NCBI RefSeq assembly: GCF_001021975.1
Contig: NZ_CP009928.1
Span: 2,546,001 to 2,610,000, forward strand
Origin: Chryseobacterium gallinarum
GTDB taxonomy: Bacteria; Bacteroidota; Bacteroidia; Flavobacteriales; Weeksellaceae
Length of the DNA stretch: 64,000 bases
Reading direction: 5' to 3'
The notes beneath the pieces are model-generated. The model searched no databases. It saw only the letters and a list, made by a program, of their open reading frames with translations, and was not told the DNA's origin. How positions within the stretch are numbered: position 1 is the stretch's first letter; the number at the start of each line of letters is the position of its first letter. The translations under genes were made by a program, and so were the position numbers. Below are positions 1-64,000 of this stretch, one piece after another.

Positions 1-304
1 AAACATCAAAAGAAATGGTAAATGTTCTGCCAATTAATTCCTTATTAGCATTGAAATTATGGTTGACATTGGCATAAAATCCTACATTTTTTGATGTACT
101 TTTCATTCGTAAGCATTCCTTGCCATCCTTTTTTTCCAATTTCATTTGCGAAATCTGAGATGGGGTACCTTCTGTGTAATAACCATATTTAAAACGGTCA
201 TCAAAATGACTGTATTGACATAGGTTGATGGTGCTAAGCTGTAGATCGTTCAATTTTGAGTCTACATAGGTCTTTATTAATTCAAAGTCGTCTGGTGAAA
301 TCAT
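1..304 (-). CDS. Hypothetical protein, C-terminus beyond the window
   Basis: An ATG at 304 opens a frame that stays open for about 101 codons to the left edge, beginning MISPDDFELIKTYVDSKL. I do not recognise the family. The visible part is soluble-looking, has no signal peptide and is rich in Asn, Lys and Asp. It lies downstream of the complex I operon in the same direction, but a clear terminator at 411-439 separates them, so it is probably transcribed on its own. No TAnnTTTG promoter box was found just upstream. The spacer 305-410 shows nothing else. Confidence 0.6.
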   Translation of the reverse strand, partial: MISPDDFELIKTYVDSKLNDLQLSTINLCQYSHFDDRFKYGYYTEGTPSQISQMKLEKKDGKECLRMKSTSKNVGFYANVNHNFNANKELIGRTFTISFDV

Positions 305-410
305 ATTTTATTTTTAAATGTTTACAATACGAAGATACCCGAGGATAACGACAGAAGTTGACGTAAAAAAATTAAATTGATTATTGTGAATTAACGTTTC
401 ATTTTTCGAC

Positions 411-439
411 AAAAAAAGCACAACTAAAAAGTTGTGCTT
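411..439 (-). terminator. Rho-independent terminator of the nuo operon
   Basis: A perfect 9-bp stem (AAGCACAAC 416-424 with GTTGTGCTT 431-439) has a 6-nt loop. Read on the minus strand it is followed by a run of seven T. It lies 22 bp past the nuoN stop and closes the complex I operon. Confidence 0.85.
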
Positions 440-460
440 CTATATTTTAAAATTCAGATT

Positions 461-1840
461 TTATAGTCCGAACATTCTTGCGAACAAATCCGGGAATATT
501 CCCAGGATAATAATTGCTGCAATGACAACTACGGCAATAATGTTGTAAGTAAGCGTTACTTTCTCTGAAGATTTAAATGTTGATTCTTTAAAGAAAAACA
601 TCGCTATGATTAATCTTAAATAGTAAGCGATCGACAGGGCAGACCCTAACACTGCTACCAGTACCAAGAAAGCGGCACCGTTCATCGCTTGGGAGAATAA
701 AGCAAATTTCCCCATGAAACCTGCAGTTAATGGAACTCCTGCCATTGAAAGCATAGAGATGGCAGATGCTGTTGCCAATAATGGTTCTGTTTTGGCCAGT
801 CCTTTGAAGGCTCCGTAAGACGTTTCCCTTTTTAATTTTTCTACCCAGATCAGGCACATGAAAACTCCTACTGTAGATAATGAATAAGCGAATAAATAAA
901 ACGCTAAATTATAAGTAGAAAGGCTAGTCATTCCGAAGAATACCAATCCGATGTATCCGGCATGAGACACTGAAGAGTAAGCCAGCATTCTTTTTGCATT
1001 CGTTTGAGCAAGACCCATAACGTTTGCTAAAAGTAATGTAATGATTAAGAATACTCCTAAAACATTAATCCACTCATGAGTAACGCCAGCAAATCCGATG
1101 GTCATTAATCTGAATAATGCGAAGAATCCTGAGATCTTTACAACACTTGCCATGAAAGCAGTGATCAACGACGGAGAACCTGTATATACATCTGGGCTCC
1201 ACATGTGGAAAGGCGCTAATGCTACTTTAAATGCCAATGCACAAAGGATTAATAAAACCCCAAGAATGAACATCACATTCGTAGTGTTTGCTACTCCGAA
1301 GTCATGGATTTTATATAAATCAAAGCTTCCTGCACTTCCGTAGATAAATGCGATTCCGAAAAGTAAGAAACCTGTTGCGAATGCACCCATTAAGAAATAC
1401 TTGATGGAAGCTTCATTAGATCTCAGATCAGTTTTGTTGGCTCCGGCCATTACATATAATGGAATTGAAAGGATTTCCACACCCAGGAACATGGTTACTA
1501 AGTTCTGGTATCCGAAAAGAACAATCCCTCCACACAATGCAAATAGCATCAAAGAATATAATTCCGACTGGTGGCTTCTGTGGTTGCTGAACGCAAAACC
1601 TCCCAGGAAGAATAACAATAAAGTTGTTACGATTGATATTTTAGTGAATAATGCAGCATTGGCACTGTACTCATACATATGCTTGTAATGGTCGAAGAAC
1701 GAACATTCAGGCATAAAACTTACGTACAATGCGATGATTAATCCCAAAATCCCAATGTATCTTGCGAATTTTCCTTGTTCAAAAACTCCTGAAAATAACG
1801 CAATAACTGCCGTTAGGAAAACAATAATTAAAACACTCAT
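461..1840 (-). CDS. nuoN: NADH-quinone oxidoreductase subunit N
   Basis: NuoN is one of the three antiporter-like membrane subunits of respiratory complex I and moves protons as NADH is oxidised by quinone. The 459-residue product is hydrophobic throughout, with about 14 membrane helices. It has the antiporter-family signature around residues 200-220 (ALAFKVALAPFHMWSPDVY), which includes the lysine in the broken helix, and a Glu near residue 122 in a GVEILSIPLY segment. Length is normal for the family. It is the last gene of the operon, 16 bp after nuoM and just before the terminator. Confidence 0.96.
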   Translation of the reverse strand: MSVLIIVFLTAVIALFSGVFEQGKFARYIGILGLIIALYVSFMPECSFFDHYKHMYEYSANAALFTKISIVTTLLLFFLGGFAFSNHRSHQSELYSLMLFALCGGIVLFGYQNLVTMFLGVEILSIPLYVMAGANKTDLRSNEASIKYFLMGAFATGFLLFGIAFIYGSAGSFDLYKIHDFGVANTTNVMFILGVLLILCALAFKVALAPFHMWSPDVYTGSPSLITAFMASVVKISGFFALFRLMTIGFAGVTHEWINVLGVFLIITLLLANVMGLAQTNAKRMLAYSSVSHAGYIGLVFFGMTSLSTYNLAFYLFAYSLSTVGVFMCLIWVEKLKRETSYGAFKGLAKTEPLLATASAISMLSMAGVPLTAGFMGKFALFSQAMNGAAFLVLVAVLGSALSIAYYLRLIIAMFFFKESTFKSSEKVTLTYNIIAVVVIAAIIILGIFPDLFARMFGL

Positions 1841-1856
1841 TTCTTAAAATATCAAA

Positions 1857-3350
1857 TTAACTTACCATTGATTGGTAGATAAACTTCACTGAACTACTCA
1901 CCATGTCGATTACCGGTTGTGGGAAAATACCTAATAAGATCACAAAAACCGCTAAACTTGCCAATACGGAAAATTCTACAGCTGATAAATCTTTTGCTGT
2001 ACTTAAAACCGCTGCATCTCCTTCTCCAAACATTGCTTTTCCGTAGAATCTCAATAAGTACACCGCACAAAGAATTACCGTAAGACCAGCAATTACTGCT
2101 GCTGTTCCATTGAAATCATATACTGATTTTAACAGGATAAATTCTCCGATGAATCCATTCGTCAATGGAACTCCCATTGAACCTAATATAATGATCAGAA
2201 ACAATACGGCAAATTTAGGTGCTACTTTAGCTAAACCACCCATTTGTCTGATGTCTCTTGATTTAAATCTCTTGTATAAAATATCACAACAGTAGAATAA
2301 CCCCACTACGTTGATACCGTGAGCGAAAGTCTGTACCAAAGCTCCTTCAGCACCTTCCACATTGAAAGTTCCTCTTAAAGTAACTACTGCAGAAGCGAAG
2401 ATACCTGCTACCATCAATCCTACGTGAGAGAATGATGAATACGCAATGATTCTCTTCATATCCGTCTGGATAATAGCGATCAAAGCTCCGTGAACGATTC
2501 CCACGATGGCAAGGATAATTACAATTTGTCCTGAAATTCCTGCAATAGGAAGTGGAGTAATTGGAAGTAAATAACGCATTACACCATATACTGCCATTTT
2601 AAGCATGATCCCTGATAACAACATCGATCCCTGAGTAGGAGAGTAGGTATACGTATCAGGCTGCCATGTATGGAAAGGAAATACCGGTAATTTCACTGCA
2701 AAAGCAAAGAAAATGAACCAGAATACCACAGTCTGTTGTGTTTCGTTCAGTTGTGCATTATATAGATCCGTTAAAGCGAATGATGCAGAGTGGTTGTACA
2801 CATAGATCAGTCCGGCTAACATAAATAAAGATCCAACGAATGTATATACGAAGAATTTCGTAGTAAACTCAAACCTTTTATTTTCCTGTCCCCAAAGTCC
2901 GGCGATAAACCAAATTGGAATCAAAGTTACTTCCCAGAAAATGTAGAACAATAATCCGTCTAAAGAAGTAAACACCCCCACAAGACCGAATTGCATCAAC
3001 AGAATCAGTCCGTAGAATGTATTTCTGTAGTTTACACTTTCATTAAATGAAGATAAAATGATGATTGGCGCCAGGATGTTGGTCAACAATAAAAGAAGCA
3101 TGCTCATCCCATCGATACCGAAGTGAAGAGAGCTCTTCATAAACTGTGACCAAGGATAATTGATCTCATGCTGTAATACGCTGTCTACCGTCGGATTAAA
3201 ATCAAAATCCGAAAGAATGTAGAAGGTAATAAGCATTTGTACCAATGCAATTCCCAGTGCCAAATATTTGCTGGAGCTATTCTTCCAGGCAAAAACTAAT
3301 CCCGAACCTACTAGAGGTAATAGTAATAATGTTAATAATAAACAAGACAT
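1857..3350 (-). CDS. nuoM: NADH-quinone oxidoreductase subunit M
   Basis: NuoM is the second antiporter-like proton-pumping subunit of complex I. The product has 497 residues and about 14 membrane helices. It carries the helix-5 glutamate in FWEVTLIPIWFIAGLWG (roughly residues 138-154) and the helix-7 lysine in FAVKLPVFPFHTWQPDTY (roughly 216-235), the residues known to matter for proton transfer in this family. It follows nuoL by 2 bp and precedes nuoN by 16 bp, so translation of the membrane-arm genes is probably coupled. Confidence 0.97.
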   Translation of the reverse strand: MSCLLLTLLLLPLVGSGLVFAWKNSSSKYLALGIALVQMLITFYILSDFDFNPTVDSVLQHEINYPWSQFMKSSLHFGIDGMSMLLLLLTNILAPIIILSSFNESVNYRNTFYGLILLMQFGLVGVFTSLDGLLFYIFWEVTLIPIWFIAGLWGQENKRFEFTTKFFVYTFVGSLFMLAGLIYVYNHSASFALTDLYNAQLNETQQTVVFWFIFFAFAVKLPVFPFHTWQPDTYTYSPTQGSMLLSGIMLKMAVYGVMRYLLPITPLPIAGISGQIVIILAIVGIVHGALIAIIQTDMKRIIAYSSFSHVGLMVAGIFASAVVTLRGTFNVEGAEGALVQTFAHGINVVGLFYCCDILYKRFKSRDIRQMGGLAKVAPKFAVLFLIIILGSMGVPLTNGFIGEFILLKSVYDFNGTAAVIAGLTVILCAVYLLRFYGKAMFGEGDAAVLSTAKDLSAVEFSVLASLAVFVILLGIFPQPVIDMVSSSVKFIYQSMVS

Positions 3351-3352
3351 TA

Positions 3353-5266
3353 TTATTGTAATAAAAAGTTAACAATTAATATAATTCCCACAGCTAAAGA
3401 CATGATAAGAATATACGTCTCTACATTTCCGTTTTGTACGCGCTTCATAGCTTTTCCGCTGTCTTCAGCACCATCTCCTACAAAGTTTACAAAACGATCC
3501 AAGATACCCTTATCAAACATTTTTCCTCCGCGTCCTAATCCTTCAACAGTTTTTACAATCAATGCGTTGTAAAGTTCGTCAACATATAATTTTTTAGCAG
3601 AAAGCCTTTCCCATCCGGTATAGCTTTCCTCTGCAACGGCCATCTTTTTCTTTTTCACATAGGTGTTTCTGACAATAAACCATACGGAGAAGAACATAAT
3701 CACTGTAGCTGCTAATAAGATCATTTCAGTATTGAAATCTACTCCTGAAAGGGTAGCTTCCATCTGGCTGTAGCTTTGTTCCGTAAGAACAGGCTTTAAC
3801 CATTCCATCAGTTTAGCATAATGTCCGTGGCCGATGAAGTGTGGTAAGTTGATAAAACCTCCTACTACAGAAAGGATAGCCAATACGATCAATGGTAATG
3901 TCATATTTGACGGGCTTTCATGTAAGTGGTGTTTTTGTTCTTCAGTCCCTCTGAATTCCCCGTGGAATGTCAAATAGTACAATCTGAACATATACGTTGC
4001 AGTCATTGCCGCTAAAACAAATAGAATTACCCAGTAAACCGGGTTTTTAGCGAAAGCTGCTACTAAAATTTCGTCTTTTGAGATCATCCCTGATAATAAA
4101 GGGAAACCTGAAATGGCTAATGTTCCGATAAGGAATGTAGCGTGGGTAAGAGGAATATATTTTTTAAGACCTCCCATGAAACGCATATCCTGCTCGTTGC
4201 TCATTGCGTGGATTACAGAACCTGCACCCAGGAATAATAATGCTTTAAAGAATGCGTGCGTCATTACGTGGAACATCGCCGTTGTATAAGCGCCAAGACC
4301 TAAAGCGATGAACATAAATCCAAGCTGTGAAACGGTAGAGTATGCCAATACTTTTTTGATGTCGTTCTGGCGTAGTGCATAGAATCCTGCCAAAGCAGCT
4401 GTTAAGAATCCGATGAATAAAATTCCTCCCTGCACCGTTGGAGCTAATGTAAATAAGAAATTAGATCTTACTACTAAATAGATACCGGCCGTTACCATCG
4501 TTGCCGCGTGAATTAATGCAGAAACAGGAGTCGGCCCGGCCATTGCATCCGGTAACCATGTATATAAAGGAACCTGAGCAGATTTACCGGTAGCACCGAT
4601 GAATAAACTCGCTGTGATAAAGATGATCACTGTTCCGTCTAATTCAAATTTTGAAGCGTTTTCTGCTACAGAAAGGTAGTCTAAAGCATTGGTCTGAGAG
4701 GCAATCATAAAGATACCGATTAATAACGCAAGGTCACCAATTCTGTTCATGATGAAAGCTTTTCTTGCCGCTTTACCGTATTCTTCGTTGGTGTACCAGA
4801 ATCCGATCAACAGGTAAGAACAAAGACCTACACCTTCCCATCCGATGAATAAGATAAGGTAGTTGCTTCCCATCACTAAAAGTAACATGGAGAAGATGAA
4901 AAGATTCAGGTAAGTAAAGAACTTATAGAAACCTTTGTCATGACTCATATATCCGATAGAGTATAAATGGATCAGTGAACCGATACCCGTGATGATCATG
5001 ACCATCATTAAAGAAAGCTGATCAATCTGGAATCCAAAATTGATCTGAACCCCGTTTACTCTAAACCATTCAAAAGCTTTTACGATTACAGGCTGGCTTT
5101 CAGAATTAAAATTCATGAAAAGGCTTACAGCAATACAGAATGATCCGAAAACCACTGCAGTTGCCAAAGATCCAACCAATATTTTGGGAAGGTTTTTCCC
5201 GAATAAACCGTTAATAAGAAACCCTAAAAGTGGTAAAAGTACTATTGCATATACTAGATTCTCCAT
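3353..5266 (-). CDS. nuoL: NADH-quinone oxidoreductase subunit L
   Basis: NuoL is the distal antiporter-like subunit of complex I, with a long lateral helix at its C-terminus along the membrane arm. The 637-residue product shows FIGWEGVGLCSYLLIGFW (about residues 140-157) and the strongly conserved GATGKSAQVPLYTWLPDA stretch (about 223-240), followed by the PTPVSALIHAATMVTAG segment. The last hydrophobic helix (IMSLAVGIILIVNFLLQ) ends the protein, as expected for the lateral helix anchor. It is packed between nuoK (2 bp away) and nuoM (2 bp away). Confidence 0.97.
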   Translation of the reverse strand: MENLVYAIVLLPLLGFLINGLFGKNLPKILVGSLATAVVFGSFCIAVSLFMNFNSESQPVIVKAFEWFRVNGVQINFGFQIDQLSLMMVMIITGIGSLIHLYSIGYMSHDKGFYKFFTYLNLFIFSMLLLVMGSNYLILFIGWEGVGLCSYLLIGFWYTNEEYGKAARKAFIMNRIGDLALLIGIFMIASQTNALDYLSVAENASKFELDGTVIIFITASLFIGATGKSAQVPLYTWLPDAMAGPTPVSALIHAATMVTAGIYLVVRSNFLFTLAPTVQGGILFIGFLTAALAGFYALRQNDIKKVLAYSTVSQLGFMFIALGLGAYTTAMFHVMTHAFFKALLFLGAGSVIHAMSNEQDMRFMGGLKKYIPLTHATFLIGTLAISGFPLLSGMISKDEILVAAFAKNPVYWVILFVLAAMTATYMFRLYYLTFHGEFRGTEEQKHHLHESPSNMTLPLIVLAILSVVGGFINLPHFIGHGHYAKLMEWLKPVLTEQSYSQMEATLSGVDFNTEMILLAATVIMFFSVWFIVRNTYVKKKKMAVAEESYTGWERLSAKKLYVDELYNALIVKTVEGLGRGGKMFDKGILDRFVNFVGDGAEDSGKAMKRVQNGNVETYILIMSLAVGIILIVNFLLQ

Positions 5267-5268
5267 TC

Positions 5269-5598
5269 TTATCCTCTTAATTTATTAAATATACTCACAT
5301 CTACGGAACGGGTATTTCTGTACAGCATAGCAATAATTGCCAGCCCTACCGCTACTTCAGCAGCAGCTACCACCATAATGAAGAAAACTAAAAGTTGTCC
5401 GTCGCCGTTGCCTTTATATGCTGAAAAAGCTGCCAATAAAAGGTTTACAGAATTCAGCATAAGCTCTACACAGCCCAGAATCACAATAGCATTTTTCCTA
5501 AGCAATACACCCATCACTCCCAAACTGAACAATACTGAACAAAGGATGATGAAGTAGTCTAAAGGGATGCTTTGTATAAATGTATTTACTTCTCCCAT
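5269..5598 (-). CDS. nuoK: NADH-quinone oxidoreductase subunit K
   Basis: NuoK is a small three-helix subunit in the proton path of complex I. The 109-residue product has three membrane helices and two conserved membrane glutamates, in the ILGCVELMLNSVNLLLAAF segment (about residues 40-58) and the VVAAAEVAVGLAIIAMLYR segment (about 76-94). Both are family hallmarks. It starts 4 bp after nuoJ ends and stops 2 bp before nuoL starts. Confidence 0.97.
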   Translation of the reverse strand: MGEVNTFIQSIPLDYFIILCSVLFSLGVMGVLLRKNAIVILGCVELMLNSVNLLLAAFSAYKGNGDGQLLVFFIMVVAAAEVAVGLAIIAMLYRNTRSVDVSIFNKLRG

Positions 5599-5602
5599 AA
5601 TT

Positions 5603-6100
5603 TTATAAATCTTTTTTACCGATTAATACCGCGCCTACAATACCTGCTAAAATAAGGATGGAAGCAAGCTCAAACGGTAAAACATATTCATTAAACAAAA
5701 GTCTACCCAGATTTTTTGTAAGACCCACACCTCTGTCTACATTTTCAACTACAATGTGGTTTTCTCTTATTCCTCTGAAAACCCCTAATACTCCTACTAA
5801 AAGAAGACCTGCCGTAAAAACTCCGACAAATTTTAAAGTATTGTTCTTCTTACTTTCGTCTGCTTTATTAAGGTTAAGCATCATTAAGATGTAAAGGAAG
5901 AGTACCATGATGGCACCTGCGTATACTATAATCTGGATGATTGCCAGGAACTGGGCATTCAAAAGAATGTACATTCCTGCAATTGAAAACATCGTAACAA
6001 TTAATGACAAAATAGCATATAAAGGATTTCTAGCAAATACAAAATAAACTGCACTTGCCACTGCTAAAAACGCCACCAAGAAAAATAAAAACTGATCCAT
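5603..6100 (-). CDS. nuoJ: NADH-quinone oxidoreductase subunit J
   Basis: NuoJ is a five-helix membrane subunit of complex I near the quinone cavity. Its third helix switches shape during turnover. The 165-residue product has five hydrophobic segments and the typical helix-3 pattern AIIQIIVYAGAIMVLFLYI (about residues 53-71), followed by MMLNL. It abuts nuoI, sharing base 6100, and precedes nuoK by 4 bp, in canonical I-J-K-L-M-N order. Confidence 0.96.
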   Translation of the reverse strand: MDQFLFFLVAFLAVASAVYFVFARNPLYAILSLIVTMFSIAGMYILLNAQFLAIIQIIVYAGAIMVLFLYILMMLNLNKADESKKNNTLKFVGVFTAGLLLVGVLGVFRGIRENHIVVENVDRGVGLTKNLGRLLFNEYVLPFELASILILAGIVGAVLIGKKDL

Positions 6101-6657
6101 TATTTTACCGCATTTTTTTGTTTCTCGGATTGTCTTGTTGTGATATCAATCCTTTCATTTATTTTTTCAACTAATTTATCTTTTCCGTAAATGAAAGAAC
6201 CTCTGTTGGTTTCCACGTCTACCAATCTGTCGGTAAGATAGATGGCAGATTTAGGACAAGCCTCTTCACACATACCGCAGAAGATACATCTCAGCATATT
6301 GATTTCATATACTGAAGCATATTTTTCTTCTCTGTAAAGATGTTTTTCCTCTTTGGTTCTTTCAGCAGCAGTCATCGTAATGGCTTCTGCAGGACAAGCT
6401 ACCGCACAAAGTCCGCAGGCTGTACATCTTTCCCTGCCTTCCTCGTCTCTTTTCAAAACGTGCTGGCCTCTCCAGATAGTTGTTCTTGGCTTCTGTACTT
6501 CCGGATACGAATATACTGCGGGAGCACCCTTTATCACGGTTCTTACAGCATGCTTAAATGTAATCCCCATTCCTGTAAAGATTGCAGGAAGGTAGATTTT
6601 TTCAGCAAGGGTCATTTCTTTGTTGGAAACAACTTTTGATCTGTTTGTAAGTTTCAT
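6100..6657 (-). CDS. nuoI: NADH-quinone oxidoreductase subunit I, 2x[4Fe-4S]
   Basis: NuoI carries the two iron-sulfur clusters N6a and N6b that pass electrons toward NuoB in the peripheral arm. The 185-residue product has two ferredoxin motifs, CTACGLCAVACP (about residues 79-90) and CIFCGMCEEACP (about 124-135). An amphipathic N-terminal part likely lies on the membrane. The upstream gap to nuoH is 117 bp and contains a degenerate repeat and a perfect hairpin. Confidence 0.97.
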   Translation of the reverse strand: MKLTNRSKVVSNKEMTLAEKIYLPAIFTGMGITFKHAVRTVIKGAPAVYSYPEVQKPRTTIWRGQHVLKRDEEGRERCTACGLCAVACPAEAITMTAAERTKEEKHLYREEKYASVYEINMLRCIFCGMCEEACPKSAIYLTDRLVDVETNRGSFIYGKDKLVEKINERIDITTRQSEKQKNAVK

Positions 6658-6736
6658 TTAATTATAGATATTAGATGTTAGACACCAGATTTTAGACTAA
6701 TCTTGTCTGTTATCTTAATTTTTAATATTTTTAATC

Positions 6737-6769
6737 AAACCTTATAGGTTTTTAAAACCTATAAGGTTT
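6737..6769. repeat. Perfect 15-bp inverted repeat between nuoH and nuoI
   Basis: AAACCTTATAGGTTT (6737-6751) and its exact reverse complement (6755-6769) are separated by 3 nt. The hairpin sits inside the operon and has no T-tract on the minus strand, so it is more likely an mRNA processing or stability element, or a mobile palindromic repeat, than a terminator. This is inference from structure only. Confidence 0.7.
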
Positions 6770-6774
6770 AGAAT

Positions 6775-7839
6775 TTAATTTCCAAACGCTAAAATTACAG
6801 CTCCTGTAATCAATAGGTTTACCAATGCCATCGGGATTAAAGTTTTCCATCCTAAGTGCATTAACTGGTCATATCTGAACCTTGGAAGTGTCCATCTGAT
6901 CCACATGAAGATCAAAATTCCGATTACTGTTTTCGCCAAAAATGCTACAATACTCAAAATCCCTGCAGTATTTTCCCCCCAGTTCTGAGTTACCCATTCA
7001 ATACCAGGATAATTATAACCTCCGAAGAAAAGAACTACCATGAAAGCATTAGAGATAAACATGTTCACATATTCCCCGAACATATACAACCCTAACTTCA
7101 TGGAAGAGTATTCTGTAGAGTATCCTGTTACCAATTCAGATTCACATTCAGGTAAATCGAACGGGTGTCTGTTCGTTTCAGCTAACGCTGCTACAAAGAA
7201 TACAAGGAAAGCAACCGGTTGGTAGAAAATATTCCAGTTCATTCCGGAAACCCAAGGAATGATTCCCCATAGTTTCCCATGCGTCTGGTTTTCAGTAATT
7301 ACTTTTAAATCTAAACTTCCGGACATCATAATGATAGAAAGAAGGGCCAATCCCATTGCCAGTTCATAGGAAATCATCTGAGAAGAAGCACGGATAGCAC
7401 CTAATAATGAATATTTGTTGTTCGAAGCCCAACCTCCGATCATAATTCCGTATACTCCGATAGAAGCCATTCCGATGATGAAAAGTACACCAACGTCAAT
7501 GTTCGCCACTTGAAGATCAAAAGAAGTACCTGCAATATTTAAACTTTTACCCCAGGGAATAACTGCTCCTGTGATCAATGAAATAAACATTACTAAAGCC
7601 GGTCCCAATACGAAAAGGAATTTTTCAGCATTGGCAGGCGTAAAGTCTTCCTTGAAGAAGAATTTTCCACCATCAGCAAGAGGTTGCAGTAATCCGAAAG
7701 GTCCTGCTCTGTTCGGACCGATTCTATCCTGCATGATAGAGGCCACTTTTCTTTCTGCCCATGTAGAGTAGGCCGCAATCGTCAACGACAGCAGGAAAAG
7801 TGCTAGTACAAGTATAAGTTTAAATGTAAGTAAATCCAT
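6775..7839 (-). CDS. nuoH: NADH-quinone oxidoreductase subunit H
   Basis: NuoH links the membrane arm to the peripheral arm and forms much of the quinone-binding chamber. The 354-residue product has eight or nine membrane helices. It shows the family motifs AERKVASIMQDRIGPNRAGP (about residues 29-48), GGWASNNKYSLLGAIR (about 135-150) and the acidic loop AETNRHPFDLPECESELVTG (about 221-240). The reading frame is complete. Spacers on both sides hold degenerate repeats rather than genes. Confidence 0.97.
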   Translation of the reverse strand: MDLLTFKLILVLALFLLSLTIAAYSTWAERKVASIMQDRIGPNRAGPFGLLQPLADGGKFFFKEDFTPANAEKFLFVLGPALVMFISLITGAVIPWGKSLNIAGTSFDLQVANIDVGVLFIIGMASIGVYGIMIGGWASNNKYSLLGAIRASSQMISYELAMGLALLSIIMMSGSLDLKVITENQTHGKLWGIIPWVSGMNWNIFYQPVAFLVFFVAALAETNRHPFDLPECESELVTGYSTEYSSMKLGLYMFGEYVNMFISNAFMVVLFFGGYNYPGIEWVTQNWGENTAGILSIVAFLAKTVIGILIFMWIRWTLPRFRYDQLMHLGWKTLIPMALVNLLITGAVILAFGN

Positions 7840-7935
7840 TTTTTGTTGTAAAGATTTTTAGATGTGAGATGTCAGATACTAGATATGAGGTTAAGTCTGA
7901 TTCTTGTGTCTGAAATCTAATTGTCTTTATTAAAA

Positions 7936-8934
7936 TTATTTTTCGTCTTTTTCACTGATTTCTTTAGCCATCGGATTGTCTAAAACTCTTAGCTCATCTT
8001 TTGGTTTTTCGTAGTGATTCAATGAAATTACAGAGTGTCTGTCGATATGTCTCGGACCTTCAATATTCCAGTCTGATAATGCTTTTCTTTCAAAACGGCA
8101 TGTATCACAGATGAATTCTTCCACTTCACCCCATTGGTCTTTTCTTGCAGTAACCCTTACAATTTCGTCACCTTTCATCCAGACTACCGTTTTTCCTGAG
8201 CATTTATCACATTTGCAAGATGCGTTCATTGGTTTTGTAAACCATACTCTGCTGGCAAAACGGGCTGTTCTGTCTGTTAATGCTCCTACAGGACAAACGT
8301 CTATAACATTTCCGATGAAGTCATTATCCAAAGCCTTATTTAAATAGGTAGAAATTTCAGCATGATCTCCTCTGAAAAGGATGCCGTGTTCTCTTTCACC
8401 TGTCAGTTGATTGGCTGCTAATACACATCTCGCACAAAGAATACAACGGTTCATATTCAGTTTGATGTGTGGCCCGAGATCATCAGCATCGTAAGTATTT
8501 CTTTCGAATTCTGTTCTTGTGTTTTCCACACCATGCTCATATCCTAAATCCTGAAGATGACATTCTCCTGCCTGGTCACAGATAGGGCAATCCAGCGGGT
8601 GATTTACCAGTAAGAACTCTGTAACAGCTTTTCTTCCTTCCTGAGCTTTCTCAGAAGTAAGGTTTTTTACTTCCATACCGTCCATTACATTGGTTCGGCA
8701 GCTTGCCACCAATTTCGGCATAGGACGCGGATCTGCTTCTGATCCTTTGGAAACTTCCACAAGACAAGTTCTACATCTCCCGCCACTGGTTTCCAATTTA
8801 CTGTAGTAGCACATTGCAGGAGGTACAGATTTTCCACCGATTTGTCTCGCCGCTTCCAATATAGAAGTACCAGGCATAACTTCAGTAGTCTGTCCGTCTA
8901 TCGTTATTTTGAATTTTTTAACTTCTTCGCTCAT
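7936..8934 (-). CDS. nuoG: NADH-quinone oxidoreductase subunit G, short form
   Basis: NuoG carries iron-sulfur clusters in the peripheral arm of complex I. The 332-residue product has an N-terminal 2Fe-2S ferredoxin fold (CYYSKLETSGGRCRTC, about residues 43-58, with a further Cys near 79), the His-Cys3 motif region (HPLDCPICDQAGEC, about 111-124), a 4Fe-4S motif (CILCARC with a later CPVGA) and a final CKCDKC/CDTC region. It lacks the large molybdopterin-oxidoreductase-like C-terminal domain found in E. coli NuoG. Short forms are, to my knowledge, normal in Flavobacteriia, so I do not read it as a truncation. Confidence 0.92.
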   Translation of the reverse strand: MSEEVKKFKITIDGQTTEVMPGTSILEAARQIGGKSVPPAMCYYSKLETSGGRCRTCLVEVSKGSEADPRPMPKLVASCRTNVMDGMEVKNLTSEKAQEGRKAVTEFLLVNHPLDCPICDQAGECHLQDLGYEHGVENTRTEFERNTYDADDLGPHIKLNMNRCILCARCVLAANQLTGEREHGILFRGDHAEISTYLNKALDNDFIGNVIDVCPVGALTDRTARFASRVWFTKPMNASCKCDKCSGKTVVWMKGDEIVRVTARKDQWGEVEEFICDTCRFERKALSDWNIEGPRHIDRHSVISLNHYEKPKDELRVLDNPMAKEISEKDEK

Positions 8935-8975
8935 ATTGTATGCTTTAAGCTTTATGCATTAAGCAATAGGCTTTG

Positions 8976-9851
8976 TTATTTATATTTTTTCGTATTAAAT
9001 GTATATCCAATTCCGGCAAGAACCTGTCCGAAAACAAAATCCTGCTGAGCCTTATCCGGTTTATTGTTCAATGTAGTTTTAATATCCCACATATTGATAT
9101 AACCGGCTTTCCCTTCTAATCTTACCATCACATGATTCCAGAGAACCAGGTTAAGGCTGGCGCGTATGTCAGTTCCAAGACCTGCCACATGAAAACGGTC
9201 ACTTCTTTCATTTCCAAAAAGCTTTACATTACTTTTTGGAAACATAAATCCGACTCCGGCTCCGTAAGACCATACTAAATCAACATTCTTTTTGTTGATA
9301 AGACTCTGATATCTTTCAAGACCCAGGTTCTCATAATTAAGTCCGTCCGTATGTTCAAAAGTAAGGAACTTCTCATCTGCCAGGTTCACCTGGCCATTTT
9401 GTGCCATTTTCTGATATTCAGGATCTGAAATATGCCCTTTGAAGTTGACCGTCTGGTTCTGGTCCATTACATATTTCATATGATCAATTCCCAGAACAAG
9501 TGCCAGATTATCTTTGATAAAATAACCCGCTCTGAAATTGTACTGAACCACTGTAAACCATCCCGGATTGATATAAACAATACCAAATTTGGTAGGTCTG
9601 TCGTGAGCCGTTACATTATTCAGCTGAAAATCATAGCCGTTTCCCTTAAAATGGATATCAGAATTGCTGTAAGCAGCCCTGTTCCATCCAAAGAATACGA
9701 ACATCTGACCTTTTTTGCTCAAAGGTTCTGGTTTTGTATAAGCAGGTGCTTTAAAAATCTCTGCATTATTTTCTAATTTTAAAGAATCCTTCTCTTTTTG
9801 CCCAAAGACAAAATTCGACATCATTAAGCCGACAACCAATAATTTTTTCAT
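8976..9851 (-). CDS. Predicted outer-membrane beta-barrel protein inside the nuo operon
   Basis: The 291-residue product has a signal peptide (MKKLLVVGLMMSNFVFGQ, cleavage near residue 17). The rest looks like an outer-membrane barrel: alternating hydrophobic strands rich in Tyr, Phe and Gly, and a C-terminal VLAGIGYTFNTKKYK strand. No complex I family matches it. It starts 8 bp after the nuoF stop and ends 41 bp before nuoG, so it must be co-transcribed with complex I. Its role is unknown to me. It may be a passenger gene or a flavobacterial accessory; I assign no biochemical function. Confidence 0.85.
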   Translation of the reverse strand: MKKLLVVGLMMSNFVFGQKEKDSLKLENNAEIFKAPAYTKPEPLSKKGQMFVFFGWNRAAYSNSDIHFKGNGYDFQLNNVTAHDRPTKFGIVYINPGWFTVVQYNFRAGYFIKDNLALVLGIDHMKYVMDQNQTVNFKGHISDPEYQKMAQNGQVNLADEKFLTFEHTDGLNYENLGLERYQSLINKKNVDLVWSYGAGVGFMFPKSNVKLFGNERSDRFHVAGLGTDIRASLNLVLWNHVMVRLEGKAGYINMWDIKTTLNNKPDKAQQDFVFGQVLAGIGYTFNTKKYK

Positions 9852-9859
9852 TTTTTCAC

Positions 9860-11218
9860 CTATGCGTTCTTTTCAACAGCCGGAATAGGATCTGCATAAT
9901 GTGCTAATCCATAATTTTGTGTCAGACACAGTTCTGGGTTTTTCACGTGCCACTCAAATTCATCTCTGAAGTGACGGATTGCTGCTGCAACCGGCCAAGC
10001 TGCTGCATCACCCAATGGACAAATCGTGTTTCCTTCGATTTTTCTCTGGATATCCCAAAGTAAATCGATGTCTTCCATTTTTCCTTGTCCGTTTTCTATT
10101 TTCTTTAAAATTTTATACATCCATCCCGTACCTTCACGGCAAGGGGTACATTGCCCACAACTTTCGTGGTTATAGAATCTTGCTAAAGTCATGGTGTGTT
10201 CTACAATACACTGGTCTTCATCCAAAACGATGAAACCTCCTGAACCCATCATAGTTCCGGTAGCAAAACCACCGTCTGCCAATGATTCGTAGTTCATATA
10301 TCTAGGCTCTCCATTTACGGTTCTCAACAATAAATTGGCTGGAACAATCGGAACAGAACTTCCTCCGGGAATACAAGCCTTTAATCTTTTTCCGTCTTTA
10401 ATGCCACCACAATATTCATCAGAGTAGATGAATTCTTCTACCGTAATGGTCATGTCGATTTCGTAAACCCCAGGTTTGTTGATATTTCCACAAGCAGAAA
10501 TCAATTTTGTTCCTGTAGATCTTCCTACACCGATTTTAGCATACTCAGCACCTGTAATATCAATGATCGGAACAATGGCTGCAATAGATTCAACATTGTT
10601 TACCACTGTTGGTCTTTCCCAAAGCCCTTTTACAGCCGGGAATGGCGGTTTTAACCTTGGATTTCCTCTTTTTCCTTCAAGAGACTCAAGCAAAGCGGTT
10701 TCTTCACCGCAGATGTATGCTCCGGCACCTCTCTGTACATAGATTTCAAGATCGAAACCGGTTCCTAAAATATTTTTACCTAAAAAACCTGCCGCTTTTG
10801 CCTCTTCAATAGCCTCTTCCAGGATATCCGGAATCCATGAGTATTCTCCACGGATGTAGATATAGGAAGTATTGGAACCTAAGCAGTAGGATGAAATGAG
10901 CATTCCTTCAATCAGCAGGTGAGGAAGGAATTCCATCAGATACCTGTCTTTAAACGTTCCTGGCTCAGATTCATCCGCATTTACCACAAGGTGTCTTGGA
11001 ACCCCTTCAGGTTTTGCCAGAAAGCTCCATTTCATTCCTGTCGGGAATCCGGCTCCACCACGACCTCTTAATCCTGAAGCTTTTACTTCTTCAAGAATTT
11101 CGTCAGGAGTCATTTTCAAGGCTTTTTCAGCAGCTGTGTAACCTCCTTGTCTACGGTAGGTTTCAAAGTAACGGATGCCTTCTATATGTGCGTCTTTAAG
11201 TAAAAGTTTTTTACTCAT
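9860..11218 (-). CDS. nuoF: NADH-quinone oxidoreductase subunit F, NADH/FMN-binding
   Basis: NuoF oxidises NADH through FMN and passes electrons to cluster N3. The 452-residue product shows GLRGRGGAGFPTGMKWSF (NADH/FMN region, about residues 49-66), NADESEPGTFKDR (about 80-92), YIRGEY and GAGAYICGEETALLESLEG (about 164-182). The N3 ligands follow in CGQCTPCREG (about 355-364) and a later Cys in NTICPLGD (about 396-403). Length is normal. It lies after nuoE and before the unusual barrel-protein gene. Confidence 0.97.
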   Translation of the reverse strand: MSKKLLLKDAHIEGIRYFETYRRQGGYTAAEKALKMTPDEILEEVKASGLRGRGGAGFPTGMKWSFLAKPEGVPRHLVVNADESEPGTFKDRYLMEFLPHLLIEGMLISSYCLGSNTSYIYIRGEYSWIPDILEEAIEEAKAAGFLGKNILGTGFDLEIYVQRGAGAYICGEETALLESLEGKRGNPRLKPPFPAVKGLWERPTVVNNVESIAAIVPIIDITGAEYAKIGVGRSTGTKLISACGNINKPGVYEIDMTITVEEFIYSDEYCGGIKDGKRLKACIPGGSSVPIVPANLLLRTVNGEPRYMNYESLADGGFATGTMMGSGGFIVLDEDQCIVEHTMTLARFYNHESCGQCTPCREGTGWMYKILKKIENGQGKMEDIDLLWDIQRKIEGNTICPLGDAAAWPVAAAIRHFRDEFEWHVKNPELCLTQNYGLAHYADPIPAVEKNA

Positions 11219-11328
11219 TGTTTATTATGCTTTTAGCTATTGGCTTTTGGCTTCTAGCTTTTTATAATTATTAAAAAAATTAACCGAGTTTAAATCCAAA
11301 ATTCAAAATTAAGGATCCAAAATCTTTA

Positions 11329-11838
11329 TTAGTCCAAAGCAACTTGTCCCTGTCTGCAAAGCTCAAGGATTTCGTCTACTTTTTCTATCGTTAAATTTTC
11401 ATGAAAGAACTTTCCAAGCTGCATCATGGGTGCATATCCGCAAGCTCCAAGACATTCTGCAGGCTTTAGTGTAAACATTCCGTCTTCAGTAGTTTCTCCG
11501 TCCTTAATGTTCAGTTTCGTTCTGATATGGTTAAGAATTTTTTCGCTGCCGGATACCATACAAGGCCCTGTTCTGCAAACTTCCAAAACATATTTACCTA
11601 CCGGCTTCATATTGAACATCGTATAGAAAGTAGCTACTTCGTATACCTCAATCGGTTTGATACTTAATAGTCCGGCAACATAATCCATCACAGGAACATC
11701 TAACCATCCCCCGAATTCTTTCTGTGCCAGGTGAAGTACAGGAATAAGGGCAGACTTCTGTCTTCCTTCAGGATATCTTGCGATAATTTTGTGTACCTGT
11801 GCTAAACTTTCCGGTTTAAAAGCTATTGTTTCGCTCAT
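11329..11838 (-). CDS. nuoE: NADH-quinone oxidoreductase subunit E, 2Fe-2S
   Basis: NuoE is the thioredoxin-fold subunit of the NADH module and holds the 2Fe-2S cluster N1a. The 169-residue product has the four ligands in CRTGPCMVSG (about residues 88-97) and CLGACGYAP (about 129-137), with the N-terminal helical domain usual for the family. It lies 110 bp upstream of nuoF and about 100 bp downstream of nuoD. Both spacers are filled with degenerate repeats. Confidence 0.97.
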   Translation of the reverse strand: MSETIAFKPESLAQVHKIIARYPEGRQKSALIPVLHLAQKEFGGWLDVPVMDYVAGLLSIKPIEVYEVATFYTMFNMKPVGKYVLEVCRTGPCMVSGSEKILNHIRTKLNIKDGETTEDGMFTLKPAECLGACGYAPMMQLGKFFHENLTIEKVDEILELCRQGQVALD

Positions 11839-11942
11839 TTTTTATCTAAGATTTCAGATGTCAGATTTCAGACATCAGATTTTAAATTTATATGTAAAGC
11901 TAAGTGTCTAACATCTGAAATCAGATGTCTGACATCTTATTT

Positions 11943-13166
11943 TTATGCGTCTAATTCTCCCGCAATAATGTTCATACTACACATCGTTACAATGGCATCC
12001 GAAATTACAGAACCTGTAATCATTTCAGGATATGCCTGGTAGTAGATAAAACATGGTCTTCTGAAGTGAAGCCTGTATGGGCTTCTTCCTCCGTCGCTTA
12101 CAAGATAAAAACCTAGTTCCCCGTTACCTCCTTCTACAGCATGGTATACTTCTCCTTTCGGTACATCCGTTTCTCCCATTACAATTTTGAAATGGTAGAT
12201 CAATGCTTCCATTTTTTGGTATACATCTGCCTTTTCAGGAAGATAGAAATCAGGAACATCCGCGTGGAATGGTCCTTCAGGAAGGTTTTCGTATGCTTGT
12301 TTAATGATTTTAATTGATTCCCAGACTTCTTGTTGACGTACCATGAAACGGTCGTAAGTATCTCCGGACGTTCCTACCGGAATAATGAAGTCGAAGTCCT
12401 GGTATGAAGAATAAGGCTGTGCAACTCTCACATCATAATCTACTCCTGCTGCACGTAAATTGGGACCTGTAAAACCGTAGCTTAATGCTCTTTCGGCAGA
12501 AATTGCTCCTGTACCAATGGTTCTGTCCATGAAAATTCTATTTCTTTCCAATAGGGTACAGAATTCTTTAAATCTTGGTGGGAAAGTCTTTAAGAAGTCT
12601 TTGATCAGCTCATGGAATTTAGGAGTGAAATCTCTTTCAAATCCTCCGATTCTTCCCATATTGGTAGTCATCCTCGCACCGCAGATCTGCTCATACATAT
12701 CATAAATACGTTCTCTTTCGATGAACATATAGGTAAGACCTGTAATTGCTCCCGAGTCCATTCCGGTTACCCCGTTACAAATCAGGTGATCCCCGATTCT
12801 TGCCAGCTCCATCAGGATAACACGCATATAGTCCACACGTTTTGGAACTTCAACACCAATCAGTTTCTCTACTGTCATGTGCCAACCTAAATTGTTGATT
12901 GGTGCAGAACAATAGTTCATACGGTCAGTAAGGGTAGTGATCTGGGCATAATTTCTTCTTTCAGAAATTTTCTCAAATGCTCTGTGGATGTATCCTACAG
13001 TCTGCTCAGCATGCAGGATTCTTTCCCCGTCCATCGTTAAGATATTCTGGAAAATCCCGTGAGTGGCAGGGTGGGTAGGTCCTAAATTGAGGGTATATAA
13101 TTGTCCGTCAATCTGTTCCTTACTTTCGTACTGGTTTAATATATTAGATAATGAGTTATCTTTCAT
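11943..13166 (-). CDS. nuoD: NADH-quinone oxidoreductase subunit D
   Basis: NuoD is the 49-kDa-type subunit, related to hydrogenase large subunits, that lines the quinone site with NuoB. The 407-residue product shows LGPTHPATHG (about residues 29-38) with the quinone-site histidine, the GYIHRAFEK region (about 59-67) and a C-terminal SDAIVTMCSMNIIAGELDA tail. It is a separate gene from nuoC, unlike the fused nuoCD of E. coli. Confidence 0.97.
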   Translation of the reverse strand: MKDNSLSNILNQYESKEQIDGQLYTLNLGPTHPATHGIFQNILTMDGERILHAEQTVGYIHRAFEKISERRNYAQITTLTDRMNYCSAPINNLGWHMTVEKLIGVEVPKRVDYMRVILMELARIGDHLICNGVTGMDSGAITGLTYMFIERERIYDMYEQICGARMTTNMGRIGGFERDFTPKFHELIKDFLKTFPPRFKEFCTLLERNRIFMDRTIGTGAISAERALSYGFTGPNLRAAGVDYDVRVAQPYSSYQDFDFIIPVGTSGDTYDRFMVRQQEVWESIKIIKQAYENLPEGPFHADVPDFYLPEKADVYQKMEALIYHFKIVMGETDVPKGEVYHAVEGGNGELGFYLVSDGGRSPYRLHFRRPCFIYYQAYPEMITGSVISDAIVTMCSMNIIAGELDA

Positions 13167-13228
13167 AATGATTGCTTTTAGCTATTTGCTTCTGGCTATT
13201 GGCTAGCTGCCATTGGCCATTCGCTTTT

Positions 13229-13723
13229 TTATCTTCCGAACATGCTATCATCCTTGTCGGTTCTTGTACCATCTTCAAGGCGATATTCCTTCAACATAGG
13301 GTGGTATCCGAGATCTTCCATATTCAAAATAGGTCTTAGATCCGGATGTCCTTTAAATTTAATCCCATAAAAATCATACGTTTCCCTTTCCATCCAGTTG
13401 GCTCCGGCATACAGATCCGTAAGAGAATCCACTTCAATATTTTCCCTGGACATAAAGATTTTCAGACGCAATCTGAAATTGGTCATCATATTATGCAGAT
13501 GATAAATAACGCCTATTTCTTTATCCGGGAATTCAGGATAATGTATTCCGCATATATCCGTAAGAAAGTTGATTCCCAACGTTGAATCTTTAAGATAATG
13601 GATGATTTTCTTGATGTCTTCTTTCTTCACTTCGATCGTCAGCATTCCATAAGGTTCTGAGCTTGAAATAACAGATTCCGGAAATTCTCTTGTGATTGCT
13701 TCTAATACAAATTCGTTTGTCAT
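13229..13723 (-). CDS. nuoC: NADH-quinone oxidoreductase subunit C
   Basis: NuoC is the 30-kDa-type peripheral subunit that packs against NuoD. The 164-residue product has the conserved block WMERETYDFYGIKFKGHPDL (about residues 111-130) followed by the RPILNMEDLGYHPMLKEY region. It is preceded by nuoB with a 6-bp gap and followed by a 62-bp spacer made of degenerate GGCTATTGGC-like repeats. Confidence 0.96.
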   Translation of the reverse strand: MTNEFVLEAITREFPESVISSSEPYGMLTIEVKKEDIKKIIHYLKDSTLGINFLTDICGIHYPEFPDKEIGVIYHLHNMMTNFRLRLKIFMSRENIEVDSLTDLYAGANWMERETYDFYGIKFKGHPDLRPILNMEDLGYHPMLKEYRLEDGTRTDKDDSMFGR

Positions 13724-13729
13724 TTCCGT

Positions 13730-14290
13730 TTAGTTGCTTATGTTATAAGAATCTAATAATTTCTGATATTCAGGCATATCTCTTCTTCTGATGCTTTCGC
13801 TTTCTGCAAGAGCCTGTACCTGCATTACTCCTTCAATGATCTGTTCAGGTCTTGGCGGGCATCCCGGAACATAAACATCTACCGGAATAATTTTATCAAT
13901 TCCCTGAAGTACGGAATAGGTATCAAAAATACCGCCGCTGGAAGCACATGCTCCTACTGCTACCACCCATTTTGGCTCAGCCATCTGAGTGTACACTTCT
14001 TTTAGGACCGGTCCTAATTTCTTTGATATAGTTCCGCAAACCATCAGCATATCCGCTTGTCTTGGTGAAAAAGAGTTTCTTTCCATACCAAATCTTGAAG
14101 CATCATATGTTGGGTTCAGGGTAGCCATAAACTCGATACCACAACAAGAGGTTGCAAATGGCAATGGCCAAAGCGAAAACTTTCTTGCCATACCGATTAC
14201 ACTGCTCAGTTTTGTTGCGAAAAAACCTTCTCCTTCATATCCTTCGGGAGCAGGTGCATCTGTTCTTATTACTGGTTTTTTATCTGACAT
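13730..14290 (-). CDS. nuoB: NADH-quinone oxidoreductase subunit B, [4Fe-4S] N2
   Basis: NuoB holds cluster N2, the last iron-sulfur centre before quinone. The product from the ATG at 14290 has 186 residues. It shows the tandem-Cys motif FATSCCGIEFMA (about residues 44-55), the VAVGACASSGG block (about 110-120) and CPPRPEQIIEG (about 144-154), which supply the four ligands. I chose 14290 because the in-frame ATG upstream (14320) would add ten unconserved residues, while MSDKKP begins like other flavobacterial NuoB. Confidence 0.96.
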   Translation of the reverse strand: MSDKKPVIRTDAPAPEGYEGEGFFATKLSSVIGMARKFSLWPLPFATSCCGIEFMATLNPTYDASRFGMERNSFSPRQADMLMVCGTISKKLGPVLKEVYTQMAEPKWVVAVGACASSGGIFDTYSVLQGIDKIIPVDVYVPGCPPRPEQIIEGVMQVQALAESESIRRRDMPEYQKLLDSYNISN

Positions 14291-14368
14291 TTTCTTTGAT
14301 TTTAGATTTTGAATTATCAATGCTGGATTATTGATTCAAAATCCATCATTCAAAATTCACAATTACTT

Positions 14369-14740
14369 TTATTTATCCCAATCTAACGCACCGCGTTTCC
14401 AGACATAGAAAAACGCCATGAAGAAAATTGCAACAAAGGTAAGTACCGCCAGGAATCCTTCCATTCCGAATTCTCTGAAGTTTACCGCATAAGGATAAAA
14501 GAATACGATTTCAATATCGAATAGTACGAACAATACCGCAGTCAGGAAGTACTTGATAGAAAACGGTGTTCTCGCATTTCCTTCTACAGGAACCCCACAT
14601 TCCCAGCTTTGGTTTTTTACAGAGTTCCCCTTTTTCTGCTGTGGACCTAAGAAATGCGCTCCAAGCAAGGAAACTGCTACAAATCCTACTGCTACACCAG
14701 CCTGGATAAGGATTGGAATATAACTTTCAGGTAAATTCAT
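14369..14740 (-). CDS. nuoA: NADH-quinone oxidoreductase subunit A
   Basis: NuoA is a three-helix membrane subunit at the junction of the complex I arms. The 123-residue product has three membrane helices, the loop motif SWECGVPVEGNARTPFSIKY (about residues 44-63) with the cysteine that tracks the enzyme's active/resting state in other organisms, and FVLFDIEIVFFYPYA (about 70-84). It is the first gene of the operon, 23 bp downstream of a good flavobacterial -7 box. Confidence 0.97.
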   Translation of the reverse strand: MNLPESYIPILIQAGVAVGFVAVSLLGAHFLGPQQKKGNSVKNQSWECGVPVEGNARTPFSIKYFLTAVLFVLFDIEIVFFYPYAVNFREFGMEGFLAVLTFVAIFFMAFFYVWKRGALDWDK

Positions 14741-14763
14741 TTTTGCATTATTATCTCAATTTG

Positions 14764-14771
14764 CAAATTTA
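14764..14771 (-). promoter_or_regulatory. -7 box (TAAATTTG) of the nuo operon
   Basis: On the minus strand TAAATTTG matches the Bacteroidota -7 consensus TAnnTTTG exactly and ends 24 bases before the nuoA start codon. No clean TTG -33 box at the usual 17-23 bp spacing was found. Confidence 0.55.
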
Positions 14772-14861
14772 ACGAATAAACAATAAAGCATGAAATTTAT
14801 CAGCTTAAAAGTAGGATGAAAATAGGGAAAACCGATAATTTAGAATCAATAAAAATAAGAC

Positions 14862-15038
14862 TTATTTCTTCATTTTCTTGAGGAGAGAATAGGCCATGAA
14901 AGAGATGTATCCAAAAAGAACACTGGCATAAACAATGTTCACCGCTGTATTCGTCTTATCATCCTGGGACTGGAAAAATAAATTGTAAGCAATAAATCCT
15001 GCAATTAAAATGGCGAAGATAATGAGTTGTGGTTTCAT
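14862..15038 (-). CDS. Small two-helix membrane protein
   Basis: A 58-residue frame begins MKPQLIIFAILIAGFIAY and ends LLKKMKK. It has two hydrophobic helices (about residues 4-22 and 34-53) with a short polar loop between (FQSQDDKTNT) and a positively charged C-terminus. This positive-inside pattern of a genuine small membrane protein makes it believable despite its size. Its start lies 75 bp from the next minus-strand frame upstream (15114-15362), so the two may be co-expressed. No function can be assigned. Confidence 0.6.
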   Translation of the reverse strand: MKPQLIIFAILIAGFIAYNLFFQSQDDKTNTAVNIVYASVLFGYISFMAYSLLKKMKK

Positions 15039-15113
15039 ATTTTCAAAGGTATGAAATTTATAATTGTAAGTTTTTCCAGTCTTAGAATTCTGTCTGGGAT
15101 ATGCGTGATGAAT

Positions 15114-15362
15114 TCACTGCTTTTTTCCATTCTTTCTATAGCGTAGCATAAAAATTAAAAAGCTGATCTCAAAGGTATACATGGAAACAATTCCGGTTGT
15201 CTGCAACGCTTTTGAAAGGGGAATAATAAAGCCTGTTTTTAAAGAAATGAGTGTGGCAGCAACGGCCATAAACTCTACCAGATCCGTTGATAATTTGGCA
15301 AAAGATGAGATAAGCATTAAAATAACCGAATAATGACCATCTTTTCTGATTAAAATGGCCAA
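15114..15362 (-). CDS. Small membrane protein, start uncertain
   Basis: The 82-residue frame has about three hydrophobic stretches and a basic C-terminus (RYRKNGKKQ). The only in-frame start in this part is TTG at 15362. Upstream the frame stays open for about 17 more codons with clearly hydrophobic content (IYLIPSILIFIALAIL), but no ATG precedes the stop. Either a rare start codon is used or the 5' end is damaged. A different frame with an ATG at 15420 overlaps it but reads less like a protein. Function unknown. Confidence 0.5.
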   Translation of the reverse strand: MAILIRKDGHYSVILMLISSFAKLSTDLVEFMAVAATLISLKTGFIIPLSKALQTTGIVSMYTFEISFLIFMLRYRKNGKKQ

Positions 15363-15439
15363 AGCTATAAAGATAAGTATTGATGGAATCAGATAAATGG
15401 CTGCTTATCAGATTTACCATGATAGTCAGATTTTTAGAG

Positions 15440-16573
15440 TTACCATTCTTTGGATGAAATGGAGTAAGTTCTTCTTCTTTTGTGGTTGACGGGATTATAA
15501 TCCTGCCATAGTAATTGGATGCTCTTATTTTCTTCTAATTCAGGATTGGTTTCCAGGAATTTTACTCCTTTTTTCTTAAAAACATCAAAAATTTCTTTGA
15601 AAATAATGGAAGTTACTCCCCGTCTCTGGTAATCAGGATGTATTCCTATCAAATAAAAATTAGCCCTGTCATTTTTCCTTCCGGCTTTTAAAAAATGCCA
15701 CCATCCGAAAGGGAGAAGTTTTCCTCCGGACTTTTGTAAAGCTCTGGAATAAGACGGCATCGTAATAGCGAACGAAATAAGGTTGTTATGTTCATCAACG
15801 ATACAAACGATAAAATCTTTGTCAATCAGTTTGAAATACTTTTCTTTATACGTTTTACGCTGTTCATCGGAAATAGGAGTATAGGTGGAAAGATGCTTGT
15901 AGGTTTCATCCAAAAGATCAAACATGGCATCCACATATTGTAGAATTTCTTCTTTTGTTTTAAATCTTAAAACCTTCAGTTTATATTTTTCTAAAATTAA
16001 CGCGTTGAATTTATGGATCTTATCAGGCAGTGAATCCGGAAATTTAATTTCAAATTCCACCCATTCTTTTTCTTTTGTCAGTCCAAGTTTTTCAAGATGT
16101 TTAGGATAATATTCATGGTTGTAAATCCCGATCATGGTAGCCAGCTGGTCGAAACCTTTGATGAGCATTCCTGCTTTATCCAGATTGGTGAAGCCCATAG
16201 GGCCTTCAATTTTATCAATGTTTTTCTCCCTGGCATAATCAACAGCTTTTTGCAGTAAGGCTTTGGAAACTTCTTCATCATCAATGAAATCAAGCCATCC
16301 GAAACGCACTTTTTTAATGCCTAATTCCTTCTCTTCTTTATGGTTAATAAGAACAGCAATTCTTCCTACAATCCTGTCATTTTTATAGGCCAGATATTGC
16401 CTGGCTTCAGAATATTGAAGGGCAGGATTCTCATTCGCATTCCAGATGTTGATTTCGTCATTGATAAAGGAAGGTACATAATAGGGATTATCTTTGTACA
16501 TATCCATTGGAAACCTTACGAATTGCTTGAGTTGACTGGCTGTTTTTACTTCAGTAATTGAAATCTGAGACAT
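15440..16573 (-). CDS. GNAT-type acetyltransferase, YghO-like
   Basis: The 377-residue product has GNAT features in its C-terminal half: a YLIGIHPDYQRRGVTSIIF block (about residues 302-320), which is the acetyl-CoA-binding Q/RxxGxG/A region, and a following FLETNPELEEN segment. The N-terminal half (PYYVPSFINDEINIWN) resembles the large two-domain GNAT proteins of the YghO type that are common in Bacteroidota. The substrate is unknown. It stands alone, with a promoter-sized gap on each side. Confidence 0.75.
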   Translation of the reverse strand: MSQISITEVKTASQLKQFVRFPMDMYKDNPYYVPSFINDEINIWNANENPALQYSEARQYLAYKNDRIVGRIAVLINHKEEKELGIKKVRFGWLDFIDDEEVSKALLQKAVDYAREKNIDKIEGPMGFTNLDKAGMLIKGFDQLATMIGIYNHEYYPKHLEKLGLTKEKEWVEFEIKFPDSLPDKIHKFNALILEKYKLKVLRFKTKEEILQYVDAMFDLLDETYKHLSTYTPISDEQRKTYKEKYFKLIDKDFIVCIVDEHNNLISFAITMPSYSRALQKSGGKLLPFGWWHFLKAGRKNDRANFYLIGIHPDYQRRGVTSIIFKEIFDVFKKKGVKFLETNPELEENKSIQLLWQDYNPVNHKRRRTYSISSKEW

Positions 16574-16679
16574 GATTTAAGGGGGTAAATTTAAGGACAA
16601 ATATAAATAATAAAATCTTATACTTTGGCACAGTTTTTATATCATTATGGATAAAAATTAAACACAAAATCTATATAAA

Positions 16680-17390
16680 ATGACGGTCTATTATATCATT
16701 ATTGGGGTTTCAATGTTGGTGAGCTGGTGGGTTTCATCGAGATTGAAATCTAAATTTGAATATTATTCCAATGTACATCTCCGAAACGGCCTTTCGGGAA
16801 AAGAAGTAGCGGAAAAAATGTTGAGAGATAACGGGATCAATGATGTTCAGGTAATATCAGTTCCGGGGCAGTTGACGGACCACTATAATCCGGCAGATAA
16901 AACAGTAAACCTTTCAGAAGGTGTCTACATGCAGAGAAATGCAGCCGCAGCGGCAGTGGCAGCCCATGAATGTGGCCATGCTGTGCAGCATGCAGTAGGG
17001 TATTCGATGCTCAATTTACGTTCAAAACTGGTTCCTATCGTTAATATAAGTTCTAATCTGATGCAGTTTGTCCTTATAGCTGGTATTGCGATAATGGCAG
17101 CATCAAGAAGTATTGAAAATCCTAATGGAAATACAACGGTACTGGCGATAGGGGTAGCAATGTTTGCCGTGACAACGCTTTTCGCTTTTGTAACGCTTCC
17201 GGTGGAATATGATGCGAGCAACAGGGCGATGAAATGGCTTAAGGATACCGGAACTGTAACTCAGGAGGAATTTGTAGGCGTGCAGGATAGTTTAAAATGG
17301 GCAGCACGAACTTATGTGGTAGCTGCTTTAGGATCCTTGGCTCAGCTTCTTTACTGGGGGTCTTTACTTCTCGGTGGAAGAAGGGATTAA
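16680..17390 (+). CDS. Membrane-bound zinc metallopeptidase (Zn_peptidase_2 family)
   Basis: The 236-residue product has an N-terminal membrane helix (residues 3-18), the zinc motif AAHECGHAVQHAVGY (about 95-109), and two further hydrophobic helices (about 124-143 and 152-174). This is the layout of the YugP-like neutral zinc peptidase family. Its substrate is not established. It ends 4 bp inside the convergent IMPACT gene, and its terminator lies within that gene's 3' end. Confidence 0.88.
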   Translation: MTVYYIIIGVSMLVSWWVSSRLKSKFEYYSNVHLRNGLSGKEVAEKMLRDNGINDVQVISVPGQLTDHYNPADKTVNLSEGVYMQRNAAAAAVAAHECGHAVQHAVGYSMLNLRSKLVPIVNISSNLMQFVLIAGIAIMAASRSIENPNGNTTVLAIGVAMFAVTTLFAFVTLPVEYDASNRAMKWLKDTGTVTQEEFVGVQDSLKWAARTYVVAALGSLAQLLYWGSLLLGGRRD

Positions 17391-17992
17391 TCTTTAAATT
17401 CAAATGAAACATATTGCATCTCGGATAGCTTTTCCGAGATGTTTTCTTTTTGTGCCAGTTTTAATGAAGCGGTAAGGATACAGTTTTCATTCGCATCAAA
17501 ATTCAGAACCCTGGCATCAAATTTTGAAAGTAGGGTAAATATGATATTCTGCTGATTAAAATTGAATTGTATTTCAATTTCAGTTTCCAGTTCTTTAACA
17601 ATGATATTGGCTTCTTCCAGGGTGATTTTTGCAGATTCCTTATACGCTTTTACCAAACCGGACACCCCCAGTTTGGTGCCACCGTAATAACGTACTGAAA
17701 TGACAAGAACATTTGTGATCTCGTTAGCCAGTAATTGGTTGTAGATGGGTAAACCTGCACTGCCGGAAGGTTCTCCGTCGTCATTGGCTCTGTAATTTTC
17801 TCCCTGTAAACCCATTCTGAAAGCATAGCAATGGTGGGTAGCTTTAGGATGCTCTTCCCTTACCTTATCCAAAGCATGTTTCAGTTCTTTTTCATTATTT
17901 ACGGGAAAGGCAAATCCGATAAACTTGCTTCCTTTTTCTTTTAAGAGTGTATTTTCTATGGGTTTTTCTATGGTTTTGAATTCAAACGTCAT
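17387..17992 (-). CDS. YigZ/IMPACT family protein
   Basis: The 201-residue product has the family pattern: SKFIGFAFPV (about residues 21-30), ATHHCYAFRMG (about 51-61), NDDGEPSGSAGLPI (about 70-83) and VLVISVRYYGGTKLGVSGLV (about 96-115), then a small C-terminal RRF-like domain. Bacterial homologues bind nucleic acid and are linked to translation control, but the exact role is not settled. It converges with the zinc peptidase gene and overlaps it by 4 bp. Confidence 0.92.
   Translation of the reverse strand: MTFEFKTIEKPIENTLLKEKGSKFIGFAFPVNNEKELKHALDKVREEHPKATHHCYAFRMGLQGENYRANDDGEPSGSAGLPIYNQLLANEITNVLVISVRYYGGTKLGVSGLVKAYKESAKITLEEANIIVKELETEIEIQFNFNQQNIIFTLLSKFDARVLNFDANENCILTASLKLAQKENISEKLSEMQYVSFEFKD
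17417..17450 (+). terminator. Terminator of the zinc peptidase gene, inside the convergent gene
   Basis: CATCTCGGA (17417-17425) pairs with TCCGAGATG (17433-17441), followed by TTTTCTTTTT. It lies within the coding 3' end of the opposite-strand IMPACT gene, so these bases serve two roles. Confidence 0.7.
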
Positions 17993-18048
17993 CTGGAGTC
18001 CGGCTTTGTATCTGCAAAAATATTAAATGCTTTATTAAAAAGAAATAA

Positions 18049-18068
18049 ACCGCCAAAAATTTGACGGC
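18049..18068 (-). terminator. Terminator of the GG-leader peptide gene
   Basis: A 9-bp stem (ACCGCCAAA 18049-18057 with TTTGACGGC 18060-18068, including G-U pairs on the minus-strand RNA) is followed by a T-rich stretch, 23 bp beyond the peptide stop codon. Confidence 0.6.
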
Positions 18069-18091
18069 TTATATAGTTCTATGATTTAAAA

Positions 18092-18274
18092 TCACTTGTT
18101 TCCTTCACAAAAATCTAATGGAAGACGACACCTGTAGCTGGTAGGTCCGCAAAAATCAGTTGGGCAAAAATCCATACATATTGTGGGCTCTCCGTTAGGT
18201 AAGGTGCATGCCACAAATCCTCCTCCTTTAATGTTTTTTAGTCCATTTCTGGATACCTTTTTTAAGTTTCTCAT
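18092..18274 (-). CDS. Double-glycine leader peptide, bacteriocin-like, Cys-rich
   Basis: The 60-residue product has a leader of the type used by GG-cleaving peptidase transporters (KKVSRNGLKNIKGG, ending at residues 17-18). A core of about 42 residues follows, with six Cys. Similar orphan peptides are often annotated as bacteriocin-like in Chryseobacterium. No transporter, peptidase or modification enzyme lies nearby, so export would depend on machinery elsewhere. The six Cys suggest disulfides or other cross-links. It has its own terminator. Whether it is antimicrobial or a signal is unknown. Confidence 0.75.
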   Translation of the reverse strand: MRNLKKVSRNGLKNIKGGGFVACTLPNGEPTICMDFCPTDFCGPTSYRCRLPLDFCEGNK

Positions 18275-18338
18275 GATTATATTTTTTTTGGTTGGTCTAA
18301 TATATGAAAAATTTATTTAATTCAAAATCAGTAATTTA

Positions 18339-19364
18339 TCATTTTGAAGTATAAAAGGAAACAGAATTGTCTCTGTAGTTTTCTATTTTATTGGCCGTGT
18401 GATTGAACTGAGGAGCTTTGGTTCCGTTTTTCAGCCTCAGGTTTTCATTTTTAATGACTATAGCTTCATCCCATAGACCCGCATCAATAAATTGTTGCAG
18501 AGTGAAACGCCCGCCTTCGATGATGACAGACTGTATCTGCTCTTTGTACAGGGCATTCATCAAATCAGGCAGAAAATTTTCTTTTCTGATTTTTATGAAC
18601 CGGATGTTGTCTTTACTTTCTTCTTTTGTAGAATTTAAAACCAGTGTTTTCGCTTCCTTATTGTAAATATTGAAATTTTCGGGAACTTTTAAATCAAAGT
18701 CGATCAAAATCCTGACTGGGTTTTCTCCTTCCACATTTCGAACGGTTAAGCTGGGATTATCATTTAATGCAGTCTGTGTTCCTACTAAAATAGCATGTTC
18801 ATCTGCTCTTAATTGATGAACCCATTGATTGACCAATGTATTTGAAATGGAAGTGGGCTTAAAATCTTTATCCAGATAGCCATCGCCGGATTCTGCCCAT
18901 TTTAAAATAATATAAGGTCTTTTCTGCTCATGATAAGTGAAAAACCTTTTATTCAGTTCAATGCATTCTTGTTCAAGAATTCCTGAAATAACTTCAATAC
19001 CGGCATCCTGAATAATTTTTTTGCCTTTTCCGTTTACTTTATCATGAGAATCCATTGCACCTATAACCACCTTTTTGAAGCCCAGTTCTTTAATTTTTAA
19101 TGCACAAGGCGGAGTTTTGCCATAATGTGCACAAGGTTCCAGTGAAACGTAAATAGTTGATTCTGGGATAAGATCTTTATTTTCAACGGAATTAATGGCA
19201 TTGATTTCGGCGTGATTTTCTCCGGCTTTGTGATGATAACCTTCTCCAATGATTTTTCCGTTGTGAACAATCACGCTTCCTACCAGCGGATTGGGATAAG
19301 TCCTGCCTAAAGCTTTCCGGGCGAGCCCGATACATCTTTTGATATATAATTCGTCGTTATTCAT
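18339..19364 (-). CDS. ribD: Riboflavin biosynthesis deaminase/reductase RibD
   Basis: RibD performs two cytosolic steps of riboflavin synthesis: deamination of the pyrimidine ring and reduction of the ribosyl side chain. The product from the ATG at 19364 has 341 residues. The N-terminal deaminase domain has the zinc motifs HAEINA (about residues 49-54) and LEPCAHYGKTPPC (about 74-86). The C-terminal reductase domain has VGTQTALNDNPSLTVR (about 199-214) and IIEGG (about 284-288). The start at 19364 removes nine unconserved residues in favour of MNNDELYIKRC. No FMN riboswitch is visible upstream. Confidence 0.95.
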   Translation of the reverse strand: MNNDELYIKRCIGLARKALGRTYPNPLVGSVIVHNGKIIGEGYHHKAGENHAEINAINSVENKDLIPESTIYVSLEPCAHYGKTPPCALKIKELGFKKVVIGAMDSHDKVNGKGKKIIQDAGIEVISGILEQECIELNKRFFTYHEQKRPYIILKWAESGDGYLDKDFKPTSISNTLVNQWVHQLRADEHAILVGTQTALNDNPSLTVRNVEGENPVRILIDFDLKVPENFNIYNKEAKTLVLNSTKEESKDNIRFIKIRKENFLPDLMNALYKEQIQSVIIEGGRFTLQQFIDAGLWDEAIVIKNENLRLKNGTKAPQFNHTANKIENYRDNSVSFYTSK

Positions 19365-19379
19365 ATCTGTAAAAAGAAA

Positions 19380-19408
19380 AAGCGAAGACAAATTGCTTTG
19401 CTCCGCCT
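19380..19408 (-). terminator. Terminator of the DUF349 gene
   Basis: AAGCGAAG (19380-19387) pairs with CTCCGCCT (19401-19408) on the minus-strand RNA with two G-U pairs, followed by TTTTTCTTTTT. It lies between the DUF349 stop and the ribD start. Confidence 0.55.
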
Positions 19409-19427
19409 TTATTTATTTTTTTGAGAT

Positions 19428-21224
19428 TTATTCTCCGGCAATAATATTGTGGAGATTCTGCTTTAATGTTTCCAAATGGGCTTTCTTTTCGTCAATCGTA
19501 TTATAGGTATCTTTCAACAGAGGATTTTCTCTTGAAGATTTGTTGAAGAACGAAAGGTTGTTTTCCAATTTCACAATTTCGGCTTCAAGATCAGCAATCT
19601 GGTTTTTGATTTTCCTTGCTTTATCGGTAAGCTGGTTTTCAGATAAGCCTTCTTCTTTTAATTCAAGTTCATTGATCTTATTGATTTTCAGCTTTTCTCT
19701 TAGTGTCTTATTGAACTCGGAATTGATTGAGATTTTATCTCTTGGAACTTTACCGATATTATTCCATGCCGTTTTGATGGCTTCAATTTTCTCAATACTT
19801 CCTTCTTCGTTGGAAACTTCTTTAAGTTCATCAAGAAGAGCTTTCTTATTTTTATAGTTTTCCTTCCAGTTGTCGGTGGAGGTATTGCTTTTTTCCCTGT
19901 AATTGTTGAAAAAGGCATTGCATGCATCACGGAACTCATCCCAGATTTTATTGGTCATGCTCTTAGGAACATGTCCTATTTTTTTCCAGTCTTCCTGAAG
20001 CTTTTTGAATAACGGAACAGCAATGTCCCATTCTTCATTGTTCATGTTGTCTTTTGCTGTCTGAATGAGCTTTAATTTCTCTTCCAGATTGGTCTGCTGA
20101 GAGCCTTTTAATGATTTATAATAATTGTTTTTTATTGTATTAAAGCCTCTGAGCGTTGTTTTGAACTCATTCCAGTTTTGATTGGACAGTTTTCTGGGAA
20201 CGCTTCCTGTTTTTAAGAATTCGGAACGCAGATCCTCAACTCTTCTGATGGCGTTCTGCCAGTAACTATGATTGGGTGTTTCTGAAGGTTCGGAAAGCTT
20301 TTTGATCTCAGCAATGATCTGATTTTTCTTCTCCAGGTTTACTGCTTGTTCCTGCTCAATGGCAGCAGAAAGCTCAGATTTTCTCTCGTGGATTTTATTG
20401 GAAATTTCTTTGAACTCTTCCCATGTTTTTTCACGGAATTCTTCAGCAACGGGTTCCGCTTCTTCTTTCCATAGTTTATGAAGATACTGAAGCTCGTTGA
20501 GTGCTTTTTGAATCACCGGTTCGTTTTCCAGTTCCCTAGCACGGGCAATAATGTGCTGCCTTTTCTCCAGGTTGTGGCTGTATTCCTGCTCCAGGAATTC
20601 TTTATTCAGATCCAGCATTTGGTAAAACTGATTCAAATGATGGAAGTAATTATTGTTGAGAATTTTGAATTCAGATTTTGCAACCTGTCCGGCTTTGGAC
20701 CATTCTTCCTTGATCTCGCGGATAGATTTGAAAAGGTTAACACCCGGTTCAGAGCTGGTATATAGATTTTTAAGTCTTTCGATAATATTTTGACGGTGCT
20801 CAAGGTTTTTTTTCTGTTCTTCTTCCTGTCCTTTCTGGAAATTGTCATGTTTTTCCCTGAAAATATTAATCAAAGCAGAAAGTTTGGCCTGGGAAGGATG
20901 TTCATAGCTGAAATTTTCAGGAGCGTTTCCGGCTTCTACGTATTCATGCTTTTTATCTTCCACTTCATCATGGATGTAATGACTTGCTTTCTCCTTCAGC
21001 TGGTTGAACCTTTTAAAATTCTCACCGGCATTGGGAGTGTTAATGATTTTTTCCATTTCTTTTAAAGCATCTGCTAAAGAAATTTCTACATCATCATGCT
21101 CTTCATGTTCTGTATCATCTTCATGCTGATTTACATCAGGAGATGATGTGTTTTCTGATGTTTCTTGAGATACTTCGTTAGGATTCTTTTCTTCGTTTTC
21201 AGAAAGATTGTTTTCTGTAATCAT
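19428..21224 (-). CDS. DUF349 repeat coiled-coil protein
   Basis: From the ATG at 21224 the product has 598 residues. A short acidic N-terminus (many Glu, Asp and His) is followed by several roughly 75-residue helical repeats with the DUF349 signature of an aromatic-rich WxxFKxxxxxxH/NxxF block; examples are EFKILNNNYFHHLNQFY and WNEFKTTLRGFNTIKNNYY. The C-terminal 70 residues form a coiled coil. Function is not known to me; homologues are widespread single genes in Bacteroidota. The upstream ATG at 21281 would add an unlikely 19 residues. Confidence 0.85.
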   Translation of the reverse strand: MITENNLSENEEKNPNEVSQETSENTSSPDVNQHEDDTEHEEHDDVEISLADALKEMEKIINTPNAGENFKRFNQLKEKASHYIHDEVEDKKHEYVEAGNAPENFSYEHPSQAKLSALINIFREKHDNFQKGQEEEQKKNLEHRQNIIERLKNLYTSSEPGVNLFKSIREIKEEWSKAGQVAKSEFKILNNNYFHHLNQFYQMLDLNKEFLEQEYSHNLEKRQHIIARARELENEPVIQKALNELQYLHKLWKEEAEPVAEEFREKTWEEFKEISNKIHERKSELSAAIEQEQAVNLEKKNQIIAEIKKLSEPSETPNHSYWQNAIRRVEDLRSEFLKTGSVPRKLSNQNWNEFKTTLRGFNTIKNNYYKSLKGSQQTNLEEKLKLIQTAKDNMNNEEWDIAVPLFKKLQEDWKKIGHVPKSMTNKIWDEFRDACNAFFNNYREKSNTSTDNWKENYKNKKALLDELKEVSNEEGSIEKIEAIKTAWNNIGKVPRDKISINSEFNKTLREKLKINKINELELKEEGLSENQLTDKARKIKNQIADLEAEIVKLENNLSFFNKSSRENPLLKDTYNTIDEKKAHLETLKQNLHNIIAGE

Positions 21225-21299
21225 AGCAAATCTTTTATGTGATGTGGCGTTAATATCCTCCAAATATAGCTGTAAAGCCAATTAAAGTACTAATTTATG

Positions 21300-22037
21300 T
21301 TATTTTTTTTGAAAATTCCAAATTTCCCATGCTTTTTCTGCTTGCTGCTCAAGCATGTAGTAGCCGTTTACTGTTTTGGCTCCTTTTTCTGAAGCATTGA
21401 TGATAAATTGTGTATAATTGGGGTTATATATCAAATCAATGACCAGATGCTCAGAGGAAAGTCCGTCAAAAGGAAAATTCAGGCAATCTTCGACATTAGG
21501 GAAGGTGCCTACCGGGGTGCACTGTATAATAATTTTGTATTGCTGAACCGTTTTCTTATCCAGGGTTTCAAAATTAATTTCCGTATTCCTGGAAATGGTT
21601 TTTGAAGGGATGTTATATTTATCCAAAACATATTTTACGGCTTTTGCAGCTCCGCCATTTCCTAAAATCAGGGCTTTGTCCTGGGAAGGTTTTTTGTGAA
21701 GAAGCAATGTTTTTTCAAAACCGAAGGCATCCGTATTGTATCCTGTTTTCTTTCCGTTACGAACCAGCACACAATTGACAGCGCCTATTTTTTCAGCCTC
21801 ATCACTAAGTTCATCAAGGTAATCTATAATTTTTTCTTTATAAGGAATCGTAACATTGAATCCTAACAGTTCAGGGGATGAAAAAAGATTCTCCACTTCA
21901 TTGATGTCGTTTAAATCAAAAATATCGTAAGAAAAGCCTTTTAACATAAGTTTCTGGAACTTATTTTCGAAAAATTTTTTAGAAAAAGAATAGGAGATAT
22001 TTCTTCCTATCAACCCTAATTTTTTATTGGAATCCAT
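21300..22037 (-). CDS. aroE: Shikimate dehydrogenase
   Basis: AroE reduces 3-dehydroshikimate to shikimate with NADPH in aromatic amino-acid synthesis. From the ATG at 22037 the product has 245 residues. It shows LGLIGRNISYSFSKKFF (substrate loop, about residues 6-22), GFNVTIPYKEKI (about 60-71, with the catalytic Lys), NTDAFGFE (about 99-106) and ALILGNGGAAKAVKYVL (NADP Rossmann loop, about 121-137). The start at 22037 is supported by the position of the preceding gene's terminator at 22051-22077. Confidence 0.93.
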   Translation of the reverse strand: MDSNKKLGLIGRNISYSFSKKFFENKFQKLMLKGFSYDIFDLNDINEVENLFSSPELLGFNVTIPYKEKIIDYLDELSDEAEKIGAVNCVLVRNGKKTGYNTDAFGFEKTLLLHKKPSQDKALILGNGGAAKAVKYVLDKYNIPSKTISRNTEINFETLDKKTVQQYKIIIQCTPVGTFPNVEDCLNFPFDGLSSEHLVIDLIYNPNYTQFIINASEKGAKTVNGYYMLEQQAEKAWEIWNFQKK

Positions 22038-22050
22038 GTGATCAAAAATA

Positions 22051-22077
22051 AAAAAAAGACCGGAAAAATCCGGCCTT
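22051..22077 (-). terminator. Terminator of the secreted endonuclease gene
   Basis: GACCGG (22058-22063) pairs with CCGGCC (22070-22075) on the minus strand with one G-U pair and a 6-nt loop, followed by seven T. It separates the endonuclease gene from aroE. Confidence 0.75.
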
Positions 22078-22100
22078 TCATTTAAAATATTTTTTAACAA

Positions 22101-23879
22101 TTATTCTACAATAAATTTTGTAGATCCATTCTCTGTTTTTAGAAGATAAGTTCCTTTCGCCAACCCTTTAAGATTAATTTTGTTTGAATTTTTGAAAGGA
22201 TTTGCAAGGGTCTCCATTAATCTTCCTGAAAGGTCATATATTTCAGCTTTTGAAATTTTAGTAAGATTTTCGCCTTTTATAAATAATTCATTGTTTTTTA
22301 CCGGGTTCGGATAGATAGTAAGTACTGATTGTTCTTTTTTAATGTCGGATGTTGCTAAAGAAGAACTGAAACACGTCCAGCTTAAATCATCCATAGTCGG
22401 TCTGTTGGAACTTGGATTTACAATTTTAATAACGACATTTCCACTGATATTCACATTGATGGTGGTAGTGGTTTCCGTTTCGGAATAAGGGATGGTTCCT
22501 ACTATATTTCCGTTCACCAAAACATTCAGATTTCCATTGGATCCTGAAAACCTTCGTTGAGTGGTTAGTGTTAAAGTCTGAATTCCACCTGAAATGACAG
22601 AGCTGGTAAGTTCTCCGTTTCTGATGGTGATAGCCCTTGAGTTATTAATTTTCTCATCTATTTTGGTATTGGTGGAAATCCAATCAATATTGTTGTTGGT
22701 CCATGTTCTTGTAGCATAGCTGTTATCGTTTCCTGTAATGCTGTTGAAATCTTCTGTTCCACAGTTTCCGGCAGGTCCGTCAAGAGTAGTTCCTGTAGCG
22801 ATATTACTTTGCGGAGAAGCGTTTCCGGATGCGTCTCTGGCAATTACATAAAATGAGTATGAAGTAAGAGGGGAAAGCCCTGTAACTGAAGTAGATGTTG
22901 TTGCTCCTGATACCGTAGATTTCAGAACACCATTGGCATATACCTGATAAGAGGTGACGCCAACATTATCTGTAGCAGCAGTCCAGCTTACCGTCATAGA
23001 GTTTGATGCAGGGTTGCTTGCTGTAACGTTGGTGGGAGCAGTAGGTGGTGTAGTATCAACTGGCAGATTGGACCATATTAAATTCGCATAAGAGGCATCA
23101 TCAATGAAAGGGTTTCTGTTTCCCTGATAGATATAAGATGCATCATTTCTTGCGATTTCTGCAGGTGATACAGGGTCCATTGCGTTCCACTCCAACAGCT
23201 GATTTAATTCCCATATCTGTAATCCGGGAAAGGCAGATCCACCCAACATATTTCCGGTAGAGAATGTAGGAAGCTCTGCTTCATATCTGGTAACAAAATA
23301 AAAGATCATCCTTGCCACGTCCCCTTTAAACTCATCAATCGGTTCAAATACAATCCCCGAATATCCCGGAGATGCAGAGTTTCCTAGTTTGGATTGATTC
23401 TGGGAGGTAAAGCTAGCCGTTGCTACTTTTCCAAAAGGATAATTGGATCTCATTCCGTTTACCTTTCCGTCTGTGGCGCGGATAAAGTGAACATCGGCCA
23501 CCATAGGACTTGCCTCATTGAAAAGGCTCTGTGGTACAATATGCTCTCTGTTGTAACAGTCACCTTCCGAACTATAAGTCCCGCACTGACTGGTTCCTAA
23601 GTTAAATGAATAAGGATCCGGACCTGCCGGGTTTTCGGAATAAATATCCAGGATTTTACCATCATTGTCATAAAAGAAATCACGGTCTGTGGTAGCATAG
23701 GCTGTCCATAGACCATTGTAGCCTTTATCCTGATGGCCTTGCTGGATGATGTTTTTCAGGGCAGTTTTCAGGGCAGGGCCTGTTAAGCCGTTTGCTGCGG
23801 AATAATAGCCTGCAGGTACCTGTGCCCATGCACAAATGCAAGTGAAAATTAATAAAAAAGGAAGTAGTTTTTGTTTCAT
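22101..23879 (-). CDS. Secreted endonuclease I with FnIII domain and T9SS tail
   Basis: The 592-residue product has a signal peptide (residues 1-19, ending AWAQ). An endonuclease I domain follows, with the catalytic His region GDCYNREHIVPQSLF (about 107-121) and FKGDVARMIFYFVTRY (about 188-203). A fibronectin type III domain spans about 275-365, a beta-rich domain about 370-505, and the C-terminus is a type IX secretion sorting domain (IYPNPVKNNELFIKG to the end). It should be exported and surface-attached or released, probably degrading extracellular DNA or RNA for nutrients. Confidence 0.92.
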   Translation of the reverse strand: MKQKLLPFLLIFTCICAWAQVPAGYYSAANGLTGPALKTALKNIIQQGHQDKGYNGLWTAYATTDRDFFYDNDGKILDIYSENPAGPDPYSFNLGTSQCGTYSSEGDCYNREHIVPQSLFNEASPMVADVHFIRATDGKVNGMRSNYPFGKVATASFTSQNQSKLGNSASPGYSGIVFEPIDEFKGDVARMIFYFVTRYEAELPTFSTGNMLGGSAFPGLQIWELNQLLEWNAMDPVSPAEIARNDASYIYQGNRNPFIDDASYANLIWSNLPVDTTPPTAPTNVTASNPASNSMTVSWTAATDNVGVTSYQVYANGVLKSTVSGATTSTSVTGLSPLTSYSFYVIARDASGNASPQSNIATGTTLDGPAGNCGTEDFNSITGNDNSYATRTWTNNNIDWISTNTKIDEKINNSRAITIRNGELTSSVISGGIQTLTLTTQRRFSGSNGNLNVLVNGNIVGTIPYSETETTTTINVNISGNVVIKIVNPSSNRPTMDDLSWTCFSSSLATSDIKKEQSVLTIYPNPVKNNELFIKGENLTKISKAEIYDLSGRLMETLANPFKNSNKINLKGLAKGTYLLKTENGSTKFIVE

Positions 23880-23929
23880 TTTTTTTTAAATTGGGGGGTA
23901 AATTTACAAAAAAACGAAAACGGAATGTA

Positions 23930-25135
23930 TTAATTTTTAGTAATATAATCTTTGCTGATCTTTGAAAAGAACCATGATATGGTGATGCCAAACAAGGCTG
24001 CGGTAAAAGCCACGATAAGGTAATTTTTTCCTACGATTTTTACAGGAAACGGCAGGATTTCATTGGCCCTGAAAAATTCCGTATACAATTGGAAATAGCA
24101 AAGTGCAGTTCCCAGAATCAAGCCGGTAATTACTCCTGAGATTACAATAAGGATTCCGGTATAAAAATAAGTCATCCTTAAATGGCTTAAAGGAAATCCA
24201 AATGAAATAAGGGATTTAGCCTGTTCTTTTTTGTCGAGCTGAAGAATGATGATAGCTCCAGCGAGGTTAAATGTTGTAATAAAGATGACAAGTGCAAAAA
24301 TCAGGTAAATAAACAGCTTCTCGGTATTGATCATTTTCCAGAATGCTGCATTTTCCTCTTCTTTTGTCTTGATTTGTATATTTTTCCCAAGGGTAGTAAG
24401 AAGGCTTTGTTTTACGGCATCAGCGTTATCGGGATTTTTTAATTTAATAACAATCTGATACGCGGATTTCTTAGGGAGATTAAGCACTTCTTCAGTAAGC
24501 TCAATAGGGGAGATAATATAATTGTCCAGCTGATCTTTTCCTGGGAAAACTCCGGTTACAAGGATGTCTCTTTTATTGAAGATATCTTCCTCCTTGCTGA
24601 TGATACCTGTACCTGGTTTCGGCATGAAAACAGTGGCATAATGGCTGGAAGAATCTACAGGGATTGATAACCTGTTGTCCAGGCTATTTTCCATGATTAC
24701 TTCATTGGAATACCTGAAGCTAGGATAAGTTCCGTAAATAACATCTTTGTTGATAGGATTAACCTGAATATAGGCAGAATCTACTCCTCTTAAGTAGGCA
24801 ATATCGCCTTTCCCGTTGAAGTTGATATATACTTTTTCTTCAATAACACGGGAGAAGCTGCTGATTTCTTTATTGTTTTTTAATGCAGCATTGACTTTAT
24901 CCAGGTTTTTAATGGTTTTTCCTGAAGCACTTTTAATAGTCAGATCTGCGTGTAGGTTAGAAATAAGATCTTTATTCAGGTCTTCCAACCCTGAAAAAAC
25001 GGAGATAATAACGAACATTGCAGCTACAGCTACCGTCATAGCCCCCACGGCCAGCCACGTGATAAACGTAACGGCGGTGCTGCCTTTTTTAGCCAAAAGG
25101 TATCTGGATGCTATATAAAATGCAATATTCTTCAA
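23930..25135 (-). CDS. ABC transporter permease, LolC/LolE (FtsX-like) type
   Basis: The 401-residue product has one N-terminal membrane helix (about residues 21-47), a large periplasmic domain (about 50-265) and three C-terminal helices (about 270-395), which is the classic MacB/FtsX/LolC layout. The N-terminal IASRYLLAKKGSTAVTFITW is typical of the lipoprotein-release permeases. In the Lol role it would extract lipoproteins from the inner membrane with an ATPase partner, but no ATPase gene is adjacent. It starts 5 bp after the rbfA stop, so the two share a transcript. Confidence 0.85.
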   Translation of the reverse strand: MKNIAFYIASRYLLAKKGSTAVTFITWLAVGAMTVAVAAMFVIISVFSGLEDLNKDLISNLHADLTIKSASGKTIKNLDKVNAALKNNKEISSFSRVIEEKVYINFNGKGDIAYLRGVDSAYIQVNPINKDVIYGTYPSFRYSNEVIMENSLDNRLSIPVDSSSHYATVFMPKPGTGIISKEEDIFNKRDILVTGVFPGKDQLDNYIISPIELTEEVLNLPKKSAYQIVIKLKNPDNADAVKQSLLTTLGKNIQIKTKEEENAAFWKMINTEKLFIYLIFALVIFITTFNLAGAIIILQLDKKEQAKSLISFGFPLSHLRMTYFYTGILIVISGVITGLILGTALCYFQLYTEFFRANEILPFPVKIVGKNYLIVAFTAALFGITISWFFSKISKDYITKN

Positions 25136-25139
25136 GATC

Positions 25140-25499
25140 TTATAAAACAGGATTGTCGCCTTCGCCTCTTAATTCTCTCTCCAGTCTTTCAACATCATCA
25201 AGAGCTGTATCCAGGTAAAAGTTAAGCTGTGGTATGATACGTACCTGTTTTGCCATTTTCTGGCCAATGAAATTTCTGTATTGAGGTTTGTTCTCTTCAA
25301 TTTCCTTCATTACAGCGGTACGAAACTCCTGAGGGAAAATGCTTAAATAAATTTTAGCAATACCCAGATCTGCCGTTACCTTTACATCTGAAACGGATAC
25401 CAATATACTTTGTTTGCTTTCAGCAGCCTGTTTGCGGAAAAGTTCTGCGAAATCTTCCTGAATGATCTGTGCTACTTTTCTTTGTCTGTTACTTTCCAT
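25140..25499 (-). CDS. rbfA: Ribosome-binding factor A
   Basis: RbfA binds the immature 30S subunit and helps process the 5' end of 16S rRNA. The 119-residue product starts ESNRQRKVAQIIQEDFAELF and contains SVSDVKVTADLGIAKIYLSI (about residues 35-54), QKMAKQVRIIPQLNFYLDTA (about 80-99) and a final acidic EL tail. This is the KH-like fold pattern of the family. Start and length are normal. A -7 box lies directly upstream at 25508-25515. Confidence 0.94.
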   Translation of the reverse strand: MESNRQRKVAQIIQEDFAELFRKQAAESKQSILVSVSDVKVTADLGIAKIYLSIFPQEFRTAVMKEIEENKPQYRNFIGQKMAKQVRIIPQLNFYLDTALDDVERLERELRGEGDNPVL

Positions 25500-25507
25500 A
25501 ATTTATG

Positions 25508-25515
25508 CAAATTTA
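25508..25515 (-). promoter_or_regulatory. -7 box (TAAATTTG) upstream of rbfA
   Basis: TAAATTTG on the minus strand ends 9 bases before the rbfA start codon, so the transcript would have almost no leader. A second copy of the same box lies at 25559-25566 (minus) and is an alternative. Confidence 0.5.
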
Positions 25516-25516
25516 C

Positions 25517-25524
25517 TACTTTTG
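25517..25524 (+). promoter_or_regulatory. -7 box (TACTTTTG) upstream of mce
   Basis: TACTTTTG fits TAnnTTTG on the plus strand, 67 bases before the mce start codon, forming a divergent promoter pair with the rbfA box. Confidence 0.4.
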
Positions 25525-25591
25525 TTTGAATTGATACTTTGAAATTCTGCTACAGTATCAAATTTACGATTAATTATAGGTATTTGTATTT

Positions 25592-25990
25592 ATGAAATTA
25601 GAACATATTGGTATTGCGGTAAAATCTTTAGGAGTCTCTGATGAGTTGTTTGCTAAATTATTAGGAAAAGACTCTTACAAAAAAGAAACGGTGGAAAGGG
25701 AAGGTGTGGTAACCTCTTTTTATGAAACAGGGGAGAGTAAAATAGAATTATTGGAAGCCAGTAATCCTGAAAGTCCTATCTCAAAATTTATAGAAAAAAA
25801 GGGCGAAGGCATCCATCATCTGGCATTTGGTGTAGAGAATATCCTCGAAGAAGTAAAAAGATTAAAAAAAGAAGGTTTTCAATTTATCTCTGAAGAACCG
25901 AAAGAAGGTGCTGATAACAAATTAGTTGTATTCCTTCACCCTAAATCCACCAATGGAGTACTGGTAGAACTTTGCCAAGAAAAGCCATAA
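25592..25990 (+). CDS. mce: Methylmalonyl-CoA epimerase
   Basis: The enzyme interconverts (S)- and (R)-methylmalonyl-CoA in propionyl-CoA/succinyl-CoA conversion. The 132-residue product has the vicinal-oxygen-chelate fold with metal ligands in EHIGIAVKSL (His near residue 5), GEGIHHLAFGVEN (about 71-83, tandem His) and VLVELCQEKP at the end (Glu near 127). Family length is about 130-150, so it is complete. It is divergent from rbfA and directly precedes the tRNA where the islands are inserted. Confidence 0.93.
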   Translation: MKLEHIGIAVKSLGVSDELFAKLLGKDSYKKETVEREGVVTSFYETGESKIELLEASNPESPISKFIEKKGEGIHHLAFGVENILEEVKRLKKEGFQFISEEPKEGADNKLVVFLHPKSTNGVLVELCQEKP

Positions 25991-26052
25991 AAAATTTTGT
26001 GGTGAAAGAAATTTTACTATTTTTGCAAACACAAAATTTAACCAAGTTTTGA

Positions 26053-26126
26053 GGTCCTATAGCTCAGTTGGTTAGAGCACCTGACTCATAATCAGGTGGT
26101 CCCTGGTTCGAGCCCAGGTGGGACCA
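26053..26126 (+). tRNA. tRNA with CAU anticodon, probably tRNA-Ile2
   Basis: The 74-nt cloverleaf is complete: acceptor stem GGTCCTA/TGGGACC, D arm, anticodon stem CCTGA/TCAGG with loop CTCATAA, T arm CCTGG-TTCGAGC-CCAGG and A73. CCA is not encoded. CAU reads Met, or Ile (AUA) once TilS makes lysidine. The C4-G69 and C5-G68 pairs are the TilS recognition pairs known from E. coli tRNA-Ile2 and differ from E. coli elongator tRNA-Met, so Ile2 is favoured. It is the insertion site of the islands. Confidence 0.93.
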
Positions 26127-26127
26127 C
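26064..26127 (+). repeat. Attachment site copy 1 (left end, within the tRNA)
   Basis: From TCAGTTGG in the D arm to the C after A73, this sequence recurs at 44785-44849 with one extra G, and its last 22 bases recur at 47977-47998 with one mismatch. Such direct repeats of a tRNA 3' part mark tyrosine-recombinase integration. Confidence 0.9.
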
Positions 26128-26137
26128 TTTTTAAATC

Positions 26138-26168
26138 AAGCACTTACAGAAATGTGGGTGCTTTTTTT
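26138..26168 (+). terminator. Terminator downstream of the tRNA
   Basis: An 11-bp stem (AAGCACTTACA with TGTGGGTGCTT, two G-U pairs) has a GAAA loop and a TTTTTTT tail. It ends the tRNA transcript and shields the integrase gene. Confidence 0.85.
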
Positions 26169-26326
26169 GCTTTATTAAGGCTGTTTTTCAATAGTTTTAC
26201 TATACTTTTGAATTTTTACATACTCTAAATTTTATCAATTTTAAAATTAATTTGAATGTCTAAAAGGCATTCAATTAGGTGTACTATTTTTCTATTTTGG
26301 TGTACCATATTCTAAACTATAAATCA

Positions 26327-27544
26327 ATGAATAATAATAATAAATTATCAATACTTTTTCTATTGCAAAAAGTAAAAGTTAATCAACAGGGAAAGTGTCC
26401 TATAAGATGTAGGATTACATTTCAACAAGATAGAAAAGAGTTTTCTTTAGGGTTATTCATAAATCCTAATAATTGGAATAGTAAACAGCAGAAGGCTAAA
26501 CCACCCAATGAAGAAAACAGTTTTATTAATACACAATTAGGTCTGATTAAGAATGAAATTAATCAGGCTTTTTTATTTCTACAGGTTAATGAAGAGACTT
26601 TTGATGTAGAAGATATTTTTCTACAATACAAGGGTGAAACTCCCAAAAAGAATAGAACTGTACTTCAAGTTTTTAATGAGCATAATGAAAAGTTAGAAAA
26701 GCTGGTTGGTAAAGACTTTACTATTGGTACTTTTTGGAAATTTAAACAAGCTAAACAATTATTGAAAGACTATTTAAAATACCAGTACCAGAAGAATGAT
26801 TATCAATTCAAGGATATGAATTTGAAGTTTATTCAGGATTATGAATTTTATTTGAAATCTGAAAAGAATTTAGCTCTTGCAACTGTTAACAAAACCATAC
26901 AGAGATTCAGAAGAATGGTTAAAATAGCTATTTCAGAAGGAATAATTGATAAAGACCCCTTTATTCTTTATAGAGTTAAATTGATAAAGAAAGAAGTTGT
27001 TTACCTTACTACTGATGAACTTGAATCACTTGAAAAATATCAATTTTCTCAATCCAGATTACAGCAAGTGGCTGATATGTTTGTTTTCTGTTGTTACACA
27101 GGTTTAGCATTTCAGGAAATGGCTAATCTTGAAACAAAACATATTATTAAGGGGTTTGATGGGAACTATTGGATTAAGATGATGAGAGAGAAAACTAAAA
27201 AAGAAATCTCTATACCTCTTCTATCTAAAAGTGCTAACATAATAGAGAAATATCAGAAAATAGGAAGTATAGATAAAATATTACCTGTATTAAGTAATCA
27301 GAAATTCAACTCTTATTTAAAAGAAATTGCTGAAATTGTTGGAATTCAGAAGAATCTTACTCATCATATAGCAAGAAAAACCTTTGCAACAACAGTTTTA
27401 CTATATAATGATGTACCTATGGAGATTGTGAGTGAACTTTTAGGACATTCTAAAATTACCATTACTCAAGAACATTATGCTAAAGTAGTGAATAAGAAAG
27501 TGAGTGAACAAATGATAAAATTAGGAAAGAGGTTGAAAAGGTAG
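26327..27544 (+). CDS. Tyrosine-type integrase of island 1
   Basis: From the ATG at 26327 the product has 405 residues: an arm-type DNA-binding domain (about 1-90), a SAM-like core-binding domain (about 100-200) and a catalytic domain. Catalytic residues visible are the Lys region MREKTKKEISIPLL, HHIARKTFAT (His-x-x-Arg), GHSKITITQEHY (His and the Tyr nucleophile). The first catalytic Arg is absent: the motif reads CCYTGLAFQEM. Loss of Arg I is also known in Bacteroidota integrases such as IntDOT. It lies next to the tRNA, as expected for the enzyme that inserted the island. Confidence 0.93.
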   Translation: MNNNNKLSILFLLQKVKVNQQGKCPIRCRITFQQDRKEFSLGLFINPNNWNSKQQKAKPPNEENSFINTQLGLIKNEINQAFLFLQVNEETFDVEDIFLQYKGETPKKNRTVLQVFNEHNEKLEKLVGKDFTIGTFWKFKQAKQLLKDYLKYQYQKNDYQFKDMNLKFIQDYEFYLKSEKNLALATVNKTIQRFRRMVKIAISEGIIDKDPFILYRVKLIKKEVVYLTTDELESLEKYQFSQSRLQQVADMFVFCCYTGLAFQEMANLETKHIIKGFDGNYWIKMMREKTKKEISIPLLSKSANIIEKYQKIGSIDKILPVLSNQKFNSYLKEIAEIVGIQKNLTHHIARKTFATTVLLYNDVPMEIVSELLGHSKITITQEHYAKVVNKKVSEQMIKLGKRLKR

Positions 27545-27546
27545 TG

Positions 27547-28947
27547 CTAGGCTACCTTTTCCCATCTTTCAAATTTTAAACTTGGAGGAATACCTATGGC
27601 ATTTAATAGTACATCATAGAGTATTTTATAAACATATTGTTCATTGCCAGAAGTTGTTATGATAGAATCATGTAATGTAAATATTGGTACTTCTGGTTGT
27701 TCTTCTGCTATAATTTTACAAGCAGTATGAAGTACTAATTTTGCTTCAATATTTTGTAATAAGCAAGCTAAAGTTCTATGTTCACCTTGTTTAATCTGTC
27801 TATAAATTTCGTAAACATCTGGAAATAAATCTTTGAAAATAACCATAGATTGATTATAAGCAATAGATTGATTAGGACTAAAAATTGAACTGAAAATAAT
27901 TGTTTTTGCTTGTTTTCTTATACAAGTTTCATCAGTAATTATTCCTTTATTTAAAAGTATTTTTCCAAACTCTTCATAGAGTTGACCAGATTTTACAATG
28001 TCCATGTAATGATTGACGTTTTCTGACTTACAAGCTTTTTTTACATTTTTATTAACGTAATAGGGTAGAAAGTTTTGAATATCATCTTTTGGGAGATAGG
28101 ATTTGTTGTATAGTTTTACTGTTGATAGAATATTATTTTCGTTGAATTTTTCTTCATTAAATAATACAGTAGACAAATAAGGCTGTGAATTTGTTATATC
28201 AATAGCAACTAATGGTTGACCATCATAGGTCACAAATTGTCTTAAATCTCCTTTTAATTGAGTTAAAATGGTATGTAATCTACCTGCTGTTGAATCAACA
28301 GTATGTAAAAACTCTTGTCTTTTAAGCTTTAAAAGTACTATGTATCTACTATTAAATCTTGCCATAGCATTACATGGTTTATCAGAAGCGAAAACATTAT
28401 GGCTTTTTTTTTCAATTTCATATAGATTAAAAAGGTGCTTTTTTGCACCTACGAAATCAACAGTTAATTTACCATTGAACCATTTTAATAAATAATCCAG
28501 TTCTTTAGTATCTTTAGGAATGATTTCATCACTATTAATATCGCTATTATCAAGATGAATAAAATTTAAAATACTTTTTATTAAAGGTTTGTTTGTAATG
28601 TGAGTAGGTTTAATCTCTGTCTGATAATCAACATGAAATCTAAAACCTCTTGATTTCTTGCCAACAATATATTGTCTATCTTCTACAAAAACTTTATTAT
28701 TAACTAAATAGTTAAGATACTTTCTATATTCTCTCACTCTTCTCTGTATAAGTGAACTATAAAAAGGGATATAAAACATATCAATATTCTTATTTCTATT
28801 AGGAATTTCAGTAATAAGATGAACCAAATAGATAAAATGGTCTTTTTGGTATTTGAAATTAGGAGGATTATTTGTAATTAATTTATCAATATCAAAGTTT
28901 TGAGGAATATAAAGAGTTAAGCTCTTTGGCGTTAATTCTTGTGTCAT
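27547..28947 (-). CDS. Diverged family-A polymerase-like protein (TV-Pol type)
   Basis: The 466-residue product carries the three palm motifs of DNA polymerase A and T7-like RNA polymerases. Motif A is LVAIDITNSQPYL (D250), motif B/O-helix is RKQAKTIIFSSIF (R344, K348), and motif C is FTLHDSII (H426, D427). STAGRLHTILTQL (about 219-231) resembles the region before motif A in these enzymes. The N-terminal 150 residues look like a separate helical DNA-binding part. It matches in outline the transposon/virus polymerases (TV-Pol) described in Bacteroidota mobile elements. It converges with the integrase, 2 bp apart. Confidence 0.75.
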   Translation of the reverse strand: MTQELTPKSLTLYIPQNFDIDKLITNNPPNFKYQKDHFIYLVHLITEIPNRNKNIDMFYIPFYSSLIQRRVREYRKYLNYLVNNKVFVEDRQYIVGKKSRGFRFHVDYQTEIKPTHITNKPLIKSILNFIHLDNSDINSDEIIPKDTKELDYLLKWFNGKLTVDFVGAKKHLFNLYEIEKKSHNVFASDKPCNAMARFNSRYIVLLKLKRQEFLHTVDSTAGRLHTILTQLKGDLRQFVTYDGQPLVAIDITNSQPYLSTVLFNEEKFNENNILSTVKLYNKSYLPKDDIQNFLPYYVNKNVKKACKSENVNHYMDIVKSGQLYEEFGKILLNKGIITDETCIRKQAKTIIFSSIFSPNQSIAYNQSMVIFKDLFPDVYEIYRQIKQGEHRTLACLLQNIEAKLVLHTACKIIAEEQPEVPIFTLHDSIITTSGNEQYVYKILYDVLLNAIGIPPSLKFERWEKVA

Positions 28948-29002
28948 AATTTTAATATTTTATGACACAAAAGAATTGCAGAAATATCTTTACATATTTT
29001 AA

Positions 29003-29032
29003 TTATACCTTAACTTCGAGGTTAAGGTATAA
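29003..29032 (-). terminator. Hairpin downstream of the 296-codon gene
   Basis: A perfect 12-bp inverted repeat (TTATACCTTAAC with GTTAAGGTATAA, loop TTCGAG) sits 6 bp beyond the stop codon of the minus-strand gene at 29039. There is no long T-run, so it could also be an operator for the polymerase-like gene. Confidence 0.5.
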
Positions 29033-29038
29033 TGTAAT

Positions 29039-29899
29039 TTATTGAGAAATAATAAGTTGTTCTAAAATATTGTCAATCCTTTCAGAAGCAGTTGGTTTTT
29101 TTGAATAATTACTTTTTGATTCTTTTATATTTTTGAGGTTTTTTCCAAAATTATCTCTAAATACATATTCAATTTTTTTATTGTAATCTGCTCCTACATC
29201 ACTGATGAAGTCCTCATTAATTAGTTTATCTATAAAGTAAATAAGAGATGACTTGGATATTGAACCATTTTTTCCTTTCACATTCCAGTTAATGCCTTGA
29301 TTTACTATTCTTTGGGTAAAAGCGTTAATGAAATCTTGTTTATCACATTTAATAATGGGAGGTTCTATAAGTAATAAACCATATAGCTTTTCAATCAAAA
29401 TTAATTTTGTGTCATAATTGTCTGATTTCCAATTGTAAGATAGAGTGGAGCTTTCTTCTAATATCATAAGCTTTCTTTCTTCATTTTTGCTAGAGACATT
29501 AATATATTTGTTGATATATTCTATTAGTTCAAGTAAAATTTTTTTTACAACAGGTTGAGTTGGATATAAAGCTTCTGCTTTAAATAATAAGATATTTAAT
29601 ATTTTAATCTGTGCTTCTAAAAATAGCTTAGGGCTTAAATTTTTTTCAATAGATTCACTAATAACTATTCCTATATTTTTTTTAGCTATCTGTCCTTGTT
29701 GTTCAATTTGGTGATTAAAATTAGTTGAGAAATAATATTTTTCATTCCATTCTTCAATCACTCCTTTCTTCATATTTACTTCTTTAGGAGATCCATTATT
29801 ATCAATATAATTGATAATGAATTCTTTCTTCAATATATCATATTTATCATATTCCAAAAGGCTCTCAAAAAAAAATAAGGGAGAATTTTCAAATTTCAT
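29039..29899 (-). CDS. Hypothetical island protein
   Basis: From the ATG at 29899 (MKFENSPLFFFESLLEYDKY) the product has 286 residues; an alternative ATG lies ten codons upstream. I do not recognise it. It is mainly helical, with a Lys/Asn-rich middle and a C-terminal part (INWNVKGKNGSISKSSLIYFIDKLI) that could be a winged-helix-like or small DNA-binding region. It is transcribed in the same direction as the polymerase-like gene and diverges from the Sak4-like gene, which suggests a replication or regulatory role, but that is only context. Confidence 0.65.
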   Translation of the reverse strand: MKFENSPLFFFESLLEYDKYDILKKEFIINYIDNNGSPKEVNMKKGVIEEWNEKYYFSTNFNHQIEQQGQIAKKNIGIVISESIEKNLSPKLFLEAQIKILNILLFKAEALYPTQPVVKKILLELIEYINKYINVSSKNEERKLMILEESSTLSYNWKSDNYDTKLILIEKLYGLLLIEPPIIKCDKQDFINAFTQRIVNQGINWNVKGKNGSISKSSLIYFIDKLINEDFISDVGADYNKKIEYVFRDNFGKNLKNIKESKSNYSKKPTASERIDNILEQLIISQ

Positions 29900-29967
29900 A
29901 AAAACATAATTAAGATTAAAACTTAACAAAATTTCATTTCAAAATTAACCATTAAATATTTAAAATT

Positions 29968-30921
29968 ATGCAATTAAAACAATCACAAAGAAAGCAAGTA
30001 AGGCTCAGATTAGGGCTTTCAGGAGCATCAGGCTTTGGAAAGACTAAATCAGCTTTATTATTAGCCTATGGAATGACACAGGATTGGAATAAAATAGCTG
30101 TTATAGATACAGAGAACTCCTCTGCTTCTCTTTATTCAGACTTAGGAAACTACAATGTACTTGACCTGCAAGCACCTTATTCTCCTGAAAGGTATATTCA
30201 GGCTATTGAACTGTGTGAGAAGTCAGGAATTGAAGTAATAATCATTGATTCTGTAAGCCATGAATGGAATGGTACTGGTGGATGCCTTGATATTCATGAG
30301 AAACTAGGTGGGAGATTTCAGGATTGGGCTAATGTCACACCAAGGCATCAAGCTTTTATCAATAAGATATTGCAGTCAAGTTGTCATATTATTACCACTA
30401 CCAGGAGAAAAATAGACTATTCTTTAGATGTTGGGAGCAATGGTAAAACCCAAGTAGTAAAGCATGGAACAAAAGAGATTACCAGAGATGGTTTTGAGTA
30501 TGAATTAACTATAAATTTTGAGCTAGTCAATGAAAACCATTTAGCTAAGGCAAGTAAGGACAGAACAGGCTTATTTATGAATAAACCTGAATTTATTATT
30601 ACCTCTGACACAGGTAAATTAATATTGAACTGGTGTAATTCTGGAATTGCAGAAACTGCAACTGTTTCAAATAGTATTGATTCTCCTGCCAGCTCTCAAA
30701 GCTCTATCACATCTATTACTTTTGATCCTGGTGGAGAATGCTTATCTAAAGATGGTATTCTAACTAAGATTAAAACTAGTAATACCATTGCAGAGCTTTT
30801 AGCTATCTATAAACAATATCCTGAGTACCAGGAAGAATTAAGACCTCAATATGAGGCTAGAAAATCATTCTTAATCAAATTATCCAATCCTCAAAACTTT
30901 TCAACCAATGGATACCATTAA
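29968..30921 (+). CDS. RecA-like AAA ATPase, Sak4-type
   Basis: The 317-residue product has a RecA-fold ATPase core: Walker A GASGFGKT (residues 19-26), IAVIDTENSSASLY (about 43-56) and Walker B IEVIIIDSVSHEW (about 88-100), then a TTRRKIDYS sensor region near 150. This is the pattern of the AAA_24/Sak4 group, phage-type ATPases that promote single-strand annealing or recombination with a single-strand binding protein. The C-terminal 90 residues are variable and polar. Its stop overlaps the next gene by 14 bp. Confidence 0.82.
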   Translation: MQLKQSQRKQVRLRLGLSGASGFGKTKSALLLAYGMTQDWNKIAVIDTENSSASLYSDLGNYNVLDLQAPYSPERYIQAIELCEKSGIEVIIIDSVSHEWNGTGGCLDIHEKLGGRFQDWANVTPRHQAFINKILQSSCHIITTTRRKIDYSLDVGSNGKTQVVKHGTKEITRDGFEYELTINFELVNENHLAKASKDRTGLFMNKPEFIITSDTGKLILNWCNSGIAETATVSNSIDSPASSQSSITSITFDPGGECLSKDGILTKIKTSNTIAELLAIYKQYPEYQEELRPQYEARKSFLIKLSNPQNFSTNGYH

Positions 30922-31993
30922 TAAAATCAGACCAGCTACATTAGAAGAGGCATTTGACCTTAAACCTGCAAAAAGTGCTAACATAATAGAGTTAAAGAGT
31001 GTAAATATATTTGATAGTAGTGACATTGATAATAATGATGGTGTAATTTTTTCTCAGAATTCTATTTATAAAAACAAACCTTTTATTGAAGCCAATACAC
31101 AAGAAATTGATCTTTATCAATTAAAGAATGATTGTATCATTCCTGTATTCTCTAAGGACAATGAAAAAACCATTGCTCATCAGGAATTTATTGATATTAC
31201 ACAAGACTGCATTAGTAAGGTGTTTTCTCATCAATCTTTTATGCAACCTGAAATAAGAGTTTCTCATCAAATTAAAGGCAGAACTCCTGATGCTATTTAC
31301 AAGAATGCAAAAGATCTATTAGATCATGAAAGAACACAGTATTTTGAGAGAATGGCTTTCATCATTAGAATTCCTGGTATAACTGACTCGATTAATGGTA
31401 ATGAATTATCATTAACAATTGGTGGAGTTAGAGCCTATAATCAGGAGAATTTATACAATAAGAAGACTTTTGAAAAATTTAAGTTTTTCATTGGTTTCCA
31501 GAACAAAGTTTGCTGCAATTTATGTGTTTGGAATGATGGCTTTGTAGATGATATGAGGGTAAGCTCATACCAAGAGTTGCATGGTAAAATAATGAACACT
31601 TTAACAGAATACAATGCACAACAATATTTATTGGAAATGAAAGAGTTTTCAGATTATTACTTAACTGAACATCAGTTTGCTCAGTTATTGGGAAGAACAA
31701 GACTATATCAACATATATCTAAAACTGAAAAACAGAGATTAAATATCCCTCAATTAACCTTCAATGATAGTCAGTTGAATACAATAGCTAAAGACTACTA
31801 CGAAGATGAAAGCTTTTGTAAAGATGATAATGGAGAGATTAACCTATGGAATGTATATAATCTCTTTACACAAGCTAATAAGAGTAGTTATATAGATACT
31901 TTTCTTGACAGGAATTTGAACGCTTTTGAATTTAACAAAGGTATTCAGAAAACACTCAATGGTAATTCTGATTATCATTGGTTTTTGAGTTAG
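30908..31993 (+). CDS. DUF3871-family mobile-element protein
   Basis: The 361-residue product resembles DUF3871 proteins, which are common beside Sak4-type ATPases in Bacteroidota integrative elements. Notable stretches are SHQIKGRTPDAIYKNAKDLL, ERMAFIIRIPGI, GNELSLTIGGVRAYNQENLY and FKFFIGFQNKVCCNLCVWNDG. The last two blocks resemble phage/plasmid replication-associated proteins, but no catalytic motif is certain. It overlaps the Sak4-like gene by 14 bp and has a strong terminator just after its stop, so the pair forms one operon. Confidence 0.65.
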   Translation: MDTINKIRPATLEEAFDLKPAKSANIIELKSVNIFDSSDIDNNDGVIFSQNSIYKNKPFIEANTQEIDLYQLKNDCIIPVFSKDNEKTIAHQEFIDITQDCISKVFSHQSFMQPEIRVSHQIKGRTPDAIYKNAKDLLDHERTQYFERMAFIIRIPGITDSINGNELSLTIGGVRAYNQENLYNKKTFEKFKFFIGFQNKVCCNLCVWNDGFVDDMRVSSYQELHGKIMNTLTEYNAQQYLLEMKEFSDYYLTEHQFAQLLGRTRLYQHISKTEKQRLNIPQLTFNDSQLNTIAKDYYEDESFCKDDNGEINLWNVYNLFTQANKSSYIDTFLDRNLNAFEFNKGIQKTLNGNSDYHWFLS

Positions 31994-31998
31994 AAATG

Positions 31999-32026
31999 CT
32001 ATCCTATAGAAATATAGGATAGTTTT
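31999..32026 (+). terminator. Terminator ending the replication pair
   Basis: CTATCCTATA (31999-32008) pairs perfectly with TATAGGATAG (32013-32022) around a GAAA loop, followed by TTTT. It marks the boundary between the element's backbone genes and the defence cargo. Confidence 0.85.
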
Positions 32027-32048
32027 ATTATTTCTTGATTTAAAATAT

Positions 32049-32056
32049 TATTTTTG
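32049..32056 (+). promoter_or_regulatory. -7 box (TATTTTTG) of the ATPase pair
   Basis: TATTTTTG fits TAnnTTTG and lies 50 bases before the ATPase start codon, directly after the preceding terminator. Confidence 0.45.
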
Positions 32057-32106
32057 CTTAGGAAGGTTTAGCTTATAAGCTTGTAAACTTTTTTTAAATT
32101 GAATTA

Positions 32107-33324
32107 ATGGAAAAATTAGTTATTAAAAATGTTGGCCCCATTGAATATGTTGATATTCATTTATCAAGAGTTAATATATTTATGGGACCACAAAGTAGTG
32201 GGAAAAGTACAATTGCTAAAATTATTAGCTATTGTCAATGGGTTGAGAAGAGATTTTTAATTGATGAAAAATATGACTATGATGTAAAAGAACAACTTTT
32301 GGAATTCCATAGATTGGGGAAAAATTATTTTACTAAAGAATCATATTTTGAATATAGTAGTGATTTTTTGATTATATCATATTCAGGAGAGAATTTGACA
32401 CAGAGAATCACAAAAAAGAACACAAGAAAAGCATATAAGAAAACTAAAAATATTTATATACCTTCCGAAAGAAATTTTGTTTCTGCAATTCCTAATTTAA
32501 GCAAATATAAAGAAACAAATGATAATATAATGAGCTTTGTATATGATTGGTATTCAGCGAAAAGGTCATTCACAAATAGAAATAGCCTTTCTATTTTAAA
32601 TCTTGGGATTAAATACTATAACAATATTGATGCAGACCAAGACTTATTAAAACTATCAAATAACAAAGAAATATTATTACAAGAAGGTTCAAGTGGAATA
32701 CAATCAATACTACCATTAATTCTCATTGTAGAACATTTATCAAAAGAAATTTACAAAACTAACAATTCTGTTTCTGTTAGAGAACTAGATTCTATTCAAT
32801 CTAATATTGTGAAACTTTTAGAGAAATATAAAGTGGATAATATTGATATAAAAGATTATAATTTGGATCCTGATTTTCTTAAATTTCTTACTAAGTATAG
32901 TATGAAAAATATCGTAAATTATCATAAAACGCAATTTATAATCGAAGAACCTGAACAAAATCTTTTTCCAACAACTCAAAGAGATTTAATCAATTATTTA
33001 TTTAAAACAATTGTTAATAATAGTAAAAAACACTCTTTGATTATCACAACTCATAGCCCATATATATTATATTCTATTAATAATTGTTTAATGGGATATA
33101 ATATAAAAGGCGAACTTGAAAAGGATGAGATAAATTCATTTAAAAGTACAAAGTCTTGGATTAATCCTGATGATGTTTCAATATATGAAGTAAAAGAAGG
33201 AAAGTTGATGTCGGTTAAAGATAAGAGAACAAAAACTGTCACTAAGCACTATTTCAATGAAATAACAAAAGACATTATGGATGAATATTATAATATGTTA
33301 AGTTTCTTTACTTATGAAGGATAA
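32107..33324 (+). CDS. ABC-type AAA ATPase, candidate defence protein
   Basis: The 405-residue product is a SMC/OLD-like ATPase without the TOPRIM domain of OLD nucleases. Walker A is GPQSSGKST (residues 27-35), the signature region is LLQEGSSGIQSILPL (about 197-211), Walker B is TQFIIEEPEQNLFP (about 277-290) and the switch His lies in HSLIITTHSPYILYS (about 311-325). Such ATPases usually activate a partner effector. The partner is probably the next gene, which overlaps it by 11 bp. AT content is high, as in the rest of the cargo. It is not one of the named systems I can recognise with confidence. Confidence 0.85.
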   Translation: MEKLVIKNVGPIEYVDIHLSRVNIFMGPQSSGKSTIAKIISYCQWVEKRFLIDEKYDYDVKEQLLEFHRLGKNYFTKESYFEYSSDFLIISYSGENLTQRITKKNTRKAYKKTKNIYIPSERNFVSAIPNLSKYKETNDNIMSFVYDWYSAKRSFTNRNSLSILNLGIKYYNNIDADQDLLKLSNNKEILLQEGSSGIQSILPLILIVEHLSKEIYKTNNSVSVRELDSIQSNIVKLLEKYKVDNIDIKDYNLDPDFLKFLTKYSMKNIVNYHKTQFIIEEPEQNLFPTTQRDLINYLFKTIVNNSKKHSLIITTHSPYILYSINNCLMGYNIKGELEKDEINSFKSTKSWINPDDVSIYEVKEGKLMSVKDKRTKTVTKHYFNEITKDIMDEYYNMLSFFTYEG

Positions 33325-33892
33325 GATCGCAACTGTAATATCAAAATATTCATTAGACGTATTAGATTGTGAAAATTTTTTTATTGTTGATTACAAGAAT
33401 ATTAATGGTGGAGATATAGAATGTAGTTGTACTGAACCAGAAGTAGCATCTGTACATCTACATAACCCTAGTAAAATAGAAAGCTATTTTATTTTATTTG
33501 GTGAAAACTGTCTTGAAGTTTCAACGGTTGTATGCTGTAAACAATGTGAATGTGTTGTATTTCCAACTGCAGGTAATGATAATGACTGGATTCTTTGTGT
33601 AGAAACAAAGTATTGTCATAGTCTTGAAAATGCATTTAGGGAGGAAAATGACTATCCATATATTATGGTTGAAAAAATAAAAGAAACTGTTGCTTATTTT
33701 AGAAGTAAAGGATTGATTGAGAAAGGTAGAAGAGTTACAGGAGTAGTTTCCTTTCCAACATTGATAGAAGATTTTAGTGAATCTTTTAAACCTAGAGATG
33801 AATCAATTGAAGATATATTACTAAATCATAACATTATTATAAGACCTACAAATACAATCACTATAAAAAGTACAAAAAGGCTTATTGTATAA
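33314..33892 (+). CDS. Cys-rich partner of the ATPase, possible nuclease
   Basis: I do not recognise the 192-residue product. Two Cys clusters (CSC at about residues 37-39; CCKQCEC at about 74-80) could bind metal. The central DWILCVETKY (residues 91-100) ends in an E-x-K motif (E97, K99) on a hydrophobic strand, as in PD-(D/E)XK nucleases. A preceding acidic residue (D89 or D91) is closer than usual, so this is weak. The C-terminal half is helical. The 11-bp overlap with the ATPase gene argues for a functional pair, by analogy with ATPase-effector defence systems. Confidence 0.7.
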   Translation: MKDKIATVISKYSLDVLDCENFFIVDYKNINGGDIECSCTEPEVASVHLHNPSKIESYFILFGENCLEVSTVVCCKQCECVVFPTAGNDNDWILCVETKYCHSLENAFREENDYPYIMVEKIKETVAYFRSKGLIEKGRRVTGVVSFPTLIEDFSESFKPRDESIEDILLNHNIIIRPTNTITIKSTKRLIV

Positions 33893-33919
33893 ATACAATA
33901 ACTCATTGACTGAACTTGA

Positions 33920-35599
33920 TTACAATTTAATCTGACTAATAAACATTGAAGGCTTCCAATTGTGTAGAATAAATAAACCAATTTTTGCTCTACTCATACC
34001 AACGTATAATAGAGTTCTTCCATTTTGAATAGATTCATCTGTTAATTCCTCATAAATATATTTTACATGATCTATACATCTTTGGTATGGTATTCTATTT
34101 TCATTTATGCCATTTAATATTACAAAATCATATTCAAGCCCTTTAGCCTGGTGTATAGTGTTTATAGTTATACCATTAATGCCAGATAATGTTTCTATAT
34201 ACTTTTTAAAGTTCCAATTTAAAGCTTCGTCATCATTTACTATTGTCAAGATCTCATCTACTTCAGGAACATCAATCTTAAAAATCAGAGATATTATATT
34301 TTGATATTGTAATAATGATTCTTTTAATCCTGTATTTATATTAATTTTTTGAAATTGACTTATTAATTTATTTGTTGCAAACACAATTTCTTTTTCATTG
34401 AAATCAATGTTCTTTTCTAAGATTAAAAGTTCAATATTTCTTTTTATAATTTTTAAGTTCCTAATCGAGGAATCTACTGAATATCTACTTAAAGTTTTTA
34501 AGATAGCAAATACAGTGTTAGATATATTAGAATGTGGTAATGCACCTAATCCAATAATGTTGAAATACTCTCTTAAGTAGCTTCCAATATTATAGGCGTC
34601 AAACCAAGATGTTGTTAAGATTGCAATATTACCAACTTGTGCTTTGGCTTTTATCAGACTATCAATAATTTGTTTAATATAAAGATTATTGTCATCCTTT
34701 TTAGTTTGATGAAATCTGATATCGAAGGGAATATCTTTATATTTTGATGAGTTTATTAAAGTTGGATGATCTGAAAACAATTTTGAATACCCTGTTACAA
34801 TCTTTTTAGTTGATCTATAAGTATAGTTTAAATCAAGGATTTCATAACCAAAATCCTTTTTAGCAATAGTGAATGTTTCATTTAAAGCCCCTGCAAAACT
34901 ATAAATTTTTTGTTTTTCATCTCCTACAATAAAAAACGATGTATCCCCATTATTTTTTATTTTTTTTAAAATTTCATATTGGAAAATATTTGTATCCTGA
35001 AATTCATCTACAGAAATTTCCATGAAAATATTAGATACTGATTTAGCAGTAAATAAGTTCTTTGAAATAATAATATAGGAACGAAATAGTATTTCATTGA
35101 AATCAATAAGCTTTCTTTGTTTAAGAAAATCATAATATATTCTTGATAATTCTTCAAATGTAATTTTGTGGAGCCATTCAGTTGGGATTATTAAAGAGCC
35201 ATCAAGATTTTTTTTTATTTTGTTTAGGTCTTCAAGTTGAATTGTAGATAATTTATTGATTTCTAAAAATTCTTTAAAATCACTATAGGATGCAATCCTG
35301 GGTTTGTCCCATTTATATATCCATGAAAAAGGTCTTAAAATATATTCTAAACAAAATCTATGAATAGTTCCAATAAATACATCATTTTCTGTATAGTCTA
35401 ACCTTGATGCAATTTCATCAGCTGCTGCATTTGTATATGTTATTAATGCTAATTTTTTATGTTTAGGCAGATTTGTAAGTTTTTTATTTGCTCTGGCTAC
35501 TAATGTTTTTGTTTTGCCTGTTCCTGGTGAAGCACTTACAATTAAGCCATTATTATACTCATAGACTGCTTGCTTTTGAATCTCATTAAGATAATCCAT
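33920..35599 (-). CDS. gajB: Gabija helicase subunit (UvrD/PcrA-like)
   Basis: The 559-residue product is a superfamily 1 helicase: Walker A VSASPGTGKTKT (about residues 21-32), DEAD-type motif VDEFQDTNIFQ (about 200-210), FFIVGDEKQKIYSFAGA (motif III, about 223-239), TIHQAKGLEYDFVIL (motif V, about 485-499) and YVGMSRAK (motif VI, about 536-543). Next to an OLD-type ATPase/TOPRIM gene and overlapping it by 14 bp, this is the GajB arrangement. GajB is known to work with GajA in phage defence. It is the last gene of the operon and converges with the ATPase pair, 27 bp apart. Confidence 0.9.
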   Translation of the reverse strand: MDYLNEIQKQAVYEYNNGLIVSASPGTGKTKTLVARANKKLTNLPKHKKLALITYTNAAADEIASRLDYTENDVFIGTIHRFCLEYILRPFSWIYKWDKPRIASYSDFKEFLEINKLSTIQLEDLNKIKKNLDGSLIIPTEWLHKITFEELSRIYYDFLKQRKLIDFNEILFRSYIIISKNLFTAKSVSNIFMEISVDEFQDTNIFQYEILKKIKNNGDTSFFIVGDEKQKIYSFAGALNETFTIAKKDFGYEILDLNYTYRSTKKIVTGYSKLFSDHPTLINSSKYKDIPFDIRFHQTKKDDNNLYIKQIIDSLIKAKAQVGNIAILTTSWFDAYNIGSYLREYFNIIGLGALPHSNISNTVFAILKTLSRYSVDSSIRNLKIIKRNIELLILEKNIDFNEKEIVFATNKLISQFQKININTGLKESLLQYQNIISLIFKIDVPEVDEILTIVNDDEALNWNFKKYIETLSGINGITINTIHQAKGLEYDFVILNGINENRIPYQRCIDHVKYIYEELTDESIQNGRTLLYVGMSRAKIGLFILHNWKPSMFISQIKL

Positions 35600-37343
35600 A
35601 TTGTAGTTTTTTACATGATATTATGTGTTTTATAGCTCTTTCAATATATGGAGGAACTATAAAATCTTTATCAATTAACAGACTCAATTCTTGGGCAAAT
35701 CTTCCTTTTTTTATTGTACCATCAATCCTCTTAAGTAATTCTGTTTGCCACAAATCTTTGTTGGATTTTGTAATTTCTAATAAATTCTGATAGGATATAG
35801 GATGTCCCAAGTTGATAAAACACTGCTCTAAATATTTTGAATTAGTATCAGAATTTGGGAAAATATCTATTTCTAGAGTATTTGTTCCTTCACAAACAAT
35901 TACTCTGTTTTCAACTTCTAATTTTTTTGCAGTAGCTATGAAACTTGATTCTTCATCAGTTAAGTGCAAATCTCCATCTATTATGGCGGCAGCTGGTATC
36001 TCTAAATTATTATCATTTACTAGTTTTAAATATGGGTCAAAAAATCTGCTATGAATTGGAACAATAGAAATATTATGCTCAGTAAGATCAATATTGTATT
36101 TTTCCTTTGCAATAATAGGAATGATGAATTGTTCTGAAACTCCTTCCACATATATAATAGCTGATGAGAAGAAAATTTCACTTCTTGTAGCATCCAAATA
36201 TCTTTTTAATAATAATCTTTCTCTATCTAATAATAGGTTTTCCTTGAAAGGAGAAAAAGATTTAACCTCTTTTAATAAATTTAAATACAAAATATTCAAA
36301 TTTTTATATTCACAATCACTAGCTATGTGAGTTGAATGTGATGAGAGAAAGACTTGTGTAGTTTTTAATTGATTAAGATTAGAAAATAGAACTTTTTGTA
36401 ATTGTGGATGCAAATGTGCTTCCGGTTCTTCTATTAATAAAATATTGATTTCAAAATCACTACTTGAGTTTTCTAGTTCCGCAATAAATAAGCTCAAGTA
36501 AAGTATATTCTTCTGCCCTAATCCAAGAGTTTGGATGGGAATATTTACTCCATCTGTAGGGTTGTAATAAACATTAAGTTGGCTCCATGCATCTATGTCA
36601 TAATTTGAGATAAAACTTAAAGATATAGGAAATGAAAAATAGTCCCCTGCGATATTTTTCCCTTTTTCTTCAATATTGGAAGCGATTTTAGGAATAAAAG
36701 ATAATTTATTTAGACTATCAGATGATTTTCTCAATATGTCTTTTACTTCTTGAAGTTCTCCATCTGAATTTTCTCTAGAGATACAAAATTTACTTAAAAG
36801 GGATTTAGTTGAGCCATGCAAATCAGTACTAGTATTTCTGAAAGCATTTAAATAGTATAAATTAATTCCTTCTAAATCTGACATTCTTATTGATGTTAAT
36901 TGCAAAATATCATCTATTTTTAAGCTATTACCACCTCCGAAAAGTTGCCATCTAAAATCAGACATTTCAATAGTTTCCCCAATCTCAAATTCTGAATTGA
37001 ATTTTAATTTGTGAGCAAACAAAAATGTGACTCTTGCTGTATCATCTGATGTTTTTAATGCATGGAAAGTTGGAAATTCAGAAAGCTTTTTACTAAACAT
37101 TTCTATACTAACAAGAATATAATCATCGATATTTAATTTATTTCTAAATCCATGAAAGTCTTTCAGTTCCAAATTTCTTGAGTTATAGGATAAGTTTTTG
37201 TCTAGAACTAATCTTATTGCCCAATATAGATTGCTTTTACCTATATTATTTTCACCTATTATAGTCTGAAATCCTTCAGAAAAGTCAATTTCAAAATTTT
37301 TGAAGTTTCTAAAGTTTTGTATAGTTATGTGTTTAATGTGCAT
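35586..37343 (-). CDS. gajA: Gabija nuclease GajA (OLD-type ATPase + TOPRIM)
   Basis: The 585-residue product has an N-terminal ABC-type ATPase (Walker A GENNIGKS, residues 30-37; signature LGLGQKNILYLSLF about 273; Walker B ILLIEEPEAHLHP about 301; switch SSHSTH about 335) and a C-terminal TOPRIM nuclease domain (AIIYVEGVSEQ about 395, IIDGD about 447). Length and order match GajA, an endonuclease held in check by ATP and triggered when nucleotides fall during infection. The gene follows the HEPN gene upstream by 46 bp and overlaps gajB by 14 bp. Confidence 0.92.
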   Translation of the reverse strand: MHIKHITIQNFRNFKNFEIDFSEGFQTIIGENNIGKSNLYWAIRLVLDKNLSYNSRNLELKDFHGFRNKLNIDDYILVSIEMFSKKLSEFPTFHALKTSDDTARVTFLFAHKLKFNSEFEIGETIEMSDFRWQLFGGGNSLKIDDILQLTSIRMSDLEGINLYYLNAFRNTSTDLHGSTKSLLSKFCISRENSDGELQEVKDILRKSSDSLNKLSFIPKIASNIEEKGKNIAGDYFSFPISLSFISNYDIDAWSQLNVYYNPTDGVNIPIQTLGLGQKNILYLSLFIAELENSSSDFEINILLIEEPEAHLHPQLQKVLFSNLNQLKTTQVFLSSHSTHIASDCEYKNLNILYLNLLKEVKSFSPFKENLLLDRERLLLKRYLDATRSEIFFSSAIIYVEGVSEQFIIPIIAKEKYNIDLTEHNISIVPIHSRFFDPYLKLVNDNNLEIPAAAIIDGDLHLTDEESSFIATAKKLEVENRVIVCEGTNTLEIDIFPNSDTNSKYLEQCFINLGHPISYQNLLEITKSNKDLWQTELLKRIDGTIKKGRFAQELSLLIDKDFIVPPYIERAIKHIISCKKLQYGLS

Positions 37344-37389
37344 TTTTTAGCGTGGTTATAGTTTGTTATTCAAGTTTAAACTTTTTTTT

Positions 37390-39120
37390 TCAAATTTCAA
37401 ATTGAAATCTACCTATTCTTAGAATACATAGTATTATCAAACTTATTGTTTTGAAATTATAATCAGCTGTTTTATAGAAACTATGGGCAATATTATTTCT
37501 AACATTAATGCCTTGTCGTGTAAAAACAAGTTTAAATAATTCTATTTCCGCTTCTTCATAATTCTCTTTTATAACTTTATGCTCAAGCATTTCTTCTAAT
37601 AATATTTCTTCACTAACTCCATTTTTGATTTTTATTGTTGAGCCTCCTAAAAGCCTTATGAAATCTCTAAGAATTCCTTCAAACTTTAAAGTTAAAGAAT
37701 CAATACTTAAAATGTAAAGATCTGTTTTGAGCTTGTTATGGATAGCTTGATGTTCAAACAGACTAAAAAAATTATATATGCCAGGTTGAAGCAATGTTAG
37801 CCAACTTTCTTCAATTTCTATATTTCCTTTATAAAATTTAGTAGGTTGTCCAAGCCATGTATTTTTGAGGAAGTCATTAAAGTTTTGATAATTTAAATGT
37901 CCATTAATAATTGATTTATAAAGTGTCTGTTCAAATATTGGCATAAAGAATAAGCTGTAGTAAGCTGATATATTTTCACTTAAATTATTCTTACTTCTCT
38001 TTTCAGTAGTATTATTATTAATGTCCATTAATATAGTATTGAAAACACCATCTAATAATGGTTTATTTCCTTTTTCAGTTGTTACAGTGTGTAAATTCTT
38101 AAAATCAGTTGCAAAGTATCCAATTATATATTCTGCACTTAATGTTGAAAGAAACGAGCTTTTGGAGTCAATGATTTTCCATAATAACTCTAATTCTTTA
38201 CTGTCTTCACTTGACATGGAGAAGTTAGTTTTATTAAGATTTATATCAAATTTAATTTTAGTTAATTCTTCTAAAGTTCTTTCACTATCTTCAACCTTTC
38301 CAGCCAACTTTTCATATTCAGCTTTTTTTCTTAATAAATTTAGCTTGATAAAATCATTTTCTTCTCTATGATTAATTAAAATTTTCTCATTCTCAGCCAT
38401 TAAAGAATATACTTCTTTTACCGAAAGCTTAGCCTTTTGAATTAAAGGGAGTAAAGTTTCAAGTCCATTTTTGTTGTGAAAATAGTATTGTATTTCTAAT
38501 TTTACATAGTCTATATAATCCGAAATTATTATATTTAGTAATGCTGACGAAATCAATTTATTATCAACTAATTGCTCTAAATAGAAATAAAAATCATAAG
38601 GAGTTTTAATGTACAGTTTAAAAGCTTGAAGAAAATTTAAAAAATCTTCTTTTCTATATTTAGATTTTTCAACAATGTTTCTACATATAAGCAATAATTC
38701 ATTGGCATCAATAAATGTGATGTTTTTAGAGTCAATACTTTTTTTTAGAATATCAAAAGTTTTGTCAAATGCCAATTTTGAATATTCTTGATTTTTAGTT
38801 TTATTCCAAAGGATAATAAGGTATCTTATTGTAATGTAAGGGTTTTGAGTATTTTCAATCCTTTCTTTTATATAATCTGTTTCATAATTAGAGAATAATT
38901 CATCAAAGACAATTTCTGGACTAAAAAATCTACTTATAAGTTTGCCTTTATTGAACATTAGTGAAAGAATTTTTCTTTCAATTTTAATAAGTTCTATCTC
39001 TTCATCATTTAATCTCTCATCAAACTTAATTTCAAGAACATAATCAGTGTCTTTTGTATTAATATCCTTAGTAAGTTCAAGTTTTTGGTACAGTTCTTTT
39101 AGGTTAGCTTTTTCCATCAT
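37390..39120 (-). CDS. HEPN-motif protein, DUF4209-like C-terminus
   Basis: The 576-residue product is almost entirely helical. Its C-terminus has GINVRNNIAHSFYK with RNNIAH at residues 541-546, the Rx4H active motif of HEPN ribonucleases and close to the RNxxxHG signature of DUF4209. The N-terminal 450 residues resemble helical repeats and may sense or bind a partner. It overlaps the upstream HEPN gene by 4 bp (ATGA) and precedes gajA by 46 bp in the same direction. RNase activity is inferred from the motif only. I know of no described system with this exact gene order. Confidence 0.75.
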   Translation of the reverse strand: MMEKANLKELYQKLELTKDINTKDTDYVLEIKFDERLNDEEIELIKIERKILSLMFNKGKLISRFFSPEIVFDELFSNYETDYIKERIENTQNPYITIRYLIILWNKTKNQEYSKLAFDKTFDILKKSIDSKNITFIDANELLLICRNIVEKSKYRKEDFLNFLQAFKLYIKTPYDFYFYLEQLVDNKLISSALLNIIISDYIDYVKLEIQYYFHNKNGLETLLPLIQKAKLSVKEVYSLMAENEKILINHREENDFIKLNLLRKKAEYEKLAGKVEDSERTLEELTKIKFDINLNKTNFSMSSEDSKELELLWKIIDSKSSFLSTLSAEYIIGYFATDFKNLHTVTTEKGNKPLLDGVFNTILMDINNNTTEKRSKNNLSENISAYYSLFFMPIFEQTLYKSIINGHLNYQNFNDFLKNTWLGQPTKFYKGNIEIEESWLTLLQPGIYNFFSLFEHQAIHNKLKTDLYILSIDSLTLKFEGILRDFIRLLGGSTIKIKNGVSEEILLEEMLEHKVIKENYEEAEIELFKLVFTRQGINVRNNIAHSFYKTADYNFKTISLIILCILRIGRFQFEI

Positions 39121-40637
39121 TTTTTAAATTGATCATCTAAAGTAAATAATTGCATGCTTCCAAGTTCATTAGAGTTATATTCCTTTTTACCTTCTTCGAT
39201 ATTAATGAATAGAGAAGTATATATTATTGCAGCTCTAATTGTTTTCATTAGTTTAAATGTTTTATCTATGAAATCATTTCTGTCTATAACATATGTAAAA
39301 TTATCTTTTGGGGTTCTTGAGTTTTCAAATTCGACAATTTTAAATGATTTATGTTCTATAAAATTTCTAATTGTAGATAGCTCTTTAGCTTCTGGTTCTA
39401 AAAATGAATGTAAATCTTCTTTTTCAAAAAAATCTTTGTAAAGCCAAAACAATCCTCTTAATGCCCAATTTTGACTTTCCATGATTATTGGATTTGGTTT
39501 TCCTTTCACATACCATATTTTTCTATAATTTACTTCTCTAGATTCAAAACCTAATTTTAAATAAGTATTTATTAAATAGGCAATTTTGTCCAAAATGGAA
39601 TAAAATGTTCTAAATGCTATTTTACTTTTTTCAAGATTATAGGAATATGTTGAATAATCAAGAATGTCTATGATAGCATTTTCTCTATCAGAGAAATGAG
39701 GTTCTTGATTAGTAATAGAATCATAAAATAAATATCTTGCAGAGCAAAACTCTTGCTTAATTTGATTAAAAAACGAATGATAATTATAAATCTCTAAATC
39801 TGCTTTTTTTACAATAATTGTTGGGAGACACAATATATCTTGTGCAACAATGTCATCATTTATGATATCATTTAGTGGATTTAAGAATAATCTATTATTA
39901 ATACACCATTTCCTATATTTTTTTTCTTCTAAACTTTCTCCTAAAGAATAATTGTCAAAAATATTTTCAGAATTCAAAAATGTATTATCTACTTTTTCTT
40001 CTATCCAAGAAACAATTTGTGAAAACGACATTTTAGCTTCAGGATAAATATCATTTGACATTATTGCTTTCTTTAAGTAATTATATGATTCTTTTAAGAA
40101 GTAAGCTTTGTGAGAATCATCATAGAGAACTTGTGCATAATGAAATAATCCAAACCCAAGATTTCCTATTGCCATTGGAAAATCTTTTTTAATACTTAAT
40201 ACTTTTTGCCAAGCATCTATTGCTTCTGAAAATCTTCCTAAATGGCTTAAATCATTACCTAAATTTGTCAATACTTCACATTTTCTAGAGACGTTTTTTG
40301 TATCTTTAGAATGAAGTAGAGCTTTTCTGCAATTTAGAATTTCTTGAACTAATTCTTCAGTTTCAAATTCCCAAAACTCTGGACTATTTAGATTTTGAAT
40401 CATCATTTTTTTATAAGACCAAGCATTAGACAAATTGTAATAAAATGTCATTTTATCATCATCTGTAAAGTTATCTAAATTAACCATTGATGAAATTTTA
40501 ATCCCTTTTTCTAAATCTTTAAGTGTATTTAATTCTCTTGAGTATTCATATATAGAACCCAAGATTAGATTAATTTCATTTGGCGTATTTTCATTTATAT
40601 TATCTAACTCTAAAAAAGCTTTTAACTGATTTTGCAT
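39117..40637 (-). CDS. TPR protein with C-terminal HEPN (LA2681-like)
   Basis: The 506-residue product has TPR-like helical repeats (clear unit CEVLTNLGNDLSHLGRFSEA, residues 120-139, then IDAWQKVLSIKKDFPMAIGN) in its N-terminal part. A C-terminal helical domain carries STIRNFIEHKSF; RNFIEH at residues 424-429 is again an Rx4H HEPN motif. This domain order resembles the LA2681-type HEPN family. TPRs often sense or scaffold in defence proteins. It is the first gene of the four-gene operon and has a -7 box 17 bases upstream. Confidence 0.75.
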   Translation of the reverse strand: MQNQLKAFLELDNINENTPNEINLILGSIYEYSRELNTLKDLEKGIKISSMVNLDNFTDDDKMTFYYNLSNAWSYKKMMIQNLNSPEFWEFETEELVQEILNCRKALLHSKDTKNVSRKCEVLTNLGNDLSHLGRFSEAIDAWQKVLSIKKDFPMAIGNLGFGLFHYAQVLYDDSHKAYFLKESYNYLKKAIMSNDIYPEAKMSFSQIVSWIEEKVDNTFLNSENIFDNYSLGESLEEKKYRKWCINNRLFLNPLNDIINDDIVAQDILCLPTIIVKKADLEIYNYHSFFNQIKQEFCSARYLFYDSITNQEPHFSDRENAIIDILDYSTYSYNLEKSKIAFRTFYSILDKIAYLINTYLKLGFESREVNYRKIWYVKGKPNPIIMESQNWALRGLFWLYKDFFEKEDLHSFLEPEAKELSTIRNFIEHKSFKIVEFENSRTPKDNFTYVIDRNDFIDKTFKLMKTIRAAIIYTSLFINIEEGKKEYNSNELGSMQLFTLDDQFKK

Positions 40638-40653
40638 AATGATTAAATTTAGT

Positions 40654-40661
40654 CAAAATTA
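40654..40661 (-). promoter_or_regulatory. -7 box (TAATTTTG) of the HEPN/Gabija operon
   Basis: TAATTTTG on the minus strand matches TAnnTTTG and ends 17 bases before the first start codon. A single promoter here would drive all four genes, since the internal gaps are 46 bp or overlaps. Confidence 0.5.
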
Positions 40662-40744
40662 CATTAGATCTACGCAAAGTATTTGCATACTTTTTATTAT
40701 AAAAAATTTTTTTAAAAAAAATTAAGCTTTAGTTCTCTTTTGTT

Positions 40745-40794
40745 CCCCCCTATAAAAACCCCCACCCATCCTTGGGAATAGAAAACATCCCCCC
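40745..40794 (-). other. G-run cluster, possible G-quadruplex
   Basis: In an otherwise AT-rich spacer (40638-40917) the plus strand has C6 (40745-40750), C5 (40759-40763), C3 (40765-40767) and C6 (40789-40794). The minus strand therefore has four G-runs within 50 bases and could form a quadruplex. The rest of the spacer shows no gene. An origin or transfer function is possible but unsupported. Confidence 0.5.
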
Positions 40795-40917
40795 ACCAGT
40801 AATGATATAAACAAAAAATTCGCAGGTAGTAATACAATCAAGGTGATAGCTGATGTATTATTGCTCACAATTCTTTTGTTCCTGGTGTTTTTATCTAACT
40901 CAAAAATCAAAACAATG

Positions 40918-41312
40918 GTAACAATTATCAACTACAAACAAAGACAAAAAGAAGATGGTTCTACATTCTATGTACTAGAAGTTCAAGGAGGTATTGAAAT
41001 GGTTATGAGCCAGACTACAAATCAATTCTATGCTACATCCAAAAAGGCTTCAATCACATCAACATTTGATGAACTTACTTGTCAAGCTCTGATAGGTACT
41101 CAGATGCAAGGAAGTATCATTAAGCAGGAATGTGAACCCTATGAATATACTGTTAAGGACACAGGAGAAATGATTATTCTCCATCACAGGTTTTTGTGTA
41201 CTCTGCACAGGAACCAGGAAAGGAAAATACTGTTAATAAACAGGTAGTTAATAGCTTTGCTACTGATATGGAGTCTTTCTCTAAGAATGGAAAGCATGTA
41301 GAGTTTGTTTAA
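40918..41312 (+). pseudogene. Small conserved mobile-element protein, frameshifted
   Basis: The ATG at 40918 opens MVTIINYKQRQKEDGSTFYV, a protein type common in Bacteroidota elements, with GGIEMVMSQTTNQFYATSKK and TCQALIGTQMQG. The frame then stops at 41247 with an unlikely tail. Moving to the next frame at the five-T run 41191-41195 gives a sensible continuation (VYSAQEPGKENTVNKQVVNS onward) to a TAA at 41310-41312, just before a strong terminator. Loss of one T (or gain of two) explains this; slippage on the T-run or a sequencing error are alternatives. The family may bind single-stranded DNA, but this is not shown. Confidence 0.7.
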
Positions 41313-41328
41313 TCTCAAATCATAGAAT

Positions 41329-41384
41329 ATCCAAATTTTACTGTAAAATCATATATAGATTTCAGTAAAGTTTGGATTTTTTTA
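41329..41384 (+). terminator. Terminator after the frameshifted gene
   Basis: ATCCAAATTTTACTG (41329-41343) pairs with CAGTAAAGTTTGGAT (41363-41377) with one mismatch, followed by a run of T. It sits 17 bp after the frame-corrected stop at 41312. Confidence 0.8.
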
Positions 41385-41401
41385 TAAAATATTACAATAC
41401 A

Positions 41402-41830
41402 ATGGAAATATTAGTCAGTTATAACACTAATAATCAAAGTAGAATAAGAATAACAAATCATAAAGAAGCCTATGAGTTAATTATTAAGAATTGGAATCTT
41501 AATATTATTGAATTTCAGGAAGAATGTAAGGTAATTTTAATGAATAAAGGAAACTATGTTTTAGGAATTTATGATGTTTCAAAAGGAGGTATAGATAGTT
41601 CAGTAGTTGATATAAGAATTATTTTAGCTGTAGCTCTTAAATGCAATGCTACTCAACTGATATTGGTACATAATCATCCAGGTGGAAATCTTAATCCAAG
41701 TAGTTCAGACATAAATATTACAGAAAAATTAAAGAAAGCATGTGAGCTATTGAACTTGTCTTTATTAGATCATTTGATTATTACAAAACATCACTACTAT
41801 AGTCTCAATGATGAAAACAAGTTTTTATAA
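41402..41830 (+). CDS. RadC-family JAB/MPN domain protein
   Basis: From the ATG at 41402 the product has 142 residues and is a compact RadC-like domain with the JAMM metal motif LVHNHPGGNLNPSSSD (about residues 90-105; H-x-H-x10-D). It lacks the N-terminal helix-hairpin-helix part of full RadC. Short forms like this are frequent in Bacteroidota mobile elements; their activity is unknown. The ATG at 41372 is unlikely because it lies inside the preceding terminator. Confidence 0.88.
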   Translation: MEILVSYNTNNQSRIRITNHKEAYELIIKNWNLNIIEFQEECKVILMNKGNYVLGIYDVSKGGIDSSVVDIRIILAVALKCNATQLILVHNHPGGNLNPSSSDINITEKLKKACELLNLSLLDHLIITKHHYYSLNDENKFL

Positions 41831-41921
41831 TAATTATGTATATACTGCCTTACCAAGTTACCTATAAATTTCTATTTAGTTTTGATTTGAAAATAACAAC
41901 AGATAGGTATTAATAGCTAAT

Positions 41922-42143
41922 TTATACTTCAAAATTAAGAAGCTCAAAGACTTCAACTTCTAACTTTTGAGCAATAATATATAATGTATAAGCTGTAGGG
42001 TTAGTATTTCCAGCTTCAAGTCTGCTCATATTAGACTTTTCAAAGTTACAGAATGCAGCAAGCTCAACTTGTGATATTTTCTTTTCTTCACGAAGTTGTC
42101 TTATTCTTTTACCAATAGCAATCTGAAACTCTTTTTTATCCAC
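41922..42143 (-). CDS. XRE-family transcriptional regulator
   Basis: The 73-residue product is a single helix-turn-helix domain: RIRQLREEKKISQVELAAFC (about residues 13-32) is followed by NFEKSNMSRLEAGNTNPTAY, the recognition helix region. It would act as a dimeric repressor. It diverges from the lipoprotein gene, and three TGATAA/TTATCA half-sites lie between them, so it probably controls both genes. Confidence 0.9.
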   Translation of the reverse strand: MDKKEFQIAIGKRIRQLREEKKISQVELAAFCNFEKSNMSRLEAGNTNPTAYTLYIIAQKLEVEVFELLNFEV

Positions 42144-42174
42144 TCTTTTATATTAATAGCCAAAAGTGGTCATA

Positions 42175-42206
42175 AATGATAATTTTAGGTTATCATTATT
42201 GATAAC
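42175..42206. promoter_or_regulatory. Candidate operator of the XRE regulator
   Basis: The segment holds ATGATAA (42175-42181), TTATCAT (42190-42196) and a perfect inverted repeat GTTATCA-TTAT-TGATAAC (42189-42206). These half-sites lie between the divergent genes, just upstream of the lipoprotein's -7 box. Binding is inferred. Confidence 0.55.
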
Positions 42207-42211
42207 TTTAA

Positions 42212-42219
42212 TATATTTG
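42212..42219 (+). promoter_or_regulatory. -7 box (TATATTTG) of the lipoprotein gene
   Basis: TATATTTG fits TAnnTTTG, 24 bases before the ATG at 42244 and next to the inverted-repeat operator, so a bound repressor would block it. Confidence 0.5.
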
Positions 42220-42243
42220 TTAAATTTTAAAAACTTACATTTT

Positions 42244-42672
42244 ATGAGAAAATTAATTTTATTACTTATTGCACTATTAACACTAACAATATCTTGTAGT
42301 AATAATGATGACAATAACAATGATAATTCTACCTTGGTAAAGCTTGATAATACTGCATGGTCAGGAGTATTCTCTTCTACTGAAATTAAAATCATGACCA
42401 ATAACACCATAAATTGGGATAATGAGAAGGTACAAGTTCAATTTAAAGAAAACAACAGTTTTAAGCTGTATGGATATGGAAAGAACTCACAGAATCAATG
42501 GATTATTAATAGTGGACCATATAATGGGACTTACACTTATTCATCTACTGGTACAATAAAGCTTAACTATGAATCTGGAGCTACTTTTAATCCCCTAAAT
42601 AGTGGCACAATTTCAGGTTCTGTAATGACATTGAAAGTAGGAGATAACCAGTTTAAATTTAACCAGGAATAA
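42244..42672 (+). CDS. Small lipoprotein
   Basis: From the ATG at 42244 the 142-residue product has a lipoprotein signal peptide (MRKLILLLIALLTLTISCSN, lipobox ending at Cys18). An Asn/Asp spacer follows, then a beta-rich domain (KLDNTAWSGVFSS, FKENNSFKLYGYGK, YTYSSTGTIKLNY) like the lipocalin-like META/DUF families. It should be anchored in the membrane or exported to the surface. It ends 5 bp before a membrane-protein gene, with which it is co-transcribed. Specific function unknown. Confidence 0.75.
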   Translation: MRKLILLLIALLTLTISCSNNDDNNNDNSTLVKLDNTAWSGVFSSTEIKIMTNNTINWDNEKVQVQFKENNSFKLYGYGKNSQNQWIINSGPYNGTYTYSSTGTIKLNYESGATFNPLNSGTISGSVMTLKVGDNQFKFNQE

Positions 42673-42677
42673 AATAT

Positions 42678-43082
42678 ATGTCTACTTTATTATTTATCAT
42701 CTCAACTGTTTTATTTCAGCTACCATTTGCAACTTATCAAGACACAATTAGAAGATTTAAAAGAATGCAGAAGTATAATCCAGATAAGGCTTTTAATTAT
42801 GAACTTGAAAATGGCAAATTAAGTGAAAATACATTACTTCTTTTCCTGGTATTTTTCAGTGGATTTATAATTGCATTATTCCCTTTATATAAGGGTATTA
42901 ACTTGCATTGGTTGATACTTATTATAAGCAATATTATCTGCCTGTATTTAGTAACACCTTTTATTGCATTTAGATTATATCCTTCTGAATTAATTTATGA
43001 TAGAAAGATATTGCTCACTAAAACAGTTATGTACGTTGTTTTTGGAGTTATTTTTTATGTTGTAGGAAATAGCCTTAAATAG
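42678..43082 (+). CDS. Small membrane protein
   Basis: The 134-residue product has four predicted membrane helices (about residues 1-18, 52-72, 75-98 and 112-131). A charged loop (YQDTIRRFKRMQKYNPDKAF) follows the first. No family is recognised. It lies 5 bp after the lipoprotein gene and is followed by a terminator, so the two form an operon probably controlled by the XRE regulator. Confidence 0.65.
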   Translation: MSTLLFIISTVLFQLPFATYQDTIRRFKRMQKYNPDKAFNYELENGKLSENTLLLFLVFFSGFIIALFPLYKGINLHWLILIISNIICLYLVTPFIAFRLYPSELIYDRKILLTKTVMYVVFGVIFYVVGNSLK

Positions 43083-43135
43083 ATTAATACTTATGGGATC
43101 CTATCATGAGTTAAGAGTAATTATAACTAATATTT

Positions 43136-43163
43136 AGCCACCATAAATAAGGTGGTTTTTTTA
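43136..43163 (+). terminator. Terminator of the lipoprotein/membrane-protein operon
   Basis: AGCCACC pairs with GGTGGTT around a short loop, followed by TTTTTT. The next gene's ATG is 15 bp further on. Confidence 0.75.
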
Positions 43164-43177
43164 TACCTGTAAACCAA

Positions 43178-43585
43178 ATGAAAAATGAGATACATAAGCA
43201 TCTGAAATTTAGGATTGGTGAAGAACAATGTAAACATGAGTTTAAGCTTTTTTATAAAGAAGAATACTGTTGTAAAAAGTATTGCTATGATGTATATGAG
43301 TTTGACAAGGTAGATAGTGAGCAATTATTTGACTTGAAAGTTGAAAAGATAATGCTGTATTATAATGCTGATGTATTGACTAAAATAGACTACTATTTCA
43401 AACCTTATTTACATACTAAATTAAAAGTATGGATAGAGCAGTTTATAGGTGTTGCCTATGAGCAGAAGCTCATTAACAATACATACTATTGTTCCTGGTA
43501 TATTGGAAAGTATTATCTAATATTGAGAAAACTAGAAAAGGAAAAGAGAATTGTATTAAGTTATCAAAAAAGGAAAAAGCTATAA
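43178..43585 (+). CDS. Hypothetical protein rich in Lys, Tyr and Cys
   Basis: The 135-residue product is unrecognised. It is rich in Tyr, Lys and Cys (EEYCCKKYCYDVYEFDKVDS about residues 28-47; NTYYCSWYIGKYYLI about 100-114) and ends in a basic tail (YQKRKKL). It may be a small nucleic-acid-binding protein. Its end overlaps the convergent RepA-like gene by 6 bp. Context places it among element maintenance genes. Confidence 0.55.
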   Translation: MKNEIHKHLKFRIGEEQCKHEFKLFYKEEYCCKKYCYDVYEFDKVDSEQLFDLKVEKIMLYYNADVLTKIDYYFKPYLHTKLKVWIEQFIGVAYEQKLINNTYYCSWYIGKYYLILRKLEKEKRIVLSYQKRKKL

Positions 43586-44629
43586 TAATGTTACAGGTTC
43601 ATCACTATTAACATTCTGGCTATAATCAATATTCTCAAATTCTTTCTCTATTATGTTAGTACTTTTCTGTTCTTTGATATAATTTGAAATTGAGGACTTA
43701 CCTATATTATACCCTTGACTTTTTAGCTCTGTCTCTATCTGTCTTAAAGATTTGCCTTCTTTATGTAGCTTTTGAATAATAGGTAACATCAAATCTTTTT
43801 TAGGATTAGTATATGCAAAAGAAGCAATAGAATCACTTAGTACTTCCTTACCAGTGTCAAAAAACAATAGAGTGTCTTCATCAAAAGAAAGGATTTTAGA
43901 GTACTTTTTAAGTTTAGAAGAGATATAGTTACCTTTAGTAATAGTTAAAGTTCTTAGGTTTTCATCATTTGGAAATGGTTTTAGTTCAAGAACTACTCTC
44001 ATTTTGGCTTCAAATGCTTGTGAGCCTAATACGTTGTCTTTGGAAGCAGAAAATTTACTGGCTTTCTTACCTGTATGATGGAGAAAGAGAATTAGACAAT
44101 TGTAAGTTTTGGCTATTTTACTAAACTGATTTAAAAACTCCCTAACCTTTGTACTGGAATTAATATCACCACTAAAAATATCAGTAAAAGCATCAACTAT
44201 GATTAAGTCTGTTGGATTACTTTTCAAGTCCTTTTCTAATACATTGAAAATATTATTAGGATTTGTTAGATTAGTGTCTACTTCAAAAATAAACCTTAGA
44301 TGATTTAATAGATTAATATCTTTATTGGTATCTTTAATAATCTTTGAAATAGGTTTCTTAATTGAAATACTAGTAGAAGTTGGGTCATCTTCTGTACTGA
44401 TGAAAATTACATTTTGATGCTGAGGAAAAAGCTTATATCCAATGAACTTGTCTAAACCTAATGAGACAGATATTGCTAATTGTCTTAATAGAGTACTTTT
44501 GCCAGTGTCAGAAGAACCAACTAAAGAAGCAAGTCCTATTTTAGGAAACAAAGGGTCTATTAGTTTGGGAAGTTCTTCATGCTCAAAATTGAATAGATTT
44601 AAAGCAGAGTAACTATTATTTTCAGTCAT
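43580..44629 (-). CDS. RepA/DnaB-like AAA ATPase (AAA_25 type)
   Basis: The 349-residue product has a RecA-type core: Walker A GSSDTGKST (residues 38-46), NVIFISTEDDP (about 72-82), Walker B DLIIVDAFTDIFSG (about 139-152) and LILFLHHTGKKASK (about 173-186), the pattern of plasmid RepA hexameric helicases. The C-terminal part (KEGKSLRQIETELKSQGYNI) is a resolvase-like helix-turn-helix. It is likely a replicative helicase or helicase loader for the excised island, working with the polymerase-like protein. Confidence 0.82.
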   Translation of the reverse strand: MTENNSYSALNLFNFEHEELPKLIDPLFPKIGLASLVGSSDTGKSTLLRQLAISVSLGLDKFIGYKLFPQHQNVIFISTEDDPTSTSISIKKPISKIIKDTNKDINLLNHLRFIFEVDTNLTNPNNIFNVLEKDLKSNPTDLIIVDAFTDIFSGDINSSTKVREFLNQFSKIAKTYNCLILFLHHTGKKASKFSASKDNVLGSQAFEAKMRVVLELKPFPNDENLRTLTITKGNYISSKLKKYSKILSFDEDTLLFFDTGKEVLSDSIASFAYTNPKKDLMLPIIQKLHKEGKSLRQIETELKSQGYNIGKSSISNYIKEQKSTNIIEKEFENIDYSQNVNSDEPVTLL

Positions 44630-44719
44630 AATTTACATATAGAATTAATACACTATAATTACATTAGGATATATATGTCCAATGTCCATTTTATTATAGG
44701 TTGGACAAATATAAGAAAA

Positions 44720-44741
44720 AGGCATACTTATAGGCATACTT
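44720..44741 (+). repeat. Tandem AGGCATACTT repeats near the right attachment site
   Basis: AGGCATACTT occurs at 44720-44729 and 44732-44741, about 45 bp inside the right end of island 1. The spacing and position suit integrase or excisionase arm-type sites, but this is only inferred. Confidence 0.45.
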
Positions 44742-44784
44742 TAATTATTAATAAGTTAGTAATTAATCTGTATTGTGAATTTAA

Positions 44785-44849
44785 TCAGTTGGTTAGAGCA
44801 CCTGACTCATAATCAGGTGGGTCCCTGGTTCGAGCCCAGGTGGGACCAC
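44785..44849 (+). repeat. Attachment site copy 2 (island 1/island 2 junction)
   Basis: This is a 65-bp copy of the tRNA from the D arm to its 3' end, identical except for one inserted G in the variable region. The 5' acceptor strand is missing, so it cannot be a working tRNA. It marks the right end of island 1. Confidence 0.9.
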
Positions 44850-44882
44850 GGTTTTGAAGATAGATAATTCTTCGAAAATTTT

Positions 44883-44909
44883 AAAAAACCCTATTTTTAG
44901 GGGTTTTTT
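44883..44909 (+). terminator. Terminator after attachment site copy 2
   Basis: AAAAAACCC pairs with GGGTTTTTT around a short loop, giving a palindromic, possibly two-way, terminator. It parallels the terminators that follow the tRNA and attachment copy 3. The rest of 44910-45202 holds a TTTCCCC motif and no gene. Confidence 0.7.
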
Positions 44910-44962
44910 ATGTTTTTAAGTTATTATTTGTAGACAAAAATAGTCATCGTTCCCAAGATGAC

Positions 44963-44982
44963 TTTCCCCTATCGTTTCCCCC
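44963..44982 (+). repeat. TTTCCCCTAT-type motif, left copy in island 2
   Basis: TTTCCCCTATCGTTTCCCC matches the sequence at 47904-47922 at 17 of 19 positions in the same orientation. The copies lie near the two ends of island 2 and may be recombinase arm sites or remnants of older element ends. Confidence 0.5.
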
Positions 44983-45202
44983 TCAGATTAAACAGCAGTA
45001 GTTTCAAAAGATACTATTACCTGATTCTGGTATAATATGACCTACAGTCAATTTAGGCTGAAAATAAAAGTAAAAACATAAAATATTGATTATTAGCAAA
45101 TTAAATTTTAATATTTGAAATATTATACCTAATTAGCTGATTTTTCTTCTTCAAAATCTCTATTATAGTTATTGAGAATATAAACAAACAAATATTTTCG
45201 TT

Positions 45203-45427
45203 ATGAATAACTATTCAATCAAAATTGTCAGAAGAATTAAAAGTATTACACCAAATGTTTTTTTCGAGGAATTGTTGCCTCAGATGAAGAAGGAAAAACA
45301 ATCAAAGTTTAAAAAAGAATACAGAGACTTTTATAATGATTATGAGCGAAAATTCAGACATGGTTTCAAGGAAGAATTTCGAGCTAAATTAGACGAGAAA
45401 ATTGAGTCATTACTCAGAAGCTCTTAG
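45203..45427 (+). CDS. Small basic hypothetical protein
   Basis: The 74-residue product is highly charged and helical (KFKKEYRDFYNDYERKFRHG), with many Lys, Arg and Glu. No family is recognised. A near-consensus -7 box (TATTTTCG) sits directly before the ATG, implying a nearly leaderless transcript. It is the first gene of island 2 and could be a small DNA-binding or antitoxin-like protein, but nothing firm supports that. Confidence 0.45.
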   Translation: MNNYSIKIVRRIKSITPNVFFEELLPQMKKEKQSKFKKEYRDFYNDYERKFRHGFKEEFRAKLDEKIESLLRSS

Positions 45428-45807
45428 TATAAAGAGTAATATAATACCTAAATTAAGTATAAATATATATAGGGTAAGGGTATAAGGAAGCAAGGAAAAT
45501 TTCTTGTTTAATTAAATAAAATAATATTAGACTGTCGTGTAAAGAATAAGATAGAGAATTTGCAATAGCTCATTAAGCGGTTTGCTTTACAAGCTGTGTT
45601 AAAATTAATAAACACGAGGAGGTTAATTAATAAGGCAAATTTCGATGTTCTTTTTCCGGTAATATATTTTCCTATTATTATGCTTAAAAGAGAATTTTTA
45701 CCCTTTAAATATTGATGATAAAATTTGCTAAATGCCCATTAAGCATTAAAATAAAAAAAGTAATATTATTAAATTTCATAAATATACATTCTGTATTATA
45801 AATAAGT

Positions 45808-45831
45808 AAGGGAATGCTTGCACATTCCCTT
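45808..45831 (-). terminator. Hairpin after the 35-residue peptide gene
   Basis: AAGGGAATG (45808-45816) pairs perfectly with CATTCCCTT (45823-45831) around a 6-nt loop, 10 bp beyond the small gene's stop, followed by a T-rich stretch on the minus strand. The rest of 45428-45807 shows no gene. Confidence 0.6.
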
Positions 45832-45840
45832 TACCAATCA

Positions 45841-45948
45841 TTACTTTTTAGGGCAACTTTTGGGTTTACTTCTGTAAAAGTATTTTCTTCCATCTTTCGT
45901 AGGTTGATGAACTTTTACAAATTTGTTTGGTTTACTATTCGTAGCCAT
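45841..45948 (-). CDS. 35-residue basic peptide
   Basis: An ATG at 45948 opens a 35-codon frame starting MATNSKPNKFVKVHQPTKDG and ending CPKK. It is rich in Lys and Pro with a single Cys. The hairpin just beyond its stop, and its strand-specific position in an otherwise empty stretch, argue that it is expressed. It is too short for a confident call. Confidence 0.4.
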   Translation of the reverse strand: MATNSKPNKFVKVHQPTKDGRKYFYRSKPKSCPKK

Positions 45949-46129
45949 TTCAAATTGTATTTTTGATTAAACAATATGACAACTTTAGCTGTGTCATCTC
46001 TCAGCCATTTCAGATGTCTGATGATAACATGATTAATAAACCATTGCAATTATACAACTTATATTGTAAATTATGGTAAAAACAAATATAATTATAGAAA
46101 ATAAATACCCACTGATTTAAAAGATTGTA

Positions 46130-46137
46130 TATATTTG
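46130..46137 (+). promoter_or_regulatory. -7 box (TATATTTG) of the metallopeptidase/PIN pair
   Basis: TATATTTG fits TAnnTTTG and ends 5 bases before the ATG at 46143, so transcription should begin at or next to the start codon. It also overlaps an in-frame ATG at 46125, which rules that start out. Confidence 0.55.
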
Positions 46138-46142
46138 TCAAA

Positions 46143-47288
46143 ATGAGTACGAGAGTAGAAAATATTAACAGCGAGATAATTGAATGGGCTATTATGAGAA
46201 ATGGTAATAGCTTAGATGAATTTTTCATAAAAAATCCGGAAGTCAGAATGTGGATCGAAGGAGAGAAATATCCTACTGTTAAACAACTCGAAAAATTTAC
46301 TCATAAAGTGCATGTTCCTTTTGGTTATATGTTTTTACCTAATCCTCCTGAAGAAACAGTTCCATTACCTTTTTTTAGGACACTAAATGAAGGAGGTGAT
46401 AATACTATAAGTTTAAATGTTTTTCATACTGTTCAAATAATCCAAGAAAGGCAAAATTGGCTAACAGAATATTTAGATGATTTAGAGCTTCCTGATTTAG
46501 ATTTTGTTGGCAAATTTAATGTACATGATGATTATAGAGAAATTGTTCATGACATAAAAAGTACTTTAGGACTAGCTGATGATTGGGCATCGTATCATAA
46601 GAACTGGGAAGATTGTTTAGAATTTCTAACAAATAAAATCGAAGAGTTAGGAATTATCGTAACATTTAATGGTATTGTTGGTTTAAATACTCATAGACCT
46701 CTTGCTGTAAAAGAATGTAGAGGTTTCGTTTTGGTAGATAGAAAAGCACCGTTTTTATTCATTAATTCTGCTGACGCAAAATCGGCACAGATGTTTACTT
46801 TGATACATGAATTAGCTCATGTTTGGTTGGGAGAAAGTGCTGGATTTGATAATCAAAACCTTCTACCTGCTGATCATCCACTAGAGATTTTGTGTGATAA
46901 AATTGCAGCAGAATTTTTAGTCCCAGAAACTATTTTTAAAGTATTTTGGCATAAGAATAAAGATTTAAGATCTTTAAGTAATAGATTTAAAGTTAGTCAA
47001 ATAGTTATTGCTAGGAGGGCATTGGATTTAAAGCTAATTTCAAGAAAAGATTTTTTAGATTTCTATAATATACAAATGCAGGAGTTTAGAAATTACAGAG
47101 AAAAATTAAAAGATTCAGATGGAGGAAACTTTTATGCTACTGCTAAAAAAAGAGTGAGTTTGAGATTTGCTTCGTTTGTAGAATATGCTTTGAAGCAGAA
47201 TAAACTCTTATATAGAGATGCATATAAATTGACTAGTTTGAAAGGGGATACCTATAATAGATTTGTAAACGAATATTTGTATAAGTGA
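46143..47288 (+). CDS. ImmA/IrrE-type zinc metallopeptidase with XRE-like N-terminus
   Basis: The 381-residue product begins with an XRE-like helical domain (about residues 1-65, LDEFFIKNPEVRMWIEGEKY), then a linker and an ImmA/IrrE peptidase domain with the zinc motif LIHELAHVWLGE (222-230 core) and a third acidic ligand in CDKIAAEFLVPE. Members of this COG2856-type family form pairs with small PIN proteins resembling toxin-antitoxin systems and can cleave regulators. The start is fixed by the -7 box. Its stop overlaps the PIN gene start as GTGA. Confidence 0.88.
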   Translation: MSTRVENINSEIIEWAIMRNGNSLDEFFIKNPEVRMWIEGEKYPTVKQLEKFTHKVHVPFGYMFLPNPPEETVPLPFFRTLNEGGDNTISLNVFHTVQIIQERQNWLTEYLDDLELPDLDFVGKFNVHDDYREIVHDIKSTLGLADDWASYHKNWEDCLEFLTNKIEELGIIVTFNGIVGLNTHRPLAVKECRGFVLVDRKAPFLFINSADAKSAQMFTLIHELAHVWLGESAGFDNQNLLPADHPLEILCDKIAAEFLVPETIFKVFWHKNKDLRSLSNRFKVSQIVIARRALDLKLISRKDFLDFYNIQMQEFRNYREKLKDSDGGNFYATAKKRVSLRFASFVEYALKQNKLLYRDAYKLTSLKGDTYNRFVNEYLYK

Positions 47289-47782
47289 AAAAATATTTAT
47301 TAGATAGTAACATTTTAATTCAGGCTCATCGAATGCATTATCCATTTGATGTGTTTCCATCATTTTGGAGTAAACTAATAAATTTATCTGAAAACAATTT
47401 TATTCTAAGTATTGATAAAGTAAAGAAGGAGATATGTGAAATTTCAAATCCAGATAATTTATCAAATTGGTGTATGAATGATATTCATGATACATTTTTT
47501 GTTGATACGAGTTCTTGTGTTGATGCATATTCTCAAATAGCTATTTGGGCTAACGCAAATACACAATATACCCAAAATGCGAAAGATGAGTTTTTACAAA
47601 CTGATTTAGCTGATCCATGGCTAATAGCTTATGCATTGAAGAATAATTGTAAAATTGTTACTTATGAGAATAGTGATCCATACGCTAAAAGAAAAATAAA
47701 AATTCCAGAGCCTTGTAATCATTTTGGAGTTGAGTTTACAACTCCAATTCAAATGATGAGAGAATTAGGTGATACATTTTAA
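47285..47782 (+). CDS. PIN-domain protein (DUF4411-like), probable toxin
   Basis: The 165-residue product has PIN-type acidic residues: D7 in KKYLLDSNILIQ, an acidic E in VKKEICEI (about residues 40-47), and the DLADPWLIAYALKNNCKIVT block (about 107-126) with further Asp. This suits a DUF4411-type PIN RNase. The start codon is GTG at 47285, overlapping the metallopeptidase stop by 4 bp. The pair probably acts as a toxin-antitoxin or defence module that stabilises island 2. Confidence 0.82.
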   Translation: MKKYLLDSNILIQAHRMHYPFDVFPSFWSKLINLSENNFILSIDKVKKEICEISNPDNLSNWCMNDIHDTFFVDTSSCVDAYSQIAIWANANTQYTQNAKDEFLQTDLADPWLIAYALKNNCKIVTYENSDPYAKRKIKIPEPCNHFGVEFTTPIQMMRELGDTF

Positions 47783-47787
47783 TTAAT

Positions 47788-47814
47788 CTAATGTTATTTA
47801 ATATACAACATTAG
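47788..47814 (+). terminator. Hairpin after the PIN gene
   Basis: CTAATGTT (47788-47795) pairs with AACATTAG (47807-47814), 5 bp after the stop codon. A T-run is missing, so it is a weak terminator or an mRNA stabiliser. Confidence 0.45.
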
Positions 47815-47903
47815 TAAAGATGTAGCGTTTATAGTTTTCCATAGTTTTAATATAGGTATTCATTAAAGTTTAAATTTATTATTTACATGGTTTAAAGAAA
47901 ATA

Positions 47904-47922
47904 TTTCCCCTATAATTTCCCC
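47904..47922 (+). repeat. TTTCCCCTAT-type motif, right copy in island 2
   Basis: TTTCCCCTATAATTTCCCC is the partner of the copy at 44963, in the same orientation and 54 bp left of attachment copy 3. Confidence 0.5.
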
Positions 47923-47976
47923 TTTGTAAATACAATTGCTTGAAATATCAATAAATAAAGGGAAAAATAAAAAATA

Positions 47977-47998
47977 TTCGGGCCCAGGTGGGACCACT
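47977..47998 (+). repeat. Attachment site copy 3 (right end of island 2)
   Basis: A 22-bp match to the 3' end of the tRNA (T loop to just past A73) has one mismatch (A to G in the loop). It marks the outer right boundary of the tandem islands. Confidence 0.8.
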
Positions 47999-48011
47999 AC
48001 AAAAACTCGAC

Positions 48012-48037
48012 AAGCCCCTATGTATGGGGCTTTTTTA
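48012..48037 (+). terminator. Terminator right of the islands
   Basis: AAGCCCC (48012-48018) pairs with GGGGCTT (48026-48032), followed by more T. It probably ended the tRNA transcript before the islands inserted. Confidence 0.75.
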
Positions 48038-48132
48038 TTTCCAAAAATCACAACGCTGAAATATACGCTTAAACTTCTCCGCAAAAGCTTTGCTGGATTG
48101 ACTGAACCTTCAAAACAATTCCGCTAACATTT

Positions 48133-48422
48133 ATGATGATTTTTATATTACTCTTGAAGGCTTCACAGGATAAAAACAATACTTCAATTACTTTACGTTT
48201 AGTTGATGTAGATTGCTCAGAGAGGGGACAGTCTTTTGGGAAAAATCATTAAAGCAGTTCCTGGATGGTGATATTTTAAATTCTCTGATAATACAAAGTT
48301 AGAAAGTTACAGGAAATTGTAGAAATACAAAATTGGATTTTGGTTCTGATGCAAAAGTTGTAAGCCCTTGGGAATAGAGAAAACAGAAAAGTCTAAAGCT
48401 AAATTCTGATAATTCAACATAA
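48133..48422 (+). pseudogene. Decayed thermonuclease (SNase family)
   Basis: One frame reads SITLRLVDVDCSERGQSFGK (from about 48185), which matches the SNase core of the type RLxGIDxPExGQPxG. The frame then shifts by one base and continues SLKQFLDGDILNSL. Further on VVSPWE is followed by a stop (TAG) and RKQKS; SNase proteins often end near PWEWRK, so a TGG Trp codon may have become TAG. A frameshift, the stop and a missing middle show the gene is dead. The intact gene would encode a secreted calcium-dependent nuclease. Confidence 0.65.
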
Positions 48423-48449
48423 AAAATCCCTTAATGGTGATTAATTTTC

Positions 48450-48457
48450 TATATTTG
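48450..48457 (+). promoter_or_regulatory. -7 box (TATATTTG) of the phosphotransferase gene
   Basis: TATATTTG fits TAnnTTTG, 35 bases before the start codon at 48493. Confidence 0.45.
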
Positions 48458-48492
48458 ACTTAGATTTATTAAAATAATCATCAACAATAAAT

Positions 48493-50421
48493 ATGGCAAT
48501 TGATCTGTATAAGGCAACAACTAAATCTTTAGTAGGAAATAAAGCATTTAATTTAATGAAAGTCGCTAAGGCGGGAATTGCTGTTCCACCAGGATTTGTC
48601 GTTAATAGTGCTGAAAATCTTTCAGATAAAAAACTTATAAAATTGTATGATAAATTTATATCTCATGGAAAAGCTTCAGTTAGGTCAAGCTCTGATAAAG
48701 AAGATGGAGAAAAGAAATCAGCAGCAGGTATTTATAAAACATTGCTAGATGTTTCTTCTGCTGAAATAGGGATATCTCTTCAGGCAGTAAGAGAATATTC
48801 TAGAAAAAGTAAAAATATCCCCGTGATTGTACAAAAGCAGATTGATCCAAAGATGTCTGGAGTGGCTTTTTCAATAAATCCAGTTAATGGAGACAATGAT
48901 ATTTACATTGAATATAACAAAGGACGATGCGAGAATATAGTGTCTGGAAGCATCATCCCCAAAACGGTTTCCTTAAAAAAGAAATCTTACGAAGATAATG
49001 GAGACATCCCTTTAACATTGTATGAATACATAATTCGTCTTGAGATGATTTTTAAAGAGCCAGTGGATATTGAGTGGTGTATAGACCATGACGAAAAAGT
49101 ATGGATATTACAGTGCAGAGCTATAACTGTGATCCCATCTGATTCTTTTCGATATGCATGGTCAACACACGAACCACTTTGGGCAATGGAGCAGGCTTTT
49201 AAAACAAGATGTGAAGATGAGGAAAATGAGAGTAGTGAACTTTATCTTCATAGGGAAATTATTTATAGCAGAGATTCAAGCGGAGCGTTTGATTGCTACA
49301 TTGGGTTGAATGACCACATTTCAGCATTAAAATATTCAATGAAAGTACTTTCTAAACAATATGATGATATTGATCCCATTGAATGTATTGAACGTCCAAA
49401 ATCATTTTCAAAAGATACTGCTATTGATTATTTCAAACTGCTATCATCACATTACTGCAAATATATCCGGTATTATATGCGTTCAGAACCTATTGTAACT
49501 GATATCATTGAAAGGAAGTTGTTATTAAGGTGGTCTCATAATGAAATTGCAGAACTGTTATCAGCTGGTAACGATGACTTAATGTTTCGTGAGCAAGAAG
49601 ACTTTTCATCTTTAAATGACAATAGTGATTGCAGTATACTTAACCACATAAATAAATACCCTTACCTTGCTATTAACTACAAAACTAAAAAAGAAATGAT
49701 AGAAGGAGTGAGAGGACAGTATAAAATAAAGGATAAGAATAAGAATAAGAATAAGAAGGATAATTTTCAATTGAATCTGGATAGTGATTTAATTTTTTTA
49801 AAAAAATTGTCAATTGAAAGAATGAATGTAAAGAAAGGTTGGGCTGGAGTTTATTTTTACATGTTGGAACTAATGGAGTGGATTTATGAAAACTACAATG
49901 TATCTCAGAGTGATTTATATCAATATTACCTTACTGATGACATCGTGGCATTAATCAAAAACAATATTAAGCTGTCACAGGCAGAGAAAAATAAAAGGAA
50001 CCTCGGTGTGTTAATGAAAAGAAAGAAAAATAAACAAATGACACCGCGCATTTACTTTGGTAAATCATTTGAGAGTAACTATTCACCCACACCATTATTA
50101 AACAGCATCCTTTTTGGAATACCATCTCTAAACAGAAATGTTCATGGTATTGTGAAGGTAATTAATTATAAATCAATAGTGGATCCTCAGGATTACATTG
50201 ATAAAATAATTGTCACGGAAATGACGCAACCTAATATGGTAGCCCTGTTCAGAAAATGCAAAGGGATCATTACAGATGAAGGAGGGATATTGTCACACGT
50301 TTGTATACTATCAAGAGAATATAATATTCCTTGTATTGTCGGAACATCAAATTCGACTAAGATTCTCCAAGATGGGGATGAAATTATCATGTGGGCGGAT
50401 GGCCATATTTCTTATGAATAG
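48493..50421 (+). CDS. PEP-synthase-like phosphotransferase, RPH-type architecture
   Basis: The 642-residue product has an N-terminal ATP-binding domain of the pyruvate-phosphate dikinase/PEP synthase type (LVGNKAFNLMKVAKAGIAVP, ASVRSSSDKEDGEKKSAAG, FSINPVNGDND, VDIEWCIDHDEKVWILQCR). A variable helical middle (about 225-530) has a Lys/Asn-rich patch. The C-terminal phosphohistidine domain has EGGILSHVCILSREYNIPC with the acceptor His at 602. The PEP-binding barrel is missing. This is the layout of rifampin phosphotransferase (ATP, substrate, His domains), but shorter and with a different middle, so the substrate is probably another small molecule. Confidence 0.8.
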   Translation: MAIDLYKATTKSLVGNKAFNLMKVAKAGIAVPPGFVVNSAENLSDKKLIKLYDKFISHGKASVRSSSDKEDGEKKSAAGIYKTLLDVSSAEIGISLQAVREYSRKSKNIPVIVQKQIDPKMSGVAFSINPVNGDNDIYIEYNKGRCENIVSGSIIPKTVSLKKKSYEDNGDIPLTLYEYIIRLEMIFKEPVDIEWCIDHDEKVWILQCRAITVIPSDSFRYAWSTHEPLWAMEQAFKTRCEDEENESSELYLHREIIYSRDSSGAFDCYIGLNDHISALKYSMKVLSKQYDDIDPIECIERPKSFSKDTAIDYFKLLSSHYCKYIRYYMRSEPIVTDIIERKLLLRWSHNEIAELLSAGNDDLMFREQEDFSSLNDNSDCSILNHINKYPYLAINYKTKKEMIEGVRGQYKIKDKNKNKNKKDNFQLNLDSDLIFLKKLSIERMNVKKGWAGVYFYMLELMEWIYENYNVSQSDLYQYYLTDDIVALIKNNIKLSQAEKNKRNLGVLMKRKKNKQMTPRIYFGKSFESNYSPTPLLNSILFGIPSLNRNVHGIVKVINYKSIVDPQDYIDKIIVTEMTQPNMVALFRKCKGIITDEGGILSHVCILSREYNIPCIVGTSNSTKILQDGDEIIMWADGHISYE

Positions 50422-50459
50422 ACCCCTGAATTCATAGAGTCAGAGCAGCGATTGAAAAA

Positions 50460-50639
50460 ATGGGTAATGCTTGTAAGACGGAACCCTATCCAATTCAATA
50501 TGGCATAGAAGCAGATAAAGTAAAGCCATTATTTATATTTTGTGAAACTATTTCTAATTACTTATCAAAAGATATTTATATTTTTTGTGAAGTGACAAAT
50601 AATTATTCTCTATTTTATAATTCAAATAGTAATGTTTGA
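50460..50639 (+). CDS. Small orphan reading frame, possibly a remnant
   Basis: A 59-codon frame starts MGNACKTEPYPIQYGIEADK and ends with TGA. Its aromatic-rich C-terminal half (LFIFCETISNYLSKDIYIFC) looks protein-like, but no promoter or family is apparent. It may be the end of a larger gene eroded near the island. The remaining spacer, 50640-50885, shows nothing clear. Confidence 0.25.
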   Translation: MGNACKTEPYPIQYGIEADKVKPLFIFCETISNYLSKDIYIFCEVTNNYSLFYNSNSNV

Positions 50640-50885
50640 AAACAGAGATAATGAACTAAAAAGAAATGCTGCAATTTGAACATCAAGAGTATTTATTGGA
50701 TTTAGGGTGAAGACTGATCAGTAAAAATAAAGCTACTATCTTTTTTGAGACAAGAAGCGTATACTTCTTTATTATATCACTTTAATATTTCACAAAGCAG
50801 AGGTCTAAAAAGGCACTTTCTTTGGCTTTCGGTGTATTAGCAAGTCCACAAGGCATTTTTGAAATATACTTATTCAGTATTTCCG

Positions 50886-50893
50886 TAACTTTG
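50886..50893 (+). promoter_or_regulatory. -7 box (TAACTTTG) of map
   Basis: TAACTTTG fits TAnnTTTG, 47 bases before the start at 50941. A TTG lies 24 bp upstream of the box, slightly more than the usual -33 spacing. Confidence 0.5.
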
Positions 50894-50940
50894 TTATACA
50901 GTTGATATTTAAGAATTTTAAATCCATAAAAAACAATACG

Positions 50941-51705
50941 ATGTCTATCACCAACGAATCTGAATTAGCCGGAATGCAAAAAATAAGTGAAGCAGTTGCT
51001 TATACTTTGAGGGAAATGACTCAATATGCCCGTCCGGGTATGACAACGAAAGAGCTTGACGAATATGGTGGAAAAATACTCGCTGATTTCGGAGCGAAAT
51101 CAGCACCCTATCTGACCTATGGATTTCCCGGGTGGACCTGCATTAGTGTAGATAACGAATTCTGTCATGGTATTCCTACGGATAACAGGATTCTGAAAGA
51201 AGGAGATCTGATCAATATAGATGTATCAGCCGAGCTCGATGGATATTGGGCAGACAATGGAGGTTCTTTTGTAATTGGAAAAGACATCAATCAACACCAA
51301 AAACTGGTAGATGCTTCAAAGGAAATCCTGGAAAAAGCAATCAGTAACATCAGAGGTGGTGTAAAAATAGCGGATATCGGTTTCTTAATGGAAAATGAGG
51401 CAAAAAAAAGAGGCTATAAAGTGATTAAGAATCTTGGTGGCCATGGAGTAGGAAGAAGTCTGCACGAAGAACCTGATGAGTTGCTGAATTATAAAAACCG
51501 CTTTGATACAAGACGCTTTAAAAAGAATTCCGTTGTAGCCATTGAAACATTTATTTCAACATCCTCAAATCTGGCAGTAGAGCTTAAAGACGGCTGGACT
51601 ATGGTAGGAAATAAAGGTGGCTACATGGCCCAGCACGAACATACCATTGTTGTAACAGACGGAAAACCTGTTATCTTAACAGAAATGAATGGTATATTGA
51701 ATTGA
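50941..51705 (+). CDS. map: Type I methionine aminopeptidase
   Basis: The enzyme removes the initiator Met from new proteins. From the ATG at 50941 the 254-residue product shows the metal ligands in GDLINIDVSAELDGYWADNG (two Asp), GGHGVGRSLHEEPDEL (His), FKKNSVVAIETFIS (Glu) and QHEHTIVV (Glu), plus VDNEFCHGIP with the substrate-binding His. An in-frame ATG at 50902 adds 13 unlikely residues. It lies away from the usual ribosomal-protein operon, so it may be a second copy. Confidence 0.93.
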   Translation: MSITNESELAGMQKISEAVAYTLREMTQYARPGMTTKELDEYGGKILADFGAKSAPYLTYGFPGWTCISVDNEFCHGIPTDNRILKEGDLINIDVSAELDGYWADNGGSFVIGKDINQHQKLVDASKEILEKAISNIRGGVKIADIGFLMENEAKKRGYKVIKNLGGHGVGRSLHEEPDELLNYKNRFDTRRFKKNSVVAIETFISTSSNLAVELKDGWTMVGNKGGYMAQHEHTIVVTDGKPVILTEMNGILN

Positions 51706-51744
51706 TAATATATTGTGTCGGCTTAACAATCTACAATTGACAAA

Positions 51745-51775
51745 AACATTTACATTTTTGTAAGTGTTTTTTTAT
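51745..51775 (+). terminator. Terminator of map
   Basis: AACATTTACA pairs perfectly with TGTAAGTGTT (one G-U pair) around a TTTT loop, followed by TTTTTT. Confidence 0.85.
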
Positions 51776-51824
51776 TTACATTAATTGTATTAAATTTAAA
51801 AAGCTAACCTCAAAAAACACATTT

Positions 51825-52526
51825 ATGAAAACTTTTGATGAAGATTTTAATGACTTCAGACAAACCTGTACATTTGAAAAATTATTTCTTAAAGAAACAT
51901 TTTCACCGAGAAAAAAAGATCAGCTATTATTAATTCCCTTCGTTTTTGCTATAGCAGGCTGTATTTTACTGTATTTTAATTGCTGGATATGGGGAATTCT
52001 GTTGGCAATACCCGGCTTTTTAATCTTATTTTATTATATCATCCTTGTACAAACCAAACAAGCTAAGAGAGAATTAAAGAAGAATAATTTACCTTTCTCT
52101 ACGTCATTTTATAAATGGAAAGTTCCTGTGCATGATGGAATGAGAATCAGGGAAGTGGCCAAACTTTATAAGGATACCAGCGATGATGTTATTGTAAAAA
52201 GAATCAATATGGCGAAGGAAAAAATCAAAACTGACAAAAGTGAAATATTTATAGACATTCAAAACATTATAAGCTTTTTTGGAAAAAATTTCATAACCCT
52301 TTTTCTAGGTTTTTTCATGGGATTGTATAGTAAATCTGACCTTTCTGATGAAAATTTTGAAGCGTTAATGTCAGCCGTTAAGTTATTGTTTTTCTACGGC
52401 TTAATAGTAGCTCTGATGTGGGTGTTTTTTATTAAAAAGAACTTCACGGATATGAATAAGAATAAGAATGAGCAGTATTCCGATTATATTTTCGTATTGG
52501 AAAATGTATTGCTGCTGAGAATGTAA
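51825..52526 (+). CDS. Hypothetical membrane protein
   Basis: The 233-residue product has two adjacent membrane helices near the N-terminus (about residues 33-70), a soluble domain (about 75-145, VPVHDGMRIREVAKLYKDTS) and two more helices (about 154-168 and 185-202). No family is recognised. It may be paired with the small membrane protein at 52617, about 90 bp further on. Confidence 0.65.
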   Translation: MKTFDEDFNDFRQTCTFEKLFLKETFSPRKKDQLLLIPFVFAIAGCILLYFNCWIWGILLAIPGFLILFYYIILVQTKQAKRELKKNNLPFSTSFYKWKVPVHDGMRIREVAKLYKDTSDDVIVKRINMAKEKIKTDKSEIFIDIQNIISFFGKNFITLFLGFFMGLYSKSDLSDENFEALMSAVKLLFFYGLIVALMWVFFIKKNFTDMNKNKNEQYSDYIFVLENVLLLRM

Positions 52527-52616
52527 GGATGTATCAGATTCTTCATTTGAAGGTATTGAACACCCGATTAATGGCCATGTCTTATTTTCAATTTTGTAGC
52601 AAAGAGCTCCTGTGTA

Positions 52617-52940
52617 ATGCTGCTGCTATTTTTTATTTGTATTATTTTGATGTTTATAGATAGTGATACTACCAAGGTTCTATTTAATGAAACAGATCCG
52701 GGCTTTTCCTATTACACAAAAAATAGAAGGGCTTTGAGAGCGAAATTTATTGAAGGAATTGCGTACTTCAGGCCGGATTTGAAAATAGACCCTTTTGTAT
52801 TTGAAGAACTCTCTATACATCCGGAAAAGTTTACATTGGATGTGAAAAGGTATATGAAACATATCCTCCAATATGCGGTTATGGCGGGCATCTTCTTATT
52901 CGTATGCTTGATGCTCATGTTGGCTATAGTAAAAACCTGA
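52617..52940 (+). CDS. Small membrane protein
   Basis: The 107-residue product has a hydrophobic N-terminal helix (MLLLFFICIILMFI) and a C-terminal helix (about residues 85-104) flanking a soluble segment (FRPDLKIDPFVFEELSIHPE). It may have its middle outside the cytoplasm. No family is recognised. It lies between an unknown membrane protein and the antiporter gene. Confidence 0.55.
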   Translation: MLLLFFICIILMFIDSDTTKVLFNETDPGFSYYTKNRRALRAKFIEGIAYFRPDLKIDPFVFEELSIHPEKFTLDVKRYMKHILQYAVMAGIFLFVCLMLMLAIVKT

Positions 52941-53035
52941 TAAAAATAAACTGTAAATATCTTCGCTTTCCTGAGATAAAGAAGAATATTTCTCAAAAAA
53001 TTTTTAATTTGGTTTAAAATTAATTGAAAAAACAG

Positions 53036-54616
53036 ATGGTGGAAAACTTTATTTATTACCTGGGATTGGTTCTGGTCATTATTGGGGCTATTATGCTGGC
53101 CAATCGTTTAAAAGTAGCGTATCCTATTATATTGGTTATTGCAGGGCTGCTGATCAGTTTTATCCCCGGACTGCCGGTTATTAAAATTGACCCCGAGCTG
53201 ATATTCATTATTTTTCTGCCTCCGCTTTTATATGAAGCTGCCTTTGCCGTATCCTGGAAGGAAATATGGAAGCTAAGGAGAATCATTACCAGTTTTGCTT
53301 TCATTGTGGTATTTCTTACGGCAATATCGGTAGCATTTGTTGCCAATTCATACATTCCCGGATTTTCACTTGCATTAGGCTTTGTATTAGGAGGAATAGT
53401 ATCACCACCGGATGCAGTAAGTGCAGGAGCTATTTTAAAATTCGTAAAAGTTCCTAAAAATGTTTCTACTGTCTTGGAGGGGGAAAGTTTATTCAATGAT
53501 GCTTCCTCACTGATTATTTTCAGATTTGCAATGGTGGCCGTAGCTACAGGGCAGTTTGTATGGCAGGAAGCAGCTTTGAGCTTTGGCTGGATGGTATTCG
53601 GCGGGCTGGGAATAGGCGTGATGTTGGCTTATATTTTCCTGAAAATTGAAAAAATATTTCCTACAGATGTCAATATGGATGCCATTCTCAGTCTGGTAGC
53701 GCCTTATGTTATGTATATTGCGGCAGAAGAAGTTCATGCTTCCGGAGTGCTGGCAGTTGTAAGCGGAGGTTTATTTCTTTCCGTAAGGAGACATGAAATT
53801 TTCCGCACCTCAGAATCGAGGTTAAGAGGCTCTAATGTCTGGGAAAGCTTTGTATTTCTGATCAATGGAATTGTATTTTTGCTGATCGGATTAGATCTGC
53901 CGGAAATTATGATAGGATTGGATAAAGAGGGAATCGGCTTATCTGAAGCGGTAGGCTATGGGTTGTTGGTAACCGCAGTGCTGGTCATAGTCCGTTTCCT
54001 GGCTTCCTTCGGAGCTGTTCTTATCACTCTGATTATGCGGAATTTTATTAACGTGGCAGACAGGGATCCGGGGATGAAAGCACCGGTACTGATGAGTTGG
54101 ACCGGAATGCGTGGGGTGGTTTCCTTAGCTGCAGCATTATCCATTCCTGTTGTGATGGAAAACGGACAGCCATTCCCACATCGGGATTTTATTCTCTTTA
54201 TCACTTTTATTGTGATTCTTGCTACTCTGATTATTCAGGGACTCACATTACCGGCACTGATCAGGAAACTCAATCTATCCGATACCAATGGAGGATATAT
54301 GTCTGAAGAAGAATCGGAATATTTTCTGCGGAAGGAAATGCGCCGCATAGCCTTGAAATACCTGAATGAAAATTACAAAGATAGGCGAAATGAAAATGAA
54401 TATTTCAACAGGCTGATGGACCGGTGGGAACAGGAAGATAAAGAAAACTCTGTGCACAAGCTTTCAGATGAGGCTAAAGAAATCTATTTCGAAACCCTTG
54501 AACAACAACGGATCTGGCTCCGGGAAGAAAACAGACGCAACCCGAATATTGATGAAGAATACATAAGACATTATTTAACAAGACTGGACCTTGAAGAAGA
54601 AAGGCTCAGAATGTAA
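53036..54616 (+). CDS. Na+/H+ antiporter, CPA1/NhaP family
   Basis: The product exchanges Na+ (or K+) for H+ and helps control cytoplasmic pH. From the ATG at 53036 it has 526 residues and about 12 membrane helices, with the family motifs PPLLYEAAF (about 64-72), GGIVSPPDAVSAGAI (about 117-131), EGESLFNDASSLIIF (about 146-160, the Asn-Asp ion site) and TGMRGVVSLAAALSIP (about 352-367). A cytosolic charged tail of about 110 residues follows. A TTG start at 53024 is possible but less likely. It shares an operon with the next gene, 11 bp away. Confidence 0.92.
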   Translation: MVENFIYYLGLVLVIIGAIMLANRLKVAYPIILVIAGLLISFIPGLPVIKIDPELIFIIFLPPLLYEAAFAVSWKEIWKLRRIITSFAFIVVFLTAISVAFVANSYIPGFSLALGFVLGGIVSPPDAVSAGAILKFVKVPKNVSTVLEGESLFNDASSLIIFRFAMVAVATGQFVWQEAALSFGWMVFGGLGIGVMLAYIFLKIEKIFPTDVNMDAILSLVAPYVMYIAAEEVHASGVLAVVSGGLFLSVRRHEIFRTSESRLRGSNVWESFVFLINGIVFLLIGLDLPEIMIGLDKEGIGLSEAVGYGLLVTAVLVIVRFLASFGAVLITLIMRNFINVADRDPGMKAPVLMSWTGMRGVVSLAAALSIPVVMENGQPFPHRDFILFITFIVILATLIIQGLTLPALIRKLNLSDTNGGYMSEEESEYFLRKEMRRIALKYLNENYKDRRNENEYFNRLMDRWEQEDKENSVHKLSDEAKEIYFETLEQQRIWLREENRRNPNIDEEYIRHYLTRLDLEEERLRM

Positions 54617-54627
54617 AAATAAATGGA

Positions 54628-55677
54628 ATGAAAAATTTAAAAAAACAGTTCGGGCAGTTTCCCGATGAAAAAAGAAAAGAATATTTTAATACACTTCCCA
54701 ATTATCTGAACGGGAGATTTCAGAATATATTGACAACACCTCCTCTATTGGAAGGAGAAAGTATGACAAAAGTACTGCTTCATACCCTGTGTAAGGTGGA
54801 AAATACATCACCTAAAAAGGCACTTCCGTTTGTAATAACAGATCTGAAAAACCTTCAGCCTGACGAAAATGTTTTGGTTTGGTTCGGGCACAGCTCGTAT
54901 TTTATACAGGCAGATGGCAAAAAATTCCTGATAGATCCCGTTTTCAGTGGGAACGCTTCCCCGATGCCGGGTTCCGTAAAAGCTTTCCAGGGAGCCGATT
55001 ACTATAAGCCGGAACATATGCCGGATATAGATTTTCTGCTTATTTCACATGACCACTGGGATCATCTTGATTATAAAACCGTTCAGGAAATAAAAGATAA
55101 GGTCGGTAAAGTTATCTGTGGCTTAGGTACCGGCCAGCATTTTGAATACTGGGGTTGGGATTTTGACAAAATCATTGAAAAAAACTGGTGGGAAAGTATA
55201 GATCTTGCAGAGGATTTCAGAATCACCCTTACACCGGCACGGCATTTTTCCGGCAGATTGCTGAACCGTAACATCTCACTCTGGACTTCCTTTGTTTTAA
55301 AAACTCCCACAAAAAACCTGTTTTTAGGAGGTGACAGCGGATATGGAAACCATTTTGTAGAAATTGGAAACAAGTACGGTCCTTTTGATCTTGCTGTTAT
55401 GGAAAACGGACAGTATAATGAAAAGTGGCCTTATATTCATACTTTACCGGAACAGCTTATGACAGAATTACAGGAGCTTAAGGCCAAAAACTTTATTCCG
55501 GTACATCATTCAAAATTCAAACTTGCGCAGCATGTATGGTATGAGCCCCTGGAACTGGCTGCCAGATATGCCGGAGAAAACAATATTAAAATCACACTTC
55601 CAAAAATCGGAGAGAAAGTTGATCTGAACCGCCTGGACGATACTACATGGTTAAATTGGTGGGAAGAATATAGGTAA
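54628..55677 (+). CDS. Metallo-beta-lactamase-fold hydrolase, UlaG/NAPE-PLD-like
   Basis: The 349-residue product has the metallo-beta-lactamase zinc motif LISHDHWDHLD (about residues 133-143, H-x-H-x-D-H), WFGHSSYFIQADGKKFLIDP (about 85-104) in the UlaG style, GGDSGYG (about 236-242) and PVHHSKF near the end. The family includes N-acyl-phosphatidylethanolamine phospholipases and lactonases; the substrate here is unknown. It starts 11 bp after the antiporter gene. Confidence 0.88.
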   Translation: MKNLKKQFGQFPDEKRKEYFNTLPNYLNGRFQNILTTPPLLEGESMTKVLLHTLCKVENTSPKKALPFVITDLKNLQPDENVLVWFGHSSYFIQADGKKFLIDPVFSGNASPMPGSVKAFQGADYYKPEHMPDIDFLLISHDHWDHLDYKTVQEIKDKVGKVICGLGTGQHFEYWGWDFDKIIEKNWWESIDLAEDFRITLTPARHFSGRLLNRNISLWTSFVLKTPTKNLFLGGDSGYGNHFVEIGNKYGPFDLAVMENGQYNEKWPYIHTLPEQLMTELQELKAKNFIPVHHSKFKLAQHVWYEPLELAARYAGENNIKITLPKIGEKVDLNRLDDTTWLNWWEEYR

Positions 55678-55710
55678 GAAAATAGTAGGCTCCGGTGTTG
55701 TATAAAAATA

Positions 55711-55734
55711 AAACCCGCCCATCAGGACAGGTTT
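55711..55734 (-). terminator. Terminator of the DUF4822 lipoprotein gene
   Basis: AAACCCGCCC (55711-55720) pairs with GGACAGGTTT (55725-55734) on the minus strand with two G-U pairs, followed by a T-rich run. Confidence 0.75.
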
Positions 55735-55757
55735 CTCCTTATTATCAAAAAATTAGA

Positions 55758-56597
55758 TTACTGAGGCTCCTTATGGTTTACCTTAGTATGAATGATGTCG
55801 TAAAATACAGCAGGATTGCTAGCATCAGGTGTAATTCTGTAAGTGAATGTCGTTTCGTTAAGCACCAGAATATCCACTACACGGGTGAAAGTTGCTGTTG
55901 TAATGGTTCTCTTTTTTCCGTCCGGCGATATGGACCATGTTCCTTCAGATCTCAAAACATCGTTCAGTCCGAAAATTTTGAAGGTTCCGTTAGCCTTAAA
56001 ATAAGAATATCCTACATAACCAGCCACACTATTATTATCTAGCGCTACGTTGTTCCCGTCTTTATCTTTAGCCCCTGTAGTTTCCCATGGGGTAGAAGCC
56101 AAAGTAAGCTGTCCGTTGCTTGGCTCAGCGTGAGAAGTTCTTGTATGGATGATATCATAATAGATAGTCTGATCATTGGCATTAGGACGAATTCTGTAGG
56201 TGAATTCATTTTTATTTAAAACCAGAATCTCAACATCGCGGGTAAAGATAGTCGTTCCGTCCGGGTTTAATGACGCAATGGTTCTTGTTTTTCCCTGGGC
56301 ATCTACAGACCATGTTCCCATTGATCTCAAAACATCATTCAGGTTGTAGATGGCAAAATTTCCGTTTGTCCTGAAGTAAGCAAAACCAACATATCCGGCA
56401 ACACTGGCATCCGTTAACGCCACATTATTTCCATTTTTATCTTTAGCTCCCGTAGTTTCCCATGGAGTAGAAGACAAAACCTGTGAAGGAGTTTGCTGTT
56501 CTACAGTAATCTCGTCATCATGATCAGAACATGCTACGAAAGATGCAGACAGAAATGCCGCTGCCAATAAATAAGATAATTTTTTCAGTGTATTCAT
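55758..56597 (-). CDS. Lipoprotein with two tandem DUF4822 domains
   Basis: From the ATG at 56597 the 279-residue product has a lipoprotein signal (lipobox SASFVACSD, Cys at about 23) and two near-copies of a lipocalin-like domain. Each begins STPWETTGAKDKxGNNVAL and contains VAGYVGxxYF, LNDVLRSxGTWS and YYDIIHT. The copies span about 40-160 and 168-275 and clearly arose by duplication. It should be a surface or periplasmic lipoprotein; its ligand is unknown. Confidence 0.85.
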   Translation of the reverse strand: MNTLKKLSYLLAAAFLSASFVACSDHDDEITVEQQTPSQVLSSTPWETTGAKDKNGNNVALTDASVAGYVGFAYFRTNGNFAIYNLNDVLRSMGTWSVDAQGKTRTIASLNPDGTTIFTRDVEILVLNKNEFTYRIRPNANDQTIYYDIIHTRTSHAEPSNGQLTLASTPWETTGAKDKDGNNVALDNNSVAGYVGYSYFKANGTFKIFGLNDVLRSEGTWSISPDGKKRTITTATFTRVVDILVLNETTFTYRITPDASNPAVFYDIIHTKVNHKEPQ

Positions 56598-56779
56598 ACA
56601 TGGATTTTTAAGTCTTTGCAAACTTATCCTTAATAAATAGTATAACGTTGTATAAAATATCTCTTTTGTTGTCGAAAATATAACAAATAGGAAATGACAC
56701 CGTTAAAATAATATTGACATCCGGTTACCCAAAGTCTCTTCCAGCTTTTGTACCTTTTCCAAAAACTCTATTTTTGGAT

Positions 56780-57493
56780 ATGAATAACAGAAACCGTGGA
56801 AAAAATACAGGAGATGACACTTTATTTGCTTCCGAAAAGCAAATCAGTAAACTAAAATCTGCTGTTCAGGATATGCAATACCTGCTCACGAGAGGGTATC
56901 CTGAAAAAGCTTCAGCTGAGCTGGCAGGAAACCGGTATAGATTTAAATCGCGCCAGATACAGGCTTTAAGAGGAGCTTCAGCATCAGAAATGCAGATTAA
57001 GAACCGGAAACTAAAACGGTTAGAAGCTGCAGACCTGAAAGAAAAGAACGTGTATCTTGATGGGTTCAATGTTTTGATTTTGCTGGAAAGCTTATTTTCC
57101 GGAGCTTATATTTTCGAAGGAGCAGACGGCTGTTTCCGTGATTTGTCCGGCGTTCATGGAACATATAAAAGAGTAAACCAGACAATGAGTGCAATGGATG
57201 CTGTGGCCTTATTTTTCAGAAAAAATCAGCTTAAGAAGCTGGTGTGGATCTTTGACCAGCCGGTTTCCAACAGTGGAAGAATCAAACAGCTCATTCTTGA
57301 TTTTGCGGTAGAAAATAATCTTAACTGGGAAGCAGAATTACAATATAATCCGGATAAATTCCTGGCAGAAAGCTCTGAAATAATCATTTCCTCCGATGCC
57401 TGGATTCTGGATCATTGTAAAAAATGGTTTAACCTCATCGGATACCTGATCGAAGAGGAAAACCTTTCTGTGAATCTAATCAGAATGCTGTAA
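56780..57493 (+). CDS. DUF434/DUF5616 protein
   Basis: From the ATG at 56780 (MNNRNRGKNTGDD) the 237-residue product has the DUF434 pattern LKSAVQDMQYLLTRGYPEKA (about 25-44) and AGNRYRFKSRQIQALRGAS (about 49-67). A second domain begins VYLDGFNVLILLESLFSGA (about 93-111), with DLSGVHGTYKRV (about 123-134) and SSEIIISSDAWILDHC (about 200-215). The second part resembles PIN/NYN-type nucleic-acid domains, so an RNA role is possible. It is followed 1 bp later by an unknown gene, so the two are coupled. Confidence 0.75.
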   Translation: MNNRNRGKNTGDDTLFASEKQISKLKSAVQDMQYLLTRGYPEKASAELAGNRYRFKSRQIQALRGASASEMQIKNRKLKRLEAADLKEKNVYLDGFNVLILLESLFSGAYIFEGADGCFRDLSGVHGTYKRVNQTMSAMDAVALFFRKNQLKKLVWIFDQPVSNSGRIKQLILDFAVENNLNWEAELQYNPDKFLAESSEIIISSDAWILDHCKKWFNLIGYLIEEENLSVNLIRML

Positions 57494-57494
57494 A

Positions 57495-58145
57495 ATGAAT
57501 GAGATTGAAAAATATATTCCTCTGATTTCAGATTCCTGGAAAGAAAAATACCAGGCTATCCTGAATAATGAATATCTAAAAAACATAGAACAGAATATCC
57601 GTAAATTTCAGGTAAACACCCTGGAATGGAATCTGCCTTATTTTAATGAAGAATTAAGAGTAAACAGAAAAGAAAGCTTTGAAAAATTCATTACTGTATT
57701 GGAAACCAACACTACTGATGAGGTAAAAGCCCAACTTTTAGAAGAAATTCCTTTTGAAGACTGGCTTATAGCACTGGGACAAAGACTGACTTCAGCAAGC
57801 ATCCGGGATGAACGTGCAGTTCCGCCGCTTAAAAATATATTGGTTAAAGCCTGTGAGGAACCTTTCAATAATGAAATCACTATTGCCCAGAGAGCCTGGG
57901 AAAAACACACCGGAAGAATGGATGATGGTTTCTGGGGAGAAATCAAAGGAAATAATCAGCAGAAACAGCAAAATGTAATGGCAAAGGTTCATTATATCCT
58001 GGCTCATACAACCTGGTGGAATGTATTTTTCCATTACAAACACGGACTTGTTTTTGAAGTAAGGGAAAAAGAAGGTCATGGAATACGTTGGGGACACGGA
58101 GGTACAAAGCTGATAGGATTTCTGGAGCCATTTATTAATGAATAA
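57495..58145 (+). CDS. Hypothetical protein coupled to the DUF434 gene
   Basis: The 216-residue product is soluble, with a Trp-rich C-terminal region (AHTTWWNVFFHYKHGLVFEV, about residues 170-189, and GHGIRWGHGGTKLIGFLEPF). I do not recognise the family. It starts 1 bp after the DUF434 stop, so the two proteins are made in step. Confidence 0.6.
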   Translation: MNEIEKYIPLISDSWKEKYQAILNNEYLKNIEQNIRKFQVNTLEWNLPYFNEELRVNRKESFEKFITVLETNTTDEVKAQLLEEIPFEDWLIALGQRLTSASIRDERAVPPLKNILVKACEEPFNNEITIAQRAWEKHTGRMDDGFWGEIKGNNQQKQQNVMAKVHYILAHTTWWNVFFHYKHGLVFEVREKEGHGIRWGHGGTKLIGFLEPFINE

Positions 58146-58227
58146 AGTATATCCACATCTCTTTCTTAACTGTGCAAAAAGATTGCGTACTATGAATCTA
58201 ATTTTGATGCCCGCAAAACATTAACAA

Positions 58228-59013
58228 ATGAATACATACATTGATATTGGCATTAATCTGACCAATAAACAGTTCCATAAAGAACATGACGAAATTATCA
58301 ACCGTGCCCTGGGTCATGGTGTTGAACAGATGATTCTCACAGGAACAAGTGTGAAAGGAAGTAAAGAAGCTGCCGGAATAGCAGAAGAATATCCTGATAT
58401 TCTATTTTCAACAGCAGGAATTCATCCTCATGATGCTAAATCTTTTAATCAGGAGAGCATCAGTGAACTCAAAAAATTACTGAGACAGGATCAGGTAATT
58501 TCAGTAGGAGAGTGCGGGCTGGATTTCGATCGTGATTTCTCACCAAGGCCTGTACAGGAAAAATGCTATAAAGCTCAGCTGGAACTGGCAATAGAAGTTA
58601 ATAAACCTCTTTTTCTCCACGAAAGATCGGCATTCAGAAGATTTAATGAGATAACGGATACGTATCTTTCAGAGTTGCCTGAGGCTGTAGTACATTGTTT
58701 TACCGGGACATTGGGAGAAGCAAAAATTTATCTGGATAAAGGATATTATTTAGGATTTACCGGAGCAATCAGTGATGAAAAGAGATTTAAACACCTGGAA
58801 GAGGTGATACGGTATGTCCTTTTGGATAGAATAATGATTGAAACAGATGCTCCATTCTTGCTACCGAAAAATATGCCCAGAATTCAGAACAGACGCAATG
58901 AACCCTCTTTTTTACCTTATGTAGCACAGACCATTGCACATCTGAAAAAAATCAGCATTTCCGAAGTAGCAGATGAAACCACAGAAACCGCCAGAAATTT
59001 TTTCAGGCTATAA
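58228..59013 (+). CDS. TatD-family metal-dependent deoxyribonuclease
   Basis: The 261-residue product has the TatD signature: YIDIGINLTN (N-terminal, with Asn/Asp in place of His-x-His), TAGIHPHDAK (about 72-81), SVGECGLDFDRDF (about 91-103), PLFLHERSAF (about 129-138), VVHCFTGTLGEA (about 152-163) and MIETDAPFLLP (about 209-219). Members act as 3'-5' exonucleases on DNA or RNA. It converges with deoD and they share a palindromic terminator. Confidence 0.92.
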   Translation: MNTYIDIGINLTNKQFHKEHDEIINRALGHGVEQMILTGTSVKGSKEAAGIAEEYPDILFSTAGIHPHDAKSFNQESISELKKLLRQDQVISVGECGLDFDRDFSPRPVQEKCYKAQLELAIEVNKPLFLHERSAFRRFNEITDTYLSELPEAVVHCFTGTLGEAKIYLDKGYYLGFTGAISDEKRFKHLEEVIRYVLLDRIMIETDAPFLLPKNMPRIQNRRNEPSFLPYVAQTIAHLKKISISEVADETTETARNFFRL

Positions 59014-59049
59014 AAAAGAGCTCTACCTAAATAAGTACAGCTCTTTTTT
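59012..59049. terminator. Two-way terminator between tatD and deoD
   Basis: AAAAAAGAGCT (59012-59022) is the exact reverse complement of AGCTCTTTTTT (59039-59049). It gives T-runs on both strands and ends both convergent genes. Confidence 0.85.
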
Positions 59050-59072
59050 ATTACAATACTGCAATGTTTTTT

Positions 59073-59783
59073 TTATAAACTTTTAATTGCCGATTCCAAA
59101 GCCAGTTTCATCATAGGATTCAAGGCTGTTTCTCTTTCATCAGCAGAAATTTTTTCATGTGTCGGGATAATGTCTGTAACCGTAAGAATGGTTGCAGCAT
59201 TTTTTCCTAAGTGCTGTGCATTTGCAAACAATCCAAAAGCTTCCATTTCTACTGCCGGGCAGTTGTATTGGGTAGCAATAGCTGGAATAGCAGGATCTTT
59301 TCTGTAGAAAATATCACTACTATGAATATTAATCGCTTTAGCATTCAATGATAATTCTTTAGAGGTCTCATTGATGGTATTAAAGATATTCCCCTGGTGG
59401 GAAATAATTTCATCTTCAATTCCCCATGCATATTTAGCATAGGTACTTTCGCTCGCTGCATTCTCAATATTTAAAATATCAAAAAGTTTAAGATCAGTGT
59501 TATAGGCACCACAGGTTCCGATCCTGATGATGGTATCTACCTCATATTCTGTAAATAGCTCAAAAGAATAGATCCCAATACTTGGGAAACCCATTCCACT
59601 GGCTCCTACAGTGATTTCTTTACCCTTGTAAAGACCTGTATAATAAAATATACCTCTGGTCTTGCTTACCAGTTTCGCATTTTCTAAATAGTTTTCTGCA
59701 ATATACTGTGCTCGAAGCGGATCCCCCGGCTGTAATACTACTTTGGCAATTTCTCCTTTTTTTGCACTGATGTGAATACTCAT
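59073..59783 (-). CDS. deoD: Purine-nucleoside phosphorylase DeoD type
   Basis: DeoD splits purine nucleosides with phosphate for salvage. From the ATG at 59783 (MSIHISAKKGEIAKVVLQPG) the 236-residue product shows the phosphate site QPGDPLRAQYI (about 18-28), GASGMGFPSIGIYSFEL (about 62-78), RIGTCGAY (about 87-94) and CPAVEMEAFGLFANA (about 176-190), then VTDIIPTHE with the catalytic Asp. An ATG seven codons upstream is possible but adds unconserved residues. Confidence 0.94.
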   Translation of the reverse strand: MSIHISAKKGEIAKVVLQPGDPLRAQYIAENYLENAKLVSKTRGIFYYTGLYKGKEITVGASGMGFPSIGIYSFELFTEYEVDTIIRIGTCGAYNTDLKLFDILNIENAASESTYAKYAWGIEDEIISHQGNIFNTINETSKELSLNAKAINIHSSDIFYRKDPAIPAIATQYNCPAVEMEAFGLFANAQHLGKNAATILTVTDIIPTHEKISADERETALNPMMKLALESAIKSL

Positions 59784-60056
59784 AATGTTATTTTGAATGG
59801 ACAAAGATAATAACTTTTAGATTGTCTTTATCATTAGAGGAAGTAAAGCTACGGGTGATTTCAAATTGGCATAATGCATAAAATGGTATCAATAAGTATC
59901 TTAAATGGGATAGCAACGTATGTATTTTGAAAATACCATATTTTGTTTGCTGAAATTGCAGAATGTAAATAGAGAACAATAATCGAATAATACTGAGCAA
60001 GTATAGTGATGAAGAGCCGCTTATTTTTGCAGCATTCAATCCATTAAAAATATAAA

Positions 60057-60446
60057 ATGAGAATAGAACATATTGCTATCTGGGTTAAAGACCTTGAAAA
60101 AATCAGAGCATTTTATGAGAAGTATTTTGGAGCTGTCTCCAATGAAAAATATCATAATCCTGTCAAAAATTTTCAATCCTATTTCTTACGTTTTGATAAT
60201 GGGTGCCGGCTTGAAATCATGACCAGGCCGGATATTAAAGAAAACGAAAACACTTACGGGTCACAGCAGTTTGGATTCATCCATCTGGCATTTTCTGCTG
60301 AAAGTAAGGAGAAAGTGGATGAACTTACGGAAACTTTAAGAAAAGATGGCTACACTATAGCCGGTGAACCGCGTATTACAGGAGATGGTTACTACGAAAG
60401 TGTGATCCTGGACCCGGAAAGCAACATCATTGAAATCGTTGCCTGA
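60057..60446 (+). CDS. VOC-family (glyoxalase-like) protein
   Basis: The 129-residue product is a single vicinal-oxygen-chelate domain: RIEHIAIWVKDLEKIRAFYE (residues 2-21) with the first metal His, FGFIHLAFSAESK (second His, about 75-87) and ESNIIEIVA at the end (Glu). The set suits glyoxalase I or related enzymes; the substrate is not identifiable. It stands alone, and the spacer after it (60447-60727) shows no convincing gene. Confidence 0.85.
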   Translation: MRIEHIAIWVKDLEKIRAFYEKYFGAVSNEKYHNPVKNFQSYFLRFDNGCRLEIMTRPDIKENENTYGSQQFGFIHLAFSAESKEKVDELTETLRKDGYTIAGEPRITGDGYYESVILDPESNIIEIVA

Positions 60447-60727
60447 AAACTCTTATCATGCTCAAACTATCATAATAAAAACGCCAAAATCGCGTATTGT
60501 AGCCTTATATACATTCATCAATTTTATCTGCGACAAAAATCCTGGCGTATTAAAACATGCTGAAGTAAAGACTCGTGCCTTTGCGGTTTTCAATTTTAAC
60601 GAAGCCTTCTCATATAAATTAACGCATTCACAGCCTTACAAATCAAATTTTTACACCCACAGTATAATTTAACATCAATCTCCTCCTAAAAATTTTATTC
60701 TCAACGAAATAATTTTATTTTTGTTAG

Positions 60728-61378
60728 ATGATGAAATCCGGATCACCATTTTTAGACACCATTTTTTTGCTCAGAAAGAATGAATGTATTACCCTTTTCT
60801 CAAGCTTGCAGGAGATTTCTGAAAAAGAGGAAATGGAAGCGGAAGAATATTTCGAAGCAGAATTTGAAAAAGAAAGGCTGGAATTTTTGTCTGACCGGAT
60901 AACCTGTGATCCAAAAACAGCGGTCTGGGCAGCAAAGATTGTATATCATAGTGCCCAGCTCTATCTGATCCGGGACAATACTGAAAAGAATCTTGAAAAA
61001 CTTATTCCGGAATTTAAAGGAACAAGAGGAGTTACTTCCATCATATCCGCAGACTTATCCTTAAGGTTTTTACCTCAGATTATACTGGCTTTGAATGCAA
61101 TAGATCCGGAAGATAGTTTAATTAAAATGCTGGAAGATATTCTGACAGTCTTTCATTATTCCGGAGTCGGGTATGATCTTGATTTAAAATATGTAAATTG
61201 GGAAAAAGAACTGGAAGATAAAACATACCGGAAGTTATATCTGGAAAGAATCGTTGAAAAAAAAGATTACAAACTGGCGGAAATCCCGTTCATTAATAAA
61301 TTGCTTATTGCAGAATTCGGAATGCATAAAGAAGCATTCTGGAGAGAATTAAAAATAACAACTGAAGACCACCAATGA
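60728..61378 (+). CDS. MoxR-operon accessory protein, possible bpX-type
   Basis: The 216-residue product is acidic and helical (QEISEKEEMEAEEYFEAEFE about residues 28-47). It has no recognised motif, but its gene overlaps the MoxR gene by 4 bp. In Bacteroidota, MoxR-vWA operons carry small partners of the beta-propeller ternary (bpX) kind, so this is a plausible role. A second ATG at 60731 would shorten it by one residue. Confidence 0.6.
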   Translation: MMKSGSPFLDTIFLLRKNECITLFSSLQEISEKEEMEAEEYFEAEFEKERLEFLSDRITCDPKTAVWAAKIVYHSAQLYLIRDNTEKNLEKLIPEFKGTRGVTSIISADLSLRFLPQIILALNAIDPEDSLIKMLEDILTVFHYSGVGYDLDLKYVNWEKELEDKTYRKLYLERIVEKKDYKLAEIPFINKLLIAEFGMHKEAFWRELKITTEDHQ

Positions 61379-62508
61379 CTCAGAATATCATTAAACTTAA
61401 TGCAGCCCTTAGCTACGTAAAAGATACTTTCGTAGGTAAAAATGATGTAGTAGACCTGCTGGGAATCTGTCTTTTGGCAAGAGAAAATGCTTTTTTATAC
61501 GGACCACCGGGAACTGCAAAATCGGCTATTGTAAGAACCCTGTCAAAGACCATTAAAGACGGTAAAAACTTTGAATATTTATTGACCCGTTTCACCGAGC
61601 CCAATGAAATTTTCGGTCCTTTCGATATCCGGAAACTTAAAGAAGGAGAGCTTTTAACCAATACGGAAGGAATGATGCCCGAAGCTTCCCTGGTGTTTCT
61701 GGATGAAATCTTTAACGCCAATTCTGCCATTCTGAACTCACTTCTGATGGCTCTTAATGAGAAAATTTTTAAAAGAGGAAAAGAAACAAAACATCTGCCG
61801 GCATTAATGTTCGTAGGAGCAAGTAACGTTCTTCCCGAAGATGAAGCATTGAACGCTTTGTTTGACCGTTTTCTGATTAGAATCAATGTAGACTATGTGA
61901 ATCCCGAGCTTCTGCAGCAGGTACTTTTAGCCGGAAGAAAGCTGGAAAATGAAGAACCAACCGAAGTTCCGGAAATTCATGCCAATGAGATTAAAGAGCT
62001 TCAGACTATATGCAAAACAATTGATCTCAGACCAATTTACGAAGTCTATCTCAATACGATTATGAACCTGAGAAACACGGGAATCAGTATCTCAGACCGT
62101 AGAGCGGTGAAACTGCAGAATTTAATTGCTGCAAGTGCATTGATCTGTGGAAGAAATGAAGCCGTTCTCTCTGACCTTTGGGTGTTGAAGCATATCTGGG
62201 ATACCGAAGAACAAATTGAAATTCTGGAAGGAATCATCAACAGGACTATAGAAAAAGATGACCATCCTCAATCCCATCCACAAGCCATGCAAAACAAAAC
62301 ACCCAATCCTGAGGAAGTAATGAAAGATGTAAAGATTCTCGCGGATAAATGGAACGAAGGGACGCTGAGTTTTGAGGAACAAAATGTAATTAAAGATAAA
62401 TTGAGATACCTTCAGACCCGTTGCGACTGGATCAGAAACCCGGAACAGAAACAATATATTCAGCAGGAAATTGAAAATTTATGGCAGAAAATCCTTCAAA
62501 GCATATAA
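61375..62508 (+). CDS. MoxR-family AAA+ ATPase
   Basis: The 377-residue product has Walker A YGPPGTAKSAIVR (residues 42-54), Walker B LVFLDEIFNANSAIL (about 103-117), a sensor-1 Asn in FVGASNVLPEDEALNALFDRF and an arginine-finger region near 170. A C-terminal lid and a helical tail of about 90 residues follow. MoxR proteins are chaperone-like ATPases that act on vWA proteins. It overlaps the neighbours by 4 bp and 28 bp, which indicates translational coupling. Confidence 0.9.
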   Translation: MTQNIIKLNAALSYVKDTFVGKNDVVDLLGICLLARENAFLYGPPGTAKSAIVRTLSKTIKDGKNFEYLLTRFTEPNEIFGPFDIRKLKEGELLTNTEGMMPEASLVFLDEIFNANSAILNSLLMALNEKIFKRGKETKHLPALMFVGASNVLPEDEALNALFDRFLIRINVDYVNPELLQQVLLAGRKLENEEPTEVPEIHANEIKELQTICKTIDLRPIYEVYLNTIMNLRNTGISISDRRAVKLQNLIAASALICGRNEAVLSDLWVLKHIWDTEEQIEILEGIINRTIEKDDHPQSHPQAMQNKTPNPEEVMKDVKILADKWNEGTLSFEEQNVIKDKLRYLQTRCDWIRNPEQKQYIQQEIENLWQKILQSI

Positions 62509-63224
62509 AAGAATTCTGGGCCGAAATTCCTCGTACTGATGAAGAATTTTTGGGCTCAATAAGAGATTGGAAAAATATCCTCCTTGCGGTGGATGAGGAT
62601 ACTCTTTGGCTTAAAGGATTTACAGATGAGCAGACTGAGGCTCCGGAGATGCATCAGTTGCCCGGTTTTTTACTGTACGAGCTTCGCAATGGGCTCTTAT
62701 TCAGGAAAGGCGCATTGGTTCCCAGTAAAAAAATGAGAACAGCATTGCTGTGGACGCCGATAGACAAGGCATTGCAGCTGACTTTCCCTGCTTCCAATCA
62801 AAACTATTTCGGAATCAGTGAAAAGATCACGGTTAATATAAAACAAAGTGCGGAAGAACAACCGGTAATTGCATTGCTAAGCAGCATTGTCGGAATTAAA
62901 GAAAATATGGCTGCAGTACCGGGGTTCAAATTTGAAAACATACAATGGGCCGTTGTTGGTGATAAAGCTTTGTTTATAGGGACACCATTATTAAGCTTCC
63001 CGGGAAAAGCATACTGGATGAAAGACGGACATCTCCTGCCCGCCGGCTTTGATTTTGAATTTAAGAATCTGAGCCTATTCTTGCAGCAGAAATTTAACAA
63101 AGAATCAAACGGATGGCTTTTATGGAATGAGGAAGGAGAATTTCTTTCAATAAAGAATACTGATCTCCGTCCATTGTCCTTAAGCTCTTTCCGCCTTACG
63201 GAAAAATCAAAAGAATGGAACTAA
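62481..63224 (+). CDS. MoxR-operon protein, beta-rich (possible bpX-type)
   Basis: The 247-residue product overlaps the MoxR gene by 28 bp and the next gene by 10 bp. It is beta-rich with many Trp and Phe (LLAVDEDTLWLKGF, LFIGTPLLSFPGKAYWMKDG, GWLLWNEEGEF), consistent with a propeller-type partner of MoxR-vWA systems. The family is not certain. Confidence 0.6.
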   Translation: MAENPSKHIKEFWAEIPRTDEEFLGSIRDWKNILLAVDEDTLWLKGFTDEQTEAPEMHQLPGFLLYELRNGLLFRKGALVPSKKMRTALLWTPIDKALQLTFPASNQNYFGISEKITVNIKQSAEEQPVIALLSSIVGIKENMAAVPGFKFENIQWAVVGDKALFIGTPLLSFPGKAYWMKDGHLLPAGFDFEFKNLSLFLQQKFNKESNGWLLWNEEGEFLSIKNTDLRPLSLSSFRLTEKSKEWN

Positions 63225-64000
63225 AGACGTATTTTCAAGCCTACGAAAATTACTTCTGGGAATGGAAAACCGATGAAGACGTTCCCGGAGATTCCGGATA
63301 CCATGAGAATAACCTCCTATCCATACCGGGAGTAGGAGCTATTGCCTACAGACCCTATGTGATGGAGGTCCTGAAGGAGCTTCAGCCACAGGGATGGCCT
63401 CCGTTTGGTGCACTGCTGATGGTTTTATATGCAATGCAGGAAGGGTATACGGACTTTGCCGGTCCCCTGAGGAAAACTTCTGATTTATATACCATTGGAA
63501 ATTTTGAGTTTAATGCTGAAAAAGAAATTGAATTTCTTGAAAAAATAAAACAGCTTCCCCCGGTCTATAAACAAAAGCAAAACAGGATTATCCTGTTGCA
63601 GACGCTTTTTAAAAATGTGCACAACAGACTATCTTCGGTCAATGCTGAAAATTATTTGAGAATTTATTATAAAAGACCACAGGAACTGGCTGTTTGTGCG
63701 GAAAAGCAACATGCCGGCCCCACTATACTAAACAGAGACCTGAATGCGTTGGATCTTAACGAAAAATTTCCTACAGTTCAATCTATTATCGATGCGATGA
63801 AAGGTCTTGTTGAAGAACCTGAACTGAACGATGAGCTGATACAGGAAGAAACAACAGCAAATCCAGACCAGGATTTTATCAGGGAACTGACAGAAGAGCC
63901 TAAAACATTTCAGGTAGGAAGTCTTATCAAGAGAATCTGGAGCGGACTTAAAATTCCCATGCGTCACCTTTCTCCGGGAGAACAGCCCATTGGTGGAATT
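63215..64000 (+). CDS. vWA-type MoxR partner, C-terminus beyond the window
   Basis: An ATG at 63215 opens a frame that stays open for 262 codons to the right edge. It begins MELKTYFQAYENYFWEW and ends in a block (HLSPGEQPIGGI) that resembles the start of the core vWA region of MoxR-linked proteins. It overlaps the previous gene by 10 bp. The metal-binding vWA motifs would lie beyond the window. The N-terminal 240 residues are helical and may bind the ATPase. Confidence 0.7.
   Translation, partial: MELKTYFQAYENYFWEWKTDEDVPGDSGYHENNLLSIPGVGAIAYRPYVMEVLKELQPQGWPPFGALLMVLYAMQEGYTDFAGPLRKTSDLYTIGNFEFNAEKEIEFLEKIKQLPPVYKQKQNRIILLQTLFKNVHNRLSSVNAENYLRIYYKRPQELAVCAEKQHAGPTILNRDLNALDLNEKFPTVQSIIDAMKGLVEEPELNDELIQEETTANPDQDFIRELTEEPKTFQVGSLIKRIWSGLKIPMRHLSPGEQPIGGI

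Follow-up and report, generated by a model that had tools for sequence, protein, structure and literature searches.

A candidate LA2681-DUF4209 HEPN cassette ahead of Gabija in a putative integrative island of Chryseobacterium gallinarum

Gabija is an anti-phage system whose two proteins, GajA and GajB, form a complex. Among HEPN families, LA2681 and C6orf70/DUF4209 were listed in 2013 as predicted RNases with intact active sites (PMC3710099). The LA2681 entry in Table 1 of that survey reads "Fused to TPR, and in operon with TPR", and for C6orf70/DUF4209 the survey gives a TPR fusion, an intact motif and occurrence in R-M related operons; its section 10 proposes that HEPN RNases encoded in R-M operons serve as suicide back-ups (PMC3710099). 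We found no description of an RNase arm of Gabija in the literature searched, which covered few subscription journals and does not prove absence.

Layout of the four-gene locus and its island

The DNA analyzed here, referred to as the window, is a stretch of 64,000 nucleotides from C. gallinarum. On its minus strand, positions 33920 to 40637 hold four co-directional genes encoding an LA2681-type TPR-HEPN protein, a DUF4209-type helical-repeat/HEPN protein, GajA, and GajB. The initial annotation had described a 4-bp overlap, a 46-bp gap, and a 14-bp overlap between these genes, and the ORF coordinates match this exactly. Genes 1 and 2 share a start/stop ATGA (39117 to 39120, minus strand), the gap between the DUF4209 gene and gajA covers 37344 to 37389 (minus strand), and gajB lies directly downstream of gajA, overlapping it by 14 bp.

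The last two genes had been read as Gabija, and both assignments hold. Gene 3 (35586 to 37343, minus strand, 585 aa) encodes the ATPase-TOPRIM nuclease GajA (PDLC00070, 8.4e-97), with matches to AAA_15 (PF13175, 2.5e-39) and an OLD-like TOPRIM (PF20469, 1.8e-14) and with the motifs EEPEAHLHP at 305, YVEG at 398, IDGD at 455, and KKGRFAQ at 545. Gene 4 (33920 to 35599, minus strand, 559 aa) encodes the UvrD-like helicase GajB (PDLC00127, 6.8e-78); helicase motifs are present, and the best match to a solved GajB chain reached 1.6e-16. The ATPase-TOPRIM protein, the UvrD-like helicase, the overlapping genes, and the motifs are those of Gabija. The difference lies in the two HEPN genes ahead of it in the same gene run.

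A -7 box had also been placed at the front of the operon. Indeed, TAATTTTG is found at 40654 to 40661 on the minus strand, 24 bp ahead of the gene 1 start codon, and from the consensus TAnnTTTG we take it to be a Bacteroidota-type -7 box. However, to count it as the only one was too strong, since TAnnTTTG occurs 7 times on this strand in the approximately 7.0 kb scanned. The motif is absent from the 46-bp gap. Another match, at 37445 inside the DUF4209 gene, lies 102 bp upstream of gajA, and there may therefore be an internal gajA promoter.

Judged from sequence, the LA2681-DUF4209 pair and Gabija sit in an 18.8-kb tRNA-Met island with putative ends. The left end would be the 3' part (26064 to 26127) of the tRNA-Met gene (26053 to 26127, plus strand), and the right end a 65-bp repeat at 44785 to 44849 that is 98.5% identical to 26064 to 26127. 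A tyrosine integrase of the island is encoded at 26279 to 27544 on the plus strand (PF00589, 6.2e-16). A PDC-M29-type pair is also found within the island.

Two related copies were found in C. tagetis. The first, L006 on contig 4, is 94.6% identical to positions 31121 to 41201 of the window and has the same four-gene order, and it is not independent of the window locus. The second, L007, carries the HEPN pair without Gabija; a small ORF and then Hachiman follow. Its identity to the window (88.2%; 37398 to 40696, minus strand) covers the two HEPN genes and 59 bp upstream; it sets in 59 bp ahead of gene 1 and breaks off 8 bp short of the gene 2 end. All three copies retain the 4-bp overlap between genes 1 and 2 as well as the TAnnTTTG box, which stands at -24 or -25 in L006 and L007 too.

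The two HEPN-type proteins

Gene 1 (39117 to 40637, minus strand) encodes an LA2681-family protein of 506 aa with an N-terminal TPR array and a C-terminal HEPN domain. The TPR-like repeats seen in the initial annotation were recovered (TPR_1, 4.7e-6), and the HEPN identity was borne out by a match to PF18733, the LA2681-like HEPN family (E 8.2e-70; 234.8 bits against a cut-off of 27). The motif RNFIEH lies at 424 to 429, as reported, and R424 and H429 are invariant in 20/20 aligned homologues. The predicted structure has a pLDDT of 86.3, and solved TPRs match its TPR half. Foldseek and VIA-align searches with the whole model listed mainly TPR proteins; because the TPR half filled both lists, the HEPN fold is unconfirmed by fold search. 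One LA2681 match, unannotated, was found in phage records.

Gene 2 (37390 to 39120, minus strand) encodes a DUF4209-family protein of 576 aa with helical repeats and a C-terminal HEPN-like domain. It matches PF13910 (E 4.2e-10; 40 bits, cut-off 22.3), as do all 12 aligned members of the family at E 0.01. Its RNNIAH was correctly located at 541 to 546, and the RNxxxH motif is invariant in the 12 aligned homologues and in another set of 7. No HEPN protein was recognized among the 50 matches listed by Foldseek with the weak DUF4209 model, no chain was matched in a PDB sequence search, and a single-sequence search of viral contigs gave no match. Profile comparison of DUF4209 with LA2681 detected no relation (probability 0.6%).

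The domain search of the four proteins found no ATPase domain in either HEPN protein and no domain fusion tying either of them to Gabija. Gene 1 resembles the described LA2681 family in its fusion of TPR to HEPN and its intact motif, but here it is followed by DUF4209 and then by Gabija, which the LA2681 entry does not name (PMC3710099). The DUF4209 gene shares the intact motif of its family as entered in that survey and differs by its LA2681 partner. PrrC-PrrI and the HEPN genes of R-M operons share with this locus a HEPN gene within a DNA-cutting defence operon. However, PrrC has its own ABC ATPase and a type I R-M partner, whereas here the partner is Gabija and the ATPase fusion is absent.

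Gabija neighborhoods in the genus and beyond

The initial annotation had read the HEPN pair as joined to Gabija. When neighbors were counted, Gabija was within 5 kb at 3 of the 4 LA2681 loci in the genus that are independent of one another. Elsewhere, no GajA-GajB pair was present at the 41 LA2681 loci examined, 18 of which are on viral contigs of unstated host. Nor was DUF4209 found at any of these 41. L007, with its pair followed by Hachiman, likewise speaks against an obligate tie. In the genus, LA2681 was found at 0/10 of the other DUF4209 loci, and neither LA2681 nor DUF4209 occurred at the best 40 further Gabija loci among the matches listed. Weak GajA- or GajB-like matches (20 to 38 bits) at L016, L055, and L106 were not counted as Gabija; L106 ends at a contig edge, beyond which Gabija is possible. 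L129, which falls under the PF18733 cut-off and has internal stops, was excluded.

A further RNxxxH family, X, lies within 5 kb of Gabija at 3/3 loci in the genus; two loci enter both this count and that of LA2681, so that the numbers are small and non-independent. In the controls, HamA was within the same distance at 1/19 loci and DUF4209 near Gabija at 0/10, not counting a lone GajA-like ORF of 376 aa (49 bits) without GajB at L047. The GajA proteins beside LA2681 or family X form four dissimilar lineages with a mutual identity of only 23 to 28%. Small as these numbers are, they hint at a proximity of LA2681 and family X to Gabija in the genus that exceeds what plain stacking predicts.

Family X is termed HEPN-like only on the basis of an invariant RNKxxH (4/4 aligned copies) and sub-threshold HepT-like matches (2/3 copies scanned: L035, E 0.017; one L034 copy, 0.042). 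L136 gave no HepT-like match, and the other L034 copy matched no family. In profile comparisons, family X reached probabilities of 0.3% against DUF4209 and 0.2% against LA2681; the DUF4209 alignment nevertheless places RNKIVH and RNNIAH in register. A PDB sequence search with family X returned no useful chain. In family Y, its neighbor, N-x3-H is kept but the Arg is not (4/4), and no Pfam family was matched in the copies scanned.

Tight stacking on Gabija was also found with other systems in the genus. Shedu begins 5 bp (L165) and 10 bp (L166) past gajB, and PRTase-CE 47 bp past it (L156). Together with the pair-only L007 and the 0/41 count, this argues for a two-gene cassette stacked on Gabija. 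A single four-gene system was rejected as the default, as L007 carries the pair without Gabija.

Probable stacked modules and competing readings

Gene content, motifs, the module boundary, placement of the promoter-like box in three copies, and the island-end repeats are observed. We think it probable that the island is integrative and carries two defence modules, a HEPN pair and an ordinary Gabija, stacked within a single transcription unit. Module 1 would be a self-contained LA2681-DUF4209 pair, probably translationally coupled. In both proteins the repeat half would most likely be the sensor of an infection signal. Their HEPN domains are predicted to pair into a metal-independent endoRNase, which would halt translation in the infected cell and lead to abortive infection. 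Module 2 would be an ordinary Gabija in which GajA-GajB cuts DNA. One front promoter would bring the DNA-cutting and RNA-cutting layers together, and physical contact between the modules would not be needed. Against this reading stand the counts of LA2681 and family X near Gabija in the genus, the LA2681 HEPN fold left unconfirmed by fold search, and the weakness of the DUF4209 model.

A more tentative explanation is that the HEPN proteins guard Gabija, being kept silent by it or watching it, and would cut RNA once a phage disables it, much as PrrC acts for PrrI, a type I system; DNA ends or nucleotide changes caused by Gabija could be the watched signal instead. The repeated occurrence of LA2681 and family X near the four divergent GajA lineages is consistent with this, as is L013 of Marinobacter, where a 4-bp overlap ties LA2681 into the operon of a type I R-M system (hsdR-hsdS-LA2681-DarT-macro ... 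hsdM). The same logic has been proposed for HEPN genes in R-M operons (PMC3710099, section 10) and for BREX, with HEPN and OLD/TOPRIM proteins as the back-ups (PMC12839542). However, the pair stands upstream of Hachiman without Gabija in L007, all 41 LA2681 loci examined elsewhere are without a GajA-GajB pair, and the HEPN proteins show no domain fusion to Gabija.

We consider it improbable that the pair is a toxin-antitoxin module, with one HEPN protein as RNase, the other as non-catalytic neutralizer, and Gabija as bystander. The two-gene format, the 4-bp overlap, and the mobile context would fit such a module. The initial annotation had made its RNase idea depend in part on conservation of the Arg and His, and both residues are kept in every aligned homologue (20/20 LA2681, 12/12 DUF4209), and neither protein therefore looks inactivated. 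Moreover, their length and repeat domains set both proteins apart, we infer, from the usual antitoxins. It is very improbable that the pair and Gabija adjoin by chance in a defence island, under promoters of their own and without any shared role. The TAnnTTTG match ahead of gajA could serve that gene as a separate promoter, the number of such matches is by rough estimate near the base-composition expectation, and the PDC-M29-type pair shares the island, but the 46-bp gap, the common strand, and the four-gene order repeated in L006 (94.6% identical, not independent) stand against it.

Beyond the stacked modules that we favor for this locus, a loose, recurrent, PrrC-like back-up partnership between Gabija and HEPN proteins is possible in the genus, on these small and non-independent counts. 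With considerable doubt, we suggest that Chryseobacterium Gabija of unrelated GajA lineages may repeatedly have gained HEPN-type RNases (LA2681, DUF4209, family X, and the neighboring family Y). These would cut RNA as a second line of defence once Gabija is blocked or overwhelmed, and LA2681-DUF4209 would be a heterodimeric nuclease. The pair would also give a natural example in which two distinct full-length HEPN proteins, each with an intact motif, are encoded by overlapping genes. Seen beside Gabija in one case and beside Hachiman in another, the mobile LA2681-DUF4209 cassette allows a test of whether such a back-up works alone, with any DNA-cutting system, or with a specific partner. If the suggestion is true, cutting of DNA and then of RNA would be the layers of one system, with Gabija at its core and RNase parts that can replace one another.

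Gene order and island of the four-gene block

The source genome is a single contig of 4.63 Mb, from the same genus as Chryseobacterium tagetis. On its minus strand, four genes run from 40637 to 33920 and encode, in gene order, an LA2681-family TPR-HEPN protein (506 aa), a DUF4209-family protein (576 aa), GajA (585 aa) and GajB (559 aa). ORF analysis gave the same overlaps and gap between them as the initial annotation. The motifs sought in both Gabija subunits were found by regular expression with the exception of the Walker A pattern, at whose position the sequence reads GENNIGKS, with a spacing that differs from that of the expression used. The C-terminal part of the DUF4209 protein matched the PADLOC single-gene candidate PDC-S39 (3.3e-6). 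Among the papers searched, the LA2681 and DUF4209 families each appear in a single one, the same for both (PMC3710099).

The island is 18.8 kb long, bounded by tRNA-Met (26053-26127) and a 65-bp repeat (98.5%, 44785-44849), and a tyrosine integrase adjoins its left end. The LA2681 locus of Chishuiella has a related stretch of 44 bp (88.6%) next to its integrase. Convergent with gajB, the island also carries a PDC-M29-type two-gene unit (32107-33892, plus strand), consisting of an ATPase near PADLOC PDC-M29A (8.3e-65) with a 192-aa partner to which no family could be assigned, and its sequence suggests a third, defence-like module. Just outside the island, an IrrE-type peptidase gene overlaps a DUF4411 gene (46125-47782, plus) in what looks like a toxin-antitoxin type pair. 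Elsewhere in the window, a 642-aa protein (48493-50421, plus) combines PPDK-N and PEP-utiliser mobile domains in a phosphotransferase-like architecture.

Copies of the HEPN pair

The entire block and its flanks, including the PDC-M29-type unit, recur in C. tagetis (locus L006; 94.6% identity to window positions 31121-41201). On a different contig of C. tagetis (L007), identity to the window is 88.2% and confined to 37398-40696, which comprises both HEPN genes and 59 bp upstream. The 4-bp overlap of the LA2681 and DUF4209 genes is preserved in the copies, and a TAnnTTTG box lies at -24 or -25 in all three (window, L006 and L007). After the pair, L007 harbors a small ORF followed by HamA (PF08878, 2.2e-50) and HamB of Hachiman, and a scan of its 17.5 kb with GajA and GajB profiles found no Gabija. 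The Chishuiella locus L008 has LA2681 alone in common with the window (75.8%). The pair therefore constitutes a cassette, and LA2681 can exist without DUF4209, as in L008. On account of L007, a single system made up of all four genes is not the default reading.

Gabija in the neighborhood of LA2681 and related genes

Profiles of GajA, GajB, LA2681 and DUF4209 were built and used to scan retrieved loci. Counting the window, five LA2681 loci were found in 4 of the 296 relatives searched (window, L006, L007, L034 and L035), four of them independent, since L006 is not independent of the window. Gabija lies less than 5 kb away at 3/4. It belongs to the same gene run in the window (and likewise in L006), is convergent at a distance of 4.4 kb in L034, and in L035 is found 0.4 kb upstream of an LA2681 that is truncated. 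The L034 LA2681 is ~23% identical to that of the window and ~80% to the L035 piece, and the GajAs of the window, L034, L035 and L136 share 23 to 28% pairwise identity. Elsewhere, as far as hosts are known, the profile scan found neither the GajA-GajB pair nor DUF4209 at any of 41 LA2681 loci (L008-L016, L033, L036-L038, L049-L055, L101-L117, L124-L127). This set includes near-identical islands (L124-L126), close copies (L108-L110), several loci cut short by contig ends and 18 viral contigs whose host is unstated. This survey took in 7 of 19 plasmid matches, and part of it covered only ORFs of at least 100 aa in the middle of each stretch.

As a control, all 19 over-cut-off HamA loci of the genus were inspected in stretches of up to 20 kb, three of them clipped. 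Gabija was present at one (L184), and the LA2681-DUF4209 pair adjoins HamA at one, L007 itself. The GajA-GajB pair was found at none of the ten genus DUF4209 loci without LA2681, one of which was cut off at 9 kb. One-sided Fisher tests of Gabija near LA2681 (3/4) gave 0.0087 versus HamA (1/19) and 0.011 versus DUF4209 (0/10), on tiny numbers from related genomes and with the test picked after the loci had been inspected.

Counted from the Gabija side, the HEPN excess is not striking: a HEPN-type neighbor (LA2681, DUF4209 or the families X and Y) occurs at 6/44 examined genus Gabija loci (window, L006, L034, L035, L136 and L137), representing four lineages. Among 40 further genus Gabija loci, the best of the matches listed, partly scored and exclusive of remnants and other genera, a GajB match adjoins GajA in every case, and the profile scan found LA2681 or DUF4209 at none and X or Y at two (L136 and L137, whose GajAs are 94% identical). 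Three genus genomes hold four copies (L089-L092) of a GajB-like ORF (358-464 aa) next to a short ORF 63 to 64% identical to GajA residues 488-581, apparently remnants of a close relative of the window Gabija; LA2681 and DUF4209 had no match in these stretches.

X and Y are companions of LA2681 in L034 and L035. X (319-348 aa) has an invariant RNKxxH, and it is on this motif, together with sub-threshold HepT-like matches (0.017 and 0.042), that its putative HEPN-like nature rests. Y (264-270 aa, or 264-275 aa with L136 and L137 included) keeps N-x3-H, the Arg being absent. X was searched across 97 genus genomes, reducing the bias from inspecting Gabija surroundings alone. X was matched in four of them. 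One copy each is present at L035 and L136, and L034 bears two, one of them with an internal stop. All three loci (3/3) lie less than 5 kb from Gabija (Fisher test versus HamA 1/19, 0.0026); a weak X fragment on G012 contig 46 stands outside this count. This test is not independent of that on LA2681, because two X loci are LA2681 loci.

Other defence contexts and proposed mode of action

Gabija has other close neighbors in the genus: Shedu SduA lies 5 bp (L165) or 10 bp (L166) downstream of gajB in a Gabija-Shedu gene run, PRTase-CE lies 47 bp downstream of gajB in L156, and a PDC-M34B-like gene overlaps it by 25 bp in L163. On its own, the 46-bp gap of the block therefore does not point to a joint machine. 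Other defence operons, too, contain LA2681. In Marinobacter (L013:3545-13986), it overlaps hsdS by 4 bp and DarT by 16 bp in a type I R-M operon, which also has a macro-domain gene and in which its position is PrrC-like. In L124, LA2681 is flanked on one side by a methylase locus that includes an AbiC-like gene and on the other by a Panacea-type gene, which is followed by a protein of 710 aa whose match to NERD is sub-threshold. LA2681 companions with such a sub-threshold match to NERD (nuclease-related), of 710-718 aa (L124:12164-14296 and L008:5770-7926), are 44.5% identical to each other, in differing arrangements. On a viral contig (L033:7884-10202), the Pycsar cyclase PycC (2.7e-100) is convergent with LA2681.

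For BREX, HEPN and OLD/TOPRIM enzymes are described as back-ups in the excerpts available of one paper (PMC12839542). That the RNase layer of the block acts as a guard of Gabija seems to us rather unlikely. Beyond the gene anatomy, which is directly observed, we lean toward the RNase layer and Gabija being co-expressed modules. Most likely, the repeat domains of both HEPN proteins would respond to an infection signal, and the two HEPN domains would pair into an RNA-cutting site, stopping translation. Gabija would meanwhile cut phage DNA, both layers being expressed from one promoter.
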